NCBI RefSeq assembly: GCF_009659535.1
Contig: NZ_VJZZ01000008.1
Location: 64,001 to 128,000, forward strand
Length of the DNA: 64,000 nucleotides
Direction: 5' to 3'
DNA from: Aggregicoccus sp. 17bor-14
Lineage (GTDB): Bacteria > Myxococcota > Myxococcia > Myxococcales > Myxococcaceae
This document shows, one piece after another, positions 1 through 64,000 of the stretch. Numbering within the stretch: the stretch's first letter is position 1; the number at the start of each line of letters is the position of its first letter. The position numbers and the translations under genes are program-made. The notes beneath the pieces were generated by a model. That model saw only the letters and a program-made list of their open reading frames with translations, did no database searches and was not told where the DNA came from.

Positions 1-1208
1 GGCGTATTCCGGCTCTTGGAGAAGAACTGGTCCGCATCCACGGTCCACTCCTCCTCCGGGTCCACCAGCGCGATGTCCGCCGGCGCGCCGACGGCCAGGT
101 GACCGCCCGGCAGCCCGAACGCCCGCGCCGGCCCCTCGCTCAGGAGCGTGATGGCGCGCGTGGGACTGAGCGTCCCGTCGCGCACCAGCGCGAGCGTGAG
201 CGCGAGCGCGGTCTCCAGGCCCACCACCCCGTTGATCGCCTTCTCGTACTCCAGCTGCTTGTCCAGCACGCCGTGGGGCGCGTGGTCCGTGGCGATGGCA
301 TCCAGGGTGCCGTCCGCGAGCCCCTCGCGCAGCGCCTGCACGTCCCGGTCGAGCCGCAGCGGGGGGTTCATCTTGGCGTGGGTGTCGTAGCCGCTCACCG
401 CGTCGTCGCGCAGGGTGAAGTGGTGCGGGGCGACCTCCGCCGTCACCTTGAGGCCGCGCCGCTTGGCCTCGCGGATGAGCCGCACGCTGCCCTCGCAGGA
501 CACGTGGGCGATGTGCAGCCGGCCGCCGGTCTCCTCCAGGAGCACCAGGTCGCGCGCCACCATCGCCACCTCGGCCGAGGCGGGGATGGGCAGGAGGCCC
601 AGGCGCGTGGCGGTGGGGCTCTCGGTGAGGACGCCGCGCGCGGAGAGCGTGAGGTCCTCCTCGTGCACCATCACCGGCAGGTCGAACATGGTCGCGTACT
701 GCAGGGTGCGGCGCATGATCGCAGCGCTCATCACCGGGCGCCCGTCGTCCGTGATGCAGACGCAGCCCGCGGCGACCAGCTCGCCCATCTCCGCCATCTC
801 CTCGCCCTTGAGACCCTTGGTGATGGCGCCCGCGGGGTAGACGCGGCACAGGTTCGCGGCGCGCGCGCGCTGCAGCACGAGCTCGGTCACCAGCGCGCTG
901 TCGTTCACCGGCTTGGTGTTGGGCATGGCCACCACCGCCGTGAAGCCGCCGGCCACCGCCGAGCGCGCCCCGGTGAGGATGGTCTCCTTGCCCTCCTCGC
1001 CCGGCTCGCGCAGGTGCACGTGCAGGTCGATGAGGCCGGGCACCACCCACTTGCCCGCGGCGTCCACCACCTGGGCGCCCGGAACCTGAAGGGGCGCCTC
1101 GCTCACCTCGGCTACCTTGCCGCCCTGCACCAGCACGTCGCGCACGGCGTCCAGGCCGCTGCGGGGATCGATCACGCGCCCGCGGCGCAAGAGGAGCGGA
1201 GCCGTCAC
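1..1208 (-). CDS. pyrC: Dihydroorotase, class I (3' end outside the window)
   Basis: Dihydroorotase closes N-carbamoyl-aspartate to dihydroorotate, step three of pyrimidine synthesis. The GTG start at 1208 overlaps the pyrB stop (GTGA), so the two are translationally coupled. About 402 codons are visible. The N-terminal part has the metal motif DLHVHLREPG (about residues 57-66) and the family stretch AMPNTKPVNDS. The last visible residues (ADIALVDPEEEWTVDADQFF, then SKSRNT) match the conserved C-terminal region of the class I family, so only some 25 codons are missing on the left. The frame has no internal stop. Start choice rests on the overlap and on the fit to the family's usual N-terminus. 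Confidence 0.95.
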   Translation of the reverse strand, partial: MTAPLLLRRGRVIDPRSGLDAVRDVLVQGGKVAEVSEAPLQVPGAQVVDAAGKWVVPGLIDLHVHLREPGEEGKETILTGARSAVAGGFTAVVAMPNTKPVNDSALVTELVLQRARAANLCRVYPAGAITKGLKGEEMAEMGELVAAGCVCITDDGRPVMSAAIMRRTLQYATMFDLPVMVHEEDLTLSARGVLTESPTATRLGLLPIPASAEVAMVARDLVLLEETGGRLHIAHVSCEGSVRLIREAKRRGLKVTAEVAPHHFTLRDDAVSGYDTHAKMNPPLRLDRDVQALREGLADGTLDAIATDHAPHGVLDKQLEYEKAINGVVGLETALALTLALVRDGTLSPTRAITLLSEGPARAFGLPGGHLAVGAPADIALVDPEEEWTVDADQFFSKSRNT

Positions 1209-2092
1209 GTGCACACCTCCAGGAGCGCCCGGCGCACCGCCACCCCGTACCGCACCTGCTCGAGGATGACGCTGCGCGGGCCGTCCGCCACCGCCGGCGA
1301 GATCTCCACGCCGCGGTTCATGGGGCCCGGGTGCAGCACCAGCGCGTGCGCGGGGAGCTTCTGCGCGCGGGCCGGCGTCAGGCCGAAGAGGCGCGAGTAG
1401 TCGCGCGCCGAGGGGAACAGCGACTCGCCCTGCCGCTCCAGCTGCAGGCGCAGGCACATCACCGCGTCCGCACGCGGCAGCTCCGCGTCCAGCCGGAAGC
1501 TCGTGCGCGCCCCCAGCACCTCGGGGAAGGCGGGCAGCAGCGTGGGCGGGCCGCAGAGCACCACCTCCGCGCCGAGCTGCGTGAGGCACAGCGCGTTGGA
1601 GCGCGCGACGCGGCTGTGCAGGATGTCGCCCACGATGAGCACGCGGCGCCCCTCGAGGCTGCCCCAGTGCTTGCGCAGCGTGAAGGCGTCCAGCAGCGCC
1701 TGCGAGGGGTGCTCGTGGGTGCCGTCACCCGCGTTGATGACCGCGCACTTCACGTGCTTGGCCACCAGGTGCGGCGCGCCCGAGGAGGCGTGGCGCATCA
1801 CGATGGCCACCGGGCCCATCGCCTCGATGTTGCGCACGGTGTCCAGCAGGGTCTCGCCCTTGGACACCGAGGAGCCCTTGGCAGTCCAGTTGAGCACCTC
1901 GCCGCCCAGCGACTTGGCCGCCGCCTCGAAGGAGGAGCGCGTGCGGGTGGAGTCCTCGAAGAACATGTTCGCCACCAGCTTGCCCGCGAGCGCGGCGCTC
2001 GCCGGGCCGCCCGGCAGGTGGCGCTCGGCGCGATCGAGGATGGCCTCGATGTCCGTGCGGGAGAGGCCTTCGATGCCGAGCAGGTGTCTCAT
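1205..2092 (-). CDS. pyrB: Aspartate carbamoyltransferase catalytic subunit
   Basis: Condenses carbamoyl phosphate with aspartate, the committed step of pyrimidine synthesis. The 295-residue length fits the catalytic chain of the unregulated (no PyrI) bacterial type. Visible motifs are the carbamoyl-phosphate loop FFEDSTRTRSSFE near residue 44, HPSQALLDAF around residue 128, and HPGPMNRGVEI near the C-terminus. It sits between a small membrane protein gene (21 bases upstream) and pyrC (overlapping). No pyrI is next to it. The upstream 21 bases leave no room for a PyrR-type attenuator, so control probably lies at the head of the lepA operon. Confidence 0.97.
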   Translation of the reverse strand: MRHLLGIEGLSRTDIEAILDRAERHLPGGPASAALAGKLVANMFFEDSTRTRSSFEAAAKSLGGEVLNWTAKGSSVSKGETLLDTVRNIEAMGPVAIVMRHASSGAPHLVAKHVKCAVINAGDGTHEHPSQALLDAFTLRKHWGSLEGRRVLIVGDILHSRVARSNALCLTQLGAEVVLCGPPTLLPAFPEVLGARTSFRLDAELPRADAVMCLRLQLERQGESLFPSARDYSRLFGLTPARAQKLPAHALVLHPGPMNRGVEISPAVADGPRSVILEQVRYGVAVRRALLEVCT

Positions 2093-2113
2093 GGCGGGAG
2101 TCCCGGGGGCTGG

Positions 2114-2539
2114 CTAGCGCGGGGGGAGGCCTTCCTTGACGACGCGGAAGTGGAAGAGGTGCACCCGGGCGGTGGGCTTGAGGGTGACGGGCCGGTCCCA
2201 GCTCACCTCGATGCGCACCGAGCCGGTCACCGGGTCGCGATCGATGAGGATCTGGTCGTCCGTGAGCCCCAGCCCCGGCGCCGTGCGCGTGCCGCCCCAC
2301 CCGTCCGACTCCACGTGGGTGCCCATGTGCGTGGTGCGGTTGCGGATCTCGTTGCGCAGCAGAGCGTCGTTGGTGTTCTGCCCGGAGAGGGCGTGCGCTG
2401 CGGCGACCGCCTCCTTCACGTCCAGGCTGTCCACCCAGAGCGGGACGTAGAGCGACGCCGCGTACACGGCGCCGCCCAGCAGCAGCAGCAGCACCAGAGT
2501 CCCGAGGCTCACCTTCCCGGATTCGCGCACGGCGCGCAC
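2114..2539 (-). CDS. Small single-pass membrane protein of unknown function
   Basis: A 141-residue protein with a GTG start; a second GTG three codons later is possible. Residues about 11-28 (SLGTLVLLLLLGGAVYAASL) form one transmembrane helix, followed by a roughly 110-residue domain that would lie outside the cytoplasm, with a conserved-looking stretch YVPLWVDSLDVKEAV. I cannot assign a function. The position next to lepB and the layout of one helix plus a small domain recall the DUF4845 proteins found beside lepB in gammaproteobacteria, but that is only an analogy. It lies 70 bases after lepB and 21 before pyrB in the same orientation. Confidence 0.8.
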   Translation of the reverse strand: MRAVRESGKVSLGTLVLLLLLGGAVYAASLYVPLWVDSLDVKEAVAAAHALSGQNTNDALLRNEIRNRTTHMGTHVESDGWGGTRTAPGLGLTDDQILIDRDPVTGSVRIEVSWDRPVTLKPTARVHLFHFRVVKEGLPPR

Positions 2540-2609
2540 GCGTACCAGCGCGCCCCCGGGGGGTCAAGCGTGCTCGCGGGGGGGCCGTACCGGGAGCGGC
2601 GGAGCCCCG

Positions 2610-3851
2610 CTAGCGCACCGGCAGGAAGAGCCGGTCGGTGCGCAGGCCCGAGCCCCCGAAGAGGCTGCTGCCCACCCCGCCGTGGCCCCAGGCGAACCAG
2701 ATGACCATTGCCTTGCCCTTGATGTGGCCGAAGGGCACGTAGGCGGCGACGCCCCTGCGCCCGCCCAGCTCGTGGCGGCTGTCCGCGCTGTTGTCGCGGT
2801 TGTCACCCATCACGAAGACGTGCCCGGGCGGCACCACGTAGGGCCCCTCGGTGACGTGGCCCTCCGGGTGCCCGGCGTTCTGCAGCACCGCGTGCGCGTG
2901 GCCGCTGAGGTTCTCCTCGTAGAGCACCTGCTCGTCCGAGACCCAGTCGGTGTCGCTCAGGCTCCAGGTGACGAAGTCCTCGGCGCGCAGGGTGCGCGGT
3001 TGCGGCTGGCCGTTGACGTGCACCACCTCGTCCACGACCTCCACCGTGTCCCCGGGAACGCCCACCACCCGCTTGATGAAGTCCTTGGACTCGTCCATCG
3101 GGTTGTTGAAGACGATCACATCCCCGCGCTGGGGCGGGCGCACCGCCACGAAGGGCACGTAGTTCGTGAACGGGATGCGCACCCCGTAGAGGAACTTGTT
3201 CACGAACACCTGGTCGCCGATCTCCAGGGTCGGGAGCATGGAGCCGGAGGGGATCTTGAACGGCTCCACCACCACGGTGCGGATGAGCAGCGCGATGGCG
3301 AGCGCCTTGAGGAAGCCCGAGGCGAAGTCCATGGCGGACTGGCGGCGGTAGGCCCCCAGGTGCTCGCTGGTCAGCGTGCCCAGCACCTCCAGCTCGCGCT
3401 TGAGCGCGGACGCATCCGACTCGAGCGAGGCGCTCTCCACGCGCAGCGCCTGCTCGCCCAGCTGCGCCGCCGCCGCCTCGCCCACCTTGCCGCGGGCGCG
3501 CGCGAGCAGCACGTCGATCTCCTGCATCAGCTCGCGTGCGTCACGCCGCAGCGCGCGCAGCTGGCGCTCGCGTGAGGAGGCGAGCCGCCAGAGCAGCAGC
3601 CCCACGAACGCGATGAGCAGCAGCAGGGCGAGGTACTGCATCAGGGGCTGCGCCCAGCGCCCCGAGCCCGGCACCAGCTCGATGAGCAGCACGTAGGGCA
3701 CGAAGGCGAGGCCCAGCAGCGTGAGCGGCGCCCAGAGGCTGGTGAGCCGCTCGCGCCAGCGAAGCTGCCGGGTGGCGCGGGCCTGGGCCTCGGGACGGCG
3801 CGCGTTCATCGCCTCGTCGAGCGAGAGCGGCGTGGAAGCGGCGGCGGGCAT
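2610..3851 (-). CDS. lepB: Signal peptidase I with long N-terminal membrane region
   Basis: Cleaves signal peptides of exported proteins at the outer face of the inner membrane. Catalytic Ser204 lies in PSGSMLPTLE and catalytic Lys260 in KDFIKRVVGVPGD; the box MGDNRDNSADSR follows near residue 350. The 413 residues exceed the usual 250-320. The extra part is two N-terminal helices (about 41-60 and 71-89), a charged, probably coiled-coil segment (about 95-170), then the usual anchor helix just before the catalytic Ser. The ATG chosen overlaps the lepA stop as TGATG with GGAGGAG just upstream; a GTG one codon earlier is possible. lepA-lepB coupling is a widespread arrangement. Confidence 0.96.
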   Translation of the reverse strand: MPAAASTPLSLDEAMNARRPEAQARATRQLRWRERLTSLWAPLTLLGLAFVPYVLLIELVPGSGRWAQPLMQYLALLLLIAFVGLLLWRLASSRERQLRALRRDARELMQEIDVLLARARGKVGEAAAAQLGEQALRVESASLESDASALKRELEVLGTLTSEHLGAYRRQSAMDFASGFLKALAIALLIRTVVVEPFKIPSGSMLPTLEIGDQVFVNKFLYGVRIPFTNYVPFVAVRPPQRGDVIVFNNPMDESKDFIKRVVGVPGDTVEVVDEVVHVNGQPQPRTLRAEDFVTWSLSDTDWVSDEQVLYEENLSGHAHAVLQNAGHPEGHVTEGPYVVPPGHVFVMGDNRDNSADSRHELGGRRGVAAYVPFGHIKGKAMVIWFAWGHGGVGSSLFGGSGLRTDRLFLPVR

Positions 3852-5662
3852 CACTCCTCCGTCTTGAGCACGGCGAGGAAGGCCTCCTGCGGGATCTCCA
3901 CGGAGCCGACCTGCTTCATCCGCTTCTTGCCCTCCTTCTGCTTCTCCAGGAGCTTGCGCTTGCGGCTGATGTCACCGCCGTAGCACTTGGCGAGCACGTT
4001 CTTGCGGATGGCGGAGATGGTCTCGCGGCTGATGACCTTCGCGCCGATCGCCGCCTGGATGGCCACCTCGTACATCTGCCGCGGGATGACCTCCTTGAGC
4101 TTCGTGCACACCTCGCGGCCGCGCTGGTAGGCGCGCTCCTTGTGCACGATGACGCTCAGGGCATCCACGGGGTCGCCGTTGATGAGGATGTCCAGCTTCA
4201 CCAGGTCGCTCTCCTGGTAGCCGCCCAGCTCGTAGTCGAGGCTCGCGTAGCCACGGGTCACACTCTTGAGCTTGTCGAAGAAGTCGAACACCACCTCGGC
4301 GAGCGGCATCTCGTACGTCACCTGCACGCGCTGGCCGCTGGTGCCCAGGTACTTCATGTCCTTCTGCACGCCGCGCCGGTCCTGGCACAGCTTGAGCACC
4401 GCGCCCAGGTACTCGTTGGGCACGTGGATGTGGCTGATGAGCAGCGGCTCCTCCATGTGCTCGATGTGCTGCACGGCCGGCAGCTTCGCCGGGTTGTCGA
4501 TGAGCAGCTCCTCACCCTTGTTGGTGAAGACCTTGTAGACCACCGAGGGCGCGGTGGTGATGAGCGAGAGGTTGTACTCGCGCTCGAGCCGCTCCTGGAC
4601 GATCTCCATGTGCAGCAGGCCGAGGTAGCCGCAGCGGAAGCCGAAGCCCAGCGCGGTGGAGACCTCGGGCTCGTAGGTGAAGGCGGCGTCGTTGAGCGTG
4701 AGCTTGGCGAGCGCGTCGCGCAGGTTCTCGTAGTCCGCGGCGTCCACCGGGAAGATGCCCGAGAACACCATCGGCTTCACTTCCTTGAAGCCCGGGAAGG
4801 GCGCGTCCGTGGGGCGCAGCTCCTCGGTGACGGTGTCGCCCACCTTCGCGTCCTGCAGCTCCTTCACGTTGGCGACGAGCACGCCCACCTCGCCCGCCAT
4901 CAGCTGCTGCACGGGGCGCGAGAAGGGGCTGAACACGCCCAGCTCCTGGACCTCGAACTTCTTCTTGTTCGTCCAGAGCATGATCTTCTGCTTGAGCGAC
5001 AGCGTGCCCTCGAGCACGCGCACCAGCACCACCACGCCGCGGTAGTTGTCGTACCAGCTGTCGAAGATGAGCGCCTTGAGGGGCGCGGCGGGGTCGCCTG
5101 CGGGGGGCGGCACGACCTTCACCACCGCCTCGAGGATGTCCTCGATGCCGATGCCCTCCTTGGCGGAGGCCGGCACCGCGACGGACGCGTCGATGCCGAT
5201 CACGTCCTCGATCTCGGCGCGGGTGCGGTCCACGTCCGCGCTGGGCAGGTCGATCTTGTTGATGACCGGGATGATGGCGAGGTCGTGGTCCAGCGCCATG
5301 TACACGTTGGCGAGCGTCTGCGCCTCGACGCCCTGGGTGGCGTCCACCACCAGCAGCGCGCCCTCGCACGCGGCGAGCGAGCGGCTCACCTCGTACGCGA
5401 AGTCCACGTGTCCCGGCGTGTCGATGAGGTTCAGCACGTACTTCTGGCCGTCGCGCGCGGTGTAGTTCATGCGCACGGACTGGGCCTTGATGGTGATGCC
5501 GCGCTCCCGCTCGATGTCCATGTTGTCGAGGAACTGGGCCTGCGCCTCGCGCTTGGACAGGGTGCCGGTCTTGTCCAGGAGGCGGTCGGCCAGCGTCGAC
5601 TTTCCGTGGTCGATGTGGGCGATGATGCTGAAGTTGCGGATGTGAGCGTTCTCGGACGGCAT
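3851..5662 (-). CDS. lepA: Elongation factor 4 (LepA GTPase)
   Basis: Ribosome-associated translational GTPase that back-translocates or remodels ribosomes. The 603-residue length is typical. Visible motifs are the P-loop [15 protein letters not shown], the switch region [19 protein letters not shown] and NKIDLPSAD, and the LepA-specific C-terminal end ([20 protein letters not shown]). The ATG at 5662 is preceded by AGAGAAC. It heads the operon lepA-lepB-orf-pyrB-pyrC, with lepB overlapping its stop. Confidence 0.98.
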
Positions 5663-5978
5663 TGTTCTCTGGGCTCTTGTGAGGCTCGGGGCGAGACGCG
5701 AGGCGAAGGCGCGAGGCGGAAGCCGAAGCGGGGCTGCGTAACACCGAACCCGGCTGAAATCTACGCGGGCGTGCCCTCTGGCGGAGCACCCGCCCGGGGT
5801 GTGCGTCCCGCGCTCCGGGAAGCATAGCGCCTGTGCGGCCCTGCCCGGGCCCCGCCTCCCCGGCCCGCGAGCCCGCGCTCCCCTGCCCGCCTGCCCACCC
5901 CGGGAAGCAGAAGCGCCGCGCCCCCTCCCGGTGTGGACCGGGTGGAGCGCGGCGCGTGAGCGGGCCCGCCCGCGGCCT
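5663..5978. other. 316-base intergenic stretch between lepA and the epimerase gene
   Basis: The only gap over 300 bases in the window. It should hold the lepA operon promoter (minus strand), but I found no convincing -35/-10 pair. Near its right end lies a strong hairpin listed separately. The GA-rich part at about 5690-5735 has loosely repeated GAGGCGAAG/GAGGCGGAAG units without clear symmetry. No open frame with a ribosome-binding site stands out on either strand. Confidence 0.6.
5913..5955 (-). terminator. Long GC-rich hairpin after the epimerase gene
   Basis: Outer arms GCGCCGCGC (5913-5921) and GCGCGGCGC (5947-5955) enclose inner arms CCCGGT (5927-5932) and ACCGGG (5937-5942) around a 4-base loop. 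On the minus strand it begins 24 bases after the epimerase stop. It is followed by only a weak pyrimidine run (TTCTGCTTCCC), so it may be a rho-assisted or 3'-end stabilising structure rather than a classical intrinsic terminator. Confidence 0.55.
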
Positions 5979-6923
5979 CTAGCCGTGGCCTCGCGCGGGC
6001 GCGCTGGCGCGCTCGCGGAAGAAGGCGACGGTCTCCTTCAGGCCCTGCTCGAGCCCCACCGTGGGCTCCCAGCCGAGCACCTTCTTCGCGAGCGAGTTGT
6101 CGATGCACGAGCGCATCTGCTCGCCCGGCTTGCCGGGGGCGTGGTTCGCCGGGGTCTTGGAGCCCGCGGCGGCGGCCATCAGCTCGTAGAGGCGGTTGAT
6201 GTCCGTCTCGATGCCGGTGCCGATGTTCACCGCGCCGACGAAGTCCTTCTCGAAGGCGAGGTAGTTGGCGCGCGCCACGTCCTTGCCGAAGACGAAGTCG
6301 CGCGTCTGCTTGCCCTCGCCGTTGATGGTGCAGCCCTGCCCGGACACCAGGCGCTGGCTGAAGATGGCGACCACGCCCGCCTCGCCGTGCGGGTTCTGGC
6401 GCGGCCCGTACACGTTCGCGTAGCGCAGGGCCACGCTCTGCAGCCCGTACTGGGCGCGGTAGTAGCCGAGGTAGAGCTCGCCGGCGGCCTTGGAGACGCC
6501 GTAGGGGCTCACCGGCCGGGTGGCGTGGCTCTCGGGGGCGGGGAACACGTCCTGCTCGCCGTAGATGGCGCCGCCCGTGGAGCTGAAGATGACCTTCTTC
6601 ACGCCCGACTGACGGCTGGCCTCGAGCAGGTTGAGCATGCCGAGGATGTTGGCCTCGGCGTCGAAGCGCGGGTCCTCCACGCTGCGGCGCACGTCCATCT
6701 GCGCGGCGAGGTGACAGAGCACCTGCGGGCGCTCGGAGCGGATGAAGTCCGCGGCCTCGGGGCTGCGGATGTCCAGCACGGCGAGGCGCACGCGCCGGTC
6801 CAGGTTCTCCCGCTTGCCGCTGGAGAGGTTGTCCAGGGCGATGACCTCGTGGCCCCCGCGGACGAACTCGTCACACACGTGCGAGCCGATGAAGCCCGCG
6901 CCTCCCGTCACCAGTACTTTCAC
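5979..6923 (-). CDS. NAD-dependent sugar epimerase, UDP-glucose 4-epimerase type
   Basis: An extended short-chain dehydrogenase that probably interconverts UDP-sugars for surface polysaccharide or LPS. Counting from the GTG start at 6923 (314 residues) the protein opens with [17 protein letters not shown], the NAD-binding fold. It then shows [10 protein letters not shown] and the catalytic [11 protein letters not shown] (Tyr-xxx-Lys), with [18 protein letters not shown] downstream, as in GalE-like enzymes. The longest frame begins at a TTG 12 codons upstream, but GGGGAG lies just before the GTG and the family begins at this point. It follows the UDP-glucuronate decarboxylase gene with a 57-base gap. 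Substrate within the 4-epimerase group is not certain. Confidence 0.88.
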
Positions 6924-6980
6924 GCTCGCACTCCCCGGCCGCGCACCCGCGGCGCTCAAGCATCCCGAATGGCGGGCAAG

Positions 6981-7955
6981 TTAGGGGCGGCTGCCCGCTC
7001 CGGCAACCGTCCGGAACCAGTGCAGTGTCTGCTGCAGGCCCTGCTCCAGCGCCACGCGCGGCTCCCAGCCCAGCAGCTGCCGCGCCCGGGTGATGTCCGG
7101 CTTGCGCTGCTTGGGATCGTCCTTCGGTAGCGGTTGGAATTGGAGCTTCCCTCCCCCTCCGTTCGCCTGGCGCACGGCCTCGGCGAACTCGCGGATGGTC
7201 ATCTCGCGCGGGTTGCCCACGTTCACCGGGCCCTCCACGTCCGAGAGCATCAGCCGGTACATGCCGTCCACGAGGTCCGACACGTAACAGAAGCTGCGCG
7301 TCTGGCTGCCGTCGCCGAAGAGGCTGAAGTCCTCGCCCCGCAGCGCCTGGCCCACGAAGGCGGGCACCACGCGCCCGTCGTTGAGGCGCATGCGCGGCCC
7401 GTAGGTGTTGAAGATGCGGATGATGCGCACCGGCACCTGGTGCACCTTCGCGTACGCCATGCACAGCGCCTCGGCGTAGCGCTTGGACTCGTCGTAGCAG
7501 CTGCGCGGGCCCACCGGGTTCACGTTGCCCCAGTAGTCCTCGGTCTGGGGATGCACGAGCGGATCGCCGTACACCTCGGAGGTGGAGGCCTGCAGGAAGC
7601 GGGCGCCCTTGGCGCGCGCGAGCTCGAGGCCGTTCTCCGTGCCGATGCTGCCCACCCGCAGCGTCTCGATGGGCAGCTGCGCGTAGTCGATGGGGCTCGC
7701 CGGGGAGGCGAGGTTGAAGACGAAGTCCACCGGCCCCTCGACGCGCAGCGGGCCCTGGGTGATGTCCTGGCGCAGGTCCTCGAAGCCCGGGCGCTCGCGC
7801 AGGTGGCGCACGTTGCGCTCGGCGCCCGTGATGAGGTTGTCCACCGACACCACCGCGGCCCCCTCGTCCAGGAGCCGCTCGCACAGGTGCGAGCCCACGA
7901 ATCCCGCCCCGCCCAGCACCACCGCCCGCTTCCCACGCACCGTCGCCGTCGCCAT
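6981..7955 (-). CDS. UDP-glucuronate decarboxylase (UDP-xylose synthase) family
   Basis: Converts UDP-glucuronate to UDP-xylose through a 4-keto intermediate. The call rests on the family stretches [39 protein letters not shown] and [20 protein letters not shown], which contain the Ser and Tyr-xxx-Lys catalytic residues, plus the NAD fold [15 protein letters not shown] at the N-terminus. The ATG at 7955 (324 residues) is preceded by AGAGGAG at good spacing; the open frame continues 8 codons further but without support. It lies 20 bases after the ribbon-helix-helix gene and 57 before the epimerase, so the three are probably one transcript supplying nucleotide sugars for envelope glycans. Confidence 0.92.
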
Positions 7956-7975
7956 CTTTTCTCCTCTGGATCCCG

Positions 7976-8155
7976 TCACAGTTCGTCGAACGTCGCCTGA
8001 CCCGGCAGCTGGGCCTTGTACTTCTCCAGCACCAGATCGATGCCCTGGCGGATGTACTCCGCCACCGGCACCTTCGTCTTCTGGTTCAGGGCCTTGAGGC
8101 GTTCGTTCTGTTCCGGCGTGATGTAGATGGTGGTGCTGATTTTCTTTCGGGCCAT
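7976..8155 (-). CDS. Ribbon-helix-helix (CopG/Arc-type) DNA-binding protein, 59 residues
   Basis: A complete short gene, ATG at 8155 to TGA at 7976. It begins [20 protein letters not shown]: the basic beta-strand KISTTIYI followed by helix [13 protein letters not shown], a turn, and a second helix [18 protein letters not shown], which is the ribbon-helix-helix fold of dimeric CopG/Arc regulators. The C-terminal tail is short ([13 protein letters not shown]). There is no adjacent toxin gene, so an antitoxin role is unlikely. It leads the UDP-glucuronate decarboxylase and epimerase genes, so it may regulate that operon and itself; see the phased repeats at 8161-8185. Confidence 0.88.
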
Positions 8156-8160
8156 GGCGA

Positions 8161-8185
8161 TATGTGAGGGTATGTCGAACTACGT
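8161..8185. promoter_or_regulatory. Three helically phased TATGT/TACGT direct repeats upstream of the RHH gene
   Basis: TATGT occurs at 8161 and 8171 and TACGT at 8181, spaced exactly 10 bases apart and beginning 6 bases before the regulator's start codon. Ribbon-helix-helix dimers usually bind short direct or inverted repeats on one face of the helix, so this is a candidate autoregulatory operator. No clear promoter elements could be paired with it. Confidence 0.4.
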
Positions 8186-8224
8186 CGCCGGCAAAGGCAT
8201 TGATTTTACAAGGGGAGGGACCCG

Positions 8225-8917
8225 ATGAGACCCGGACGGTGGCTGGGCGCGCTGGTGGCCGTGGCAGGGCTCGCCGGGTGCTCCTCGCAGGGGCCGGCGC
8301 AGAAGCCCTCGGGTGAGGCCCCGGGCGCCCAGGCGCCGGGCGCCGCGGACGGGGGGCTCTCGGCGGCGCCGGGGCAGGGCCTCGCCCCCGGCGAGAGCGA
8401 GCACACCGAGGACACCAACGGCGACGGCCGCCCGGACGTGCGCATCATCACGCGCAAGGTGAAGGGGCCGGACGGCGCCGACGTGGAGCGCGTGGTGCGC
8501 CGCGAGCTGGACATCAACTACGACGGCACCTTCGACGTGACGAAGGAGTACGACGTGAGCCACCCCGCCGAGGAGGGCGAGGTGCTCGTGCGCGAGCAGG
8601 TGGACTCGGACCTGAACGGGCGTCCGGACACCGTCACCGTCTACGAGAAGGGCCTCGTGGTGCGCCAGGAGCGCGACCTGGACGGCGACGGGCGCCCCGA
8701 CGTGTGGGTGCACTACGTGGGCGGCCGCCAGACGCTCACCGAGCGCGACACCAACGGCGACGGGCGCGCGGACTCCTGGGAGTACTGGAAGGACGGCCGC
8801 GTGGAGCGCATCGCCGAGGACAAGGACGGCGACGGCAAGCCCGACGAGACCACGCTCAACCCCAACGTGCCCCACCCTCCCCCGGCCAAGGGAGGGGGCG
8901 CGGACGGGGGGACCTAG
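8225..8917 (+). CDS. Lipoprotein with repeated calcium-binding-type DxNxDGxxD motifs
   Basis: A 230-residue secreted lipoprotein. The signal peptide ends in the lipobox LAGCSS (Cys about residue 19), and a 30-residue Ala/Gly/Pro linker follows. The rest is built from acidic loops: [34 protein letters not shown] and DKDGDGKPD, separated by short beta-like segments such as [19 protein letters not shown] and SWEYW. The loops resemble EF-hand/thrombospondin-type-3 calcium sites and suggest a calcium-stabilised surface protein. AGGGGAGGG precedes the ATG. The TAG stop shares the palindrome CTAG with the stop of the convergent SPOR gene. Function is unknown. Confidence 0.85.
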
Positions 8918-9777
8918 CGCGGGGTGACGAAGGCCGGCAGCTGAGTCTCGCGCTTGAAGTCCGCGAGGTAGCGCGCCGCGGCCTCCTTCGTGGCGAAGCT
9001 GCCCATGCGCACGCGGTGCCAGGTGCCCTTGCCGGGGACCTGCGCCGCCACGATGTACGGCGCGTAGCCGCGGTCGCGCAGGCGCGCGGCGAAGCGGTCC
9101 GCCTCCGCGCGGGCCTGGTACGCCGAGAGCTGCAGCGTGAAGGCGCCCCCGGTCGTGGCCTCCGCGGGATGGCGCGGAGCCTGCTGCTGCTGGGCGCGCG
9201 CGATGGCGCTCTTGAGCCCACCGTCCGGCGAGGCCGTGCGCGCCGTGACCGGCGCCTCCGCCACCTTGCCGCGCGGTGCCTCGGCCGGCTTCGTCGCGGC
9301 GGGCTTCTCGATCTCGGCCTGCGCGGCCTTGGCTTCGACCTTGGCCTCGACCTTGGCCTCAGTGCTGGGCTCGGCCTTGGGCTCGATGGAGGGCGCCGCC
9401 GCCTCGGCGAGCTTCTCCGGGGCCTTGTCGGCCGGAGCCTTCTCGGCCACGGCCTTCTCGGGCGCGGGCTTCGCCGCGGGCTTGGGCGCCTGCGCCGGGA
9501 GCGCGGGCTCGCTGGGGCTGCGGCGCGTGAGCTCGTCGGGGAAGGTGAGCGCGGGCTCCTGCTGCACCTTGTCGAGCGCCTCGGCCTTGGCATCCAGCGC
9601 GGAGAGCAGGTCCTGGGCGGCGGCGGTCTGCTTGTTGTCCGCGAGCTTCTTGCCCACCACGACGCCGAGCACGAAGACCGCGCCCATCACCACGATGCCC
9701 GCGATGAGCAGGCTCACGATCTGGCGGTTGTCGAGCGAAAGGTCGAACTTTTCCTTCATCCGATGGGCGTCCCGCAT
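8914..9777 (-). CDS. SPOR-domain inner-membrane protein
   Basis: A 287-residue single-pass protein. A short cytoplasmic tail is followed by one helix (about residues 23-44, SLLIAGIVVMGAVFVLGVVV), a long Ala/Lys/Pro/Glu-rich periplasmic linker (about 85-205), and a C-terminal SPOR domain (from FTLQLSAYQARAEADRFAAR to the end). SPOR domains bind denuded septal peptidoglycan, so a role at the division site is likely. The layout resembles FtsN/DedD-type proteins. A second ATG six codons in is possible; GAGAGAAAG favours the first. Its stop overlaps that of the convergent lipoprotein gene. Confidence 0.9.
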   Translation of the reverse strand: MRDAHRMKEKFDLSLDNRQIVSLLIAGIVVMGAVFVLGVVVGKKLADNKQTAAAQDLLSALDAKAEALDKVQQEPALTFPDELTRRSPSEPALPAQAPKPAAKPAPEKAVAEKAPADKAPEKLAEAAAPSIEPKAEPSTEAKVEAKVEAKAAQAEIEKPAATKPAEAPRGKVAEAPVTARTASPDGGLKSAIARAQQQQAPRHPAEATTGGAFTLQLSAYQARAEADRFAARLRDRGYAPYIVAAQVPGKGTWHRVRMGSFATKEAAARYLADFKRETQLPAFVTPR

Positions 9778-9876
9778 GGTCTGGCTTTCTCTCGGGCTCG
9801 ACGGGCCACGGCGCGTGTTGCGGCCTGTAGCGTCGAGTTGCGGCGGACCGTACGCGCGGTGGCGGGGTCGGTCAAA

Positions 9877-11034
9877 TTAGTGGGCGGCGGTGGGCCCGCG
9901 CCGCACCGTGTCCCACGCCCCGCAGCCCGGGCACCGGAACTGGTGCTCGAGCACCTTCTGGCGGCAGGCCGAGCAGCCGAACGCGAGCGCCGGCTGGCCG
10001 AGGGTGCCGAGGATCTCCTGGTAGTCCGCGCGCACCTCCTCGCTGCGGTCATACTCGAGCAGCAGCGCGCCGAGCTCCCGGCGGGCCTCCCACAGGCGGG
10101 GTGCGCGCTCCACGAGCCGCTTGAGCTGGTCGATGGCCTCGTTCACCTGGCCGCGCTGCCGGGCGAGCAGCGCGAGCGCGAGCGCGAAGGGCTCTCCGGC
10201 CTCGCCGCTGCGCTCGCGCAGGAAGCGCTCCACCACGTCCGGCGGTAGGGCCGAGCGGAGCAGCCGCACCGCACGCGGGGCGAGCTCCGGCTCGAGCGTC
10301 ACCGCGGCCTGCAGCCGCCCCGCCGCCTGGGGCCCCTGCCCCGCCGCGAGCCGGGCCTCGCCCAGGGCGAGCTGCGCGTCCGCGGAGGCCTCGCACAGCG
10401 CCACCGCGCGCTCGGCCACGGCGAGCGCCTCTGGCACCTGGTGGCTCGCGACCAGGGCGCGGCTCTCGGCCGCCAGCAGGTGCGCGAGCACCTCCTGCCC
10501 CCCACTGCCGCGGGGCACCCGGCGCGCCTCCACCTCGGCGGCGCGGGCCCACGCGCGCGCGTCCTCGTACACCTGGCGCAGCAGGAGCAGCGCCTCGGGG
10601 TGCTCGGGGTCCTCGCGAAGCGCGCGCTCGAGCGTGGCCGTGGCCTCGTCGCGCAGGCCTGCCTGGCGGTAGTCGCGCGCGAGCGCCAGCTGCGCGCGGC
10701 GGCGCACCTCGGTCGAGAGCCCGCGGCTGAGCAGGATGTTGGTGTGCAGGCGGATGGCCCGCTCGAGGTCACCCTTGCGGCGGAACAGGGCCGCGAGCGC
10801 GAAGTAGGTCTCCAGCGTCTGGCTGCTCAGCTCGGCCACGCGCGAGAGCTCCGCGATCGCGGCGTCCGGATCGTCCGAGAGCACGTAGGTGAAGCCCGCG
10901 AGGTAGGCGCGCGCCTGGTCCTCGGTGCGGCCCTTGCGCGAGAGCGCCGCGTAGAGCGCGACGAGCGCTCCGAGTGCGGTCGCCACCAGCAGCCACAGCA
11001 CGGCGCCGCCCGACTGGAGGTGCGGCAGCTCCAC
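9877..11034 (-). CDS. LapB (YciM)-type TPR protein with C-terminal zinc ribbon
   Basis: A 385-residue protein with an N-terminal anchor helix (about residues 11-30), a TPR array, and a C-terminal rubredoxin-like ribbon with Cys pairs CSACRQ and CPGCGAW. This is the LapB architecture; in enterobacteria LapB links LPS assembly to FtsH-dependent degradation of LpxC. The TPR part is rich in Ala, Arg and Leu and covers about residues 45-345. The GTG start lies 5 bases after the stop of the HU-family gene, so the two are co-transcribed. Orthology to LapB rests on architecture and length only. Confidence 0.82.
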   Translation of the reverse strand: MELPHLQSGGAVLWLLVATALGALVALYAALSRKGRTEDQARAYLAGFTYVLSDDPDAAIAELSRVAELSSQTLETYFALAALFRRKGDLERAIRLHTNILLSRGLSTEVRRRAQLALARDYRQAGLRDEATATLERALREDPEHPEALLLLRQVYEDARAWARAAEVEARRVPRGSGGQEVLAHLLAAESRALVASHQVPEALAVAERAVALCEASADAQLALGEARLAAGQGPQAAGRLQAAVTLEPELAPRAVRLLRSALPPDVVERFLRERSGEAGEPFALALALLARQRGQVNEAIDQLKRLVERAPRLWEARRELGALLLEYDRSEEVRADYQEILGTLGQPALAFGCSACRQKVLEHQFRCPGCGAWDTVRRGPTAAH

Positions 11035-11039
11035 GTGCG

Positions 11040-11354
11040 CTAGCCCGTCGCCCGCTGCGGCGCCGGCAGCTCGCGCGAGGGGTTGAGCCGGTCGCGCAGC
11101 TCCTTGCCCGGCGTGAAGAAGGCGTTGCGGCGCGCGGGCACCTGCACGGCCTCGCCCGTCTTCGGGTTGCGGCCCGCGTGCGCCTCGCGCACCCGCACGC
11201 CGAACACCCCGAAGCCGCGCAGCTCGATGCGCTGCTCTGCCTTGAGCGCCTCCGCCATCTGGTCGAACACGGCGTTCACGATCGCCTCCACCTCGCGGCG
11301 CGGGACGTGCGGCGCGCGCTCGGCGATGCGCTCGATGAGCTGGCTCTTGGTCAT
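11040..11354 (-). CDS. HU/IHF-family DNA-bending protein
   Basis: A 104-residue histone-like protein starting MTKSQLIERIAE, with the DNA-binding arm region ELRGFGVFGVRVREAHAGRN, then PKTGEAVQVPARRNAFF and the closing helix GKELRDRLN. The start and arm sequence are closer to the IHF-beta branch than to HU. A 10-residue tail follows. It is the first gene of an HU-lapB transcript. A 16-base palindrome overlaps its probable promoter. Confidence 0.93.
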   Translation of the reverse strand: MTKSQLIERIAERAPHVPRREVEAIVNAVFDQMAEALKAEQRIELRGFGVFGVRVREAHAGRNPKTGEAVQVPARRNAFFTPGKELRDRLNPSRELPAPQRATG

Positions 11355-11369
11355 GGGGGCCTCGGGGAC

Positions 11370-11408
11370 AGAGTCGGCCGACTCTACTGAAATCGCCTTC
11401 CGCTACAA
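11370..11408 (-). promoter_or_regulatory. Candidate promoter with a 16-base perfect palindrome upstream of the HU/IHF gene
   Basis: On the minus strand TTGTAG (11403-11408) and TAGAGT (11381-11386) lie 16 bases apart and could be -35 and -10. The perfect palindrome AGAGTCGGCCGACTCT (11370-11385) overlaps the -10 and the expected start point, the classical place for a repressor. The palindrome is directly visible; the promoter match is moderate. Confidence 0.45.
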
Positions 11409-11436
11409 GGCCGCCCCGGGTGCAGGGCGCGCCCGC

Positions 11437-12480
11437 TCAGACGATCCAGCCCCCGCCCAGCACCCGCTCCCCGTCGTAGAACACCGCGGCCTGCCCCGGC
11501 GTCACGGCGCGCGCGGGCACCTCCAGGTGCACCCGCGTGGCCCCGTCGGCCCCCACCTCGACCCGGGCGGCAGTGCCCGCGTGGCGGTGGCGGATGCGCA
11601 CCTGCACGGCCCCCTCGGGCGGCGCGCCGTGCACCCAGTGCGGCTGCAGCAGCCCGAAGTTGCCGCGCGCGGTGCCCGCGTCCGGGCCCACCACCACCCG
11701 GTTCGTCGCCGCGTCGATGCGCTGCACGTAGCGCGGCTCGGGCCCGCTGAGGTTCAGCCCGCGGCGCTGTCCCACCGTGAAGCGGTGCACGCCGGCGTGC
11801 GTGCCGAGCACCTGGCCCTCGGCGTCCACGATCTCCCCGCCCGGCTGCGGCCCCGCCACCTTCTCCACGAAGCCCGCGTAGTCCCCGTCCGGCACGAAGC
11901 AGATCTCCATGCTCTCCGGCTTGTGGCTGGTGGGCAGGCGGTGGCGCTCGGCCACGGCGCGCACGTCCGGCTTGGTCATCCCGCCCACCGGGAAGAGCAC
12001 GTCCGCGAGCTCCGCCTGGCCCAGCGTGAAGAGGAAGTAGCTCTGGTCCTTCGCCGCATCCACGCCCTTGAGCAGCTCGTGGCCCTGCGCGCCGGAGGCC
12101 ACGCGCGCGTAGTGCCCGGTGGCGAGCTTCGCGCCCAGCGCACGCGCGCGCTTGAGCAGGAAGCTGAACTTCACGTCGCGGTTGCAGGCCACGCAGGGGA
12201 TGGGCGTCTTGCCGCCGAGGTAGCTCTGCACGAAGGGGTTCACCACCCGCTCCTTGAAGATCTCCTCCGCGCTCGCGACGTAGAACGGGATGTCCAGCGC
12301 CTGGGCCACGGCGCGCGCATCGTCGATGTCGTCCGGACTGCAGCAGCTGCCGCACTGGGCCTTGCCCTCGTAGGACCAGACCCGCAGGGTGATGCCGATC
12401 ACCTCGTGGCCCTGCTCCTTGAGCAGGGCGGCAGCGGCCGAGGAGTCCACCCCACCGCTCATGGCAACGACGACGCGCAT
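11437..12480 (-). CDS. mnmA: tRNA-specific 2-thiouridylase
   Basis: Thiolates U34 of tRNA-Lys, Glu and Gln at the wobble position. The ATG at 12480 gives 347 residues starting [17 protein letters not shown] (the PP-loop ATP site). Catalytic cysteines lie in CGSCCSPDD and [11 protein letters not shown], and the family stretch [10 protein letters not shown] is present. The frame is open 33 codons upstream, but that segment is low-complexity and the family begins at this Met. It lies 74 bases after the CCA/poly(A) polymerase gene on the same strand. Confidence 0.97.
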
Positions 12481-12554
12481 GGGAGGCTCTCTACACCCGC
12501 TTCCCTCCCGGCGCGACCCTCGCGGGCGGCCGGCCCCTCGCCTGCCCCACCCGC

Positions 12555-13826
12555 CTACGCGGGGCGGGAGGCCTTCCACCCGGCGAGCAGGCCCTGCAGC
12601 CCCTCGGGGCTGTTGAGGGAGGGGTCCTCGAGCACGCGCTCCACGAGGAAGCGCGTGGCCTCCCCCACCGCCGGCGAGGGGCCCACGCCGAGGGCCGCCA
12701 TCACCGCGGCGCCGTTGAGGGCGAGCGCGCGGGCGTTGAGCGGCGGGCGCGCCTCCACCTGGGCCCGCAGCCGGGCACCCAGCGCCTCGAGTGCCGGGAG
12801 CTGCGCGGGCGCGCGCACCTGGAGCCGGGCGCGGGCGATGGCGAGCAGCGCCTCGGCGTTCTCGGGGCCGGCCTTCGCGAGGAGCCGGCGCAGCTCCGCG
12901 TCCGGGGCCTCGAAGAGGCGCTGCAGGGCGTGGTGCGCCACGAGCAGCCCCACGCGCTCGGCCACCTTGTTGGGGAACTTGAGGCGCAGGGCCACGTCCC
13001 GCGCGGCCGGCGCGGGCACGAGGTCCGCGAGCAGCACCGCGAGCCGCACGTCGAGGTCGACGGGGGCGGCCTGAACCGAGGCGCGCACGCGGGCGGCCTC
13101 CGTGTCGGGCAGCGCCGCGAGCTCCGGCAGGAACACCGCGAGCAGCCCCGTGCGGGCGAGCAGGAGCAGGCCCTGCTCGGCGCGCGGCGAGAGCAGCAGC
13201 TTCACGAACTCCTCTCGCACCCGCTCCAGCGCCACCTTGCGGAACACCGGCACGGTGGGCGCGATGGCCGCCTCGGTGGCCGGGTCCAGCCCGAAGCCGA
13301 GCACCGCGGCGAAGCGCACCGCGCGCAAGGGGCGCAGGCCGTCCTCGGAGAAGCGCGCGTGCGCATCGCCCACGGCGCGGATGAGGCTGCGGGCGAGGTC
13401 CTGCTGGCCCGCGAAGGGATCGCAGAGCTCGCCGCCCACCGGGTCGTAGGCCATGGCGTTGATGGTGAAGTCGCGCCGCGAGAGGTCCGCCGTCACCTCG
13501 CGCTCGAAGGTGACGGACTCGGGGCGCCGCCCGTCCACGTACTCACCCTCGCTGCGGAAGGTGGTGACCTCCACCGGCACGCCGCCGCTGAGCACCGTGA
13601 CGGTGCCGTGCTCGATGCCGGTGGGGATGACCTTGCGGAAGGCGCGCTGCACCTCTTCGGGGCGCGCGCTGCTCGCCACGTCGAAGTCCTTGGGCTCGCG
13701 CCCGCGGAGCATGTCCCTCACGCAGCCGCCCACGAGGTACGCCGCATGCCCCTGCTCGCGCAGCCGGGAGAGCACGTCGAGCACCGGGCGCGGGATGGCC
13801 GCGTTCTTCAGGACAGCGGGCGTCAT
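12555..13826 (-). CDS. CCA-adding enzyme / poly(A) polymerase family nucleotidyltransferase
   Basis: A class II nucleotidyltransferase that adds CCA to tRNA 3' ends or poly(A) to RNA. The 423-residue protein shows [20 protein letters not shown] (catalytic DxD and G-rich motif, about residues 32-51), [13 protein letters not shown] (about 118-130) and the RNA-binding neck [19 protein letters not shown]. It lies upstream of mnmA and right after tRNA-Arg, a sensible tRNA-maturation neighbourhood. CCA and PcnB subfamilies cannot be told apart by eye. Both tRNA genes here lack an encoded CCA, so a CCA-adding enzyme is required in this genome. Confidence 0.92.
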
Positions 13827-13847
13827 GGGCGCGGAGGAGGAAACGAG

Positions 13848-13921
13848 TGACCCCGGTGCGGATCGAACGCACGGCCTGCGGTTTAGGAAACCGCCGCTCT
13901 ATCCAACTGAGCTACGGGGTC
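13848..13921 (-). tRNA. tRNA-Arg (anticodon CCT)
   Basis: 74 bases fold into a full cloverleaf: acceptor GACCCCG/CGGGGTC, D-arm GCTC/GAGC, anticodon arm GCGGT-TTCCTAA-ACCGC with anticodon CCT, T-arm GTGCG-TTCGATC-CGCAC, and discriminator A. CCA is not encoded. It lies 21 bases upstream of the nucleotidyltransferase gene. Confidence 0.97.
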
Positions 13922-13937
13922 GGGAGCGTCGCCTCGC

Positions 13938-13966
13938 GAGATAGCGCAGGCCCCCGGCCGAGGCAA
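13938..13966 (-). promoter_or_regulatory. Probable promoter of tRNA-Arg
   Basis: TTGCCT (13961-13966) and TATCTC (13938-13943) on the minus strand are separated by 17 bases, placing the start point about 10 bases before the tRNA. Both hexamers are partial matches to the sigma-70 consensus; position and spacing carry most of the weight. Confidence 0.5.
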
Positions 13967-13979
13967 CCGCCGCGCACGC

Positions 13980-14534
13980 TCAGCGCCGCGCGAGCCGCAC
14001 GTGCGTTCCCGACTGGGCACGCGGGGCCACCCAGGCGAGGAACTGCGCCAGCGTCTCGTAGCCGCGCCCCTCCTCCAGGTCGCAGAACACCAGCTCCACC
14101 CGTCCGCCCCCGGCCGCCTCCGCGAGCCCCACCGCGGCCGCGAGCTGCGAGGGCGGCGTGCGCCCGTCCACCACGAGCTGCAGTTCCCCCTCGGGCACCG
14201 GAGCGCCCCCGCAGGGGACGTCCTCCGGCCGCAGCACCACCTCGTGCCCCGCCTCCTCCACCAGCCCCAGCTGCAGCCGAGTGAGGTGCCCGGGCGTCCC
14301 CAGCGCTCGTTCAGGGACGACGAAGCGCGCGGCGATCCCCTGTGCCTCGAGCAGCGGCAGGGCCTGGTAGTGCGAGCGCAGGCCGCCCTCGAAGCTCAAG
14401 GAGACCTCGGTGCCGCGCGGGGCGCGGGCTTCCGCGCGCGGGACCTGCGCGGTGGCCGCGTGCGGCCTGCAGCCGGGGAGCGCGAGCGCGCCCGCGACGA
14501 GCGCCTGCATCAGGAGGGGCCGGAGGGTGGGCAT
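13980..14534 (-). CDS. Lipoprotein resembling a degenerate polysaccharide deacetylase
   Basis: With the ATG at 14534 (184 residues) the protein has a signal peptide ending in ALPGCRP (lipobox). The mature part starts EVSLSFEGGLRSHYQALPLLE and continues with GIAARFVVPE and LVEEAGHEV. This follows the NodB/polysaccharide-deacetylase order (usual VxLTFDDG, then xxATFF, then GHEIxxH), but the catalytic Asp pair is replaced (FEGG) and the His triad is missing. It is therefore probably an inactive relative, or only a distant fold match. The open frame continues 26 codons upstream without lipoprotein logic. No function can be given. Confidence 0.6.
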   Translation of the reverse strand: MPTLRPLLMQALVAGALALPGCRPHAATAQVPRAEARAPRGTEVSLSFEGGLRSHYQALPLLEAQGIAARFVVPERALGTPGHLTRLQLGLVEEAGHEVVLRPEDVPCGGAPVPEGELQLVVDGRTPPSQLAAAVGLAEAAGGGRVELVFCDLEEGRGYETLAQFLAWVAPRAQSGTHVRLARR

Positions 14535-14623
14535 GGTGCCGCCCAAGGTGAGCGCCCGCCACCGGTGTCGCATCGTCCCCCGGGGCGCCGCCGAAGGCAG
14601 GCTGGCGCACACTGACGTGGGAC

Positions 14624-14680
14624 AAAAGAGAAGGGCCGGAAGTCCTGGGCTTTCGCCCGGAACTTCCGGCCCTCTTCGAA
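14624..14680 (-). terminator. Intrinsic terminator after tRNA-Val
   Basis: On the minus strand a long stem pairs bases about 14662-14678 with 14629-14643 (GGGCCGGAAGT against ACTTCCGGCCC), with a second small hairpin GGGC-GAAA-GCCC in its loop. The run CTTTTG follows. It starts a few bases after the tRNA 3' end. Confidence 0.85.
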
Positions 14681-14681
14681 G

Positions 14682-14753
14682 TGGGCGCAGTAGGGATTGA
14701 ACCTACGACCCCTGCCGTGTGAAGGCAGTGCTCTACCGCTGAGCTATACGCCC
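14682..14753 (-). tRNA. tRNA-Val (anticodon CAC)
   Basis: 72 bases form a complete cloverleaf: acceptor GGGCGTA/TGCGCCC, D-arm GCTC/GAGC, anticodon arm CTGCC-TTCACAC-GGCAG with anticodon CAC, T-arm GTAGG-TTCAATC-CCTAC, discriminator A, no encoded CCA. Confidence 0.97.
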
Positions 14754-14774
14754 GGCACGTCCGAAGCGAGGCGG

Positions 14775-14803
14775 TATTTGCCATCCCCGCTCCGCGACGT
14801 CAA
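14775..14803 (-). promoter_or_regulatory. Candidate promoter of tRNA-Val
   Basis: TTGACG (14798-14803, five of six to the -35 consensus) lies 17 bases from a weak AT-rich -10, CAAATA (14775-14780), just upstream of the tRNA. It abuts the stop codon of the 92-residue gene at 14809. Confidence 0.4.
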
Positions 14804-14808
14804 CGCCT

Positions 14809-15087
14809 TTATTCGCCCGAAATTGCGGCCACCTTCTCCTCGAGCGCGCGCAGGCGGCGCTTGAGGCCGGACAGCTGCTTGCCCAGCGCCTTGAAGTCGC
14901 TCTTGGGCGCGAGGTGCAGCACGCGCATCAGCTCGTCCTGGCTGCGGTCCAGCGCCTTCTTGCCGCGCTGCACGGTGCCGATCGCCGAGGCGATCTTCAT
15001 CGCGCGCTGCTCGTCCGCGAAGAGCTTCTCCATCGCCTTCTGGGAGACGCCCATCGCCTGCTGCTTGAGGTTCTTGCGGATGCCCAT
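14809..15087 (-). CDS. Small basic helical protein of unknown function, 92 residues
   Basis: ATG at 15087 after GGCGAGGAAT; the protein starts MGIRKNLKQQAMGVSQKAME and is predicted almost entirely helical and basic (LGKQLSGLKRRLRALEEKVA near the end looks like a coiled coil). I do not recognise the family. It is last in a run of three minus-strand genes: Hsp70, SCP2-domain protein, this one. The reading frame continues far upstream across the SCP2 gene, but that part is a shadow of the neighbouring frame. Confidence 0.7.
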   Translation of the reverse strand: MGIRKNLKQQAMGVSQKAMEKLFADEQRAMKIASAIGTVQRGKKALDRSQDELMRVLHLAPKSDFKALGKQLSGLKRRLRALEEKVAAISGE

Positions 15088-15146
15088 TGGATTCCTCGCC
15101 TGGCCGCCCTGCGGCGGCGCTGGGGGCCCGTCCTTCAGGCCGCGTT

Positions 15147-15575
15147 TCAGGCCTCGTCGACGAACTCGGTCTTCAGCTGCGCGAAGACCCGGTCCGCGAT
15201 GCCCTTGTACTTCATGCGCTCCATGAGGGGCTGCAGGTCTCCCTGCACCTCGATGCGGCGCTTGAGCACGGCCTCCACCGGGTCCAGCGTGCCCTGCAGC
15301 AGCGCCTTCCAGACGGAGTAGGGCGCGCGCGCCAGGTACGCAGGCTCGATGTCGTCGAGGTCGTCCGGATCGTCGAGCACCTCCACGCGCTCGATGTGGC
15401 CGAGCCGGTTGGGCTGCACGTGCACCGTGAAGGTGCGCGCGAGCGTGCCCTTCTCCGCCTGGATCACCGCGCCGAAGTCCCCCACCCAGCCGCGGCCCGC
15501 GGCGGCGCTCTCGGGGTCCGAGTTCGTGAGGCGCACGGCCTCGTCCACCCACTCCTTGGACGGAAAGATTGCCAC
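15147..15575 (-). CDS. SCP2 sterol-binding-domain protein
   Basis: A 142-residue cytoplasmic protein with a GTG start at 15575, preceded by AGGGGA and 10 bases after the Hsp70 stop. The pattern WVGDFGAVIQAEKG, FTVHVQPNRLGHIERVEVL, then YSVWKALLQGTLDPVEAV and EVQGDLQPLMERM follows the SCP2 fold, in which the last part (ALLxGxLDPxxA ... VxGD) lines the hydrophobic pocket. SCP2 domains bind lipids; the ligand here is unknown. The frame is open further upstream inside the Hsp70 gene, but that segment is low-complexity. Confidence 0.75.
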   Translation of the reverse strand: MAIFPSKEWVDEAVRLTNSDPESAAAGRGWVGDFGAVIQAEKGTLARTFTVHVQPNRLGHIERVEVLDDPDDLDDIEPAYLARAPYSVWKALLQGTLDPVEAVLKRRIEVQGDLQPLMERMKYKGIADRVFAQLKTEFVDEA

Positions 15576-15585
15576 GTCGAGTCCC

Positions 15586-17208
15586 CTACCCCCTGCGCCA
15601 GATGCGCTTGATGCTGGACAAGAGCCCGCCCTCGGCGCCGGCGGCGGCGCCCGGGGCGCTGCCCGCGGCGGCGGCGTCGGCCGCGGCGGCCTCCTCCAGC
15701 GCACGGCGCAGGGACTCCGGCGTGTCGCGCGTGGCGAGCTCCACGCGCCGGGTGCCGCCCGGCTCCTCGACGAGCACCTCGAGCAGGCACTCCTCGTTGA
15801 GCCGGAAGTCGATCTTCCGCCCCGCCGCGGCCGCCGGGACGCGCAGCGTGCCGAGGTACTCGTTGTCCACGATGTACTCGCTGTCGCCCTGGAAGATGTC
15901 CAGCTCGATGTGGGCAGCGCCGGGCTCGCGAGGCGCCGGCAGGCGGAAGCTCTTCATCAGCGGGATGATCGAGTTCTTCTCGATGACCGGCCGGAACTTG
16001 CCGTTGGCGAGCGCGTACCCGATGGGCATCGAGAGCGCGTCCAGCAGCGTGATGGAGTCCACGCTGCCCAGGCTGTCCGCGAGCAGCGCGGCGCCGAGCG
16101 CCACGCACTCGTCCGGGTGCACGCCCTTGCGCGGCGGCTTGCCGAAGTGCGCCTGGATCTTCTGCTGCACCAGGGGCATGCGGCTCTGGCCACCCACCAG
16201 GATGACCTCGGCGATCTCCGAGCGCGCGATGCCCTTCTCGGCGAGCACGCGGTCGCAGATCTCGAAGGTGCGGTCCACCAGGTCCCCGGTGAGCGCGTTG
16301 AGCTGCTCGCGGGTGAGCGGGATGCGCAGGTCCAGCGGCTTGCCCTTGCGCTCCTCGATGTACGGCAGCTCGATGAGCACGTTGGGGATGAGCGTGAGAT
16401 CGATCTTCGCCGCCTCGGCCGCGTTCTTGATGCGCTGCAGGGCGATGGGGCTGGTGGTGAGGTCGACCTTCGTCTCCTCGCGGAACGCCTCGAGGATGTA
16501 GTCCATCACCCGGTTGTCGAAATCCACGCCGCCCAGGAACGTATCGCCGCCGGTGGCCAGCACCTCGAACACGTTGTTGTTGAGGTGCAGCACGGAGACG
16601 TCGAAGGTGCCGCCGCCCAGGTCGTAGACCAGGACCTTCTGGTCCAGCCCGCGGTTGAAGCCGTAGGCGAGCGCCGCCGCGGTGGGCTCGTTGACGATGC
16701 GCTTCACGTCGAGGCCCGCGAGCCGCCCGGCCTCCTTCACCGCGTTGCGCTGGTTGTCGTTGTAGTAGGCGGGCACCGAGATGACCGCGCCGTCCACCGG
16801 ACCGCCGAGGAACTGCTCGGCGATGGTCTTCACCTGCGCGAGCACGAAGCTGGAGATCTGCGGCAGCGTGTAGCGCTTGCCGCCCAGCAGCACCGCCGCC
16901 TCACCCTCGGGCCCCTCGACGATGTCGTAGTGGAAGTGCTCCTTGAGCTCCTCCACCACCCGCGAGTGGTACTTGCGCCCGATGAGCCGCTTGGTGCCGT
17001 AGAGCGTGTTCTTCGGGTTGGTGACCATCTGGTCCTTGGCCACGCCGCCGACCAGCAGGTCTCCCTTCGCCGAAAGCGCCACCACCGAGGGCAGGATGAG
17101 GTTGCCGCGATCGGTAGGGACGATCTTCGGGATGCGGTTGCGCACGGACGCCACGCAGGTGTTCGTCGTGCCGAGATCGATCCCGACGATGCGAGGTTTG
17201 TCCGCCAT
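15586..17208 (-). CDS. Short Hsp70 (DnaK-like) chaperone
   Basis: A 540-residue Hsp70. The ATPase domain is intact: [14 protein letters not shown] at the start, [44 protein letters not shown] and [13 protein letters not shown]. The substrate-binding beta-domain follows, but the C-terminal lid is cut down to an Ala-rich stretch ending [12 protein letters not shown]; DnaK proper is 610-640 residues. It also lacks dnaJ or grpE neighbours. It is therefore probably one of the specialised extra Hsp70s that myxobacteria carry rather than the general chaperone. It leads a small operon with the SCP2 protein. Confidence 0.93.
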
Positions 17209-17297
17209 GTAGATGCTGTAGCCCGGAGTCCCTGAACCTGAAGGTCCTCCTGTGTACCACGGGAACCGGCCGCGTGCGCGAGGGATTGACCACCGGA

Positions 17298-19397
17298 TCA
17301 GAACGGGACGTCCGGGCCCGGCCCCTTGCCCGGCGCAAGCCTCGGCAGCGCGTGTGGGTCCTCCACGGCCACCGGCTCCAGCAGCAGGCGGTCATAGGGG
17401 GCATCCTCCTCCCCTTCCCCACCCGGCAGCTCCTCGATGAAGCGCGAAACCCGCAGGATCACTCGCTCGCGCTCCTGGGGAGCGGCCATGAGCGGGTACA
17501 CCAGCGCGAGCTCGTCCTTCGCCCGGGTGCAGGCGACGTAGAAGAGCCGCCGCTCCTCCTCCTCGTCCTCCGGCTGGCGCGAGGCGGCCGCGAGCGGGAA
17601 GCGCCCGTCGGCCATCCAGATGACGAACACCGCCCGCCACTCGAGCCCCTTGGCCTGGTGCACCGAGGAGAGCGTGAGCAGCTCGTCCGGCGGCTCGCCC
17701 GGGCTGCCCCCCTCCTCCGCCGCGAGCTCGGCCACGAGCGCGATGTCCTCGAGGAAGGCCTGCAGGCTCGCCGCGCGCCCCGCGTACTCCGCGAGCTGGC
17801 GCACGTCGTCCGCGCGCCGCTCGTCCGCGCCCAGCTCCTGCTTGAGATAGTCCGCGTAGCCGCCCTCCAGCACGTCCAGGATGAGCTGGCCGGGGTGCTC
17901 CTGCGCGCCCGGGGCCCCGAGCTTCGCGAAGCGCTCGCACAGGCGCGCGTAGCCCGCCGTCCCCTTGCGCGGCACCTCGCGCGCCACCAGCGGGTGCGCG
18001 AGCGCGTCCGCGAGCGCGAGCACCGGGGGCAGCGACGAGACGGCCGTCCACAGCGACTCGGCGCTCGCGGGTCCCACGCCCGGCACCAGCTTCACCACCC
18101 GCCTGAAGGCGAGCTCGTCCAGCGGGTTGTGCACCATCCGCAGGTGCGCGAGCACGTCCTTGATGTGGGCCTGCTCGAAGAAGCGCACGCCCGAGCGCAC
18201 CCGGAAGGGGATGCCGCGCCGGGCGAGCTCCACCTGCAGCTCCATCGAGTGGTGGTGGGCGCGGTAGAGCACCGCCATCTCCTCGAGCGGCATCCCCTCC
18301 TCGCGCAGCTCCAGCACCCGCTGCGCCACGAAGGCGGCCTGCTCCTCCACGTCGCGCGCGGGCACCACCACGGGCGCCAGGCCTGCGGGGCGCTCGGCGC
18401 GCAGCTCCTTGGGGAACTGGCGGCGGTTGAGCGCGATGGAGGCGTTGGCGAGCCGCAGGATCTGCGGCGTGGAGCGGTAGTTGCGCGTGAGCGGGTACAC
18501 GCCGCAGCCGGGGTAGCGCTGCGGGAACTCCATGATGTTGGTGAAGTCCGCGCCGCGGAAGCTGTAGATGGACTGGCAGTCGTCGCCCACCACGGTGAGG
18601 CTCTTCCGCTCCTCGACCAGCAGGTCCACGATGTCGCCCTGCAGGCGGTTCGTGTCCTGGTACTCGTCCACCAGGACGCAGCGGAAGCGCTCGTTGAGCT
18701 GGGCGCGCACGCGCGGGTGCTCCACCAGCAGGCGCTTGAGGTGCATCAGCAGATCGTCGAAGTCCATCAGGCCCATCTGGGCCTTGCGCTGCTGGAAGCG
18801 CACCGCGGCCGCGAGCAGCTCGTCCGCCACGGGCAGGAACTGCGGCCGCTTGTCCACGATGAGCTGGGCGAGCGGGCGCTGCAGGTTGATGGCCGAGGAG
18901 ACGAGATCCAGCACCACCTCGGGCTTGGGAAAGCGCGGCGCGCCGCGCGGCCGCTGCAGCGCGCCCACGCACGCAGCCATCAGGTCGCGCGCGTCCTCGC
19001 GGTCCAGCACGCCGAAGCCGGTGGAGAAGCCCAGGGCGCCCGCGTGCTGGCGCAGGAGCGCGTGCGCCGCGTGGTGGAAGGTGCCGCCCAGGATGCGGCG
19101 CACGTCCACGAAGCCGCCGGCCAGCTGCTCCACCCGCCGCGTCATCTCACGCGCGGCCTTGTTGGTGAAGGTGAGCAGGAGGATGCCCTCGGGAGGCACG
19201 CCGCGCTCGAGCAGCCGCGCCACCCGGAAGGTGAGCGTGCGCGTCTTGCCCGAGCCCGCGCCGGCGATGACCAGCGCAGGGGCCTCGGGCGCCTCCACGG
19301 CGCGCAGCTGCTCCGGGTTGAGCAGCGCGGCGTAGTCGATGCGCAGCGGGGGTGGCGCACTGGGCGCGACCTTGAGGGAGTACGTCCGGGTGGCCAT
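17298..19397 (-). CDS. UvrD/PcrA-type superfamily 1 DNA helicase
   Basis: A 699-residue 3'-5' helicase. Motif I is VIAGAGSGKTRTLTFR (about residues 43-58), Ia LLTFTNKAAREM, II LVDEYQDTN, III GDDCQSIYSFRGAD, IV YPLTRNYRST, V SVHQAKGLEWRAVFV and VI RRLFYVACTRAKDEL. The length suits UvrD/PcrA/Rep, but the C-terminal 1D-interaction tail is short, so the exact subfamily is open. It stands alone between the Hsp70 gene (88-base gap) and a lipoprotein gene. Confidence 0.94.
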   Translation of the reverse strand: MATRTYSLKVAPSAPPPLRIDYAALLNPEQLRAVEAPEAPALVIAGAGSGKTRTLTFRVARLLERGVPPEGILLLTFTNKAAREMTRRVEQLAGGFVDVRRILGGTFHHAAHALLRQHAGALGFSTGFGVLDREDARDLMAACVGALQRPRGAPRFPKPEVVLDLVSSAINLQRPLAQLIVDKRPQFLPVADELLAAAVRFQQRKAQMGLMDFDDLLMHLKRLLVEHPRVRAQLNERFRCVLVDEYQDTNRLQGDIVDLLVEERKSLTVVGDDCQSIYSFRGADFTNIMEFPQRYPGCGVYPLTRNYRSTPQILRLANASIALNRRQFPKELRAERPAGLAPVVVPARDVEEQAAFVAQRVLELREEGMPLEEMAVLYRAHHHSMELQVELARRGIPFRVRSGVRFFEQAHIKDVLAHLRMVHNPLDELAFRRVVKLVPGVGPASAESLWTAVSSLPPVLALADALAHPLVAREVPRKGTAGYARLCERFAKLGAPGAQEHPGQLILDVLEGGYADYLKQELGADERRADDVRQLAEYAGRAASLQAFLEDIALVAELAAEEGGSPGEPPDELLTLSSVHQAKGLEWRAVFVIWMADGRFPLAAASRQPEDEEEERRLFYVACTRAKDELALVYPLMAAPQERERVILRVSRFIEELPGGEGEEDAPYDRLLLEPVAVEDPHALPRLAPGKGPGPDVPF

Positions 19398-19456
19398 GCG
19401 GTCCTCACTGTAACCGCCGGGCGGCCCCGGGAAAGCCTGTTCAGTAGGCCTGCCCC

Positions 19457-21151
19457 CTAGGGAGGCGCCATCGCGGCGAGCTGCTGGGCCGCCGCGGCGC
19501 GCACTTCAGGGGCGGGGTCTCGCTCGCGGGCCGCCTGCAGGAGCAGCGGCGCGAGCCGGGGCAGCTGGGCGGGCAGGCGGCGCAGCGCCTGCTCCCGCTG
19601 CGCCGCCGCATCCCTCAGGCGCTCCACGACGCGGGCGTCCTCGCAGCGCGGGGCGTCCGGGCGGCCCGTGCGCAGGAGCAGCTCCGCGTCCGCGAGCCGC
19701 GCCTCGGCGAGCCGGCGCGCGTCGGCGGCCTCGCGCGCGAAGGCGTCCAGGTCCTCGGGGAACTCGGTGGCCTGGGCGCGCGCGGCGGCAATCGCCCCTT
19801 CCGCGAAACGCGCCTCCACGGCCGCGGCGCACAGCCCGCGCGCCGCGGCGAGCGGCACCCCGCCCTCCTCGGACACCGGCTCGTCCTGCGCGACGCCGCG
19901 CGCCCAGAGGGCGAGCTGCCGCGCCGCCACGGCCGAGGAGTAGGCCTGCCGCCGCTCGCGGCGCAGGTCCACCCAACGGTGCAGCACCACGGGGTCCGGG
20001 CTCGCGGTGACGTAGCCGCGCTGGTACTCGGTCGCGGCCTCCTCCAGCCGGCCCGCGAGGTCCAGGAGCACCGCGAGCGCGAGGTACACCTCCGGGCTGC
20101 TCGCGCGCTCGCGCAGGGCCTGCATGCGCACCGAGAGCTCGTAGTCCGCCACGGGAGGCGGCAGCGCGGCGAGCACTCGCCGCAGGCTCGCGAGCGCGGC
20201 CTCGCGCACGCGGGGGTTGCGCGCGGTGCGGAAGGCGTCCAGCAGCGGGTCCAGCACCCGCACCGTCACGTGCTCTCCGAGCTCCTGCGCCGCCTCCCAG
20301 CGGTCCAGCGGATCCGGCGCCTGCAGCGCGCGCTCCAGGTCCTCGCGCGAGCGCAGGTAGTGGCCCGCCTGCGCCGCGCGCACCAGGGGCTGCGGCGTCT
20401 GCAGCGCCCGGCGCTCGGCCTGGGCCCGCTCGCGCTGGGCCGCGAAGCCCTGCAGCTGCGGGCCGAGCGGGCTCGCCGCCACGCGCGCCTCGGCCTCCTC
20501 AAGGAGGCCGCTCGCGAGCAGGCCCTGCACCTCGCGCTCGAGCAGCAGCACGCGGGCCTCCTCGCGGTGCGCGCCGGCGGGCGCATCGCGCAGGTAGGCG
20601 AGGAGCCGGGAGGCGCCGCCTGCGCGCGCCTCCTCGAAGCGCTGCCCGTCCAGCCGCGCCTCCAGCTCCTCTCGCCGCGGGTCGTCCGGCGAGGCGCGCA
20701 GGTAGGCCTCCAGCTGCGCGGGATCCGTGCTGCGCGCCGCCTGGGCGCGCTCGGCCTCGGCGAGCAGCGCCTCCGCCTCGGCGCGGTGCGCGCCGTCCGG
20801 GTGCTCGCGAAGGAACTGGCGCAGGGCCTGTGGCTCGTGCGACTCGCGCACGGCGTTGAAGCGCAGCGCCTCGAGCAGCGCGCCCGCGGCCCGCGCCTGC
20901 GCCGCGTCCGGGTGGGCCTCGAGGAAGCGCTTGTAGGAGACCACCGAGTGCACCCGGGAGGCCTCCTGGAAGTCCAGCTCCGCGAGCCGCTCTTCCGCCG
21001 CCGCGGTGTAGGGATCCTTCGGGTGCTCGCGCAGGAAGTCCCGGTAGGCCTGGGGCGTGTCCTGCTCCGCGGCGCGCTGGTAGGCGCGCGGGAAGCACGC
21101 AGCGGTGAGGCACAGCGGAAGCAGGAGGAGCGAGCGCGGGAGAGAGGGCAT
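19457..21151 (-). CDS. Large lipoprotein with TPR-like and HEAT-like repeats
   Basis: The ATG at 21151 gives 564 residues with a signal peptide ending in LTAACFPRA (lipobox, Cys about residue 18). The first half repeats a unit of roughly 36 residues of the form YxxFLxxHPxxxxxxxAxxxLaxL (QAYRDFLREHPKDPY, SYKRFLEAHPDAA, ALRQFLREHPDGA), typical of TPR-like solenoids. The middle has HEAT-like helices (RNPRVREAALASLRRVLA). The C-terminal part is Ala/Arg-rich and helical. Cellular role is unknown; it is probably a periplasmic or outer-membrane scaffold. The frame is open 58 codons further upstream, but that segment has no signal peptide. Confidence 0.8.
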   Translation of the reverse strand: MPSLPRSLLLLPLCLTAACFPRAYQRAAEQDTPQAYRDFLREHPKDPYTAAAEERLAELDFQEASRVHSVVSYKRFLEAHPDAAQARAAGALLEALRFNAVRESHEPQALRQFLREHPDGAHRAEAEALLAEAERAQAARSTDPAQLEAYLRASPDDPRREELEARLDGQRFEEARAGGASRLLAYLRDAPAGAHREEARVLLLEREVQGLLASGLLEEAEARVAASPLGPQLQGFAAQRERAQAERRALQTPQPLVRAAQAGHYLRSREDLERALQAPDPLDRWEAAQELGEHVTVRVLDPLLDAFRTARNPRVREAALASLRRVLAALPPPVADYELSVRMQALRERASSPEVYLALAVLLDLAGRLEEAATEYQRGYVTASPDPVVLHRWVDLRRERRQAYSSAVAARQLALWARGVAQDEPVSEEGGVPLAAARGLCAAAVEARFAEGAIAAARAQATEFPEDLDAFAREAADARRLAEARLADAELLLRTGRPDAPRCEDARVVERLRDAAAQREQALRRLPAQLPRLAPLLLQAARERDPAPEVRAAAAQQLAAMAPP

Positions 21152-21260
21152 CCGGAGGGAGGCGCACGCTAGCACAGCGCCGGCGCCCTCCTGCGCCCCG
21201 GCCGCTTTGTTGACGGGTGCGCCCGCTGCCCGGACCATCCGCGGCGCCACTGGAGGCGCC

Positions 21261-22082
21261 ATGAACCGCATCCCCGCGCTGCTCGCCACCCTGGCCCTCA
21301 CGGGCTGCGCCACCGGGGCGCCCACCGGAGGACGCTCGGCCCAGGCCGCGCTGCGCTACCGCCCCCTCACGCCGGCCGCCGCGCCGCGCGCCGTGCCCTC
21401 GCGAAGCGCCCCCGTACTCGCGCGCGTGGAGACCCCACGCGAGACACCTGCCCCGCGCGCCCCGGCTCCGTCCTCCGCTGCGCCCGTCGCCGCCCGCCCG
21501 ACCTCCCCTGCCCGCAGCGCGCCCGCCGCGCCCGCGGAGGCCCGCGAGCGCGTGGTCGCCGCGGCGCGCAGCGCGCTGGGCCAGACCCGGGTGGTGCTCG
21601 CCGGAAGGCAGTGGCCCTCGGACTGCACGGGGCTGGTGCAGGGCGCCTTCGCGCAGGGCGGCCATCCGCTGCGCGGCGCCGCCCAGGCCGGAGACAACGG
21701 CGTCACCGCGCTCTACCGCTACGCGCAGGTGCACGGGCGCATCTTCACCGGCGGGCGGCCCCTTCCCGGGGACCTCGTCTTCTTCCGCGACACCTACGAT
21801 CAGAACCGCGACGGGCGCCGCAACGACGGGCTGACGCACGTGGGGCTGGTGGAGGACGTGAGCGCCGCGGGCACCGTCACCGTCATCCACCGGGTGAGCA
21901 GCGGCGTGGTGCGCTACCGGATGAACCTCGCCCGTCCGCAGCTCCGCAAGGATCCGCGCACGGGCGAGGTGCTCAACGATCTGCTGCGCTCTCCGGGGCG
22001 CGGGCGCCCCCAGGCCCTCACCGGCCAGCTGTTCGCGGCCTACGCCACGGTGCTGCCGGTGGCGTCGGTCGCGCAGCGCTGA
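21261..22082 (+). CDS. Lipoprotein with NlpC/P60-CHAP-like peptidase domain
   Basis: ATG at 21261 after GGAGG; 273 residues. The lipobox is LTGCATG (Cys about residue 15), followed by a Pro/Ala-rich linker to about residue 92. The C-terminal domain has the nucleophile Cys in PSDCTGLVQGAF, His in LTHVGLVEDV and a further polar position in VIHRVSSG, the Cys-His order of NlpC/P60 and CHAP peptidoglycan hydrolases. PLPGDLVFFRDTYDQNRDG is a familiar insertion near the active site. Likely a cell-wall peptidase or amidase anchored to a membrane. The 3' end is convergent with the glycosyltransferase gene. Confidence 0.85.
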   Translation: MNRIPALLATLALTGCATGAPTGGRSAQAALRYRPLTPAAAPRAVPSRSAPVLARVETPRETPAPRAPAPSSAAPVAARPTSPARSAPAAPAEARERVVAAARSALGQTRVVLAGRQWPSDCTGLVQGAFAQGGHPLRGAAQAGDNGVTALYRYAQVHGRIFTGGRPLPGDLVFFRDTYDQNRDGRRNDGLTHVGLVEDVSAAGTVTVIHRVSSGVVRYRMNLARPQLRKDPRTGEVLNDLLRSPGRGRPQALTGQLFAAYATVLPVASVAQR

Positions 22083-22092
22083 GCGCGGTCGG

Positions 22093-23268
22093 CTAGGCGC
22101 GCGCCGTGCGATCCCAGGCGGCGCGCTGCGAGTTGCGCAGGAAGCGCCAGAAGCCCACGGCGATCGCCAGGTTCATGGTGACGAAGTAGTACGCCACCGA
22201 GGCCACGCGCCGCCCCGTGCCCGTGAGCGCGCCCGTCTTGCCCAGGTAAGCGAGGGCGTAGAACATCACCTGCCCGAAGAAGGCGAGCCGGTAGAAGGTG
22301 CTCTGCAGCAGGAACAGGTTCGCCAGCAGCGCGAGCCCCATCAGCGCGGGCGCGCACCAGCGCAGCAGCTTGTGGCTCCAGAAGGCGAAGGCGCGAAACC
22401 CCGCGGTGGGCGAGAGCAGCCCCGGCACCATCTGCAGGCTCTGGAAGTTGCCCGCGGCGATGCGCGCGCGCCGGCCGAACTCCTGGTCGTAGTCCTCGGT
22501 GGTCTCCTCGTGCGCCACGGCCTCCGGCTCGTAGACGACCTTGAAGCCGTTCTCGAGGATGCGCAGCGGGATGACGAAGTCGTCCACGATGGTCGAGGGC
22601 GGCAGCTGGGTGAAGAGCGTGCGGCGGATGGCGTAGAGGCCGCCGTTGGCGCCCATCACGGCGCCGCGCTTGCCCTCGTAGAACTTGATGAGCGACTCGT
22701 AGCTCCAGTACGCGCTCTCCTCGTACTCGGCGTTGGTCGGGTTGAAGAGCTTGAGCTTGCCGCACACGGCGCCCACCTCGGGGTCGTCGAAGTGGCGCAC
22801 CAGCTTCTGCACTGCGTCCGGGTCGATCATCGTGTTCGCGTCCGAGAGGACCACGATGTCACCGGAGGCCACCGGGATGCAGCGGTTGAGCACCGAGGTC
22901 TTCCCGGCGCGCGGCGCCGCGGACAGGCGCACGCGCGCGTCCGGGGTGCTGCGGACGATCTCGTCCGTGCCGTCCGTGGAGCCGTCCGAGCCGATGAGGA
23001 TCTCGAAGCGGTCCGCGGGGTACTCCAGCGCGAGGCTGTTCTTCACCTTCTCGCCGATGCAGCTCGCCTCGTTGTATGCCGCCACCACGAGGCTGACGCG
23101 CGGCAGCGCCGCATGCGGGTGCGCGGCCGCGGCCCGGGGGCCGCGCCGCATGGTGCGGACGTTCGCCAGCACCTGCTCCACCCCGTCGAGTGCGAACAGG
23201 ATCACCGGATACAGAAAGTACGTGTGCACCAGGAACAGCGCCGCACACCAGAACAGAACCTCCGCCAT
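22093..23268 (-). CDS. Membrane-bound family 2 glycosyltransferase
   Basis: A 391-residue inner-membrane enzyme that probably extends or transfers a surface glycan. An N-terminal helix precedes the GT-A domain VSLVVAAYNEASCIGEKV, IGSDGSTDGTDEI, the metal motif region VLSDANTMIDPD, the acceptor acidic pair region VDDFVIPLRI and the closing FGRRARIAAGNFQSL. Three or four C-terminal helices follow. Of three nearby start codons the ATG at 23268 has GGGGAGG at the best spacing (8 bases); ATG at 23274 is possible. The donor sugar is unknown. The nucleotide-sugar genes at 6-8 kb could supply a substrate. Confidence 0.9.
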   Translation of the reverse strand: MAEVLFWCAALFLVHTYFLYPVILFALDGVEQVLANVRTMRRGPRAAAAHPHAALPRVSLVVAAYNEASCIGEKVKNSLALEYPADRFEILIGSDGSTDGTDEIVRSTPDARVRLSAAPRAGKTSVLNRCIPVASGDIVVLSDANTMIDPDAVQKLVRHFDDPEVGAVCGKLKLFNPTNAEYEESAYWSYESLIKFYEGKRGAVMGANGGLYAIRRTLFTQLPPSTIVDDFVIPLRILENGFKVVYEPEAVAHEETTEDYDQEFGRRARIAAGNFQSLQMVPGLLSPTAGFRAFAFWSHKLLRWCAPALMGLALLANLFLLQSTFYRLAFFGQVMFYALAYLGKTGALTGTGRRVASVAYYFVTMNLAIAVGFWRFLRNSQRAAWDRTARA

Positions 23269-23387
23269 CACCATTGCCTCCCCTGACCCGCCCTTGGGCT
23301 CGGCGGGGAGTAGAGCAAGGCGCGTGCCGGGGTCGAATGCCCCAGGCCAGCGGAAGAACTGGGAATCTGCCTGTCCTGCGGTCACAG

Positions 23388-23414
23388 GGCTGAAGGAATT
23401 TCAGCCGCCTTTTT
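23388..23414 (+). terminator. Plus-strand hairpin with T-run and no plus-strand gene before it
   Basis: GGCTGAA (23388-23394), loop GGAAT, TTCAGCC (23400-23406), then GCC and five T. It has the form of an intrinsic terminator on the plus strand, yet the genes on both sides are on the minus strand. On the minus strand the hairpin lies 15 bases after the stop of the TQVFG protein but lacks a T-run. Confidence 0.45.
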
Positions 23415-23420
23415 GCAGGA

Positions 23421-25322
23421 TCAGGGTACGCGCGGGCCGGAGGCGTCGGAAGCGGCGGCCTGCAGCGAACGGACGCCCTCGTGCTCCGGGTTGAGCGAGA
23501 GTGCCATGTCCAACAGAGCGGCCGCCCCGCGCGGCGCGTGCATCGCCAGCGCGAGGCGCGCGCCCAGCACGTAGGCGCGCACGAAGGCGGCGTCGGACTG
23601 GCGCAGCTGCTCGAGCGCGGCCGTCGCCTCCTGCAGCGCTGCGCCGCCGAGCCGCTCGGGGGGCCCGTTGAGCGCGTACTCGGCCTGGGCGATCGCATCC
23701 CAGCCCTGCGCGGCGCCCGTCGCGCGCAGCCGCTGCAGCGCGGCCGGCGCCTCGGCGCTGCCCTCCACGGCACTCAGCAGCGCCTCGGCGCGCGCGCGGG
23801 AGGCCAGCTCGGCGGCAGGGGCATCCGGGCTGGGCGCCGGGCCCAGGGCCGTCATCGCGGCCTCGGCGCGCGCGCGGGCCTCCTGGACGCGCTTGGACTC
23901 GGCCACGACCTTCTCGTGGTGCCGCGCCTGCACGGAGCGCAGCTGCTCGCTGCGCCGCTCCCAGCCCTCGGGCGCGCGCGCAGCCTCGAGCTCCTCCCGC
24001 TCGCGCTGCGCGCCCTGCTCCAGGAGCCGCGCCTGGCTCTCGCGCACCTTCGCGTCGTCGAGCTCCAGGGCCAGCGCCAGCGCGAGCTCGCCGCGCGCCT
24101 CGGCGTAGGAGGGATGCGCGCGCAGCACCTGCTGCAGCACCTCGATGGCCTGCGCACGCGAGCCGGAGTCGTCACGGCGCAGCAGGGCCGCCGCGCTGTC
24201 CCGCGCCGCGACCGCCTGCACCGGGAAGGCGCCCCCCCTGCGCTGAACGGTGCGCCAGGCGAAGAAGGCGAGCGCTGCGAGCAGCGCCGCCAGGAGCACG
24301 AGCCACACGCCGGTGCGGCTGCGCGGGGGCGCCTCGCCGCGCTGCGCGCGGGTCCCCTGCACCCGCGCACCGCGCTCGGAGAGCAGCTCCGGCGGCAGCT
24401 CCACCCGGGAGGCGCCGGGAGCAGCGGAGGGCTCCGCGCCGAACACCTGGGTCGAGCCTCGCGCTGCGCCGGGCGAGCCCGCGGGGGCGCCGAAGGCGGG
24501 AGTCGCCGCGCGCGGCTCCTCCGCGGAGGGCGCACCGAACACCTGGGTCGTCGCCCGCGGCGGGGGCGGGGGTACGGGGCTCCCGAACACCTGCGTGGAC
24601 GTGCGGGGCGCCGCCGCGTCGGGCGCGGCGGGGCTCCCGAAGACCTGGGTGGAGGCCCGGGGCGCCCCGGCCTCTACGGCCGGCGTGCCGAAGACCTGCG
24701 TGGAGGCGCGCGGCGGCGGCGGGTGGGCGGCCGGGGTGCCGAAGACCTGCGTGGAGGCCCGGGGCCTCCCGGACTCCGCAGCGGGGCTGCCGAACACCTG
24801 CGTGGAGGCGCGCGGCGCTGCGCTCTCACCTGGCGCGCTGCCCGGGGCCTGGGGCGAGGAGCGAGGCACGCCACCTTCGGCGCCCGGCGCTCCGAACGCC
24901 TGCGTGGACGCGCGCGGCGCCGTGCCCTCCTTCGCCGCGCTTCCGAACACCTGCGTCTGGGCGCGAGGCGCGCTGCCGAACACCTGGGTCGACGCACGCG
25001 AAGACGACGGGGGCTCGGAGGCAGCGGGCGGCGCGGAGGCCGGCGCGCCGAACACCTGGGTGGAGCGCAGCGAGGCGGCCGCGTCGCGCTCCTGGGGCGT
25101 GGTGGGGGAGGCGCCGCCGAACACCTGCGTCTGCGAGCGGGCCGGGGTGCCCTGCACCGCGCCCACCCCGAAGACCTGGGTGCTGGCGCGCGCCGGGGCG
25201 CCCCCGGGAACGGCCGTGAAGACGTGGCTGCAGCGGGTGCACTGCACGGGCGCCCCGCCGGGCGGCAGCAGCCGCTCGTCGAGGACGTACTGCATGGCGC
25301 ATTGGGGACAGGCGATCTGCAC
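23421..25322 (-). CDS. MJ0042-type zinc-ribbon membrane protein with TQVFG motif array
   Basis: A 633-residue protein with a GTG start. Residues 5-31 (CPQCAMQYVLDE ... CTRC) form a zinc-finger/MJ0042 ribbon. Residues about 45-296 are disordered, rich in Ala, Pro, Ser and Gly, and carry 12 exact TQVFG motifs plus three decayed ones (TQAFG, SPQAPG, ATPAFG). A single helix follows (about 338-358, VWLVLLAALLAALAFFAW), then a helical Ala/Glu/Arg-rich domain with TPR-like character to the C-terminus. The cytoplasmic ribbon and motif array with a periplasmic helical domain suggest a signalling scaffold. No function is known to me. It precedes the glycosyltransferase gene by 152 bases. Confidence 0.85.
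   Translation of the reverse strand: MQIACPQCAMQYVLDERLLPPGGAPVQCTRCSHVFTAVPGGAPARASTQVFGVGAVQGTPARSQTQVFGGASPTTPQERDAAASLRSTQVFGAPASAPPAASEPPSSSRASTQVFGSAPRAQTQVFGSAAKEGTAPRASTQAFGAPGAEGGVPRSSPQAPGSAPGESAAPRASTQVFGSPAAESGRPRASTQVFGTPAAHPPPPRASTQVFGTPAVEAGAPRASTQVFGSPAAPDAAAPRTSTQVFGSPVPPPPPRATTQVFGAPSAEEPRAATPAFGAPAGSPGAARGSTQVFGAEPSAAPGASRVELPPELLSERGARVQGTRAQRGEAPPRSRTGVWLVLLAALLAALAFFAWRTVQRRGGAFPVQAVAARDSAAALLRRDDSGSRAQAIEVLQQVLRAHPSYAEARGELALALALELDDAKVRESQARLLEQGAQREREELEAARAPEGWERRSEQLRSVQARHHEKVVAESKRVQEARARAEAAMTALGPAPSPDAPAAELASRARAEALLSAVEGSAEAPAALQRLRATGAAQGWDAIAQAEYALNGPPERLGGAALQEATAALEQLRQSDAAFVRAYVLGARLALAMHAPRGAAALLDMALSLNPEHEGVRSLQAAASDASGPRVP
24437..25181 (-). repeat. Array of TQVFG-encoding repeats, uneven spacing
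   Basis: Fifteen units, 12 with an intact TQVFG, mostly as (R)ASTQVFG(S/T/A)P at intervals of about 13-25 residues. Codons vary between copies (ACC/ACG for Thr, GTG/GTC for Val), and the linkers differ. The peptide motif is therefore conserved rather than a recently copied DNA block. Confidence 0.85.
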
Positions 25323-25359
25323 GCCCCGTGCTTAACACGCCCCGTCGGAGCGCGTCCCG

Positions 25360-25764
25360 TCAGCGCAGCTCGAGCGAGGCCTGCAGCGTCTTGAGCTTGG
25401 CATCCCCGACGCCGGGCACCGCGTCCACCTCCTCCCAGGCGTGAAAGCCCCCGCGCGCGGCGCGCGCCTCCACGAGCCGGCGCGCGAGCGCGGCCCCCAC
25501 GCCAGGCAGGAGCGCGAGCTCCTCCTCGCTCGCCGCGTTGAGGTCCAGCCGCTGGCCCAGCGCGAGCGCCGCGGCGCCTCGGGGTGCGCTCCCCTCCCCT
25601 CCGCAGACGGCGAGCGGCGGCAGGCCGCTGCCCCCGTCCACGAGGCGCACGTCTCCGGGCGCGCAGTCCAGCGCGGGCTCGGCCGCAGGCCAGCGCCAGA
25701 GGCCGAGCAGGCCCACCCCGATGAGGGCGAGCAGCAGCACCGCGAGCGCGCGGGTCCGGGTCAC
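25360..25764 (-). CDS. ComEA-like helix-hairpin-helix protein
   Basis: GTG at 25764, 5 bases after the lysC stop; 134 residues. An N-terminal helix (RALAVLLLALIGVGLLGLW) anchors it, a short linker has two Cys that could pair (LDCAPG, AVCGG), and the C-terminal domain is a tandem helix-hairpin-helix: RLDLNAASEEELALLPGVG, then ARRLVEAR and DAVPGVGDAKLKTLQ. ComEA-type proteins bind DNA in the periplasm during uptake. Other competence genes are not nearby, so the role is inferred from the family. Confidence 0.87.
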   Translation of the reverse strand: MTRTRALAVLLLALIGVGLLGLWRWPAAEPALDCAPGDVRLVDGGSGLPPLAVCGGEGSAPRGAAALALGQRLDLNAASEEELALLPGVGAALARRLVEARAARGGFHAWEEVDAVPGVGDAKLKTLQASLELR

Positions 25765-25769
25765 CCGCG

Positions 25770-27008
25770 CTAGCTCGCGGCCACCGCGCCGTCGGGGCGA
25801 TCCAGCCCGAAGGCGGTGTGCAGCGCGCGCACCGCGAGCTCGGTGTACTTCGAGTGCACCACGCAGCTCACCTTGATCTCCGAGGTGGAGATCATCTGCA
25901 CCGCGATGCCCTCGTCCGCGAGCACCTTGAACATCTTCGCGGCGACGCCCGAGTGGTTGCGCATGCCCACGCCCACGATGGACACCTTGGCGATCTGATC
26001 GTCCGTGTCCACGGTGGCGCCCTTGGCGCCGCGGGTGAGCTTCTTCACGATGTCGCGCGCCTTGACGAGGTCGCTCTTGCCCACGGTGAAGGTCAGGTCG
26101 AGGCGCCCGTCGTGGGACGGGTTCTGGATGATGATGTCCACCACGATGCTCTGCTCGTCCAGGGCGCCGAAGAGCTTGGCCACCGCGCCCGGGGCATCCG
26201 TCAGGCCGCGGATGGAGACCTTCGCCTCGTTCTTCTCGTACGCCACGCCGCTGACCAGCACCTCTTCCATCGCCTTGTCCTCCTCGCACACCAGCGTGCC
26301 CGGGTCCTGGGTGAAGCTGCTCTTCACCCAGAGCGGGACCTTGTACTTCATCGCGAACTCGACCGACCGGATCTGCAGCACCTTCGCCCCGAGGCTCGCC
26401 AGCTCCAGCATCTCGTCGTACGAGATGCGGTCCAGCTTGCGCGCCGCGGGCACCATGTTCGGGTCCGTGGTGTAGACGCCGTCCACGTCCGTGTAGATCT
26501 CGCAGGCGTCCGCCTTGAGCGCCGCCGCGATCGCCACCGCCGTGGTGTCCGAGCCTCCGCGCCCCAGCGTGGTGACGTTGCCCTCCTCGTCCACGCCCTG
26601 GAAGCCCGCCACCACCACGATGTGCTTCTTCTTCAGGGCCGCGTGGATGCGCTCCGCGTCGATGCTCTTGATGCGCGCCTTGGAGAAGGTGCTGTCGGTG
26701 ACGATGCGCACCTGGTGGCCGAGCAGGCTGGTGGCTTTGCCTTTCTGCGCCTGGATGGCGAGCGCCACGAGCCCCACCGAGACCTGCTCGCCGGTGGCCA
26801 CGATCACGTCCTGCTCGCGCTCGTCGGGGCGCTCGGTGATCTGGCCCACCAGCTTCAGCAGGCGGTTGGTCTCGCCGGACATGGCCGACACGACGACGAC
26901 GACCTGGTTGCCGGCCTTCTGCGCCGCGATGCAGCGGCGCGCCACGTTCTTGATCCGCTCGATGTCACCAACAGAGGTGCCGCCGTACTTCTGGACGATG
27001 AGTGCCAC
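25770..27008 (-). CDS. lysC: Aspartate kinase
   Basis: Phosphorylates aspartate, first step toward lysine, threonine and methionine. The 412-residue protein starts (GTG) with the substrate/ATP motif [19 protein letters not shown] and has [20 protein letters not shown] and [13 protein letters not shown] in the kinase domain (to about residue 265). Two ACT domains follow (from [16 protein letters not shown]), which give feedback inhibition. The AGGAGAG upstream is about 14 bases from the GTG, rather far, but no better start fits the family. Threonine synthase and an aspartate aminotransferase of the same pathway lie elsewhere in the window. Confidence 0.97.
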
Positions 27009-27058
27009 GGGGGTGGTCGTTCTCTCCTTGTGGGCCTCGCCATCGCGAGGTGCGGGGG

Positions 27059-27087
27059 AGCTAATGACGCAGCGCGTGTGTTGTCAA
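27059..27087 (-). promoter_or_regulatory. Candidate lysC promoter
   Basis: A perfect -35, TTGACA (27082-27087, minus strand), is 17 bases from a poor -10, TTAGCT (27059-27064). The 5' leader would be about 45 bases, too short for a lysine riboswitch. Confidence 0.4.
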
Positions 27088-27115
27088 AGAGACCCGCGCG
27101 CTGCGGGAGGGGGCT

Positions 27116-27124
27116 TGGTATAGG
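27116..27124 (+). promoter_or_regulatory. Candidate extended -10 element for hutH
   Basis: TGGTATAGG has the TGn extension and a four-of-six TATAAT match (TATAGG), 37 bases before the hutH ATG. No matching -35 lies at 16-18 bases, as is allowed for extended -10 promoters. Confidence 0.35.
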
Positions 27125-27160
27125 GTGCGCCGCCTGCCTACCCCTTTTCGGAGCTTCCGC

Positions 27161-28687
<1,527 letters not shown>

Positions 28688-28697
28688 CGCTCTCCCG

Positions 28698-28733
28698 CCC
28701 GCCGTCCAGGAAGGCCGGCGGGCCGCCTTTTTT
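28698..28733 (+). terminator. Intrinsic terminator after hutH
   Basis: Stem CCCGCCG (28698-28704) with CGGCGGG (28716-28722), a short GC spacer and a six-T run at 28728-28733. It begins 10 bases after the hutH stop. Confidence 0.75.
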
Positions 28734-28840
28734 CCAGGGATGTCGCGCAGTTGAGGGAGCAGGGGGGCACGTGGTACGACTGCTCCCCTGCGCCCCGGGC
28801 ACGTACGCCCGGCGCACGCCTACCCCTGGAGCCAAGCCAC

Positions 28841-31800
28841 ATGAGCGAGCGGAACGACGTCCTGCAGAGCGGGCCTGCCCCCGCCATGCCTCCCGCGAGC
28901 CCCGCTCCCCGCCCGGCCTCCGAGGTGCTCGCGAGTGCGCTCGGCGCGCTGCCCCCGGCGCCCACGTCTCAAGAAGACGAGGCCCGCGCCCGCATCGCCA
29001 CGCTGGAGCGCGAGGCGCGCGCCCTGGGCACCGACGCCCAGGCCGCCCTGCTCTTCCACGAGATCGGCCTGCTCTGGGAGGACCCGCTCAAGAACCCGCG
29101 CAACGCGGCCGTCGCCTTCCAGAACGCGTACAAGCTCGCGCCCAGGTTCCTCGCGAACATCCGCGCCGCGCGCCGCCTCTTCGCGGACGTGGGAAACTGG
29201 CAGATGGTGCTGCAGCTGCTGGACGCGGAGCTCGCGGGCGTGAGCGAGCCGCGCCAGCGCGCCTCCCTCCTCTTCGAGAAGGGCACGGTGCTCGAGGAGC
29301 GCCTGAGCCGCGCCGAGGAGGCTGCGACGGCGTACCGGCAGTGCCTGGAGCTGGGCCCCACGGACGTGACCCTGCTCACCCAGCTCGAGGTGCTGCACGC
29401 GGCGCGCGGCGACCACGCGGCGCTGGTGGACGTGTACCGCCTGCTCGCCGGTGCGCTCGAGGAGCCCTCCCTGCGCGCGCACTTCCTCACCAGCGCGGGG
29501 CTCGTGCTCGAGGACCGGCTGAAGCAGCCGGAGGCGGCGGCGCGCGCATTCCGCGAGGCCTTCGCGCTGGACCGGCGCGACCTGCTGCTGCTCTCCGCGG
29601 TGAAGCGCGTGGCGGAGCGCGAGGGCGCGAGCGAGGAGCTGCTGCAGGCGCTGCAGGCCGAGGCCGAGCTGCTCGGCGAGCAGGCCACGCCTGCGTTCCT
29701 GCAGATCTGCAAGGTGTACGAGCGTCTCGGCAAGCGCGACGAGGCGCTCGCGGCGCTGCTCGCGGCGCGCCGGGTGACGCCGAACGAGCCGCTGGTGCTC
29801 AGCGCGCTCGCGGGCATCTACGAGACGCAAGGGCGCTTCGAGGACCTGGCGGACGTGCTGCTCACCTGGGTGGGCTCCATCTCGGACGAGAGCGAGCTGG
29901 TGGCGATCAACCTGCGGCTCGCGGCGCTCTTCGAGGAGGAGCTCAAGCGCGAGGGCGAGGCCGTGGCGCGCTACCAGGCCATCCTCGCGCGCATCCCGGG
30001 CCACGCGGCGGCGCTCGCGGGGCTGGGCAAGCTCTACTACCGGCTGCAGAACTGGGAGGGCCTGGTCACCGTCTTCGACGCGGAGCTCGCCGCGGCCGAG
30101 GAGCCGAAGCAGAAGGCCGCCAAGATGTACAAGGCGGCCGAGATCCTCGAGGAGCGGCTCGGGCGCCAGGAGGAGGCCATCGGCCGCTACAACGGCTGCC
30201 TCCAGCTGCAGCCCGGCTTCCTGCCCGCGCAGAAGGCGCTCACCCGGCTCTACGAGCGCCAGGGCCGCTTCGCCGAGCTGGTGGCGATGTACGAGCAGGA
30301 TCTGCTGCAGACCAGCGACCGCGACCAGATCATCTCCACGCTCAACAAGATGGCGGTGCTCTACGAGGAGCGCCTCAGCGACCTGGACCACGCCATCGAG
30401 TGCATGAAGCGGGTGCTGGATCTCTCCAGCGACCACCTGCCCAGCATCCGCAACCTCTCGCGCCTCTACGAGCGCGCCGGGCGCTTCCAGGAGCTGCTGC
30501 AGAACCACGAGCTGGAGGCCTCGCTCGCCGGGGACACGAAGCAGGTGCTCAGCCTGCACCACCGCAACGCGGAGATCCTGGACGAGCACCTCAAGGACCG
30601 CGCGGGCGCCACCGCCGCCTACGAGCGGCTGCTCGCGCTCAGCCCCTCCTACCTGCCCGCGCTGCGCGCCCTGGGCCGCCTCTACGCGCAGGACGGGCGC
30701 TGGGAGGACCTCATCCGCATGTACCGCGCCGAGGCGGAGATCGCCTCCTCCACCGAGCACGCGGCCGCGCTCATCTACAAGACCGGCGAGCTGTACGAGC
30801 ACAAGGTCAAGAACGAGAACGAGGCGGTGGCGAGCTACCAGGAGGTGCTCACGCTCGCCCCCAGCTACTTCCCGGCGCTGCGCGCGCTCGGACGCATCTA
30901 CCGCGCGAACGGGGCGTGGGAGAGCCTCATCGAGGTGCTGCGCTCGGAGGCCGCGAACCGCACCGACCCGCTCGAGCGCGCGAACGCCCTGTACCAGGCC
31001 GCCGCCATCTGGGAGGAGCCACTGCACCGCCCCGAGATGGCCATCGAGAGCTACCAGGAGGTGCTGCGCCTCACCCCCGGCCACCCCGCCACCCTGCGCG
31101 CCCTCGAGCGGCTCTACGCCGCCCAGGACAACGTGAAGGAGCTGGTGGTGGTGCTGGACCGCGAGACCCAGACCGCCGCCACCGCGCAGGCCAAGGTGGC
31201 CGCGTACACGAAGCTCGCCCGCCTCTACCTGGACCGCTTCAACGAGCCGGCGCGCGCGGCCCAGTGCTGCGAGTCCGTGCTCGCGCTGGAAGCCGGCCAC
31301 CTCTTCGCCCTCAAGACGCTCGAGCGCATCCGCGCCTCCGACCGCGTGCGCCGCGCCGAGCTGCGCGGGCGCATCGTGGAGCGCGTGGAGGACGGGCGCC
31401 TGCGCACCGCGCTGCGCCTGGGGGTGGCGGCGGACGCGGACAAGCCCGGTGCCGAGGCGGCGCTCGAGGAGTACCGCCGCGCCTTCGCCGAGGACCCGAG
31501 CGACTCGCGCCTCGCCTTCGCCCTCGAGCGCGGGCTGCGCCAGGCGGCAGACCACGAAGCGCTCGCCGGCCTCTACCTGCGCCGGCTCGACGTGCCGCAG
31601 GAGCCCTCCGAGCGCCTCGAGCTGCTGCTGCGAAGCGGCGAGCTGCTCGAGACGCGGCTCGGCGACCTGCCGCGCGCGCAGGCCCAGTACGAGGCCGCGC
31701 TCGCCCTTCAGCCCGAGGCGCTGCCTGCCCTGCAGGGCGCGCGGCGCGTGGCCCTCAAGCGCGAGGACTGGGCGGCAGCCCGCGCGCTGTACGAGTCCGA

Positions 31801-33898
31801 GGCGCGTGCGTCTCGCGACCCGCGCAGCGCCATCGAGGCGCTGGTGGCCGCGGCGCGCCTCGCGCAGGGAGCGCTGCAGGACGCGGAGGGCGCCGTCGCG
31901 CTCTACCGCAAGGCGCTCGAGCGCGACCCGCTGGATCCCACCGCGAGCGCGGCGCTGGAGGACCTGCTCGCCCAGCGCGGCGGCGCGGAGGATCTCGCGG
32001 CCCTGCACGAGCGGCGCGCCGAGGCCCGGCTCGCCCAGCGCAACGTGCAGGCGGCCGCCGCCTCCTTCTACACGGCCGCGCGCATCTGGCTCGAGTCCCT
32101 GAACGACCGCCCCCGCGCGCTCGCCGCGGCCGAGCGCGCGCTCGCGGCCCTGCCCACGCACCCCGACGCGCTCGAGCTGCGCGGCCGCCTGTGCATCGAG
32201 GCCCAGCAGTTCGCGGAAGGGGCCGCGATGCTCGCCCAGCGCGTGCAGCTGGGCGGTGACCCCACCGCGATGGCCACCCTGCACTTGACGCTGGGCGGGC
32301 TCTACCACGATCAGCTCGCGGACCCGGGCCGCGCGGCGGCGCATCTTCAGACGGCGCTCGCGGCGCTGCCCCGCAGCGAGGAGGCGCTGGAGCGGCTCGC
32401 GGAGATCCACGCCCAGGGCCGCAACTGGACCGGCGCGGTGGACTGCCTCAAGCGCCTGCTCGAGCTGGACCTCTCGCGCGAGGCGCGCGCCCGCCACACC
32501 ATCGCGCTCGCGAAGGTGCACGACGAGGGGCTCGGCGACGTGCCCGCGGCGAGCGCCCTCTACCGCCAGGCGCTGGAGCTCGCGCCGGACGACGCGCGCA
32601 TCGTCGAGCGCCTCGTCTCGCTCTCCGAGCGCGCGGGGAACCTCTCCGAGCTCGCGGCGCTGCTCGAGGCGCAAGGCCAGACGGCCGCCGGGGCGGGCGA
32701 TGCGCGCCGGGCCCTCGCGCTGCGGCTCAAGGCCGCGGAGCTGTGCGCAGGGCCCCTCGCCCAGAACGAGCGCGCCGTGGGGCTCTACCGCCAGGTGCTC
32801 GAGGCGGACGCGGGCCACGTGGCGGCCCGCGCGGCGCTTGCGCAGCTGTACATGCGCGACGTGGCGAGCATGCCGCTCGCAGTGGAGGAGCACCGCACGC
32901 TGCTGCACCTGGAGGCCGGGCGCCTGGAGAGCCTGCACGCGCTCTTCCGCCTCTGGGCGGGGCAGCAGCAGCAGGACAAGGCCTTCTGCGTCGCGAGCGT
33001 GCTGCAGTTCCTGCGCTCGGCGAACGACGCCGAGCTTGCCTTCTACACCGAGGCGAAGAACCGCCTGCCGGCCGAGCCCCAGGGCCGGCTCGCTCCCGCC
33101 GAGGTCGAGGGCGTGCTCCTGCACCCCGCGGCCCGCGGCGCCGTGCTCGAGACGCTGCGCGCGGTGGGCGACCAGCTCTCGCGCCTGTACCCGCCGCAGT
33201 TCGAGGTGCTGGGCGTGGACCGCAAGGCGGACCGCCTCAAGGCGGACCACCCGGTGCACCGCGCCCTGCGCGCGGTGGCCCAGGTGTTCGGCGTGGAGGA
33301 GCTCGAGGTCTACAGCGCCCGGCGCGGCCTGATGGGCCTGGAGACCACCGAGCCGCTCTCCGTCTGGGTGGGCCAGGACGTGGTGCGCAAGTTCAACGCC
33401 CGCGAGCAGAAGTTCCTCATGGGCCGCGCGGCGCTCGGGCTGCTCAACAAGTCCGCCGTGCTGCAGAAGCTCTCGGCGGGCGAGACGGCGGAGCTGCTGG
33501 GCAACTCGGTGCGCATCCACGTGCCCACCTACCCGGGCCTCGGCCGGCGCAACGACGAGCTGGTGAAGCAGCTGCGCAAGGCCTACTCGCGCAAGGCGCT
33601 CAAGGCGCTCGAGGCCCCGGCGCAGGCGCTCGCGGACGGGGCGTCCCTGGACCTGCAGGCCACGCTGGAGGCCCTCGGCTACTCGGCGGACCGCGCGGGC
33701 CTGCTCTTGTGCGGCGACGTCTCGGTGGCGCTGGGCGTGGTGCTGCGCGAGGACCCCAACGTCTCCACGGTGCGCCTCGAGGGCGCGGACCCCGTGCTCG
33801 CCGCCGTGCGCGAGCGCGCGGACCTGGGGGCGCTGCTGGACTTCGCCCTCAGCGAGGACTTCTTCCGGCTGCGCCAGAAGCTGGGGCTCGCGCTCTAG
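28841..33898 (+). CDS. Giant TPR-solenoid protein with exact 72-residue repeats
   Basis: 1685 residues from the ATG at 28841 (TGGAG 9 bases upstream). There is no signal peptide, so it is probably cytoplasmic. After a disordered Pro/Ala-rich start (to about residue 45) the protein is a solenoid of paired TPR units. In the best-preserved part five consecutive repeats are exactly 72 residues, each reading roughly AEILEExLxxxxxAixxYxx, VLxLxPxxxPALRALxRLY, xxxGRWEdLixxyraEa. By length about 18 such units fit. The last 250 residues are a different domain (RKFNAREQKFLMGRAALGLL, HVPTYPGLGRRNDELVKQL). Function is unknown. Large TPR proteins such as AgmK/GltI act in gliding, but I see no specific link. 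It is convergent with the CinA-like gene with no gap. Confidence 0.9.
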   Translation: MSERNDVLQSGPAPAMPPASPAPRPASEVLASALGALPPAPTSQEDEARARIATLEREARALGTDAQAALLFHEIGLLWEDPLKNPRNAAVAFQNAYKLAPRFLANIRAARRLFADVGNWQMVLQLLDAELAGVSEPRQRASLLFEKGTVLEERLSRAEEAATAYRQCLELGPTDVTLLTQLEVLHAARGDHAALVDVYRLLAGALEEPSLRAHFLTSAGLVLEDRLKQPEAAARAFREAFALDRRDLLLLSAVKRVAEREGASEELLQALQAEAELLGEQATPAFLQICKVYERLGKRDEALAALLAARRVTPNEPLVLSALAGIYETQGRFEDLADVLLTWVGSISDESELVAINLRLAALFEEELKREGEAVARYQAILARIPGHAAALAGLGKLYYRLQNWEGLVTVFDAELAAAEEPKQKAAKMYKAAEILEERLGRQEEAIGRYNGCLQLQPGFLPAQKALTRLYERQGRFAELVAMYEQDLLQTSDRDQIISTLNKMAVLYEERLSDLDHAIECMKRVLDLSSDHLPSIRNLSRLYERAGRFQELLQNHELEASLAGDTKQVLSLHHRNAEILDEHLKDRAGATAAYERLLALSPSYLPALRALGRLYAQDGRWEDLIRMYRAEAEIASSTEHAAALIYKTGELYEHKVKNENEAVASYQEVLTLAPSYFPALRALGRIYRANGAWESLIEVLRSEAANRTDPLERANALYQAAAIWEEPLHRPEMAIESYQEVLRLTPGHPATLRALERLYAAQDNVKELVVVLDRETQTAATAQAKVAAYTKLARLYLDRFNEPARAAQCCESVLALEAGHLFALKTLERIRASDRVRRAELRGRIVERVEDGRLRTALRLGVAADADKPGAEAALEEYRRAFAEDPSDSRLAFALERGLRQAADHEALAGLYLRRLDVPQEPSERLELLLRSGELLETRLGDLPRAQAQYEAALALQPEALPALQGARRVALKREDWAAARALYESEARASRDPRSAIEALVAAARLAQGALQDAEGAVALYRKALERDPLDPTASAALEDLLAQRGGAEDLAALHERRAEARLAQRNVQAAAASFYTAARIWLESLNDRPRALAAAERALAALPTHPDALELRGRLCIEAQQFAEGAAMLAQRVQLGGDPTAMATLHLTLGGLYHDQLADPGRAAAHLQTALAALPRSEEALERLAEIHAQGRNWTGAVDCLKRLLELDLSREARARHTIALAKVHDEGLGDVPAASALYRQALELAPDDARIVERLVSLSERAGNLSELAALLEAQGQTAAGAGDARRALALRLKAAELCAGPLAQNERAVGLYRQVLEADAGHVAARAALAQLYMRDVASMPLAVEEHRTLLHLEAGRLESLHALFRLWAGQQQQDKAFCVASVLQFLRSANDAELAFYTEAKNRLPAEPQGRLAPAEVEGVLLHPAARGAVLETLRAVGDQLSRLYPPQFEVLGVDRKADRLKADHPVHRALRAVAQVFGVEELEVYSARRGLMGLETTEPLSVWVGQDVVRKFNAREQKFLMGRAALGLLNKSAVLQKLSAGETAELLGNSVRIHVPTYPGLGRRNDELVKQLRKAYSRKALKALEAPAQALADGASLDLQATLEALGYSADRAGLLLCGDVSVALGVVLREDPNVSTVRLEGADPVLAAVRERADLGALLDFALSEDFFRLRQKLGLAL

Positions 33899-34633
33899 CT
33901 ACTCGCAGCGCAGCACCGCATCCGCGGGGAGCCCCTCGCGGATGCGGCGCACGGCCTCACCCACCGGCGCGCTCTCGGCCGCCTCCACCGTGACCTTCAC
34001 CCGGTAGTCCTTCGCCGGGTCGAACTCCGGATAGGAGCCGATGGCCACGTGGGGCATGTCCAGCGCCACGCGGTCCAGCACGGCGGCGATCGCCCCCTCC
34101 CCCAGCCCCAGGTAGAGGCTGCTGAGGTGCACGGGGCTGCCGTTGAGCCGCTTGAGCACCGTCTCCAGCTGCAGCCGGAACAGCTGCGGCACGCCGGGCA
34201 GCAGGTAGATGCCCTCCACGGAGAGCACCGGGTACCACGTGCCCTCCTGGGTGAGCAGCTCGGAGCCCTCGGGCGCATCCGCGAGCCGCATCGCCTCGGG
34301 GGTCACCGCGTCGCGGTAGCGCTCGCGCAGCAGCTGCTCCATGCCGGCGAGCCGCACCACGCGGCGGCCCAGCGCGAGCGCCACCGCGCGCACCGTGACG
34401 TCGTCGTGGGTGGGGCCGATGCCCCCGCTGGTGAAGACGTGGGCCGCCTTCGCCCGGGCGCGGGAGACCGCGTCCACGATGGCGTCGATCTCGTCCGGCA
34501 CCACCTCGAGCGAGCGCAGGGGCACCCCGCACTCGCGCAGCCGCCGGATGAGCAGGGGGCCGTTCGCGTCCTGCACCTTCGCGGTGAGGACCTCGTTGCC
34601 GATGATGACCGCGGCTGCCCCGGAGCGCTCCAT
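33899..34633 (-). CDS. CinA/MoaB-type molybdopterin-binding-fold protein
   Basis: 244 residues corresponding to the N-terminal (COG1058) domain of CinA: AAAVIIGNEVLTAKVQDANG, then FTSGGIGPTHDDVTVRAVAL and YLLPGVPQLFRLQLETVL. In full-length CinA this domain has ADP-ribose pyrophosphatase activity and is joined to a C-terminal nicotinamide-nucleotide amidase; the amidase is absent here. It is probably a stand-alone pyrophosphohydrolase-like enzyme. The ATG at 34633 lies 12 bases after the tmk stop, so the two may be co-transcribed. The stop directly abuts that of the TPR gene. Confidence 0.88.
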   Translation of the reverse strand: MERSGAAAVIIGNEVLTAKVQDANGPLLIRRLRECGVPLRSLEVVPDEIDAIVDAVSRARAKAAHVFTSGGIGPTHDDVTVRAVALALGRRVVRLAGMEQLLRERYRDAVTPEAMRLADAPEGSELLTQEGTWYPVLSVEGIYLLPGVPQLFRLQLETVLKRLNGSPVHLSSLYLGLGEGAIAAVLDRVALDMPHVAIGSYPEFDPAKDYRVKVTVEAAESAPVGEAVRRIREGLPADAVLRCE

Positions 34634-34645
34634 GCGCCCCGGACT

Positions 34646-35332
34646 CTAGCCCACGCGCGGGCGCGAGGTGCGGCGCGCGAGCAGCTTGCGCACGTGCACC
34701 AGACAGGCGGCCGTCACCGCCTCGGGGGGCTGACCCCCGTCGATGCGCACGATGCGCTCGCGCCCCTCGCGCCGCCGGATGGCCGAGACGTACGCCTTGG
34801 CGATGCGGCGCTGGGCCTCGTCCGCCTCGAAGAGCTCCTGGGGCCCGCCGCGCCCCGCGCGCCGCTGGGCGGCCACCTGCGGGGACACCTCGACGAAGAT
34901 CGTGAGGTCCGGCGAGATGGCGCAGCCGTTGATGACCTCGACCCAGTCCATGGGCAGGTTCATCCCCTGGTAGGCGAGCGAGGAGAGCACGTAGCGGTCG
35001 CACAGCACCGTCTCCCCCCGCGCGAGCGCCGGCAGCACCCGCGCCTGCAGGTGATCCGTGCGGTCCGCGGCGAAGAGCAGCGCCAGGGTCTCCGGCGAGA
35101 GCGGGGCGTTGCTGCCGGGGATGACGAGGCGGCCCGTCAGGGCCTGGCGGATGAGCGTGCCGATGGGCCCGTCCGAGGGCTCACGGCTGGTGAGCACCCG
35201 GTGCCCGTCCGCGCGCAGCGCCGCGGCGAGGCGCTCCGTCTGGGTCGTGGTGCCCGCGCCGTCCAGCCCCTCGAGCACGATGAAGCGGCCGCGGGCGGAG
35301 GCCGCCGCGCGGGGAGTCTTCGCCGCGCTCAC
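34646..35332 (-). CDS. tmk: Thymidylate kinase with altered P-loop
   Basis: Phosphorylates dTMP to dTDP. The 228-residue protein has the family order FIVLEGLDGAG, then TSREPSDGPIGTLIR, LLFAADRTDHLQ, the DRY box CDRYVLSSLAYQGMNLPMDW, and QRRAGRGGPQELFE in the lid. The P-loop reads GLDGAGTTTQ: the invariant Lys of GxxxxGK(S/T) is replaced by Thr28 (codon 35249-35251). The GTG start overlaps the stop of the preceding membrane-protein gene (GTGA). Everything else argues for a real thymidylate kinase, so the substitution is notable rather than disqualifying. See findings. Confidence 0.92.
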   Translation of the reverse strand: MSAAKTPRAAASARGRFIVLEGLDGAGTTTQTERLAAALRADGHRVLTSREPSDGPIGTLIRQALTGRLVIPGSNAPLSPETLALLFAADRTDHLQARVLPALARGETVLCDRYVLSSLAYQGMNLPMDWVEVINGCAISPDLTIFVEVSPQVAAQRRAGRGGPQELFEADEAQRRIAKAYVSAIRRREGRERIVRIDGGQPPEAVTAACLVHVRKLLARRTSRPRVG

Positions 35333-35670
35333 CGGGGCAGCAGCTGCGACGGGTCGTCCAGGTGCAGCGCGCGGCGCAGCGCCTCGAGCGAGGCAAAGCG
35401 CTCCAGCTCGTCCGCCATGTGGCGGCGGCCCTTGAGCCCCTGCACCAGCGCGTAGGTGAACAGGCCCAGGGCCATCGCCGCGGCCACGTACCCGAGGTAG
35501 GGCACCTTCGCGGAGTCGCGGAACAGCTTGATCGCCGCCCCGGTGACGATGAGCGCCACCACCGTGCTGACGGCGGCGTGGGCGTAGTGGCGGATGCTCT
35601 TGCGGCTCGCGAGGCCTGCCTGGAGGCGCTCGAGCTCGGCGCGCTGCTGCTGCTGGGTATCTGCGTTCAC
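35329..35670 (-). CDS. Two-helix membrane protein of unknown function, 113 residues
   Basis: GTG start. A short Gln/Glu/Arg-rich cytoplasmic head is followed by two helices (about residues 33-49, VSTVVALIVTGAAIKLF, and 57-76, YLGYVAAAMALGLFTYALVQ) and a C-terminal charged helix. Both ends should face the cytoplasm. It is translationally coupled to tmk (GTGA overlap) and lies 46 bases after thrC. I do not recognise a family. Confidence 0.75.
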   Translation of the reverse strand: MNADTQQQQRAELERLQAGLASRKSIRHYAHAAVSTVVALIVTGAAIKLFRDSAKVPYLGYVAAAMALGLFTYALVQGLKGRRHMADELERFASLEALRRALHLDDPSQLLPR

Positions 35671-35716
35671 AGGGGGCTGTTTACGCGAAGAGGGCCCCCC
35701 GCGTCGAGTTGGGGGC

Positions 35717-37051
35717 TCAGCCGAGGGAGGCCAGGGCCTCGCGCACCGCCCCCAGGTCCGCAGGCAGCTCCAGGGGTGGGTTCGCCCCCTCGCTGGACAC
35801 CCCGGGCAGGCTGCCGCGGTGGTAGCCCACCTTGAAGTCGGTGAACTTGAGCCCGTGGGCGGTGGAGACCACCACCACCCGGGCCCCAGGGGCGATGGTG
35901 CCCGCCCGGGCGAGCCTGGCGACCGCGGCGAGCGCCACCCCCGTGTGCGGGCAGGTGAACGTCCCCTCGCGGTCCGCCTCGGCCGCCGCCTGCGCGAGCT
36001 CGGCCTCGGTGGCGTCCTCCACCACCCCGTCGAAGGCCTGCAGCGTGCGCACCGCGCGGCGGAAGGAGACCGGGTGGCCGATGCGGATGGCCGAGGCCAG
36101 CGTCTCGCCGGCCTGCATCGGCAGCAGCTCGCGAAAGCCCCCGCGGAAGGCCCGGGCGAGCGGGTTCGCGCGCTCGGCCTGCGCCACGGCGAGCCGCGGG
36201 CGGCGCGAGATGAGCCCCAGCGCGTGCAGCAGCTCGAAGCCCTTGCCCAGCGCGCTCGCGTTGCCGAGGTTGCCGCCGGGGATGACCACCCAGTCCGGCA
36301 CCTCCCAGCCCAGCTGCTGCGCGAGCTCCACCGCCACCATCTTCTGCCCCTCGATGCGCAGCGCGTTCATCGAGTTGGCGAGGTAGAGCCCCGCGTCCTT
36401 CGACTCCGTCACCGCCTGCACCAAGCGCATGCAGCCGTCGAAGTCGGTGTCCAGCGAGAGCACCCGGGCGCCGTTGGCAATGGGCTGCGCCAGCTGCGCG
36501 AGGCTCACCTTGTCGCGCGGGAGGAAGACGACGGCCGGGATGCCCGCGGCGGCCGCGTACGCGGAGAGCGCCGCCGAGGTGTCGCCGGTGGAGGCGCAGG
36601 CCACCGCGCGCACCGGCGCACCGAGCGCCCGCAGGTGCTGCACCGCGGACACCAGGACCGTCATGCCCCAGTCCTTGAAGCTGCCGGTCGGAGAGACGCC
36701 GCACTCCTTCAGCTCGAGGCTCCCGAGCCCGAGGCGCTGCGCCATGCGCGGCAAGCCCTTGAGCGGGGTGTGCCCCTCGCCCAGCGTGACGATGTGCTCG
36801 GCGGGCAGCTGCGGGTACACCCACTCCTGCTTGCTCCAGACGCCCGAGCCCAGGGGCCCGCGCGCGAGCGCCGAGCGCCCCTCGAAGCGCCGCCGCCACT
36901 CGGCTGCGGGGGTGGCCCGGAGCGCCTCGAGGTCCTGCTGCACGTCCAGCAGCGCCCCGCAGCGCGGGCAGCGGTAGACGATCTCCGTGAGGGGCGCGCC
37001 GAAGCCGCAGCCCTCGCTGCACACGTACGCGGCGTGCAGGGCGCGGCTCAT
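35717..37051 (-). CDS. thrC: Threonine synthase with N-terminal zinc ribbon
   Basis: PLP enzyme that turns O-phosphohomoserine into threonine. The 444 residues begin with a Cys-rich segment (CSEGCGF, then CPRCGALL; about residues 11-33) found in one branch of threonine synthases. The PLP Lys lies in SPTGSFKDWGMTV, the phosphate-binding area in CASTGDTSAALSAYAAAAG, and a Gly loop in VIPGGNLGNASALGKG. The ATG at 37051 overlaps the stop of the zinc-ribbon gene (ATGA); the same frame is open further upstream inside that gene but is not translated there by any sign. Confidence 0.95.
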   Translation of the reverse strand: MSRALHAAYVCSEGCGFGAPLTEIVYRCPRCGALLDVQQDLEALRATPAAEWRRRFEGRSALARGPLGSGVWSKQEWVYPQLPAEHIVTLGEGHTPLKGLPRMAQRLGLGSLELKECGVSPTGSFKDWGMTVLVSAVQHLRALGAPVRAVACASTGDTSAALSAYAAAAGIPAVVFLPRDKVSLAQLAQPIANGARVLSLDTDFDGCMRLVQAVTESKDAGLYLANSMNALRIEGQKMVAVELAQQLGWEVPDWVVIPGGNLGNASALGKGFELLHALGLISRRPRLAVAQAERANPLARAFRGGFRELLPMQAGETLASAIRIGHPVSFRRAVRTLQAFDGVVEDATEAELAQAAAEADREGTFTCPHTGVALAAVARLARAGTIAPGARVVVVSTAHGLKFTDFKVGYHRGSLPGVSSEGANPPLELPADLGAVREALASLG

Positions 37052-37611
37052 GAGGTGGCCCGCACCACCGTGCCGCAGTCGGTGCAGGGCCGGCCCACGC
37101 GGCCGCGCACGTGGCAGCGCGGGCAGCGGGCATAGGTGGCGTCCGCGTCCTCGCGCTCGGCGGCCGCCTTGGCCGTGGGCCGCAGCCGGGGAAGGCGCAT
37201 GCCGCACTTGTCGCAGACGAGCCCCTCGGCCTGCACGTTGCGGCAGTAGCGGCACACCGCCGCCCCCGCGGGCGCCGCGGTGCGCACGCCGTCGTCCTCG
37301 GCGCGGCCCGTCTCCAGCTCGTCCAGGGGCAGCTCCACCACGTTCAGCGCCGGGGCGCTGCGGGTGGCCTCGAGGTCCGGCACCCGCTCGGGCGGAAGCG
37401 CCCCCACGGGCGCCTCCCGGGTCGGGGCGAGCTCCGCCACGCGCTCCACCGGCACGGGCGCCTTGCCGCCGACGTGCGGGGTGAGCTCGAGCTCCGGCAG
37501 GGGCGCCACCGGGGCCGCGCCCGCACTCCGGGGCGTGGAGAGCCGCTTGCCGCACTGGTCGCACTCGTCGCCCTGGGCCTGGGGGTGCTCGCACACCGGG
37601 CAGATGATCAT
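37048..37611 (-). CDS. Protein with three zinc-ribbon motifs
   Basis: 187 residues. Paired CxxC motifs occur at the N-terminus (CPVCEHPQAQGDECDQCGK), in the middle (CRYCRNVQAEGLVCDKCGM) and at the C-terminus (CPRCHVRGRVGRPCTDCGT), separated by a Pro/Ala/Glu-rich linker. No membrane segment or signal is seen. Function is unknown. ATGA overlap with thrC suggests coupled translation, and thrC itself starts with a ribbon of the same style. Confidence 0.82.
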   Translation of the reverse strand: MIICPVCEHPQAQGDECDQCGKRLSTPRSAGAAPVAPLPELELTPHVGGKAPVPVERVAELAPTREAPVGALPPERVPDLEATRSAPALNVVELPLDELETGRAEDDGVRTAAPAGAAVCRYCRNVQAEGLVCDKCGMRLPRLRPTAKAAAEREDADATYARCPRCHVRGRVGRPCTDCGTVVRATS

Positions 37612-37676
37612 GCCCCCACGTTAGCGGCGGGCCCTCCTGGCGGGCAACGCAGGAGGCAGGTGGGAGTGGGTCCTCC

Positions 37677-40505
37677 TCAGCCCACTCGCGCGAGGGCCAG
37701 GCGGCCTTCCCACCGCTCCTCGAGCGCCTTCACGAGGCCCCGGTGCTCCGGGCGGCGCAGCCCCGGGTCCTCGGCGAGGATGCGCCGGGCCTCCGCCTGC
37801 GCGAGCGAGAGCAGGTCCCCGTCCCGCGCGAGGTTCGCCACCGCGAGCTCCGGCAGGCCGCTCTGGCGCGTGCCCAGGAACTCGCCCGGCCCGCGGATCT
37901 CCAGATCCTTCTCCGCGATGACGAAGCCGTCCGAGCTGTGCTCCATCACCGCGAGGCGCTCGCTCGAGTCCATGGAGCGCGCGAGGCTCGCCACCAGGTA
38001 GCAGAAGCTCGCTGCGGCGCCGCGCCCCACCCGGCCGCGCAGCTGGTGCAGCTGCGAGAGGCCGAAGCGCTCGGCGTGCTCGATGACCATGACGGATGCG
38101 TTGGGCACGTCCACGCCCACCTCGATGACGGTGGTGGCGACGAGGATCTCCAGCTCGCGCTTGCGGAACGCGTCCATGATCGCGTCCTTCTCCTCGGGCT
38201 TCATGCGGCCGTGCAGCAGCCCCACGCGCGCCTGGGGGAACACCGCGCGCAGCTTCTCCGCGCCCTGGGTCGCATCCTCCAGGTCCAGCTTCTCCGACTC
38301 CTCCACGAGCGGATAGACGATGTAGGCCTGGTGCCCCTTCGCGAGCTCGCTGCCCACCGCCTCGTAGACGCGGGCGCGCTGCTTGTCGTTGAAGACGCGG
38401 GTGACGATGGGCGTGCGCCCCGGGGGCAGCTCGTCGATGACCGAGACGTCCAGGTCCCCGTACAGCGTCATCGCGAGGGTGCGCGGGATGGGCGTGGCCG
38501 TCATCACCAGCACGTCCGGGCGCATCCCCGCGCTCATCAGCTTGTGGCGCTGCATCACGCCGAAGCGGTGCTGCTCGTCGATGACCACGAGCCCCAGCTT
38601 GTGGAAGCTCACGCTGTCCTGGATGAGCGCGTGCGTGCCCACCGCGAGGTGCAGCTCACCGCGCGCGAGCTGCTCGCGCACCTCGCGCTTCTGCTTCGGC
38701 GTGCCAGCAGAGGTCACGAGGCCCACGCGGTAGCCCAGCGGCTCGAGCAGCTTGCGGAAGGTGCGCTCGTGCTGCTCGGCGAGGATCTCCGTGGGGGCCA
38801 TCACCGCGGCCTGGTAGCCGTCCTGCAGCGCGAGCAGCGCCGCGACGACCGCGACGGCCGTCTTGCCCGAGCCCACGTCCCCCTGCACGAGCCGGTTCAT
38901 CGGCTCCGCGCGCGCCATGTCCTGGCAGAGGTCCCCGATGACGCGCGCCTGGGCCCCGGTGAGCTGGAAGGGCAGCGCGCCGCGCGCCTTCGCGAGCCGC
39001 GGCTCCGAGGTGTCGAAGGAGATGCCCCGCTCCGCCTTCACGCCCTGGCGCTTGAGCCCCACGCCGAGCTGCAGGAAGAACAGCTCGTCGAAGGCGAGCC
39101 GGCGGTGCGCGGGGCTCATGTGCGCATCGAGCTGCTCGAGGTCCGCGCCGTCCTGCGGGAAGTGGATGGAGCGCAGCGCGTCCGGCAGCGTGAGCAGCCC
39201 GAGCCGCTCGCGCAGGGCCTCGGGCAGCGGCTCCTCGAGGTGGTCCGCGTACAGCTCGCTCACCCGCGCCGCGAGCTCGCGGAAGGTGCGCTGCTCGCCG
39301 CGCTCGAAGCCCGGGTAGATGGGCACCACCCTGTTGAAGTGCACCGAGGAGACCTCGAGGTCGTCCGCGGGCTCGATCTCCGGGTGCACCATCTCGCGCC
39401 CACCGCCCGACACGCGCACCTCGCCCGAGAGCACCAGCTGCTTGCCCAGGGGGAAGCGCGCCTTGAGCCAGGGGCCGCTCTGGAAGAAGCTCGCCGCGAT
39501 GCTGCCGGAGCGGTCCGCGAGCACGGCGCGGAACACGCGGCGCCCGGTGCGCACCGGCACCTCGCCCGCGCTCTTCACCGTGCCCACGATGACGCCGCGC
39601 TCGCCCGGGTTGAGCTCGGCGATGGTGAGCAGGCGGCGGCGGTCCTCGTAGCAGCGCGGCAGGAGGAAGAGCACGTCGCCCACGCGGCGCAGGCCCTTCT
39701 TGTTGAGGGTGGCCACGAGGCGCGGGTTGATGCGCTTGCCGGCGTCCTTGAGCAGCGTGGAGAGCGGCCCTTCGCGCGGAGCGATGGAGAGCAGCTTCGC
39801 CTCGGCGCGCGCCTCCTCCTGGCCCGCCGCGCGCTTCTTCTTGCGCGGGCGCTCCCCTTCCGTCCCCAGCGACTGCTGCTTCGGCTTGCGGGCCTTCGCA
39901 GGTGCCGCGGGCGACGCCGCCTTCGCCGCCGCCGTGCCCCGCTCGAAAGGATTGGCGTAGCCCGGACGCGAAGCCTGTCCCCTCTCCCCCTGGGAGAGGG
40001 TCGGGGTGAGGGAAGAGCGCTCTGCACTGCGTCCCGGTGCGCCCGGACGCGCCGCCAGAAGTGGCCCGCCCTGCCCCGCTCCAGCGGTAGCCCGCGGGGG
40101 AGTCACGGTACCGGCTGCTCGTGACGCCGCGGAGCCCGCCGGGACGCCACTCATGCGCCCCACCGAAGCGCTCCCTGACGCAGTGACTGCTGGCGCCGCT
40201 GTCGCGACTTCAGGAGGGCCCGCGCTCGCCGCGATCTGCGCGAGCTCCGCAGGCAGCTCGAGCCCGCTGCCGCGCAGCCCCACCACCACCTTGCGCAGCG
40301 CGTTCTTGCGCTGCTCCGCAACGGGGTGGTCCACGTGCGGCAGGGCCGAGCGCAGCTGCGAGAGCGCCTGCGGATTCACCCCACTCGCACCGGCCAGCGC
40401 GCGCTCGAGCAGCCCGCGCAGATCCTTCACCGTCCCCAGCTGGGCGAAGTCCCGCTGGCAGGCGTAGCGAAGGGGTCCGATGAGGCTGGCGAGGGGGTGG
40501 GTCAC
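37677..40505 (-). CDS. recG: ATP-dependent DNA helicase RecG with long N-terminal extension
   Basis: Branch-migration helicase that reverses stalled forks. From residue about 250 it matches RecG: the wedge/OB domain (RRVGDVLFLLPRCYEDRR), motif I LVQGDVGSGKTAVAVVAAL, II VVIDEQHRFGVMQR, III LVMTATPIPRTLAMTLYGD, and the late motifs EVGVDVPNASVMVIEHAERFG and QLHQLRGRVGRG. RecG is usually near 690 residues; here there are 942. The extra part is a helical segment (1-110) plus a low-complexity linker (about 115-240) that carries a dispersed palindrome read in frame. The start is GTG. Confidence 0.96.
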   Translation of the reverse strand: MTHPLASLIGPLRYACQRDFAQLGTVKDLRGLLERALAGASGVNPQALSQLRSALPHVDHPVAEQRKNALRKVVVGLRGSGLELPAELAQIAASAGPPEVATAAPAVTASGSASVGRMSGVPAGSAASRAAGTVTPPRATAGAGQGGPLLAARPGAPGRSAERSSLTPTLSQGERGQASRPGYANPFERGTAAAKAASPAAPAKARKPKQQSLGTEGERPRKKKRAAGQEEARAEAKLLSIAPREGPLSTLLKDAGKRINPRLVATLNKKGLRRVGDVLFLLPRCYEDRRRLLTIAELNPGERGVIVGTVKSAGEVPVRTGRRVFRAVLADRSGSIAASFFQSGPWLKARFPLGKQLVLSGEVRVSGGGREMVHPEIEPADDLEVSSVHFNRVVPIYPGFERGEQRTFRELAARVSELYADHLEEPLPEALRERLGLLTLPDALRSIHFPQDGADLEQLDAHMSPAHRRLAFDELFFLQLGVGLKRQGVKAERGISFDTSEPRLAKARGALPFQLTGAQARVIGDLCQDMARAEPMNRLVQGDVGSGKTAVAVVAALLALQDGYQAAVMAPTEILAEQHERTFRKLLEPLGYRVGLVTSAGTPKQKREVREQLARGELHLAVGTHALIQDSVSFHKLGLVVIDEQHRFGVMQRHKLMSAGMRPDVLVMTATPIPRTLAMTLYGDLDVSVIDELPPGRTPIVTRVFNDKQRARVYEAVGSELAKGHQAYIVYPLVEESEKLDLEDATQGAEKLRAVFPQARVGLLHGRMKPEEKDAIMDAFRKRELEILVATTVIEVGVDVPNASVMVIEHAERFGLSQLHQLRGRVGRGAAASFCYLVASLARSMDSSERLAVMEHSSDGFVIAEKDLEIRGPGEFLGTRQSGLPELAVANLARDGDLLSLAQAEARRILAEDPGLRRPEHRGLVKALEERWEGRLALARVG
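39979..40013. repeat. Dispersed palindromic repeat inside recG, read in frame
   Basis: CCCTCTCCC (39980-39988), loop CCT, GGGAGAGGG (39992-40000), then TCGGGGTGAGGG. This is the 9-bp-stem unit scattered through many GC-rich proteobacterial genomes, whose translation gives the familiar peptides SPLPLGEGRGEG on one strand and LTPTLSQGER on the other. Here it encodes SLTPTLSQGERG in the RecG linker. Assignment to the known repeat type is from memory of its sequence. Confidence 0.75.
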
Positions 40506-40557
40506 GGCGCTCCGGGCTGAAAGCTCGGCATCCTAGAGGCGCTGCCTGACAGTGCGG

Positions 40558-40610
40558 GCTCCCCGCGGGACGGGGAGCATCTGCTGCCTGACTGCTCGGC
40601 GGGCGAGCAG
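40558..40610 (-). terminator. Two tandem hairpins between greA and recG
   Basis: On the minus strand, after the greA stop, comes CTGCTCG/CGAGCAG (40592-40598 with 40604-40610, loop of 5), then GCTCCCC/GGGGAGC (40558-40564 with 40572-40578, loop of 7). Neither has a T-run, so they may slow or end transcription with Rho or protect the greA 3' end. Confidence 0.5.
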
Positions 40611-40619
40611 CCCCTCGCC

Positions 40620-41108
40620 CTACTCCGTGGGGTCCTCGAACCGGACCTCGGTGATCTCGTACTCGCGCACGCCGCCCGGGCTCTGCACCGTGGCGATGTC
40701 ACCCACCTTCTTGCCGATGAGCGCGCGGGCCACCGGCGACGTCACCGCGAGCCAGCGCTTCTTCAGGTCGGCCTCGAGCTCGCCCACGATGCGGTAGCTC
40801 ACGGGCTTCTCGGTCTCCTGGTCCACCAGGTCCACGGTGGCGCCGAAGACGACCTTGTCGCCGCCGAGCTTGGCGGTGTCGATGACCTCGGCGCGGGCGA
40901 TCCAGTCGTTGAGGTCCAGGATGCGGCCCTCGATGTGCGACTGCTTCTCCTTGGCCGCGTGGTACTCGGCGTTCTCGCGCAGGTCGCCGTGCGCGCGAGC
41001 GACCTCGATCTCGCGGGAGATCTTGCTGCGCTCGACGGTCTGGAGAAGCTTCAGCTCCTCCTTCAGCTTGCGGAGCCCAGACGGGGTCATCGGGATGTTC
41101 CCGCTCAT
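40620..41108 (-). CDS. greA: Transcription elongation factor GreA
   Basis: Rescues backtracked RNA polymerase by stimulating transcript cleavage in the secondary channel. The ATG at 41108 is preceded by GAAGGAGC at good spacing and gives 162 residues, close to the standard 158. The N-terminal coiled coil has the two tip acidic residues in GDLRENAEYHAAKEKQ, and the C-terminal FKBP-like domain carries RIVGELEAD and ALIGKKVGDIATVQSPGG. A 12-codon upstream extension of the frame is unsupported. Confidence 0.97.
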   Translation of the reverse strand: MSGNIPMTPSGLRKLKEELKLLQTVERSKISREIEVARAHGDLRENAEYHAAKEKQSHIEGRILDLNDWIARAEVIDTAKLGGDKVVFGATVDLVDQETEKPVSYRIVGELEADLKKRWLAVTSPVARALIGKKVGDIATVQSPGGVREYEITEVRFEDPTE

Positions 41109-41194
41109 CGCAACTGCTCCTTCCAAAACCCTGGGTTGAACCACCGCGCGGCCACGCCCGATCAGAGGGCAGGCGGCCGCTGCGGGAGCCCGCG

Positions 41195-41224
41195 ACTGTA
41201 GGCAACGGCTCTGACAGGGGTCAA
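41195..41224 (-). promoter_or_regulatory. Candidate greA promoter
   Basis: TTGACC (41219-41224, five of six) and TACAGT (41195-41200, four of six) on the minus strand are 18 bases apart, giving a leader of about 80 bases. Confidence 0.5.
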
Positions 41225-41285
41225 ACGGGAATGGGGGGCTCTGTCATCCCCACACGGTCCCGTTCTCCCCTGCCCTCCTGCCGCG

Positions 41286-44525
<3,240 letters not shown>

Positions 44526-44649
44526 CGGGCGGCCGCCATACCACGTTCCCGGGGCCTTGCACGCCCCTTGTGCGGCGCGGCATTTTCTCTCGGCTAAATC
44601 CCGCTCCGGCGCCCAGCGGTGCTACGCTTCCGCCCTTTCTGGAGACGCC

Positions 44650-45399
44650 ATGCGCCGCCTCACGCTCACCGCCCTCCTGCTCGCCCTCCCCGCTCTCGCC
44701 CAGGAGGCGACCGAGCCCCCCGCGACGCCTCCTCCGGCGCAGGCGCCTGCCCAGGCCGAGCCCGCGGCCCCCGCGCCCAGCGAGCAGGCCCCCGCCACCG
44801 AGACCCCGTCCCCGGACGCGCCGGCCGAGGCACCCACCTCCCGCAAGAAGCGCCAGAAGCCGGCGCCCAAGCCCGCCGCGAAGGCCACCAGGCCCGAGGC
44901 CCCGAAGCCCGAGAGCCCGCCGGCCCTCCCCGCGGCAGCCGCGCCCGAGCCGGCGAAGCCCGCCGAGGAGCCCCCCGCGCCGCCGCCCTCGCGGGAGCCC
45001 GCGGTCCCCGGCAAGGTGAGCGCGCGCGAGCGCGTGGCGGACGAGGCGCGGGTGTTCTTCTCGCTGCTGCTCTCCGGGGACGTGCGCGCCCTCGCCTTCC
45101 GCCTGGACTTCCCCTTCCAGCTCGAGTCGCGCCGCTTCGACACGAGCGAGGCGCTGGTGTCAGAGTGGGTGAAGGCGCTGCGCCAGCGGCGCACGGACCT
45201 GGTCACGCTCTACGACATCGAGGTCTTCACGCCCGAGGAGATGGAGCGCAAGTACGGCGCTCCGCCCAAGCGGCTGGGCACGCTCGACTACCGCGCGCCG
45301 AATACCTTCGTGACGGTGGCGAACCTCTCCGGGCACGCGGCGGTGGCCGTGTTCCGGCTCAGCGGCGGCGAGGTGAAGGCCGTGGCGTACACGGACTGA
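44650..45399 (+). CDS. Exported Pro/Ala-rich protein with small C-terminal domain
   Basis: 249 residues. The signal peptide RRLTLTALLLALPALAQ is followed by an unstructured Pro/Ala/Glu/Lys-rich stretch to about residue 122. A compact C-terminal domain (ERVADEARVFFSLLLSGDVR to the end) has the helix-then-sheet pattern of NTF2-like folds. The ATG at 44650 follows TGGAGA. Function is unknown. It precedes the DUF2378 gene by 8 bases, so the two are probably co-transcribed. Confidence 0.8.
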   Translation: MRRLTLTALLLALPALAQEATEPPATPPPAQAPAQAEPAAPAPSEQAPATETPSPDAPAEAPTSRKKRQKPAPKPAAKATRPEAPKPESPPALPAAAAPEPAKPAEEPPAPPPSREPAVPGKVSARERVADEARVFFSLLLSGDVRALAFRLDFPFQLESRRFDTSEALVSEWVKALRQRRTDLVTLYDIEVFTPEEMERKYGAPPKRLGTLDYRAPNTFVTVANLSGHAAVAVFRLSGGEVKAVAYTD

Positions 45400-45407
45400 G
45401 CGCACGC

Positions 45408-45962
45408 ATGTCGACCCCTCTCGAACGCCCCGTCCGCGTCAGCGCCCTGGAGGCCATCCTCCGTGGCCTCGGCCACGCCCCGGGCTCTCCCGCCTGGCGC
45501 GAGGCCGCCGGCCTGCTGGGTGGACAGCTCGGTGCGCTGCCCGCGATCGTCCCCGTGGAGTCGTACGTGGAGCTGATGCGCTGGGCCGCGCGCACGGCCT
45601 TCCCCACCCTGATCCCCACGCAGGGCATCTACGAGGTGGGCCTGCGGCTCGTGGATGGCTACCAGCAGACGCTGGTGGGCAAGCTGCAGCTGGCGACGCT
45701 GCCGCTGCTCGGCCCGCACCGCATCGCGATGATGTCGCCGGACCTCTTCCGTCGCAACGCGCCCTTCGGCACGCGCACCATCCGCCAGGTGGGCCCGGGG
45801 CAGTACCTCCTGGAGTTCCGCGGCATCCCCATCCCGTCGGAGTTCTACGTGGGCGCGCTCACGTCCTCGCTGCGAGTCGCCGGGATGAAGGGTGGCGATG
45901 TCACGGCGCGAGTGCTCGGCCCCGAGGACGTGGACTATGACATCCGCTGGCGCGAGGACTGA
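45408..45962 (+). CDS. DUF2378 (TIGR02265)-family protein
   Basis: 184-residue cytoplasmic protein. The pattern AFPTLIPTQGIYEVGLRLVD, LVGKLQLATLPLLGPHRI, VGPGQYLLEFRGI and DVDYDIRWRED fits the Myxococcus paralogous family TIGR02265/DUF2378, many copies of which occur in these bacteria. The role of the family is not established. The ATG at 45408 lies 8 bases after the stop of the upstream gene. Confidence 0.75.
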   Translation: MSTPLERPVRVSALEAILRGLGHAPGSPAWREAAGLLGGQLGALPAIVPVESYVELMRWAARTAFPTLIPTQGIYEVGLRLVDGYQQTLVGKLQLATLPLLGPHRIAMMSPDLFRRNAPFGTRTIRQVGPGQYLLEFRGIPIPSEFYVGALTSSLRVAGMKGGDVTARVLGPEDVDYDIRWRED

Positions 45963-46021
45963 GCGCGCTCTGTGGTCATAGGACTTGCCCGCCCGCCGCG
46001 TTTCGCGGAGCTTGCGCCCCC

Positions 46022-46744
46022 ATGACTCTCCGGACTGTTCGGCTCGCGCCCCTTGCGTTCCTCTGTCTCTCCCTGGGTTGCGGCGAGAGCACGCCGAGCG
46101 GAGCTGCAGGCATCGCACTCAGCTTCGTCGACCCGTCTCCCCTGCAGCTCGGCGGCAAGCACACCTACACCGTGCACGCCGAGCGCAAGGGCAGCATCGA
46201 GGGGCCTCTCCACGTCACCGTCGACGAGCCGTCGCTCGGCTTCAGCTTCGCGCCATTCGACATTCCGGGCGACGCGACGGACGCCTCGGTCACCATCGCC
46301 ATCAGCGACGGTCCGATGCCTGGCCTGCTCGACGTGCCCTTCCACGTCGTCACTTCGGGCGGCGGAACCTGGAACGTCACCCTGCCCCTCCAGGTGGTGG
46401 ACGTTCCCGCGGGCGTCGAACCCCAGCTGCACTTCGAGCGGACGAGCGCCTTCGCTGGGGGCGACGTCGACGTCACCGTCTCCGTGGATCGTACCAATGG
46501 ATTCACGAAGGGACTTCAGGTCTACGTCCCGCTCGACGGACCGTTCACCCAGGGCTTCGGCAGCGCGAACTTCGGCTACGCCACCGAGACGGCTCCCCTG
46601 CACCTGAAGCTGAAGGACAACGTCTCGCCCGGGACGGTGAACATCCCCTACGTGCTCACCTTCGGTGGCGCGTACGGGAGTGAGGTGCACGAGCGGCAGG
46701 GCACCTTCCCGCTCGAGGTGCTCGCCCCCTCGCCGCAGCCCTGA
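46022..46744 (+). CDS. Lipoprotein with beta-sandwich-like repeats, unknown function
   Basis: 240 residues; signal peptide ending in LSLGCGES (lipobox). The mature protein alternates beta-like segments and looks like two Ig-like domains (about 30-118 and 122-235); the pattern GGKHTYTVHAERKGSIEGPL in the first recurs loosely as GGDVDVTVSVDRTNGFTKGL in the second. No known family is recognised. It is convergent with the aminotransferase gene. Confidence 0.75.
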   Translation: MTLRTVRLAPLAFLCLSLGCGESTPSGAAGIALSFVDPSPLQLGGKHTYTVHAERKGSIEGPLHVTVDEPSLGFSFAPFDIPGDATDASVTIAISDGPMPGLLDVPFHVVTSGGGTWNVTLPLQVVDVPAGVEPQLHFERTSAFAGGDVDVTVSVDRTNGFTKGLQVYVPLDGPFTQGFGSANFGYATETAPLHLKLKDNVSPGTVNIPYVLTFGGAYGSEVHERQGTFPLEVLAPSPQP

Positions 46745-46762
46745 GACCGGCCGCGCTGCCGC

Positions 46763-47953
46763 TCAGCGCACCTCGGAGACGAAGGCCTTCAGCCGCGCGA
46801 GCCCCTTCTCGATGTTCTCGCGCGCCGTGACGAAGCTGAAGCGCAGGAAGCCCTCGGCACCGAAGGCCGAGCCGGGCATCACGGCCACCTTGTGGTCCTC
46901 GAGCAGCAGCTCGGAGACCTGCAGGGACGTAGTGAGCGTCTTGCCGCGGTAGCTCTTGCCCAGCAGCCCCGTGATGTTGGGGAAGACGTAGAACGCGCCC
47001 TCCGGCACGCGGCAGCTCACGCCGGGCAGCGCGTTGAGGCCCGCGACGAAGAGGTCGCGGCGCGCGTGGTACTCGGCCACCATGGCCTTCGTGGAGCTCG
47101 CGGGCCCCTGCAGCGCCGCGAGCGCCGCCTTCTGCCCGATGGACGAGGGATTCGACGTCGACTGGTCCTGCACCAGCCCCATCCCGGCGATGAGCCACCT
47201 GGGCCCCGCCGCGTAGCCGAGCCGCCAGCCCGTCATGGAGAAGGCCTTGCTCATGCCGTTCACCACCACGAGCCGCGGCACCAGGTCCGGCGCCACGTTG
47301 CCCAGGTTCTGGAACTCGCCCGTGTAGAGCAGCTTCTCGTAGATGTCGTCGCTCACCACGAGGCAGTCGTGGTCGCGGATGGCCGCGGCGATGCCCTCGA
47401 GCGCCTTGCGGCTGAGCACCGCGCCGGTGGGGTTGTTGGGGCTGTTGAGGATGATGGCGCGCGTGCGCGGGGTGAGCGCGCGGCGGATGGCCTCCGGGTC
47501 CGGGCTGAAGCCGTCCTCCTCGCGCGTCTGCAGCACCACGGGCTTGCCGCCCGCGAGCTGCACCATCTCCGGGTAGCTCACCCAGTAGGGGGCGACGATG
47601 AGCACCTCGTCGCCCTCGTCCAGCAGCGCCTGGAAGAGGTTGTAGAGCGCGTGCTTCGCGCCCGTGCACACCAGCACCTGGTCCGGCGTGTAGCTGAGGC
47701 GGTTGTCGCGCTGCAGCTTGTCGCAGATGGCCTGGCGCAGCTCGAGGATGCCGTTGGTGGCCGTGTACTTCGTGAAGCCCGCGTGCAGGGCGTCGATCGC
47801 CGCCTGCTTGATGAACTCGGGGGTGTCGTAGTCCGGCTCGCCGGCGACGAAGCCGACCACGTCCTGCCCCGCGGCCACGAGCGCCTTCGCCTTGGCGTTG
47901 AGGGCCAGCGTGGGAGAGGGCTTCGCGGACTTGAGGCGCTGGGCGAGTTTCAT
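46763..47953 (-). CDS. Aspartate aminotransferase (class I, pyridoxal-phosphate)
   Basis: 396 residues from the ATG at 47953. The fold-type I motifs are FVAGEPDYDTPEFIKQAA, LNSPNNPTGAVLSRKALEGI, the PLP Lys in VNGMSKAFSMTGWRLGYAAG, and RFSFVTARENIEKGL. These place it in the Ib group of aspartate/prephenate aminotransferases. The 12-codon upstream extension has no support. coaD lies 61 bases upstream on the same strand. Confidence 0.94.
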   Translation of the reverse strand: MKLAQRLKSAKPSPTLALNAKAKALVAAGQDVVGFVAGEPDYDTPEFIKQAAIDALHAGFTKYTATNGILELRQAICDKLQRDNRLSYTPDQVLVCTGAKHALYNLFQALLDEGDEVLIVAPYWVSYPEMVQLAGGKPVVLQTREEDGFSPDPEAIRRALTPRTRAIILNSPNNPTGAVLSRKALEGIAAAIRDHDCLVVSDDIYEKLLYTGEFQNLGNVAPDLVPRLVVVNGMSKAFSMTGWRLGYAAGPRWLIAGMGLVQDQSTSNPSSIGQKAALAALQGPASSTKAMVAEYHARRDLFVAGLNALPGVSCRVPEGAFYVFPNITGLLGKSYRGKTLTTSLQVSELLLEDHKVAVMPGSAFGAEGFLRFSFVTARENIEKGLARLKAFVSEVR

Positions 47954-48014
47954 GGCGCGGGACCTATCCTTCCTCGTCCAGCCCGACAAGGGGCGCGGTG
48001 TGTGGCCGAGCGAT

Positions 48015-48497
48015 TCAGGGTTTGCGTGCGAACTTCGCGCGCAGCTTGTCGTGCACGTTGGGCGGCACGAGGCCCGAGACGTCGCCCCCGAAGGAGGCCA
48101 CCTCCCGCACCATGTTGCTCGAGATGTAGAAGTAGTCCTCGCCGGTCATCATGAACACCGTCTCGATGCTCGGGGCGAGCTTGCGGTTCATGTTGGCGAT
48201 CTGGAACTCGTACTCGAAGTCACTCACGGCGCGCAGGCCGCGCAGCAGCACGTGGATGTTGCGCTTCTGCGCGTACTCCACGAGCAGCCCGGTGAAGCTG
48301 TCCACCTCGACGCGGGGGTCGTTCACCGCGTCCCGGATGAGCTCACACCGCTCCTCCATGGTGAAGGTGGGCGCCTTCTTCGGATTCACGGCGATGGCCA
48401 CGATCAGCCGATCGAACATCTTCAGACCGCGCTGGATGATGCTCAGGTGGCCGTTCGTGAGCGGATCGAACGAGCCCGGGTAGATGGCGACCGGCAT
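48015..48497 (-). CDS. coaD: Phosphopantetheine adenylyltransferase
   Basis: Penultimate step of coenzyme A synthesis. The 160-residue length is standard. The nucleotide-binding motif is [40 protein letters not shown] near the C-terminus is the typical SS-x-x-R-E region. It follows rsmD by 31 bases; rsmD-coaD is a common bacterial pairing. Confidence 0.97.
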
Positions 48498-48528
48498 TCC
48501 CCGAGTCTCGGGCGCCCTCCCGAGCCGG

Positions 48529-49086
48529 TCAAGAAGTGGTGAAGAAACTCACGAGGGTGTCCCCGAAGCGGCGCTGGTCCACGCGGGAGAAACCCGCGTG
48601 CGCCTCCGGGGCGCTCTCGCGCTTGTCGTGCTCCACCACCACCTGGCCGCCGGGCGCGAGGAGCCCTCCCGCCGCCACCAGCTCCAGCACCCCCTCCACC
48701 ATGCGCGCGGCGTAGGGCGGGTCCGCGAAGACGAGGTCGAAGGGCTCCCCGCGCTTGGCGAGCGAGTCGGCGGCCCGCGCCACCGGCAGCGCGAGCACCT
48801 CCACCTGCTTCTCGAAGCCCAGCGCCTGCGTGTTCGCCCGGCACAGGGAGAGCGCCTCGCGGTCCTGGTCCACGAGCACCGCGCGCGCGGCGCCGCGCGA
48901 CACGGCCTCCAGCCCCAGCGCGCCGGTGCCCGCGTAGAGATCCAACACACGCAGGCCCTCCAGCGTCTGGCCGAGGATGTTGAAGAGGGTCTCGCGCACG
49001 CGGTCCGCCGTGGGGCGGATGTGCGAGGAGGTTGGCTTGGGGCCCGCGAGGGGGCGGCCCCGCGCGCTGCCGGCGACGATTCGCAT
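48529..49086 (-). CDS. rsmD: 16S rRNA (guanine966-N2)-methyltransferase
   Basis: 185 residues from the ATG at 49086, preceded by GAGGAGC. It starts [13 protein letters not shown] and has the SAM-binding [20 protein letters not shown] and the catalytic [14 protein letters not shown]. An upstream extension of 46 codons overlaps the neighbouring gene and is rejected. Confidence 0.96.
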
Positions 49087-49096
49087 GGGTGCTCCT

Positions 49097-50122
49097 CTAG
49101 TAGCCGGCGCGCTCGGCGAGGAAGGCCATGGAGCGGCGCGCGGTGCGGGTCGCGCCCACGCGGCTGAAGAGGTCCACCGCCTCGCCGAAGGAGAGCGCCT
49201 CCACGCGCTCGCGCGCGCGGGCATCGAGCGCCGGCAGCCGCTCCTCGAGCAGGCCGAGCAGATCGTGCGCGGGCACCCCTGCGCCGAGCGCCCGCTCCGC
49301 CAGGGCGAGCCGCTCCTCGGCCGGGTGCGCGTTGAGCGCCACCCGCCCGAAGGGCACCGGCGCCGAGAGCTTGCGCACCCCGGCCGCCACGTAGGCGGGC
49401 AGCGTGCGGAAGGAATTGGCCAGCGGCTCCTCGGCGGAGAGGCTCGCCCCGAAGGCCTGGGCGCAGTCCACCAGCGCGCGCACCCCGTCCACGTCCGGCT
49501 CGTCCCCCTGCCCCGCCGCGCGCACGAAGCGCACCGGGACGCCCGCCTGGGTGAGCCCCTCGAGCAGCGCGCGCGCCGCCTCGTGCGCGAGCGCGCCCTC
49601 CAGCGCGGGCAGGGACACCTCGAGCGAGAGCTCGCGCTCCACCACGGGCGCCGCGATGGCCGCCACCGTGGCCACCGCGTCCTCGACCGTGAGGCGCGTG
49701 ACGTCCAGGGACACGAGCGTGAAGCCTGCGTCCACCACCCGGAAGAGGCCGTCCTTGAGCGCCGCCTCCTCCTCGCGCGTCACCCGCAGGGGTCCCGCCT
49801 CCAGGTACACCGGGCGCTCGTGCGAGGCCACGGCCGAGGCCCAGCGCAGCGCCTCCATGAACTTCTCCGCGGTGGTGCGCTCGGCGAGCGGGTGCGGGCA
49901 GACGAGGCCCAGCACCGCGTCCTCCGTGCGGGCGGCGCGCAGCAGGCCCGGGAGCGCGGCCTTGGAGTAGACGGGGATGCTGGGCAGCGCGGCAGGCGCA
50001 TCGGCGAGCGCGCGCACGAGGTCCCGGGGATTGAGCAGCGGGAGCCGGGAGGATGCCCCCAGCCGCGCCACCGCGTTCGTGGGGCGCAGGGCCAGGAGCT
50101 TGTCGAGAACTTGCGCGCTCAT
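49097..50122 (-). CDS. Conserved protein, possibly a degenerate class II aldolase-like TIM barrel
   Basis: 341 residues without signal or membrane helices. Alternating strands and helices are visible (EDAVLGLVCPHP, HERPVYLEAGPL, LVSLDVTRLTVEDAVATVAA, ELSLEVSLPALE, VPVRFVRAAGQGDEPDVDGV, GVRKLSAPVPFGRVALNAHP). The order weakly recalls class II fructose/tagatose-bisphosphate aldolases, but the zinc-binding His residues cannot be placed, so enzymatic identity is not claimed. It precedes rsmD by 10 bases in the same transcript. Confidence 0.65.
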   Translation of the reverse strand: MSAQVLDKLLALRPTNAVARLGASSRLPLLNPRDLVRALADAPAALPSIPVYSKAALPGLLRAARTEDAVLGLVCPHPLAERTTAEKFMEALRWASAVASHERPVYLEAGPLRVTREEEAALKDGLFRVVDAGFTLVSLDVTRLTVEDAVATVAAIAAPVVERELSLEVSLPALEGALAHEAARALLEGLTQAGVPVRFVRAAGQGDEPDVDGVRALVDCAQAFGASLSAEEPLANSFRTLPAYVAAGVRKLSAPVPFGRVALNAHPAEERLALAERALGAGVPAHDLLGLLEERLPALDARARERVEALSFGEAVDLFSRVGATRTARRSMAFLAERAGY

Positions 50123-50173
50123 CGGCTGGGCAGGATCGCCTTGCCCGTGGGGATGGGCAAGCGCTTTGACGCG

Positions 50174-51160
50174 TCAGTGGACCTCGCCCAGGTGGGCGTA
50201 GGTCTCGCTCTCGATCTGGATGGTCGTGTGGTCGATGCCGAAGCGGTCGAAGAGCTCGTGCTTCACGGCCTCGAGGATGCGGTCGTTGTTGCAGACCATG
50301 GGGTCATCCACGACCAGGTGCGCCGAGAGCGCGTACATCCCGCTCGAGATGGTCCAGACGTGCAGGTCGTGCACCGCTCGCACGCCCGCCACCTTGGCCA
50401 TGAGCTGCTTCACCGCCTCCATGTCCACGTGCGCGGGCACCGCCTCGAGCAGCACGTCCACCGCGTCGCGCACGAGCCGCACCGCGCCCACGACGATGAC
50501 GAGCGAGATGAGCACCGAGATGAGCGGGTCCACCGCGTACCAGCCGGTGAACCACATGATCGCCGCGCCCACGAGCACGCCCACGCTGGAGAGCGTGTCC
50601 CCCACGATGTGCAGGAAGGCGCCGCGCGTGTTCATCGAGTGCGAGCCGTGCAGGAAGCCCAGCGCCGCCAGGTTCGCCACCAGGCCCACCGTGGCCACGA
50701 TCGCCATGGGGCCCAGCTGCACCACGGCGGGCGCGCGGAAGCGCTCCCACGCCTCGAGCAGGATGAAGACCGTGATGCCCAGCAGCAGCACGCCGTTGAA
50801 GAGCGCGCTGAGGATCTCCATCCGGTAGAAGCCGTAGGTGCGCTTCACGTCCGGCGGCTTGCCCGCGAACCACACGGCCAGCAGGCTCAGCGCGAGCGCC
50901 GAGACGTCCGTGAGCATGTGGCCCGCGTCGGACATCAGGGCCAGCGAGTTGGTGAGGTAGCCGCCCACCGCCTCCGCGATCGCGATGGTACCGGTGAGCA
51001 GCAGCGCGAAGAGCAGCCGGCGCTTGTCCTTGCGCCGCTCGTCCGCCTGCGACGCCGGGCGCCGCGGCACCCCGTGGCCGTGCGAGCACGCCTCTCCGTG
51101 GGCGTGGTCCGCGCCCGCCGCACCGCCATGGGGCTTGTGTGGGGAGGTGGTCAAAGCCAT
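50174..51160 (-). CDS. Cation diffusion facilitator (zinc/cadmium efflux type)
   Basis: 328-residue inner-membrane proton/metal antiporter with six helices and a cytoplasmic ferredoxin-like C-terminal domain (from about residue 235). The transport site residues are His and Asp in DAGHMLTD (helix 2) and HIVGDTLSSV (helix 5), the HD-HD arrangement typical of Zn/Cd. A His-rich N-terminus (HAHGEACSHGHG) fits metal binding. It lies 51 bases upstream of the TIM-barrel gene on the same strand and diverges from the sigma-54 activator. Confidence 0.94.
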   Translation of the reverse strand: MALTTSPHKPHGGAAGADHAHGEACSHGHGVPRRPASQADERRKDKRRLLFALLLTGTIAIAEAVGGYLTNSLALMSDAGHMLTDVSALALSLLAVWFAGKPPDVKRTYGFYRMEILSALFNGVLLLGITVFILLEAWERFRAPAVVQLGPMAIVATVGLVANLAALGFLHGSHSMNTRGAFLHIVGDTLSSVGVLVGAAIMWFTGWYAVDPLISVLISLVIVVGAVRLVRDAVDVLLEAVPAHVDMEAVKQLMAKVAGVRAVHDLHVWTISSGMYALSAHLVVDDPMVCNNDRILEAVKHELFDRFGIDHTTIQIESETYAHLGEVH

Positions 51161-51179
51161 CGAAAGGTACTAACCCAGT

Positions 51180-51208
51180 TTCAACCGCACGGCACTATCG
51201 ACTAAAAT
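51180..51208 (+). promoter_or_regulatory. Candidate promoter of the sigma-54 activator gene
   Basis: TAAAAT (51203-51208, five of six to -10) with TTCAAC (51180-51185, three of six) at 17 bases, about 58 bases before the start codon. The short AT-rich patch is unusual in this window. Confidence 0.4.
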
Positions 51209-51266
51209 TCAGACAGCTGGGGGGTTCACGCTGTCCTGACTTGATGCAGTTCGGAGGCCGGGCCGG

Positions 51267-52862
<1,596 letters not shown>

Positions 52863-52887
52863 AAGCATCGCCGTGAAAGCCCCTCCC

Positions 52888-54102
52888 ATGTACGCCGTCT
52901 CCCTCGTCCCGGCGCTCGCCGAGGACCTCCTCTCCCGCGTGCGCGCGCTCGCGTACCTGCTCGCGCTCCCGGCGCTCGCGCTGCTCGCCCCCCGCGCGGA
53001 GCTCTCGCGCGGCGCCCTCGCACTCGCCGGGCTCACGCTGCTCACCTGCGCGCTGAGCGCCTTCGTGCCGGCGGTGCGCAGCGTGCGCGGCCAGGCGCTG
53101 CCGCGCGCCACGGGCTGGGTCGCCCCCTTCGCGGACCTGGCCGCGCTCGCGGGAGCGCACCTGCTGCTCGCCCGCGCGGCGCCTCCGGGCCTGGACGTCG
53201 AGCCGCTGGTGCTGGTCTCGCTCGTCGCGGGAGCCGTGCTGGTGGTGGCCTCCGCGGGCCTGCGCGCGAGCGCCCTGCTCGCCCTGCTCTGCACGCTCGC
53301 GGGGGGCGCGGCGCTGCTCGCCTACGTGCGGCTGCACCCGGGCACGGGCCGCACGGCCTGCCTCGTCGCCGTCGCGCTCGCGGGGGCGTGTGCCTTCGGG
53401 CTCGCGCGGCTGGTGCGGCGCGCGGCGGCCCAGACGGCGCTGGCCCGCGTGCTGCCGGGCGCGGGCGCGCTGCGGGTGGCGCGCGAGCCCTCGCTGCTCG
53501 CGGCGGAGGGCACCCGGCTCGAGGCCACGGTGCTCTTCGCCGAGCTGCGCGGGCTCTCCGCGTGGGCGGGCGAGCGCGAGCCGGACGAGGTCATCCGGCT
53601 GATGCGCCGGCTGCGCACGCTGCTGGCCGCGGCGATCCACGAGGACGGGGGCTCGCTGCTCGAGGTGACGGGAGACGGGGTGCTCGCGGTGTTCGGCGCG
53701 CCCGAGCCCGCGCCGGGCGATGCGCGCGCGGCGCTGCACGCGGCAGCGGCGCTCGTGCGCCACGTGCGCGCGCTCGCCATCTCCGAGGACCTCCCGCTCT
53801 CCGTGGGCGTGGGGCTGCACCGCGGCCGGCTCGTCGCGGGCGACATGGGCGCGGAGGGCCTCCTGCAGTACGCGCTGGTCGGCGACGTGGTCAGCATCGC
53901 GCGGCGGCTCGAGTCCCTGACGAACGAGGTGAAGGTGGAGGTCATCCTCTCCGCGGACGTGAGCGCGGCGCTGGATGCGCCCGCGCCCTTGCGCGCGCTG
54001 GGCCCGGTGCGCGTGGCCGGCCGCAGCCGCAGCGTGGAGGCCTTCGCCTGGGAGGAGGCGCCGAGCGATCCGGCCGCCTCGCTGTTAACCGTCCCCAGAT
54101 GA
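52888..54102 (+). CDS. Membrane protein with divergent class III nucleotidyl-cyclase domain
   Basis: 404 residues from the ATG at 52888 (a GTG at 52873 is equally possible). About six helices fill the first 190 residues. The C-terminal domain (about 210-385) follows the adenylate-cyclase order: VLFAELRGLSAW, LLEVTGDGVLAVFG, HRGRLVAGDMGAEG, then YALVGDVVSIARRLE. Against active enzymes the first metal Asp is Glu (FAEL), the base-specifying Lys before TGD is Glu, and the Asn of the VNxAARLE motif is Ser. Catalysis is therefore doubtful or altered. The stop overlaps the start of the hydrolase gene (ATGA). Confidence 0.85.
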   Translation: MYAVSLVPALAEDLLSRVRALAYLLALPALALLAPRAELSRGALALAGLTLLTCALSAFVPAVRSVRGQALPRATGWVAPFADLAALAGAHLLLARAAPPGLDVEPLVLVSLVAGAVLVVASAGLRASALLALLCTLAGGAALLAYVRLHPGTGRTACLVAVALAGACAFGLARLVRRAAAQTALARVLPGAGALRVAREPSLLAAEGTRLEATVLFAELRGLSAWAGEREPDEVIRLMRRLRTLLAAAIHEDGGSLLEVTGDGVLAVFGAPEPAPGDARAALHAAAALVRHVRALAISEDLPLSVGVGLHRGRLVAGDMGAEGLLQYALVGDVVSIARRLESLTNEVKVEVILSADVSAALDAPAPLRALGPVRVAGRSRSVEAFAWEEAPSDPAASLLTVPR

Positions 54103-55013
54103 GCAGCGCCTTCCTCAAGGTGCCCGACGGCACCACGCTCTTCTACCGCGTCGAGGGCCCCGAGGCCGACGACCCGGGCTCGCCCTTCGTGCTGTGCGAC
54201 GGGCTGGGCTGCGACGGCTTCGCCTGGAAGCACCTCGCCCCCTTCCTCGCGGCGCGGCACCGCGTGCTGCGCTGGCACTACCGCGGCCACGGGCGCTCGA
54301 GCGTTCCGCCCGACCCGACGCGCGTGGGGATGGACTTCCACTGCGACGATTTGGCGCGGGTGATGGACGCGGGCGGCATCGAGCGCGGCCTGCTCTTCGG
54401 CCACTCCATGGGCGTGCAGGTGGCGCTCGAGTTCCACCGCCGCCACCCCGAGCGCGTGAGCGGGCTGGTGCTGATGTGCGGCAGCTACGGCAACCCGCTC
54501 GACACCTTCCACGACAGCACCTACCTCAAACGCGCCTTCCCCTATATCCGCAGCGCCGTGGAGCGCTTCCCCGGCCCCGCGGCGAAGGTGGTGCACGCGG
54601 TGGCGAGCAGCCGGCTCGCCGCGCGCGTGGCGCTCACCTTCGAGGTGAACGGGAAGGTGCTGACCGAAGACGACATGGCGCCCTACTTCGCGCACCTCGC
54701 GTGCATGGACCCGGTCGTCTTCGTGCGCACGCTGGAGTCGCTCGCGGCGCACACGGCGGAGGACCACCTGCCCGCGGTGGACGTGCCCACGCTGGTGGTG
54801 GGTGGCGAGCAGGACACCTTCACCCCCGCCTGGCTCAGTCGCCGCATGGCCGAGGCCATTCCGGGCGCGGAGCTGTTCCTGCTGAGCGGGGGCACGCACA
54901 CTGCCCCGCTGGAGCACCCGCGGGCCATCGAGATGCGGCTCGAGCGCTTCCTCCAGGAGCACGCCTTCGCCCCGAAGCCGCGGCGCCGCCGCAGGGCCTC
55001 GCGGGCGCGCTGA
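54099..55013 (+). CDS. Alpha/beta-hydrolase
   Basis: 304 residues. The nucleophile elbow is LLFGHSMGVQVALEF (Ser about residue 104), the oxyanion region FVLCDGLGCDGFAWKHL, the acid probably Asp in VGGEQDTFTP and the His in GGTHTAPLEHP, a complete Ser-Asp-His triad. The C-terminus is basic (KPRRRRRASRAR). The substrate is unknown; esterases, haloperoxidases and lactonases share this fold. Its start overlaps the cyclase-like gene stop, so it is translationally coupled. Confidence 0.92.
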   Translation: MSSAFLKVPDGTTLFYRVEGPEADDPGSPFVLCDGLGCDGFAWKHLAPFLAARHRVLRWHYRGHGRSSVPPDPTRVGMDFHCDDLARVMDAGGIERGLLFGHSMGVQVALEFHRRHPERVSGLVLMCGSYGNPLDTFHDSTYLKRAFPYIRSAVERFPGPAAKVVHAVASSRLAARVALTFEVNGKVLTEDDMAPYFAHLACMDPVVFVRTLESLAAHTAEDHLPAVDVPTLVVGGEQDTFTPAWLSRRMAEAIPGAELFLLSGGTHTAPLEHPRAIEMRLERFLQEHAFAPKPRRRRRASRAR

Positions 55014-55070
55014 GGGAGCGTCCGGAAGCGGCGGCTGGACGCCCGCCTGGTCAGCCGACGACTGCGTTCG

Positions 55071-55099
55071 TTGCAGCCGGCCTGCCTGCGGCATATAAG
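55071..55099 (+). promoter_or_regulatory. Probable typA promoter
   Basis: TTGCAG (55071-55076) and TATAAG (55094-55099, five of six) separated by 17 bases, in the 170-base gap before typA. It predicts a leader of about 78 bases. Confidence 0.6.
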
Positions 55100-55183
55100 C
55101 CCCCGCCTTCGGCGTTCCACTGGGGTTCCAAGACCTCAGCGGCCGCCCTGCGGCACCCATACCTTTTTCAGAATCGGCCTCAG

Positions 55184-57028
55184 ATGATCCCCCGCGAAAA
55201 CATCCGCAACATCGCCATCGTCGCGCACGTCGACCACGGCAAGACCACCCTCGTCGATCACATGCTCCGCCAGGCGGGCATCTTCCGCAGCAACGAGGCG
55301 ATGACCGAGCGGGTCATGGACTCGAACGACCTCGAGCGCGAGAAGGGCATCACGATCCTCGCGAAGAACACCGCCGTCTCGTACCAGGGCAAGCAGATCA
55401 ACATCATCGACACCCCGGGCCACGCGGACTTCGGCGGTGAGGTGGAGCGCGGCCTGCGCCTGGTGGACGGCGTGGTCCTCCTGGTGGACGCGGCCGAGGG
55501 CCCCCTGCCCCAGACCCGCTTCGTGCTCTCCAAGGCGCTGGCGATGGGCCTGAAGACCATCCTCGTGATCAACAAGATCGACCGCTCGGACGCGCGCGCG
55601 CCCGAGGTGCTCGACCTGGTGTACTCGCTCTTCATCGACCTGGGCGCGGACGACAAGCAGCTCGAGTTCCCCGTGCTCTACACGGTCGCGCGCCAGGGCC
55701 AGGCCAGCACGAAGCTGGACGTGAAGGGTGAGACGCTCGCCCCGCTCTTCGAGGCGATCATCAACCACATGCCGCCCCCGCCTGCGTCCGAGCACCCGGA
55801 CCTGCAGCTGCTGGTGGCGAACCTGGATTACGACGACTACGTGGGCCGCCTCGCGGTGGGCCGCGTGCAGGCCGGCCGCATCACGCCCAACACCCCCGTC
55901 TCCATCGTGCGCGAGGGTGGCAAGGTGGAGCAGGGCAAGATCGTGAAGCTCTACGGCTTCCAGGGCCTCAAGCGCACCGAGATCCCGGACGCGGGCCCCG
56001 GGGAGATCGTCTCCATCGCGGGCATCGAGGACGTGTCCATCGGCGACACCATCTGCGCCGCGGAGAACCCGGTCGCCCTGCCCCGCATCGTGGTGGACGA
56101 GCCCACGATGATGATGATCTTCAAGGTCAACGACGGTCCGCTCGCGGGCAAGGAGGGCAAGTACGTGACCTCCCGCAACCTGCGCGAGCGCCTCTACCGC
56201 GAGGCCTACCGCAACGTGGCCGTGCGCGTGGAGGACACCGAGACCCCGGACGCCTTCCGCGTCATCGGCCGCGGCGAGCTCGCGCTCGCGGTGATCATCG
56301 AGAACATGCGCCGCGAGGGCTACGAGCTCACCGCCTCGAACCCCGAGCCGGTGACCAAGGAGGTGGACGGCGTCGTCCACGAGCCCATGGAGATGATGGT
56401 GTGCGACGTGCCCGAGGGCAGCGTCGGCGCCGTGACCGAGCGCCTCGGGCCCCGCAAGGGCCGCATGGTGGACATGTCCACCCTGGGTTCGGGCCGCACC
56501 CGCCTGCAGTTCCGCATCCCCGCGCGCGGCCTCGTGGGCTTCCGCTCGGAGTTCCTCACCATCACCCGCGGTGAGGGCATCATGAGCAGCCAGTTCGACG
56601 GCTACGAGCCCTGGTTCGGCCACATCCCGAAGCGCAAGAACGGCGCGATCGTGAGCGACCGCCTCGGCGAGACCGTGCCCTACGCGCTCTTCAGCATCCA
56701 GGAGCGCGGCTTCCTCTTCGTGGGCGCGCAGGTGCAGGTGTACGAGGGCATGATCATCGGCGAGAACGCCCACCCCTCGGACCTCAACGTCAACTGCTGC
56801 CGCGAGAAGAAGCTCACCAACATCCGCGCCGCCGGCCGCGACGAGAACGTGCTGCTCGTTCCGCCGCGCGAGATGGGCCTGGAGAAGGCGCTCGAGTGGA
56901 TCGCCGCCGACGAGCTCATCGAGGTGACCCCGAAGTCCATCCGCATGCGCAAGAAGTCGCTCAGCTTCAACGAGCGCTACCGCGACGAGCGCGACCGCAA
57001 GCGCGAGATGCTCGCCGCCGGCGAGTAG
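55184..57028 (+). CDS. typA: Ribosome-associated GTPase TypA/BipA
   Basis: Translational GTPase involved in 50S assembly and stress adaptation. 614 residues from the ATG at 55184 (MIPRENIRNIAIVAHVDHGK). Motifs are P-loop AHVDHGKTTLVDHML, LEREKGITILAKNTA, DTPGHADFGGEVER and NKIDRSDARA; the C-terminal domain has GLVGFRSEFLTITRGEGIM and ANIRAAGRDE-like KKLTNIRAAGRDENVLL. The frame is open far upstream through the hydrolase gene, but the family start, the promoter and an upstream AT-rich leader fix the start here. A strong terminator follows. Confidence 0.97.
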   Translation: MIPRENIRNIAIVAHVDHGKTTLVDHMLRQAGIFRSNEAMTERVMDSNDLEREKGITILAKNTAVSYQGKQINIIDTPGHADFGGEVERGLRLVDGVVLLVDAAEGPLPQTRFVLSKALAMGLKTILVINKIDRSDARAPEVLDLVYSLFIDLGADDKQLEFPVLYTVARQGQASTKLDVKGETLAPLFEAIINHMPPPPASEHPDLQLLVANLDYDDYVGRLAVGRVQAGRITPNTPVSIVREGGKVEQGKIVKLYGFQGLKRTEIPDAGPGEIVSIAGIEDVSIGDTICAAENPVALPRIVVDEPTMMMIFKVNDGPLAGKEGKYVTSRNLRERLYREAYRNVAVRVEDTETPDAFRVIGRGELALAVIIENMRREGYELTASNPEPVTKEVDGVVHEPMEMMVCDVPEGSVGAVTERLGPRKGRMVDMSTLGSGRTRLQFRIPARGLVGFRSEFLTITRGEGIMSSQFDGYEPWFGHIPKRKNGAIVSDRLGETVPYALFSIQERGFLFVGAQVQVYEGMIIGENAHPSDLNVNCCREKKLTNIRAAGRDENVLLVPPREMGLEKALEWIAADELIEVTPKSIRMRKKSLSFNERYRDERDRKREMLAAGE

Positions 57029-57057
57029 TCGCCGCGGGCGCAGCGGCCTGAAACGCC

Positions 57058-57100
57058 GAAGGGCGGGAGGATCCACCGGATCCTTCCGCCCTTCCCTTTT
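57058..57100 (+). terminator. Strong intrinsic terminator between convergent typA and gltH
   Basis: Stem of 17-18 pairs (GAAGGGCGGgAGGATCC against GGATCCTtCCGCCCTTC), 3-base loop, then CCCTTTT. The near-perfect symmetry could also stop transcripts arriving from gltH on the other strand, though without a good T-run there. Confidence 0.9.
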
Positions 57101-57122
57101 GCGGGCTGTGCGAGCCGGCCCG

Positions 57123-57731
57123 CTAGAACGTGTACTTCACCCGCGGGAACAGCGCGAAGGTGGGGATGTTGGGCCCGATGACGTAGCGCACCAGCAGGTC
57201 CGCGCCGACGCTGAAGTGATCCATCGAGGTCGCGTACTCGAGCCCCACGCCCGCGCCCAGGTTGAAGGCGTTGGTGGTGCTGTCCGCCGGCTGGTCCAGG
57301 CGCGGGGACGGGTCCAGGCGGGTGATGCCCGCGGCCACCTTGGGCGCGAGGTAGAGCCGCTCGGCGAGCAGGAAGTTGTAGGCCACCGTGGCGTCCCCGA
57401 ACATCACGGTGAAGTTGTCCGCGCGGGCGCAGGTGCCCGGCGCCCCCTCGACGGTGCCGCCGAAGCAGTTGGCGGCGGAGGAGCCCAGGCCGAAGTGGGC
57501 GCCCACCGAGATGCGCTCTCCCAGGTCGTAGCCCACGCCCAGCTGCAGGTAGGGTTGACCGTTGGAGTAGTGGTTCTCGCCCCCCATGGTCCAGAACACG
57601 CCCACGTTCGTCTCGGTGTAGAAGCCGCGGCGCACGGACAGGGGCACGCCCTCCGGGGGCGTGGCCGCCTGGGCAGCGGGTGCGGCGACGAGAGCGACCG
57701 CCAGGGCCGCAGCAGGGAGCGACTTCAGCAC
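57123..57731 (-). CDS. gltH: Outer-membrane beta-barrel protein, GltH-like
   Basis: 202 residues from a GTG at 57731 with GGAGG upstream. The signal peptide LKSLPAAALAVALVAAPAAQA is cleaved before TPPEGV. The mature part alternates hydrophobic/polar residues in strands (GFYTETNVGVFWTMGG, PYLQLGVGYDLGERISVGAH, NFTVMFGDATVAYNFLL, LYLAPKVAAGITRL) and ends in Phe (FPRVKYTF), the outer-membrane barrel signature. Position after gltG matches GltH, a predicted barrel of the gliding machinery; two Cys (NCFGG, GTCAR) may pair. The symbol is given by synteny and architecture; an Nfs-type paralogue cannot be excluded. Confidence 0.78.
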   Translation of the reverse strand: MLKSLPAAALAVALVAAPAAQAATPPEGVPLSVRRGFYTETNVGVFWTMGGENHYSNGQPYLQLGVGYDLGERISVGAHFGLGSSAANCFGGTVEGAPGTCARADNFTVMFGDATVAYNFLLAERLYLAPKVAAGITRLDPSPRLDQPADSTTNAFNLGAGVGLEYATSMDHFSVGADLLVRYVIGPNIPTFALFPRVKYTF

Positions 57732-57773
57732 AGAGCCTCCACGCGAGAGTGGGACGCGATCACGAGCGCCCGG

Positions 57774-57803
57774 ACGATAGGGATGCCCCGTCGCACGCGG
57801 CAA
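57774..57803 (-). promoter_or_regulatory. Candidate separate promoter for gltH
   Basis: TTGCCG (57798-57803) and TATCGT (57774-57779) on the minus strand are 18 bases apart, just downstream of the gltG terminator and about 43 bases before the gltH start. Confidence 0.45.
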
Positions 57804-57812
57804 CGGAGGCTG

Positions 57813-57851
57813 GAAACAAAAGTGGCGTGGACCGTCGGGTCCACGCCACTT
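57813..57851 (-). terminator. Intrinsic terminator between gltG and gltH
   Basis: A perfect 13-bp stem (AAGTGGCGTGGAC, with arms 57839-57851 and 57820-57832) and 6-base loop, followed on the minus strand by TTGTTT. It starts 27 bases after the gltG stop. Confidence 0.85.
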
Positions 57852-57878
57852 GGGGTCAGGCGATCAGCGCACGCGGCA

Positions 57879-59900
57879 CTAGCTGCCAGCGGGCGAGAAG
57901 ATCCACGGGTAGGTGACGGCCACCGTGCCGCCGCCCTTGGGCTCGGGGAACTTCCAGCGGCGGATGCGGCTGAGCATGCACTGCTCGGCGGCGCTGCTGC
58001 CCAGCGTGGTCTCGGTGACGTCCGCCTCGCTCACTCCACCCATGGGGTCGATGGTGAAGGCGACCGCGACCTTGCCCTTCAGGTCCGGCTGCTTGTTCAG
58101 CTCGGACTCGTAGCAGTACTTGATCTCGTTCTGGTGCTGCCGGATGACCTTCTGGATGACGTCCTTGTCGAGGCCGCCCACCACGGTCGTCTTGCCGGGG
58201 ATGATCTTGGTGATGTCCTTGCCGCGGCCGCCCAGGTCGATGCCGCCGCCGCCCGTGCCGCGGCCGGTGCCCTGGGTGCCCAGGCCGCCGAGGCCGATGG
58301 CCGTGCCGCCGCCACCCACGCCGGTGCCGCGAGAGCCGAGCCCGCCCACGCCCTGCGCATCACCCATGCCGGCGCCGCCCTTCACGCCGCCCAGCGCGTT
58401 GTTGATGCCGGAGCCGAGGCCGCCCGGACCGAACACGTCCGAGACCGCGCCGTTCTTGCCCTTGAGCGCGCCGAGCAGACCGGCGCTGGCGACCTTCTTG
58501 CGGTCCAGTTCCTTCTTGTCCTTCTGGACCACGGGGGCGCCCGCCTTGGAGGGATCGGCCTCGGCCTTCTTGGCCTCCTCCTTGCCGAACTTGCCCTCCT
58601 CCTTCTCGGCCTTCGCACCCTCCTCCGCACCCGAGAGCTTCTGGGGCTTGGGCGGCTCCGGCTTCTTGGTCACGATGAACTTGGCCACCATCGCCTGGGT
58701 CGCGGCATCGTCCTCGGCGGTGCGCGTCTCGGAGCGCGGGCTGAGGAAGATGGCCGTGATGAAGGCGCCGAGGCCGAGCAGGCACACGCTCGCGATCTTG
58801 AAGAAGGTGTAGTCGCGCTCCTTCGCGCTCTTGGCGATGACGAGCGGGCTGGGCCGCACGTAGCGCACCACGAAGGTGACGTTGCCGAAGGCGACCTCGG
58901 CGCGGTCGTTCAGGCCGAGCGTGAGCACCTCCTGGTTCTCCGCCACGCTGAGCTGCCCGGCCGAGCGCAGGCTCTCCTTGGAGCGCACGTTCCCGTGCTG
59001 CGTGAGGATGATGCCGGTGCCGGCGGGCACGCGCAGCTCGAGCTTGTCCGCACGGCTGATGGCGAGCGGGAAGCTCTTGCCCAGCTCGGGGGCGAAGACG
59101 TGGAAGTCGTTGAGCTTGCCCTCGCCGACCTTCACCTGCACGTCGTCGCGGTAGTGCTCCACGCCCATCATCTGGTCGCCCCAGAAGAGCGCCACCTGCA
59201 GCACCTTCTCGGCCGCGGTGGGCTGGGCGTCCGCGGGCAGCGGATCCTGCAGGTGCGGCGGGCGCGCAGGCCGGAACGGCGCGGCAGCGCGCTGCTGCTG
59301 CAGGGCCACCGGCTTCACTGGCTGCACGGAGGCGCGGGCGCGCAGGTTCGGAGGCGCGCTGACCACCGGGCGGTTCGCCGGCGCGGGCGGGTTCACCACC
59401 GGCACGGGCGGGTTGACCACGGGGCGCGCGGCGTTCACGGGCGCCGCGTGCATGCGCACCGGTGCGGGCGCGGGCATCGCGCGAGGCAGCGTGAGCTCCT
59501 GCAGCGGCGCCGGGCTCGAGACCCCGCTCGGAGCCGCGACGTGAGCGGCCACGGGCACGGGCGCAGGCACCAGCTGGGGCACCGGCTCACCGAAGAGCAC
59601 GGTGACCTGCGAGCCACCCACCGTGAGCACGTCGCCGGAGGCGAGCGCCATCGGGATGAGGAGCCGCTGGCCCTTCACCTGCGTCCCGCTCTCGCTGCCG
59701 AGATCGATCGCGGTGACCGCGCCGCTCGGGTCCACCTTCAGCATCAGGTGGAGATTGGAGACCCGGGGGTCCTGGATCTTCACCGCTGCCGCGGCACCCG
59801 ACCCCACCAGGATGCTCTCGGAATCCGCCACGGTCTCCTGAGTGGAGCCATCCGGTCCCGTGATCCGAAGCGTCAAACCGTTCTTCTTCGCCGCCGCCAT
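57879..59900 (-). CDS. gltG: FHA/AgmX-PglI C-terminal-domain membrane protein, GltG-like
   Basis: 673 residues from the ATG at 59900 (GGAAGGAAC upstream). A cytoplasmic FHA domain (about 8-100: SILVGSGAAAAVKIQDPRVS, SNLHLML, VLTVGGSQVTVLFGE), a Pro/Ala-rich linker, a second folded region (about 230-350), one membrane helix (about 365-385, SVCLLGLGAFITAIFL), a Lys/Glu-rich stretch, a Gly-rich region (about 470-570) and a TonB-like C-terminal domain (VIRQHQNEIKYCYESELNKQ ... RRWKFPEPKGGGTVAVTYPW) make the GltG/PglI layout. In gliding it links the inner-membrane motor to the envelope. The FHA Arg of the GR motif is Ser. NfsG of the sporulation paralogue looks the same. Confidence 0.85.
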   Translation of the reverse strand: MAAAKKNGLTLRITGPDGSTQETVADSESILVGSGAAAAVKIQDPRVSNLHLMLKVDPSGAVTAIDLGSESGTQVKGQRLLIPMALASGDVLTVGGSQVTVLFGEPVPQLVPAPVPVAAHVAAPSGVSSPAPLQELTLPRAMPAPAPVRMHAAPVNAARPVVNPPVPVVNPPAPANRPVVSAPPNLRARASVQPVKPVALQQQRAAAPFRPARPPHLQDPLPADAQPTAAEKVLQVALFWGDQMMGVEHYRDDVQVKVGEGKLNDFHVFAPELGKSFPLAISRADKLELRVPAGTGIILTQHGNVRSKESLRSAGQLSVAENQEVLTLGLNDRAEVAFGNVTFVVRYVRPSPLVIAKSAKERDYTFFKIASVCLLGLGAFITAIFLSPRSETRTAEDDAATQAMVAKFIVTKKPEPPKPQKLSGAEEGAKAEKEEGKFGKEEAKKAEADPSKAGAPVVQKDKKELDRKKVASAGLLGALKGKNGAVSDVFGPGGLGSGINNALGGVKGGAGMGDAQGVGGLGSRGTGVGGGGTAIGLGGLGTQGTGRGTGGGGIDLGGRGKDITKIIPGKTTVVGGLDKDVIQKVIRQHQNEIKYCYESELNKQPDLKGKVAVAFTIDPMGGVSEADVTETTLGSSAAEQCMLSRIRRWKFPEPKGGGTVAVTYPWIFSPAGS

Positions 59901-59959
59901 GAAGTTCCTTCCCTCCCGCCCATCCATCCCCAGACCTCTGCTCCCGAACTTCGCTGCGC

Positions 59960-60232
59960 CTACAGGTTGTCGACCGACTTCTGCAGCTCAGGGTTGAAGT
60001 TGTCGCGCACCTTGATGAGGCTCTTGAAATTGGTCTTCTTGCGGTTGAGCACGTACGAGCCCTCGGGCTTCGTCAGCTCGCCCTCGACCGCCACGTCGGT
60101 GAAGTCGATGACCGTCTTCTTCTTGAAGACCGTCTTGTCCTCTTCCTGGATCACCTTCACCCGGTCCTGCGCGAGCGCGGCACCCGCGCCCGCCAGCATC
60201 ACCACCGCCATCGCTGCTGCCCGAATCCGCAT
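59960..60232 (-). CDS. gltF: Small exported protein, GltF-like
   Basis: 90 residues from the ATG at 60232, chosen over a GTG five codons upstream because GGAGGC sits at the right distance. Signal peptide RIRAAAMAVVMLAGAGAALA, then a charged domain DRVKVIQEEDKTVFKKKTVI, VAVEGELTKPEGSYVLNRKK, ending NPELQKSVDNL. The small periplasmic protein between gltE and gltG in the gliding cluster is GltF. The sequence LTKPEGSYVLNRKKTNFKSL recalls the TonB-domain partner proteins of gliding clusters, but that is from memory. Lies 59 bases before gltG. Confidence 0.7.
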   Translation of the reverse strand: MRIRAAAMAVVMLAGAGAALAQDRVKVIQEEDKTVFKKKTVIDFTDVAVEGELTKPEGSYVLNRKKTNFKSLIKVRDNFNPELQKSVDNL

Positions 60233-60341
60233 TGCCGCCTCCGTCACCGGTGCCGAGCGCGCCCGAACCGCCCCCGCGCTCCTTGCACACCGCGAACCAC
60301 TCCCAAGCCCCTGAAACCTAAGGACTTCCTTGCTTCGCGCC

Positions 60342-60394
60342 AGCCCCTCCCCACCGGAGTGGAGAAACTTTTACCGGGGCCGGTGGAAGGGGCT
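60342..60394 (-). other. Long imperfect inverted repeat between gltE and gltF
   Basis: Arms AGCCCCTCCCCACCGG (60342-60357) and CCGGTGGAAGGGGCT (60380-60394) pair along 15 positions with one bulge around a 22-base loop. It begins 33 bases after the gltE stop in a 194-base gap without genes. No T-run follows, so a role as partial terminator, processing or stabilising structure is only inferred. Confidence 0.6.
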
Positions 60395-60426
60395 TTCACA
60401 CACCCCCTCCGCGGATCAGCGCCCGG

Positions 60427-62046
60427 CTACTGCGCAGGCGCAGGAGCCGGTGCGGCCGGCTGAGCAGCGGCCGGCGAGGCCTGCGTCGCGGCAGCCTGCG
60501 GCGCCTGCTGCGCTCCGGCCGCTGCAGCCTGAGGAGCAGTGGCCGGCGCCTGCTGCGCGGGGGCGCCCCCGGCCTCGCTCGGCGGCGCGCTGCCGTCCGC
60601 AGGCGCGCCCTCGGGAGCGGCGCTCTCGGGAGACGCCGCAGGGGCCGCCTCGGGGCGCGGCGCATTCGGGTCCACGCCCTCCTGCTGCGCCGCCTGGTCG
60701 GTCACCTTGTCCACGACGGAGCTGCCGGAGCTGCCCTCCGTGGGCGCCTGGGCGCCGTCCTTCTTGGCGTCGTCGGCCTTCGGGGCCTTGGCGGCCTCGG
60801 GAGCCTTGGGCGGCGGCGCCTTCTGCATCGTCTGGATGCCCTTGATCTTGGACTCGATGGACTGCTGATCCTCGGGCCGCGTGCCGGGCAGCTGGCGGCA
60901 CTGCTCGAGGTAGCGCAGCGCCTTGTCCCAGCCGGCGCGGTCCACGGAGTAGGCCCAGCCCGCGCCGCAGACGGCGTCCGGCTGGTTCTCGCGCATCGCG
61001 AGCACCTTCTCGAAGGCCTCGCCCGCGGCGAGCCCCTTCTTGGGGTCGCGCGTGCGCTGCCCGTCCAGCGCGTAGCCGTAGTACAGGTAGCTCTCGTAGC
61101 TGGTGCCATCGAGCGCCACCGCGCGGGCGAAGGCCTTCTCGGCACCCTCGTAGTCGCGGTACGCGAGCGCCATCGCGCCGATGTTCAGGTAGCCCGGGGC
61201 GAAGTTCTCGTCGAGCGAGACGGCCTTCTGGAACTGAGCGAGCGCGCGCGGGCGCTCGTTCATCTTCAGGTAGATCATCCCCAGGTTGTTGTAGACGCCC
61301 GGGTCCTTCTCATCGAGCTTGCGCGCGTTCGCGCTGATGAACTCGGCGAGACGGTACTGCCCCTGGTCGTAGTAGATGAGCGAGAGGTTCTTGTACGCCT
61401 CGGCGTTGTCCTTGGAGCGCGCGAGCACCAGGCGCGCGGTGGCCTCGGCGCGGTCGAACTTGCGCGCGAGCCGGTACGCCACGGTGAGGTTGTTGAGCAG
61501 GGCCACGTCGTGCTCGCGGCCGGGCGCCTTGAGCACCTCCTCGTAGAGCGCGATGGCCTCGTCGAACTTCTCCTGCTGCCGGTACACCTTGCCCAGGTTG
61601 AGCAGCGTGGGCGTATGGCCGGGGTTGAGCTTGCGCGCGGCGAGGTAGGCCTTCTCGGCCTCCGCGAGGTTGCCCTGGCGCTCGGCGACGACGCCCAGGT
61701 TGTACTGGGCGTTCACGCTGCCGGGCACCTTCTCCAGCACCTGCTGGAAGCCCTTCTTCGCCGCGTCCCACTCGCCCTTGTCGAAGGCGGCGAGCGCCTC
61801 GGCGAAGCGCGCGTGCGCGGCGTCCTCGGTGGAGGCCGCCTTGGCGGGCGCCGCGGGCGTCTGGGGCTGCGCGGCGACCGGCGCGGGCGCGGCGGTCCTG
61901 GGCGCAGCCGCGAGCGGCTCGGGACGGGTCTTCGGCGCGCTCGCGCAGGCAGAGGTGAAGGCGAGCGCGGCGGTGGTCAGCGTGCGGGCGATTCGCATGG
62001 TCGGCAGGGACGTCGGAGCAGAGAGGGTGTGAGTGCGGGAGCGCAT
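60427..62046 (-). CDS. gltE: TPR lipoprotein, GltE (AglT)-like
   Basis: 539 residues. The ATG at 62046 overlaps the gltD stop (TGATG) and has GAGGAGGC at good spacing; an ATG at 61998 would give a shorter, more usual signal peptide (RIARTLTTAALAFTSAC). The lipobox is FTSACAS. TPR units fill about residues 60-430 (DKGEWDAAKKGFQQVLEKVP, GNLAEAEKAYLAARKLNPGH, FDEAIALYEEVLKAPG, PRALAQFQKAVSLDENFAPG). The last 100 residues are Ala/Pro/Gln/Glu-rich and disordered. In gliding GltE is the outer-membrane lipoprotein that works with GltD. Assignment rests on order and architecture. Confidence 0.82.
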   Translation of the reverse strand: MRSRTHTLSAPTSLPTMRIARTLTTAALAFTSACASAPKTRPEPLAAAPRTAAPAPVAAQPQTPAAPAKAASTEDAAHARFAEALAAFDKGEWDAAKKGFQQVLEKVPGSVNAQYNLGVVAERQGNLAEAEKAYLAARKLNPGHTPTLLNLGKVYRQQEKFDEAIALYEEVLKAPGREHDVALLNNLTVAYRLARKFDRAEATARLVLARSKDNAEAYKNLSLIYYDQGQYRLAEFISANARKLDEKDPGVYNNLGMIYLKMNERPRALAQFQKAVSLDENFAPGYLNIGAMALAYRDYEGAEKAFARAVALDGTSYESYLYYGYALDGQRTRDPKKGLAAGEAFEKVLAMRENQPDAVCGAGWAYSVDRAGWDKALRYLEQCRQLPGTRPEDQQSIESKIKGIQTMQKAPPPKAPEAAKAPKADDAKKDGAQAPTEGSSGSSVVDKVTDQAAQQEGVDPNAPRPEAAPAASPESAAPEGAPADGSAPPSEAGGAPAQQAPATAPQAAAAGAQQAPQAAATQASPAAAQPAAPAPAPAQ

Positions 62047-64000
62047 CAGCGGGCCTCCTCGAGGAGCGCCGTGGGCGCGGGCTGCTGCGCGGCGGACGGC
62101 GTGCTGCTGCCGTCCGTGGGCTTGGGCGGCACAGGCGCCGCGGCGGGCGCGGCCGCGGGCACGGGCTCGGCCTTGGCGGAGCCGGTGGCGGCCTCGTCCG
62201 GCTGCTTCTCCACGCCGGCGGTGGCGAAGAACTCGCTGCCGCGGTACGGCACCTCGCGCACCCGGGCGTAGCGGCCCGGCTGGTACTTGTTCATCTGCTC
62301 CTGCGCGGCGAGCGTCCACTCGTCGTAGAGGGCGAGCTCGTAGGCCTTGGACAGCCCCTTGTCGAGCGCCTCCTGGGCCTTCTCCTCGAGCGGCATCGAG
62401 AGGTTCTCCAGCTCGGTGCGGTAGAGCTCGGTCTGCTCCTCGTCCAGGCCCTTGGGGTCCGGCGACTCGACGATGTTGCGGGCGAAGTCCGCGTACGCGA
62501 GCCCGATACGGGTGAGCGAGGCGATGGCCCACTCACCGGCGCCGGTGTTGAGCACGTCGATGTAGGCCTTCTCCAGCCGCTGCATCTCGCGCTGCTTGGC
62601 GAGCAGGTCGCGCTTGAGCGTGGCCACGCGGTTGAGCTTGATGTCCGTGAAGGTCTTCCACTCGGGCTCCACGGCGAGGAAGCGCGCGTGGGCGTAGGCG
62701 TCCAGCACGCTCACGTCCTTGCGGGCGTCCGCGCTGAGGCGGGCCCAGCCGCGCACCAGCTCCCCCTGCACGCGCTCGGCGTCCGGCAGGTTGCGGCCCT
62801 GGCGCAGGGCGAGCATCTGGCGGTACTTCGCCACGTACACCTTGCCCGGCGTGGTGCGCGGGTCGTGCGCGTAGGTCTCGGCGAAGCGCTCGAAGGCGCG
62901 CGCCGCCTCGCCCCACTTCTTGTCCTTCTCGTGGACGAGCGCGATGTTGTAGGCGATCTCCGGCACGTCCTTGCGGTCCTTGAAGCGCGAGAGGTACGTG
63001 TTGTAGGCGCTGATCGCCTTGCCGGACTCGCCCACGCCCTCCCACCAGAGGCCGGCGTTGAAGACGGCGTCCGCCACCCACTTCTCGGCCTTGGCGAGCT
63101 CGCTCTTGCGCACCTGGGCCTGCTCGGCCTTCTTCTGCGCGAGCGCGTCGTCCGCGGCGGGCTTCGCGTCCTTGCCCTTCTGCTTGCTCTCCGCCTGCTC
63201 CTTCACCGCGGCGTCGTAGGCGGCGACGAAGGCCTCGTACATGGCGGCGGACTTCTTGAACTCGGCGGTCTTCTCGTAGAACTGCGCGAGCGTGTAGCGG
63301 GCCTGCAGCGCGTAGGGGCTCTTCGGGTGGTCGCGCAGCAGCTGCTCGCCGGCGGACACGCCGCGGTCCAGCTGGTTCGCCTCCTGGAAGATGACCATGG
63401 CGCTGGTGAGCGCGCGGTCGGCGTTCTCGCTCTTGGGGAACTCGGCGACGAACTTGAGGAACTCGTCCGCGGCCTTCGCCGGGTTCTTCTCCTTCAGGTA
63501 CACCACCTCGTGCACCCACTTGTACTGGCTGCCCTCCACCACCGAGGCCACGCGCTTGGCGAAGTCCGGGTTGTTGCGGGTCAGCTTCTTGTTCGCGAGG
63601 AACTTGCGGCTGAGCGCGTTGAGCTCGCCCCACTCCTGGCGGGTCTCGAGCACGTACATGGTGAGGTCGGCGGCGTCCTGGCTGCGCTTCTCCTCGGGGA
63701 ACTTCTCGATGATCTCCCCGAAGCGGCGCGCCGCGTCCACGAAGTGGTTGCGATCGTAGAGGATGACCGCGGCCTGGTAGCGCAGGTCGATCTCGTCCTT
63801 GTTGTTCGGGTAGAGGCGGTTGTACGTGTCGCAGGCGGCCACGAGCTTCTGCTCGAACTTGCTCAGGGGCTGCTCCTCCACCTGCTTCGCGTCGCGCTTG
63901 ACCAGGCGGCCCTGCTTCTCCATGTCCCCCTTGTCCTTGCGCTCGTTGACCTTCTCGCCGTCCTTGAGGTTGCTCTTGGCGAGCTCACCGCGCTCGATCT
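62046..64000 (-). CDS. gltD: Periplasmic TPR protein, GltD (AgmU)-like, 5' part outside the window
   Basis: The C-terminal 650 residues are visible; the frame is open to the right edge (upstream residues read GELAKSNLKDGEKVNERKDK). It is a helical repeat protein with TPR-like units such as LIARYQAAVILYDRNHFVDA-type YQAAVILYDRNHFVDAARRF, GEIIEKFPEEKRSQDAADLT, PYALQARYTLAQFYEKTAEF and AYNTYLSRFKDRKDVPEIAY. A Lys/Glu/Ala-rich insertion lies around 63100-63200. The Pro/Ala-rich tail is PVPAAAPAAAPVPPKP. GltD is about 1200 residues in the known machinery, so roughly half is missing here. It is coupled to gltE by overlap. Nfs-type paralogue is the main alternative. Confidence 0.8.
   Translation of the reverse strand, partial: IERGELAKSNLKDGEKVNERKDKGDMEKQGRLVKRDAKQVEEQPLSKFEQKLVAACDTYNRLYPNNKDEIDLRYQAAVILYDRNHFVDAARRFGEIIEKFPEEKRSQDAADLTMYVLETRQEWGELNALSRKFLANKKLTRNNPDFAKRVASVVEGSQYKWVHEVVYLKEKNPAKAADEFLKFVAEFPKSENADRALTSAMVIFQEANQLDRGVSAGEQLLRDHPKSPYALQARYTLAQFYEKTAEFKKSAAMYEAFVAAYDAAVKEQAESKQKGKDAKPAADDALAQKKAEQAQVRKSELAKAEKWVADAVFNAGLWWEGVGESGKAISAYNTYLSRFKDRKDVPEIAYNIALVHEKDKKWGEAARAFERFAETYAHDPRTTPGKVYVAKYRQMLALRQGRNLPDAERVQGELVRGWARLSADARKDVSVLDAYAHARFLAVEPEWKTFTDIKLNRVATLKRDLLAKQREMQRLEKAYIDVLNTGAGEWAIASLTRIGLAYADFARNIVESPDPKGLDEEQTELYRTELENLSMPLEEKAQEALDKGLSKAYELALYDEWTLAAQEQMNKYQPGRYARVREVPYRGSEFFATAGVEKQPDEAATGSAKAEPVPAAAPAAAPVPPKPTDGSSTPSAAQQPAPTALLEEAR

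Follow-up and report, generated by a model that had tools for sequence, protein, structure and literature searches.

Why would a bacterium keep the same five-residue peptide twelve times over in the disordered linker of a membrane protein? The question is raised by a gene in the window analyzed here, a 64,000-nucleotide stretch of DNA from the myxobacterium Aggregicoccus sp. 17bor-14. A preliminary description of this DNA noted the peptide, TQVFG, between a zinc ribbon and a transmembrane helix, and suggested that its repetition creates a multivalent docking platform, for example for an FHA or a kinase partner.

Architecture of the Array Protein and Its Genomic Surroundings

The features of the gene and its protein are collected in Table 1. 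Residues 1-36 score 47.5 bits against the Zn_ribbon_4 family (curated cut-off 30.3 bits) and carry the CxxC...CxxC pattern, which identifies the N-terminus as a bona fide member of this family. In the AlphaFold2 model of the full protein, the well-predicted ribbon is followed by a long stretch (residues 45-332) with pLDDT values below 50, by the membrane-spanning helix, and by further helices that run on to residue 627. TPR models match the C-terminal domain in up to 14 of 21 orthologues; a fold search with this domain returned generic TPR matches only, none of them with an E-value below 0.001.

Table 1. Features of the array gene and of the protein it encodes (window coordinates).
Feature	Position	Strand	Basis
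Whole gene, 633 amino acids, GTG start	23421..25322	(-)	Open reading frame and translation
Zinc ribbon (PF13717), residues 1-40, CPQC...CTRC	25203..25322	(-)	E 1.7e-12; pLDDT about 90
T-x-x-F-G array in disordered linker, residues 47-296	24435..25184	(-)	Pattern search; pLDDT <50
Transmembrane helix, residues 333-363, N-terminus predicted cytoplasmic	24234..24326	(-)	AlphaFold2; Lys+Arg bias
C-terminal TPR-like helical domain, two long helices, probably periplasmic	23424..24233	(-)	pLDDT 90.9 when predicted alone; TPR models

Among 46 relatives, Lys and Arg residues number 157 on the N-terminal side of the helix versus 95 on its C-terminal side, and no N-terminal signal was seen on the protein. 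Because of this excess of positive charge, and because a signal-less N-terminus of 330 residues is unlikely to be exported, the array and the zinc ribbon most likely face the cytoplasm in an N-in, single-span arrangement, a sequence-based prediction that agrees with the orientation assumed in the preliminary description.

The genes upstream of the array gene, on the same strand, are lysC and a gene for a helix-hairpin-helix protein. Among relatives, a common gene order is kept that comprises a TPR protein, a hutH-like gene, lysC and the array gene, followed by genes for a glycosyltransferase, an NlpC/CHAP protein, a HEAT protein and UvrD. No conserved FHA or kinase gene was found beside the array gene in the loci compared. 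Elsewhere in the window, at about 59616-59810 on the minus strand, an FHA domain forms part of a larger protein whose Gly-rich C-terminal part resembles AgmX-type proteins.

An Array That Has Been Held at the Peptide Level

The linker holds 12 exact copies of TQVFG, together with TQAFG at residue 140, TPAFG at residue 274 and, close to residue 158, the decayed PQAPG; all lie within residues 48-295, and the count and the disorder given in the preliminary description are thus borne out. When the linker sequence was shuffled 20,000 times, TQVFG occurred on average 0.0006 times and never more than once. A genome-wide pattern search located the exact peptide in the 12 copies of the array and otherwise at a single, chance-like place in an efflux-pump-like protein.

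From residue 140 onward the copies follow a register of 15-18 residues, and part of the array keeps a 51-bp register, which indicates that this part has grown by tandem duplication. The Thr, Phe and Gly residues are nevertheless unchanged in all 14 T..FG copies, while their codons differ synonymously in 0.60 (Thr) and 0.65 (Gly) of the copy pairs; Phe is encoded by TTC in every one of the 14 copies. Silent codon changes around constant Thr, Phe and Gly residues imply that the copies, once duplicated, were maintained by selection on the peptide. At the linker positions +5 to +11, by comparison, the residue differs in 0.57-0.89 of the copy pairs, and the selection on the peptide that had been proposed for this array is hence well founded.

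Conservation of a T-x-x-F-G Core across the Family

A match to the protein was found in 47 of the 60 genomes searched, and a search of named genomes returned 61 loci, including those of Myxococcus, Corallococcus, Pyxidicoccus, Hyalangium and Archangium. Synteny of the gene extends throughout the Myxococcaceae, Myxococcus xanthus included. One contig bearing a typical Myxococcus-type orthologue is titled Comamonas sp. KCTC 72670, a record that is probably mislabelled or contaminated.

After removal of duplicates, 68 linkers were compared. Some of them come from distant relatives or are incomplete, and closely related species do not count as independent, so that a binomial figure calculated from this set is no more than indicative. 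These linkers contain between 0 and 20 copies of T..[F/Y]G, and the median spacing of the T..FG copies is 23 residues. To keep the count of Thr residues non-circular, sites were anchored on the FG dipeptide alone. Thr occupies position -3 of FG at 569 of the 622 sites (91.5%) in the 68 linkers, and Ser occupies it at only 5 sites versus the 54 expected from composition; in the neighbouring genes, just 6% of 552 FG sites have a Thr at this position. Immediately ahead of the motif Thr, both Ser and Thr are frequent, so Ser is not simply avoided in this region of the protein.

Counted from the Thr, Q, M or R predominates at position +1, depending on the lineage, position +2 is mostly V, A, M, T, I or L, and position +3 is F or sometimes Y, which yields lineage variants such as TQAFG, TQTFG, TRAFG, TNVFG and TMMFG. 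The middle pair is identical in 0.39 of the comparisons between copies of the same protein versus 0.08 between proteins. Taken together, the constancy of the FG-anchored Thr and the lineage-wise change of the middle pair define a core T-x-x-F-G (more closely, T-x-hydrophobic-F-G) whose middle is homogenized within each lineage. The expectation that the number of motifs varies while their sequence is held therefore stands for Thr, Phe and Gly, but TQVFG itself was too narrow a definition. In 17 genomes, the T-Q-x-F-G clusters among the matches listed all lie at the orthologue or at one of its homologues. In four orthologues, additional conserved peptides follow the array (STVRVDLE, RTQRFAM and R-T-A/Q-LFAM), the latter two of which retain the T and the F but not the G.

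The preliminary description had regarded orthologues that lack the motifs, or that carry random substitutions in them, as evidence against its proposal. The Thr count at the FG sites speaks against random substitution, and absence of the motifs is restricted to a single clade and to weak, array-poor relatives. The four homologues from this clade are devoid of T..FG motifs but retain the ribbon, the helix and a C-terminal domain of similar kind, and in two of the genomes (G045 and G057) the adjoining glycosyltransferase gene is also present, which marks the locus as the same. Since ribbon, helix and TPR domain persist without it, the array represents a separate module of the protein. A further relative, from another family, has TQMFF and TAMFM, with T and F in place and no G. 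The idea that the zinc ribbon itself reads the array is opposed by the retention of the ribbon in the array-less homologues. Genes for an FHA protein and a kinase-like protein (positions 3550-4400 and 1-1908 of the locus) lie a few kb from the orthologue in G045, a proximity that is about what chance allows.

Possible Readers of the Array

We tentatively favour, as a good possibility rather than an established probability, that the array is a membrane-anchored, phosphorylation-switched platform onto which an FHA protein docks through phosphothreonine. FHA domains bind pThr but not pSer, a discrimination caused by the methyl group of Thr (PMC4037201), and the bacterial self-ligands of GarA, OdhI and DgcB have hydrophobic residues at +2 and +3 in common (PMC6733907). 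The array shows the same pattern, as its Thr is kept against Ser and is followed by hydrophobic residues at both positions; it is this pattern, together with the precedent of PknG, that leads us to FHA docking, and it would make the candidate FHA partner more specific than the FHA-or-kinase partner suggested previously. Side and remnant motifs (VTQMFF, QTAMFM, RTQRFAM) likewise keep the T and the F without the G.

The disordered N-terminus of PknG recruits the FHA protein GarA through several pThr residues once it has been phosphorylated, one of the sites lying within STQAVFR, and PknG also possesses a rubredoxin-type metal domain and a TPR domain (PMC8546545, PMC4322841). PknG differs from the array protein in carrying a kinase domain, in lacking the single-span membrane topology, and in offering about four sites where the array protein has a series of identical motifs. 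GarA itself carries pThr22 within ETTSVFR (PDB 2kfu), so that T-S-V-F of GarA can be set beside T-Q-V-F of the array; the self-ligands of GarA, OdhI and DgcB differ from it in being single sites, typically with Glu at -2 and with no G at +4 (PMC6733907).

In the mechanism that we envision, the ribbon and the disordered linker would lie on the cytoplasmic side of the membrane anchor, where a Hanks-type kinase would phosphorylate the Thr residues of the T-x-hydrophobic-F-G repeats. A cytoplasmic FHA protein would then bind pThr, with the Phe at +3 occupying its specificity pocket; the multiplicity of weak copies would provide avidity and a graded response, and the TPR domain across the membrane would probably sense or anchor to a partner in the envelope. 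The array, the selection on it, the strictness of its Thr and Phe, the predicted disorder and the domain layout are the observed foundation onto which phosphorylation, FHA binding and the direction of the signal are added as postulates. A more far-reaching version, which we consider possible but less than probable, is that up to 20 near-identical pThr-FHA ligands set the valency through their copy number, that each lineage has its own FHA reader with which the middle residues co-evolve, and that the whole corresponds, in bacteria, to the multi-pThr scaffolds of eukaryotes.

The genome contains 29 FHA matches and 33 kinase matches. FHA matches number 43-55 in four other array-bearing genomes versus 6-15 in the array-less clade, a difference confounded by clade and genome size. 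As side observations, S/P-T-R-V-M/A or D-S-T-R-I-V motifs recur in three zinc-ribbon and four FHA proteins, and two FHA-GGDEF proteins of this genome have such a Thr near the N-terminus, as do their M. xanthus homologues (PMC6733907).

Several features speak against FHA docking. The G at +4 is almost invariant although FHA binding has no such need, the Glu favoured at -2 by known self-ligands is absent from the array, and no cognate FHA or kinase gene is conserved beside the array gene, an adjacency that is common but not required. An invariant Thr can, moreover, also serve an unphosphorylated motif, and the main rival is accordingly that T-x-x-F-G is bound as it stands by a cytoplasmic motility, polarity or envelope factor, which we regard as possible but less than probable, and as only a little less likely than FHA docking. 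The strict F and G, the variable spacing and number of the copies, and the disorder would fit any linear-motif array. GltJ-type zinc-ribbon membrane proteins serve as adaptors in motility complexes, and GltJ/AgmX-type myxobacterial proteins share with the array protein an N-terminal zinc ribbon and a long, disordered-looking linker; a GltJ-like protein among those compared has, however, a GYF-type domain and no T..FG array, whereas the array protein ends in a TPR domain. Unphosphorylated docking alone leaves the preference for Thr over Ser unexplained; a partner may need both the methyl and the hydroxyl group, but this would be a less common situation than recognition by a pThr reader.

It is improbable, in our view, that the repeats instead behave like nucleoporin FG repeats and cohere through their Phe residues into a condensate or a brush at the membrane. 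Aromatic residues are regularly spaced in a disordered chain in both cases, and the array scores 35.5 bits against Pfam Nucleoporin_FG (PF13634; cut-off 32.2), a match of the low-complexity type. For cohesion, an invariant Thr at -3 of FG is not required; we therefore do not assign this bacterial membrane protein to the nucleoporin repeats. It is very improbable that the array merely results from tandem duplication and does little more than serve as a flexible tether, since the register, the within-protein likeness of the middle pairs and the array-less clade that retains the remaining protein are outweighed by silent codon differences around a constant T, F and G, by drifting linkers, and by a single core maintained across lineages despite differing middle pairs.

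Significance of the Array

Docking through multiple pThr sites is already known. For a long array of near-identical motifs on a zinc-ribbon/TPR membrane protein, we found no account in the open-access papers searched, which leave out most subscription papers, so that an earlier description is possible; nor did these papers yield work joining MJ0042 and Myxococcus, or a phosphoproteome of a myxobacterium.

Few links are known between the many Hanks-type kinases and the many FHA proteins of myxobacteria. The conserved repetition of one Thr motif offers a ready bait for both the reader and the kinase, and it may become a model of multivalent phospho-signalling at the bacterial membrane. Should docking prove to be independent of phosphorylation, the array would still represent an uncharacterized linear motif that is kept across the family.
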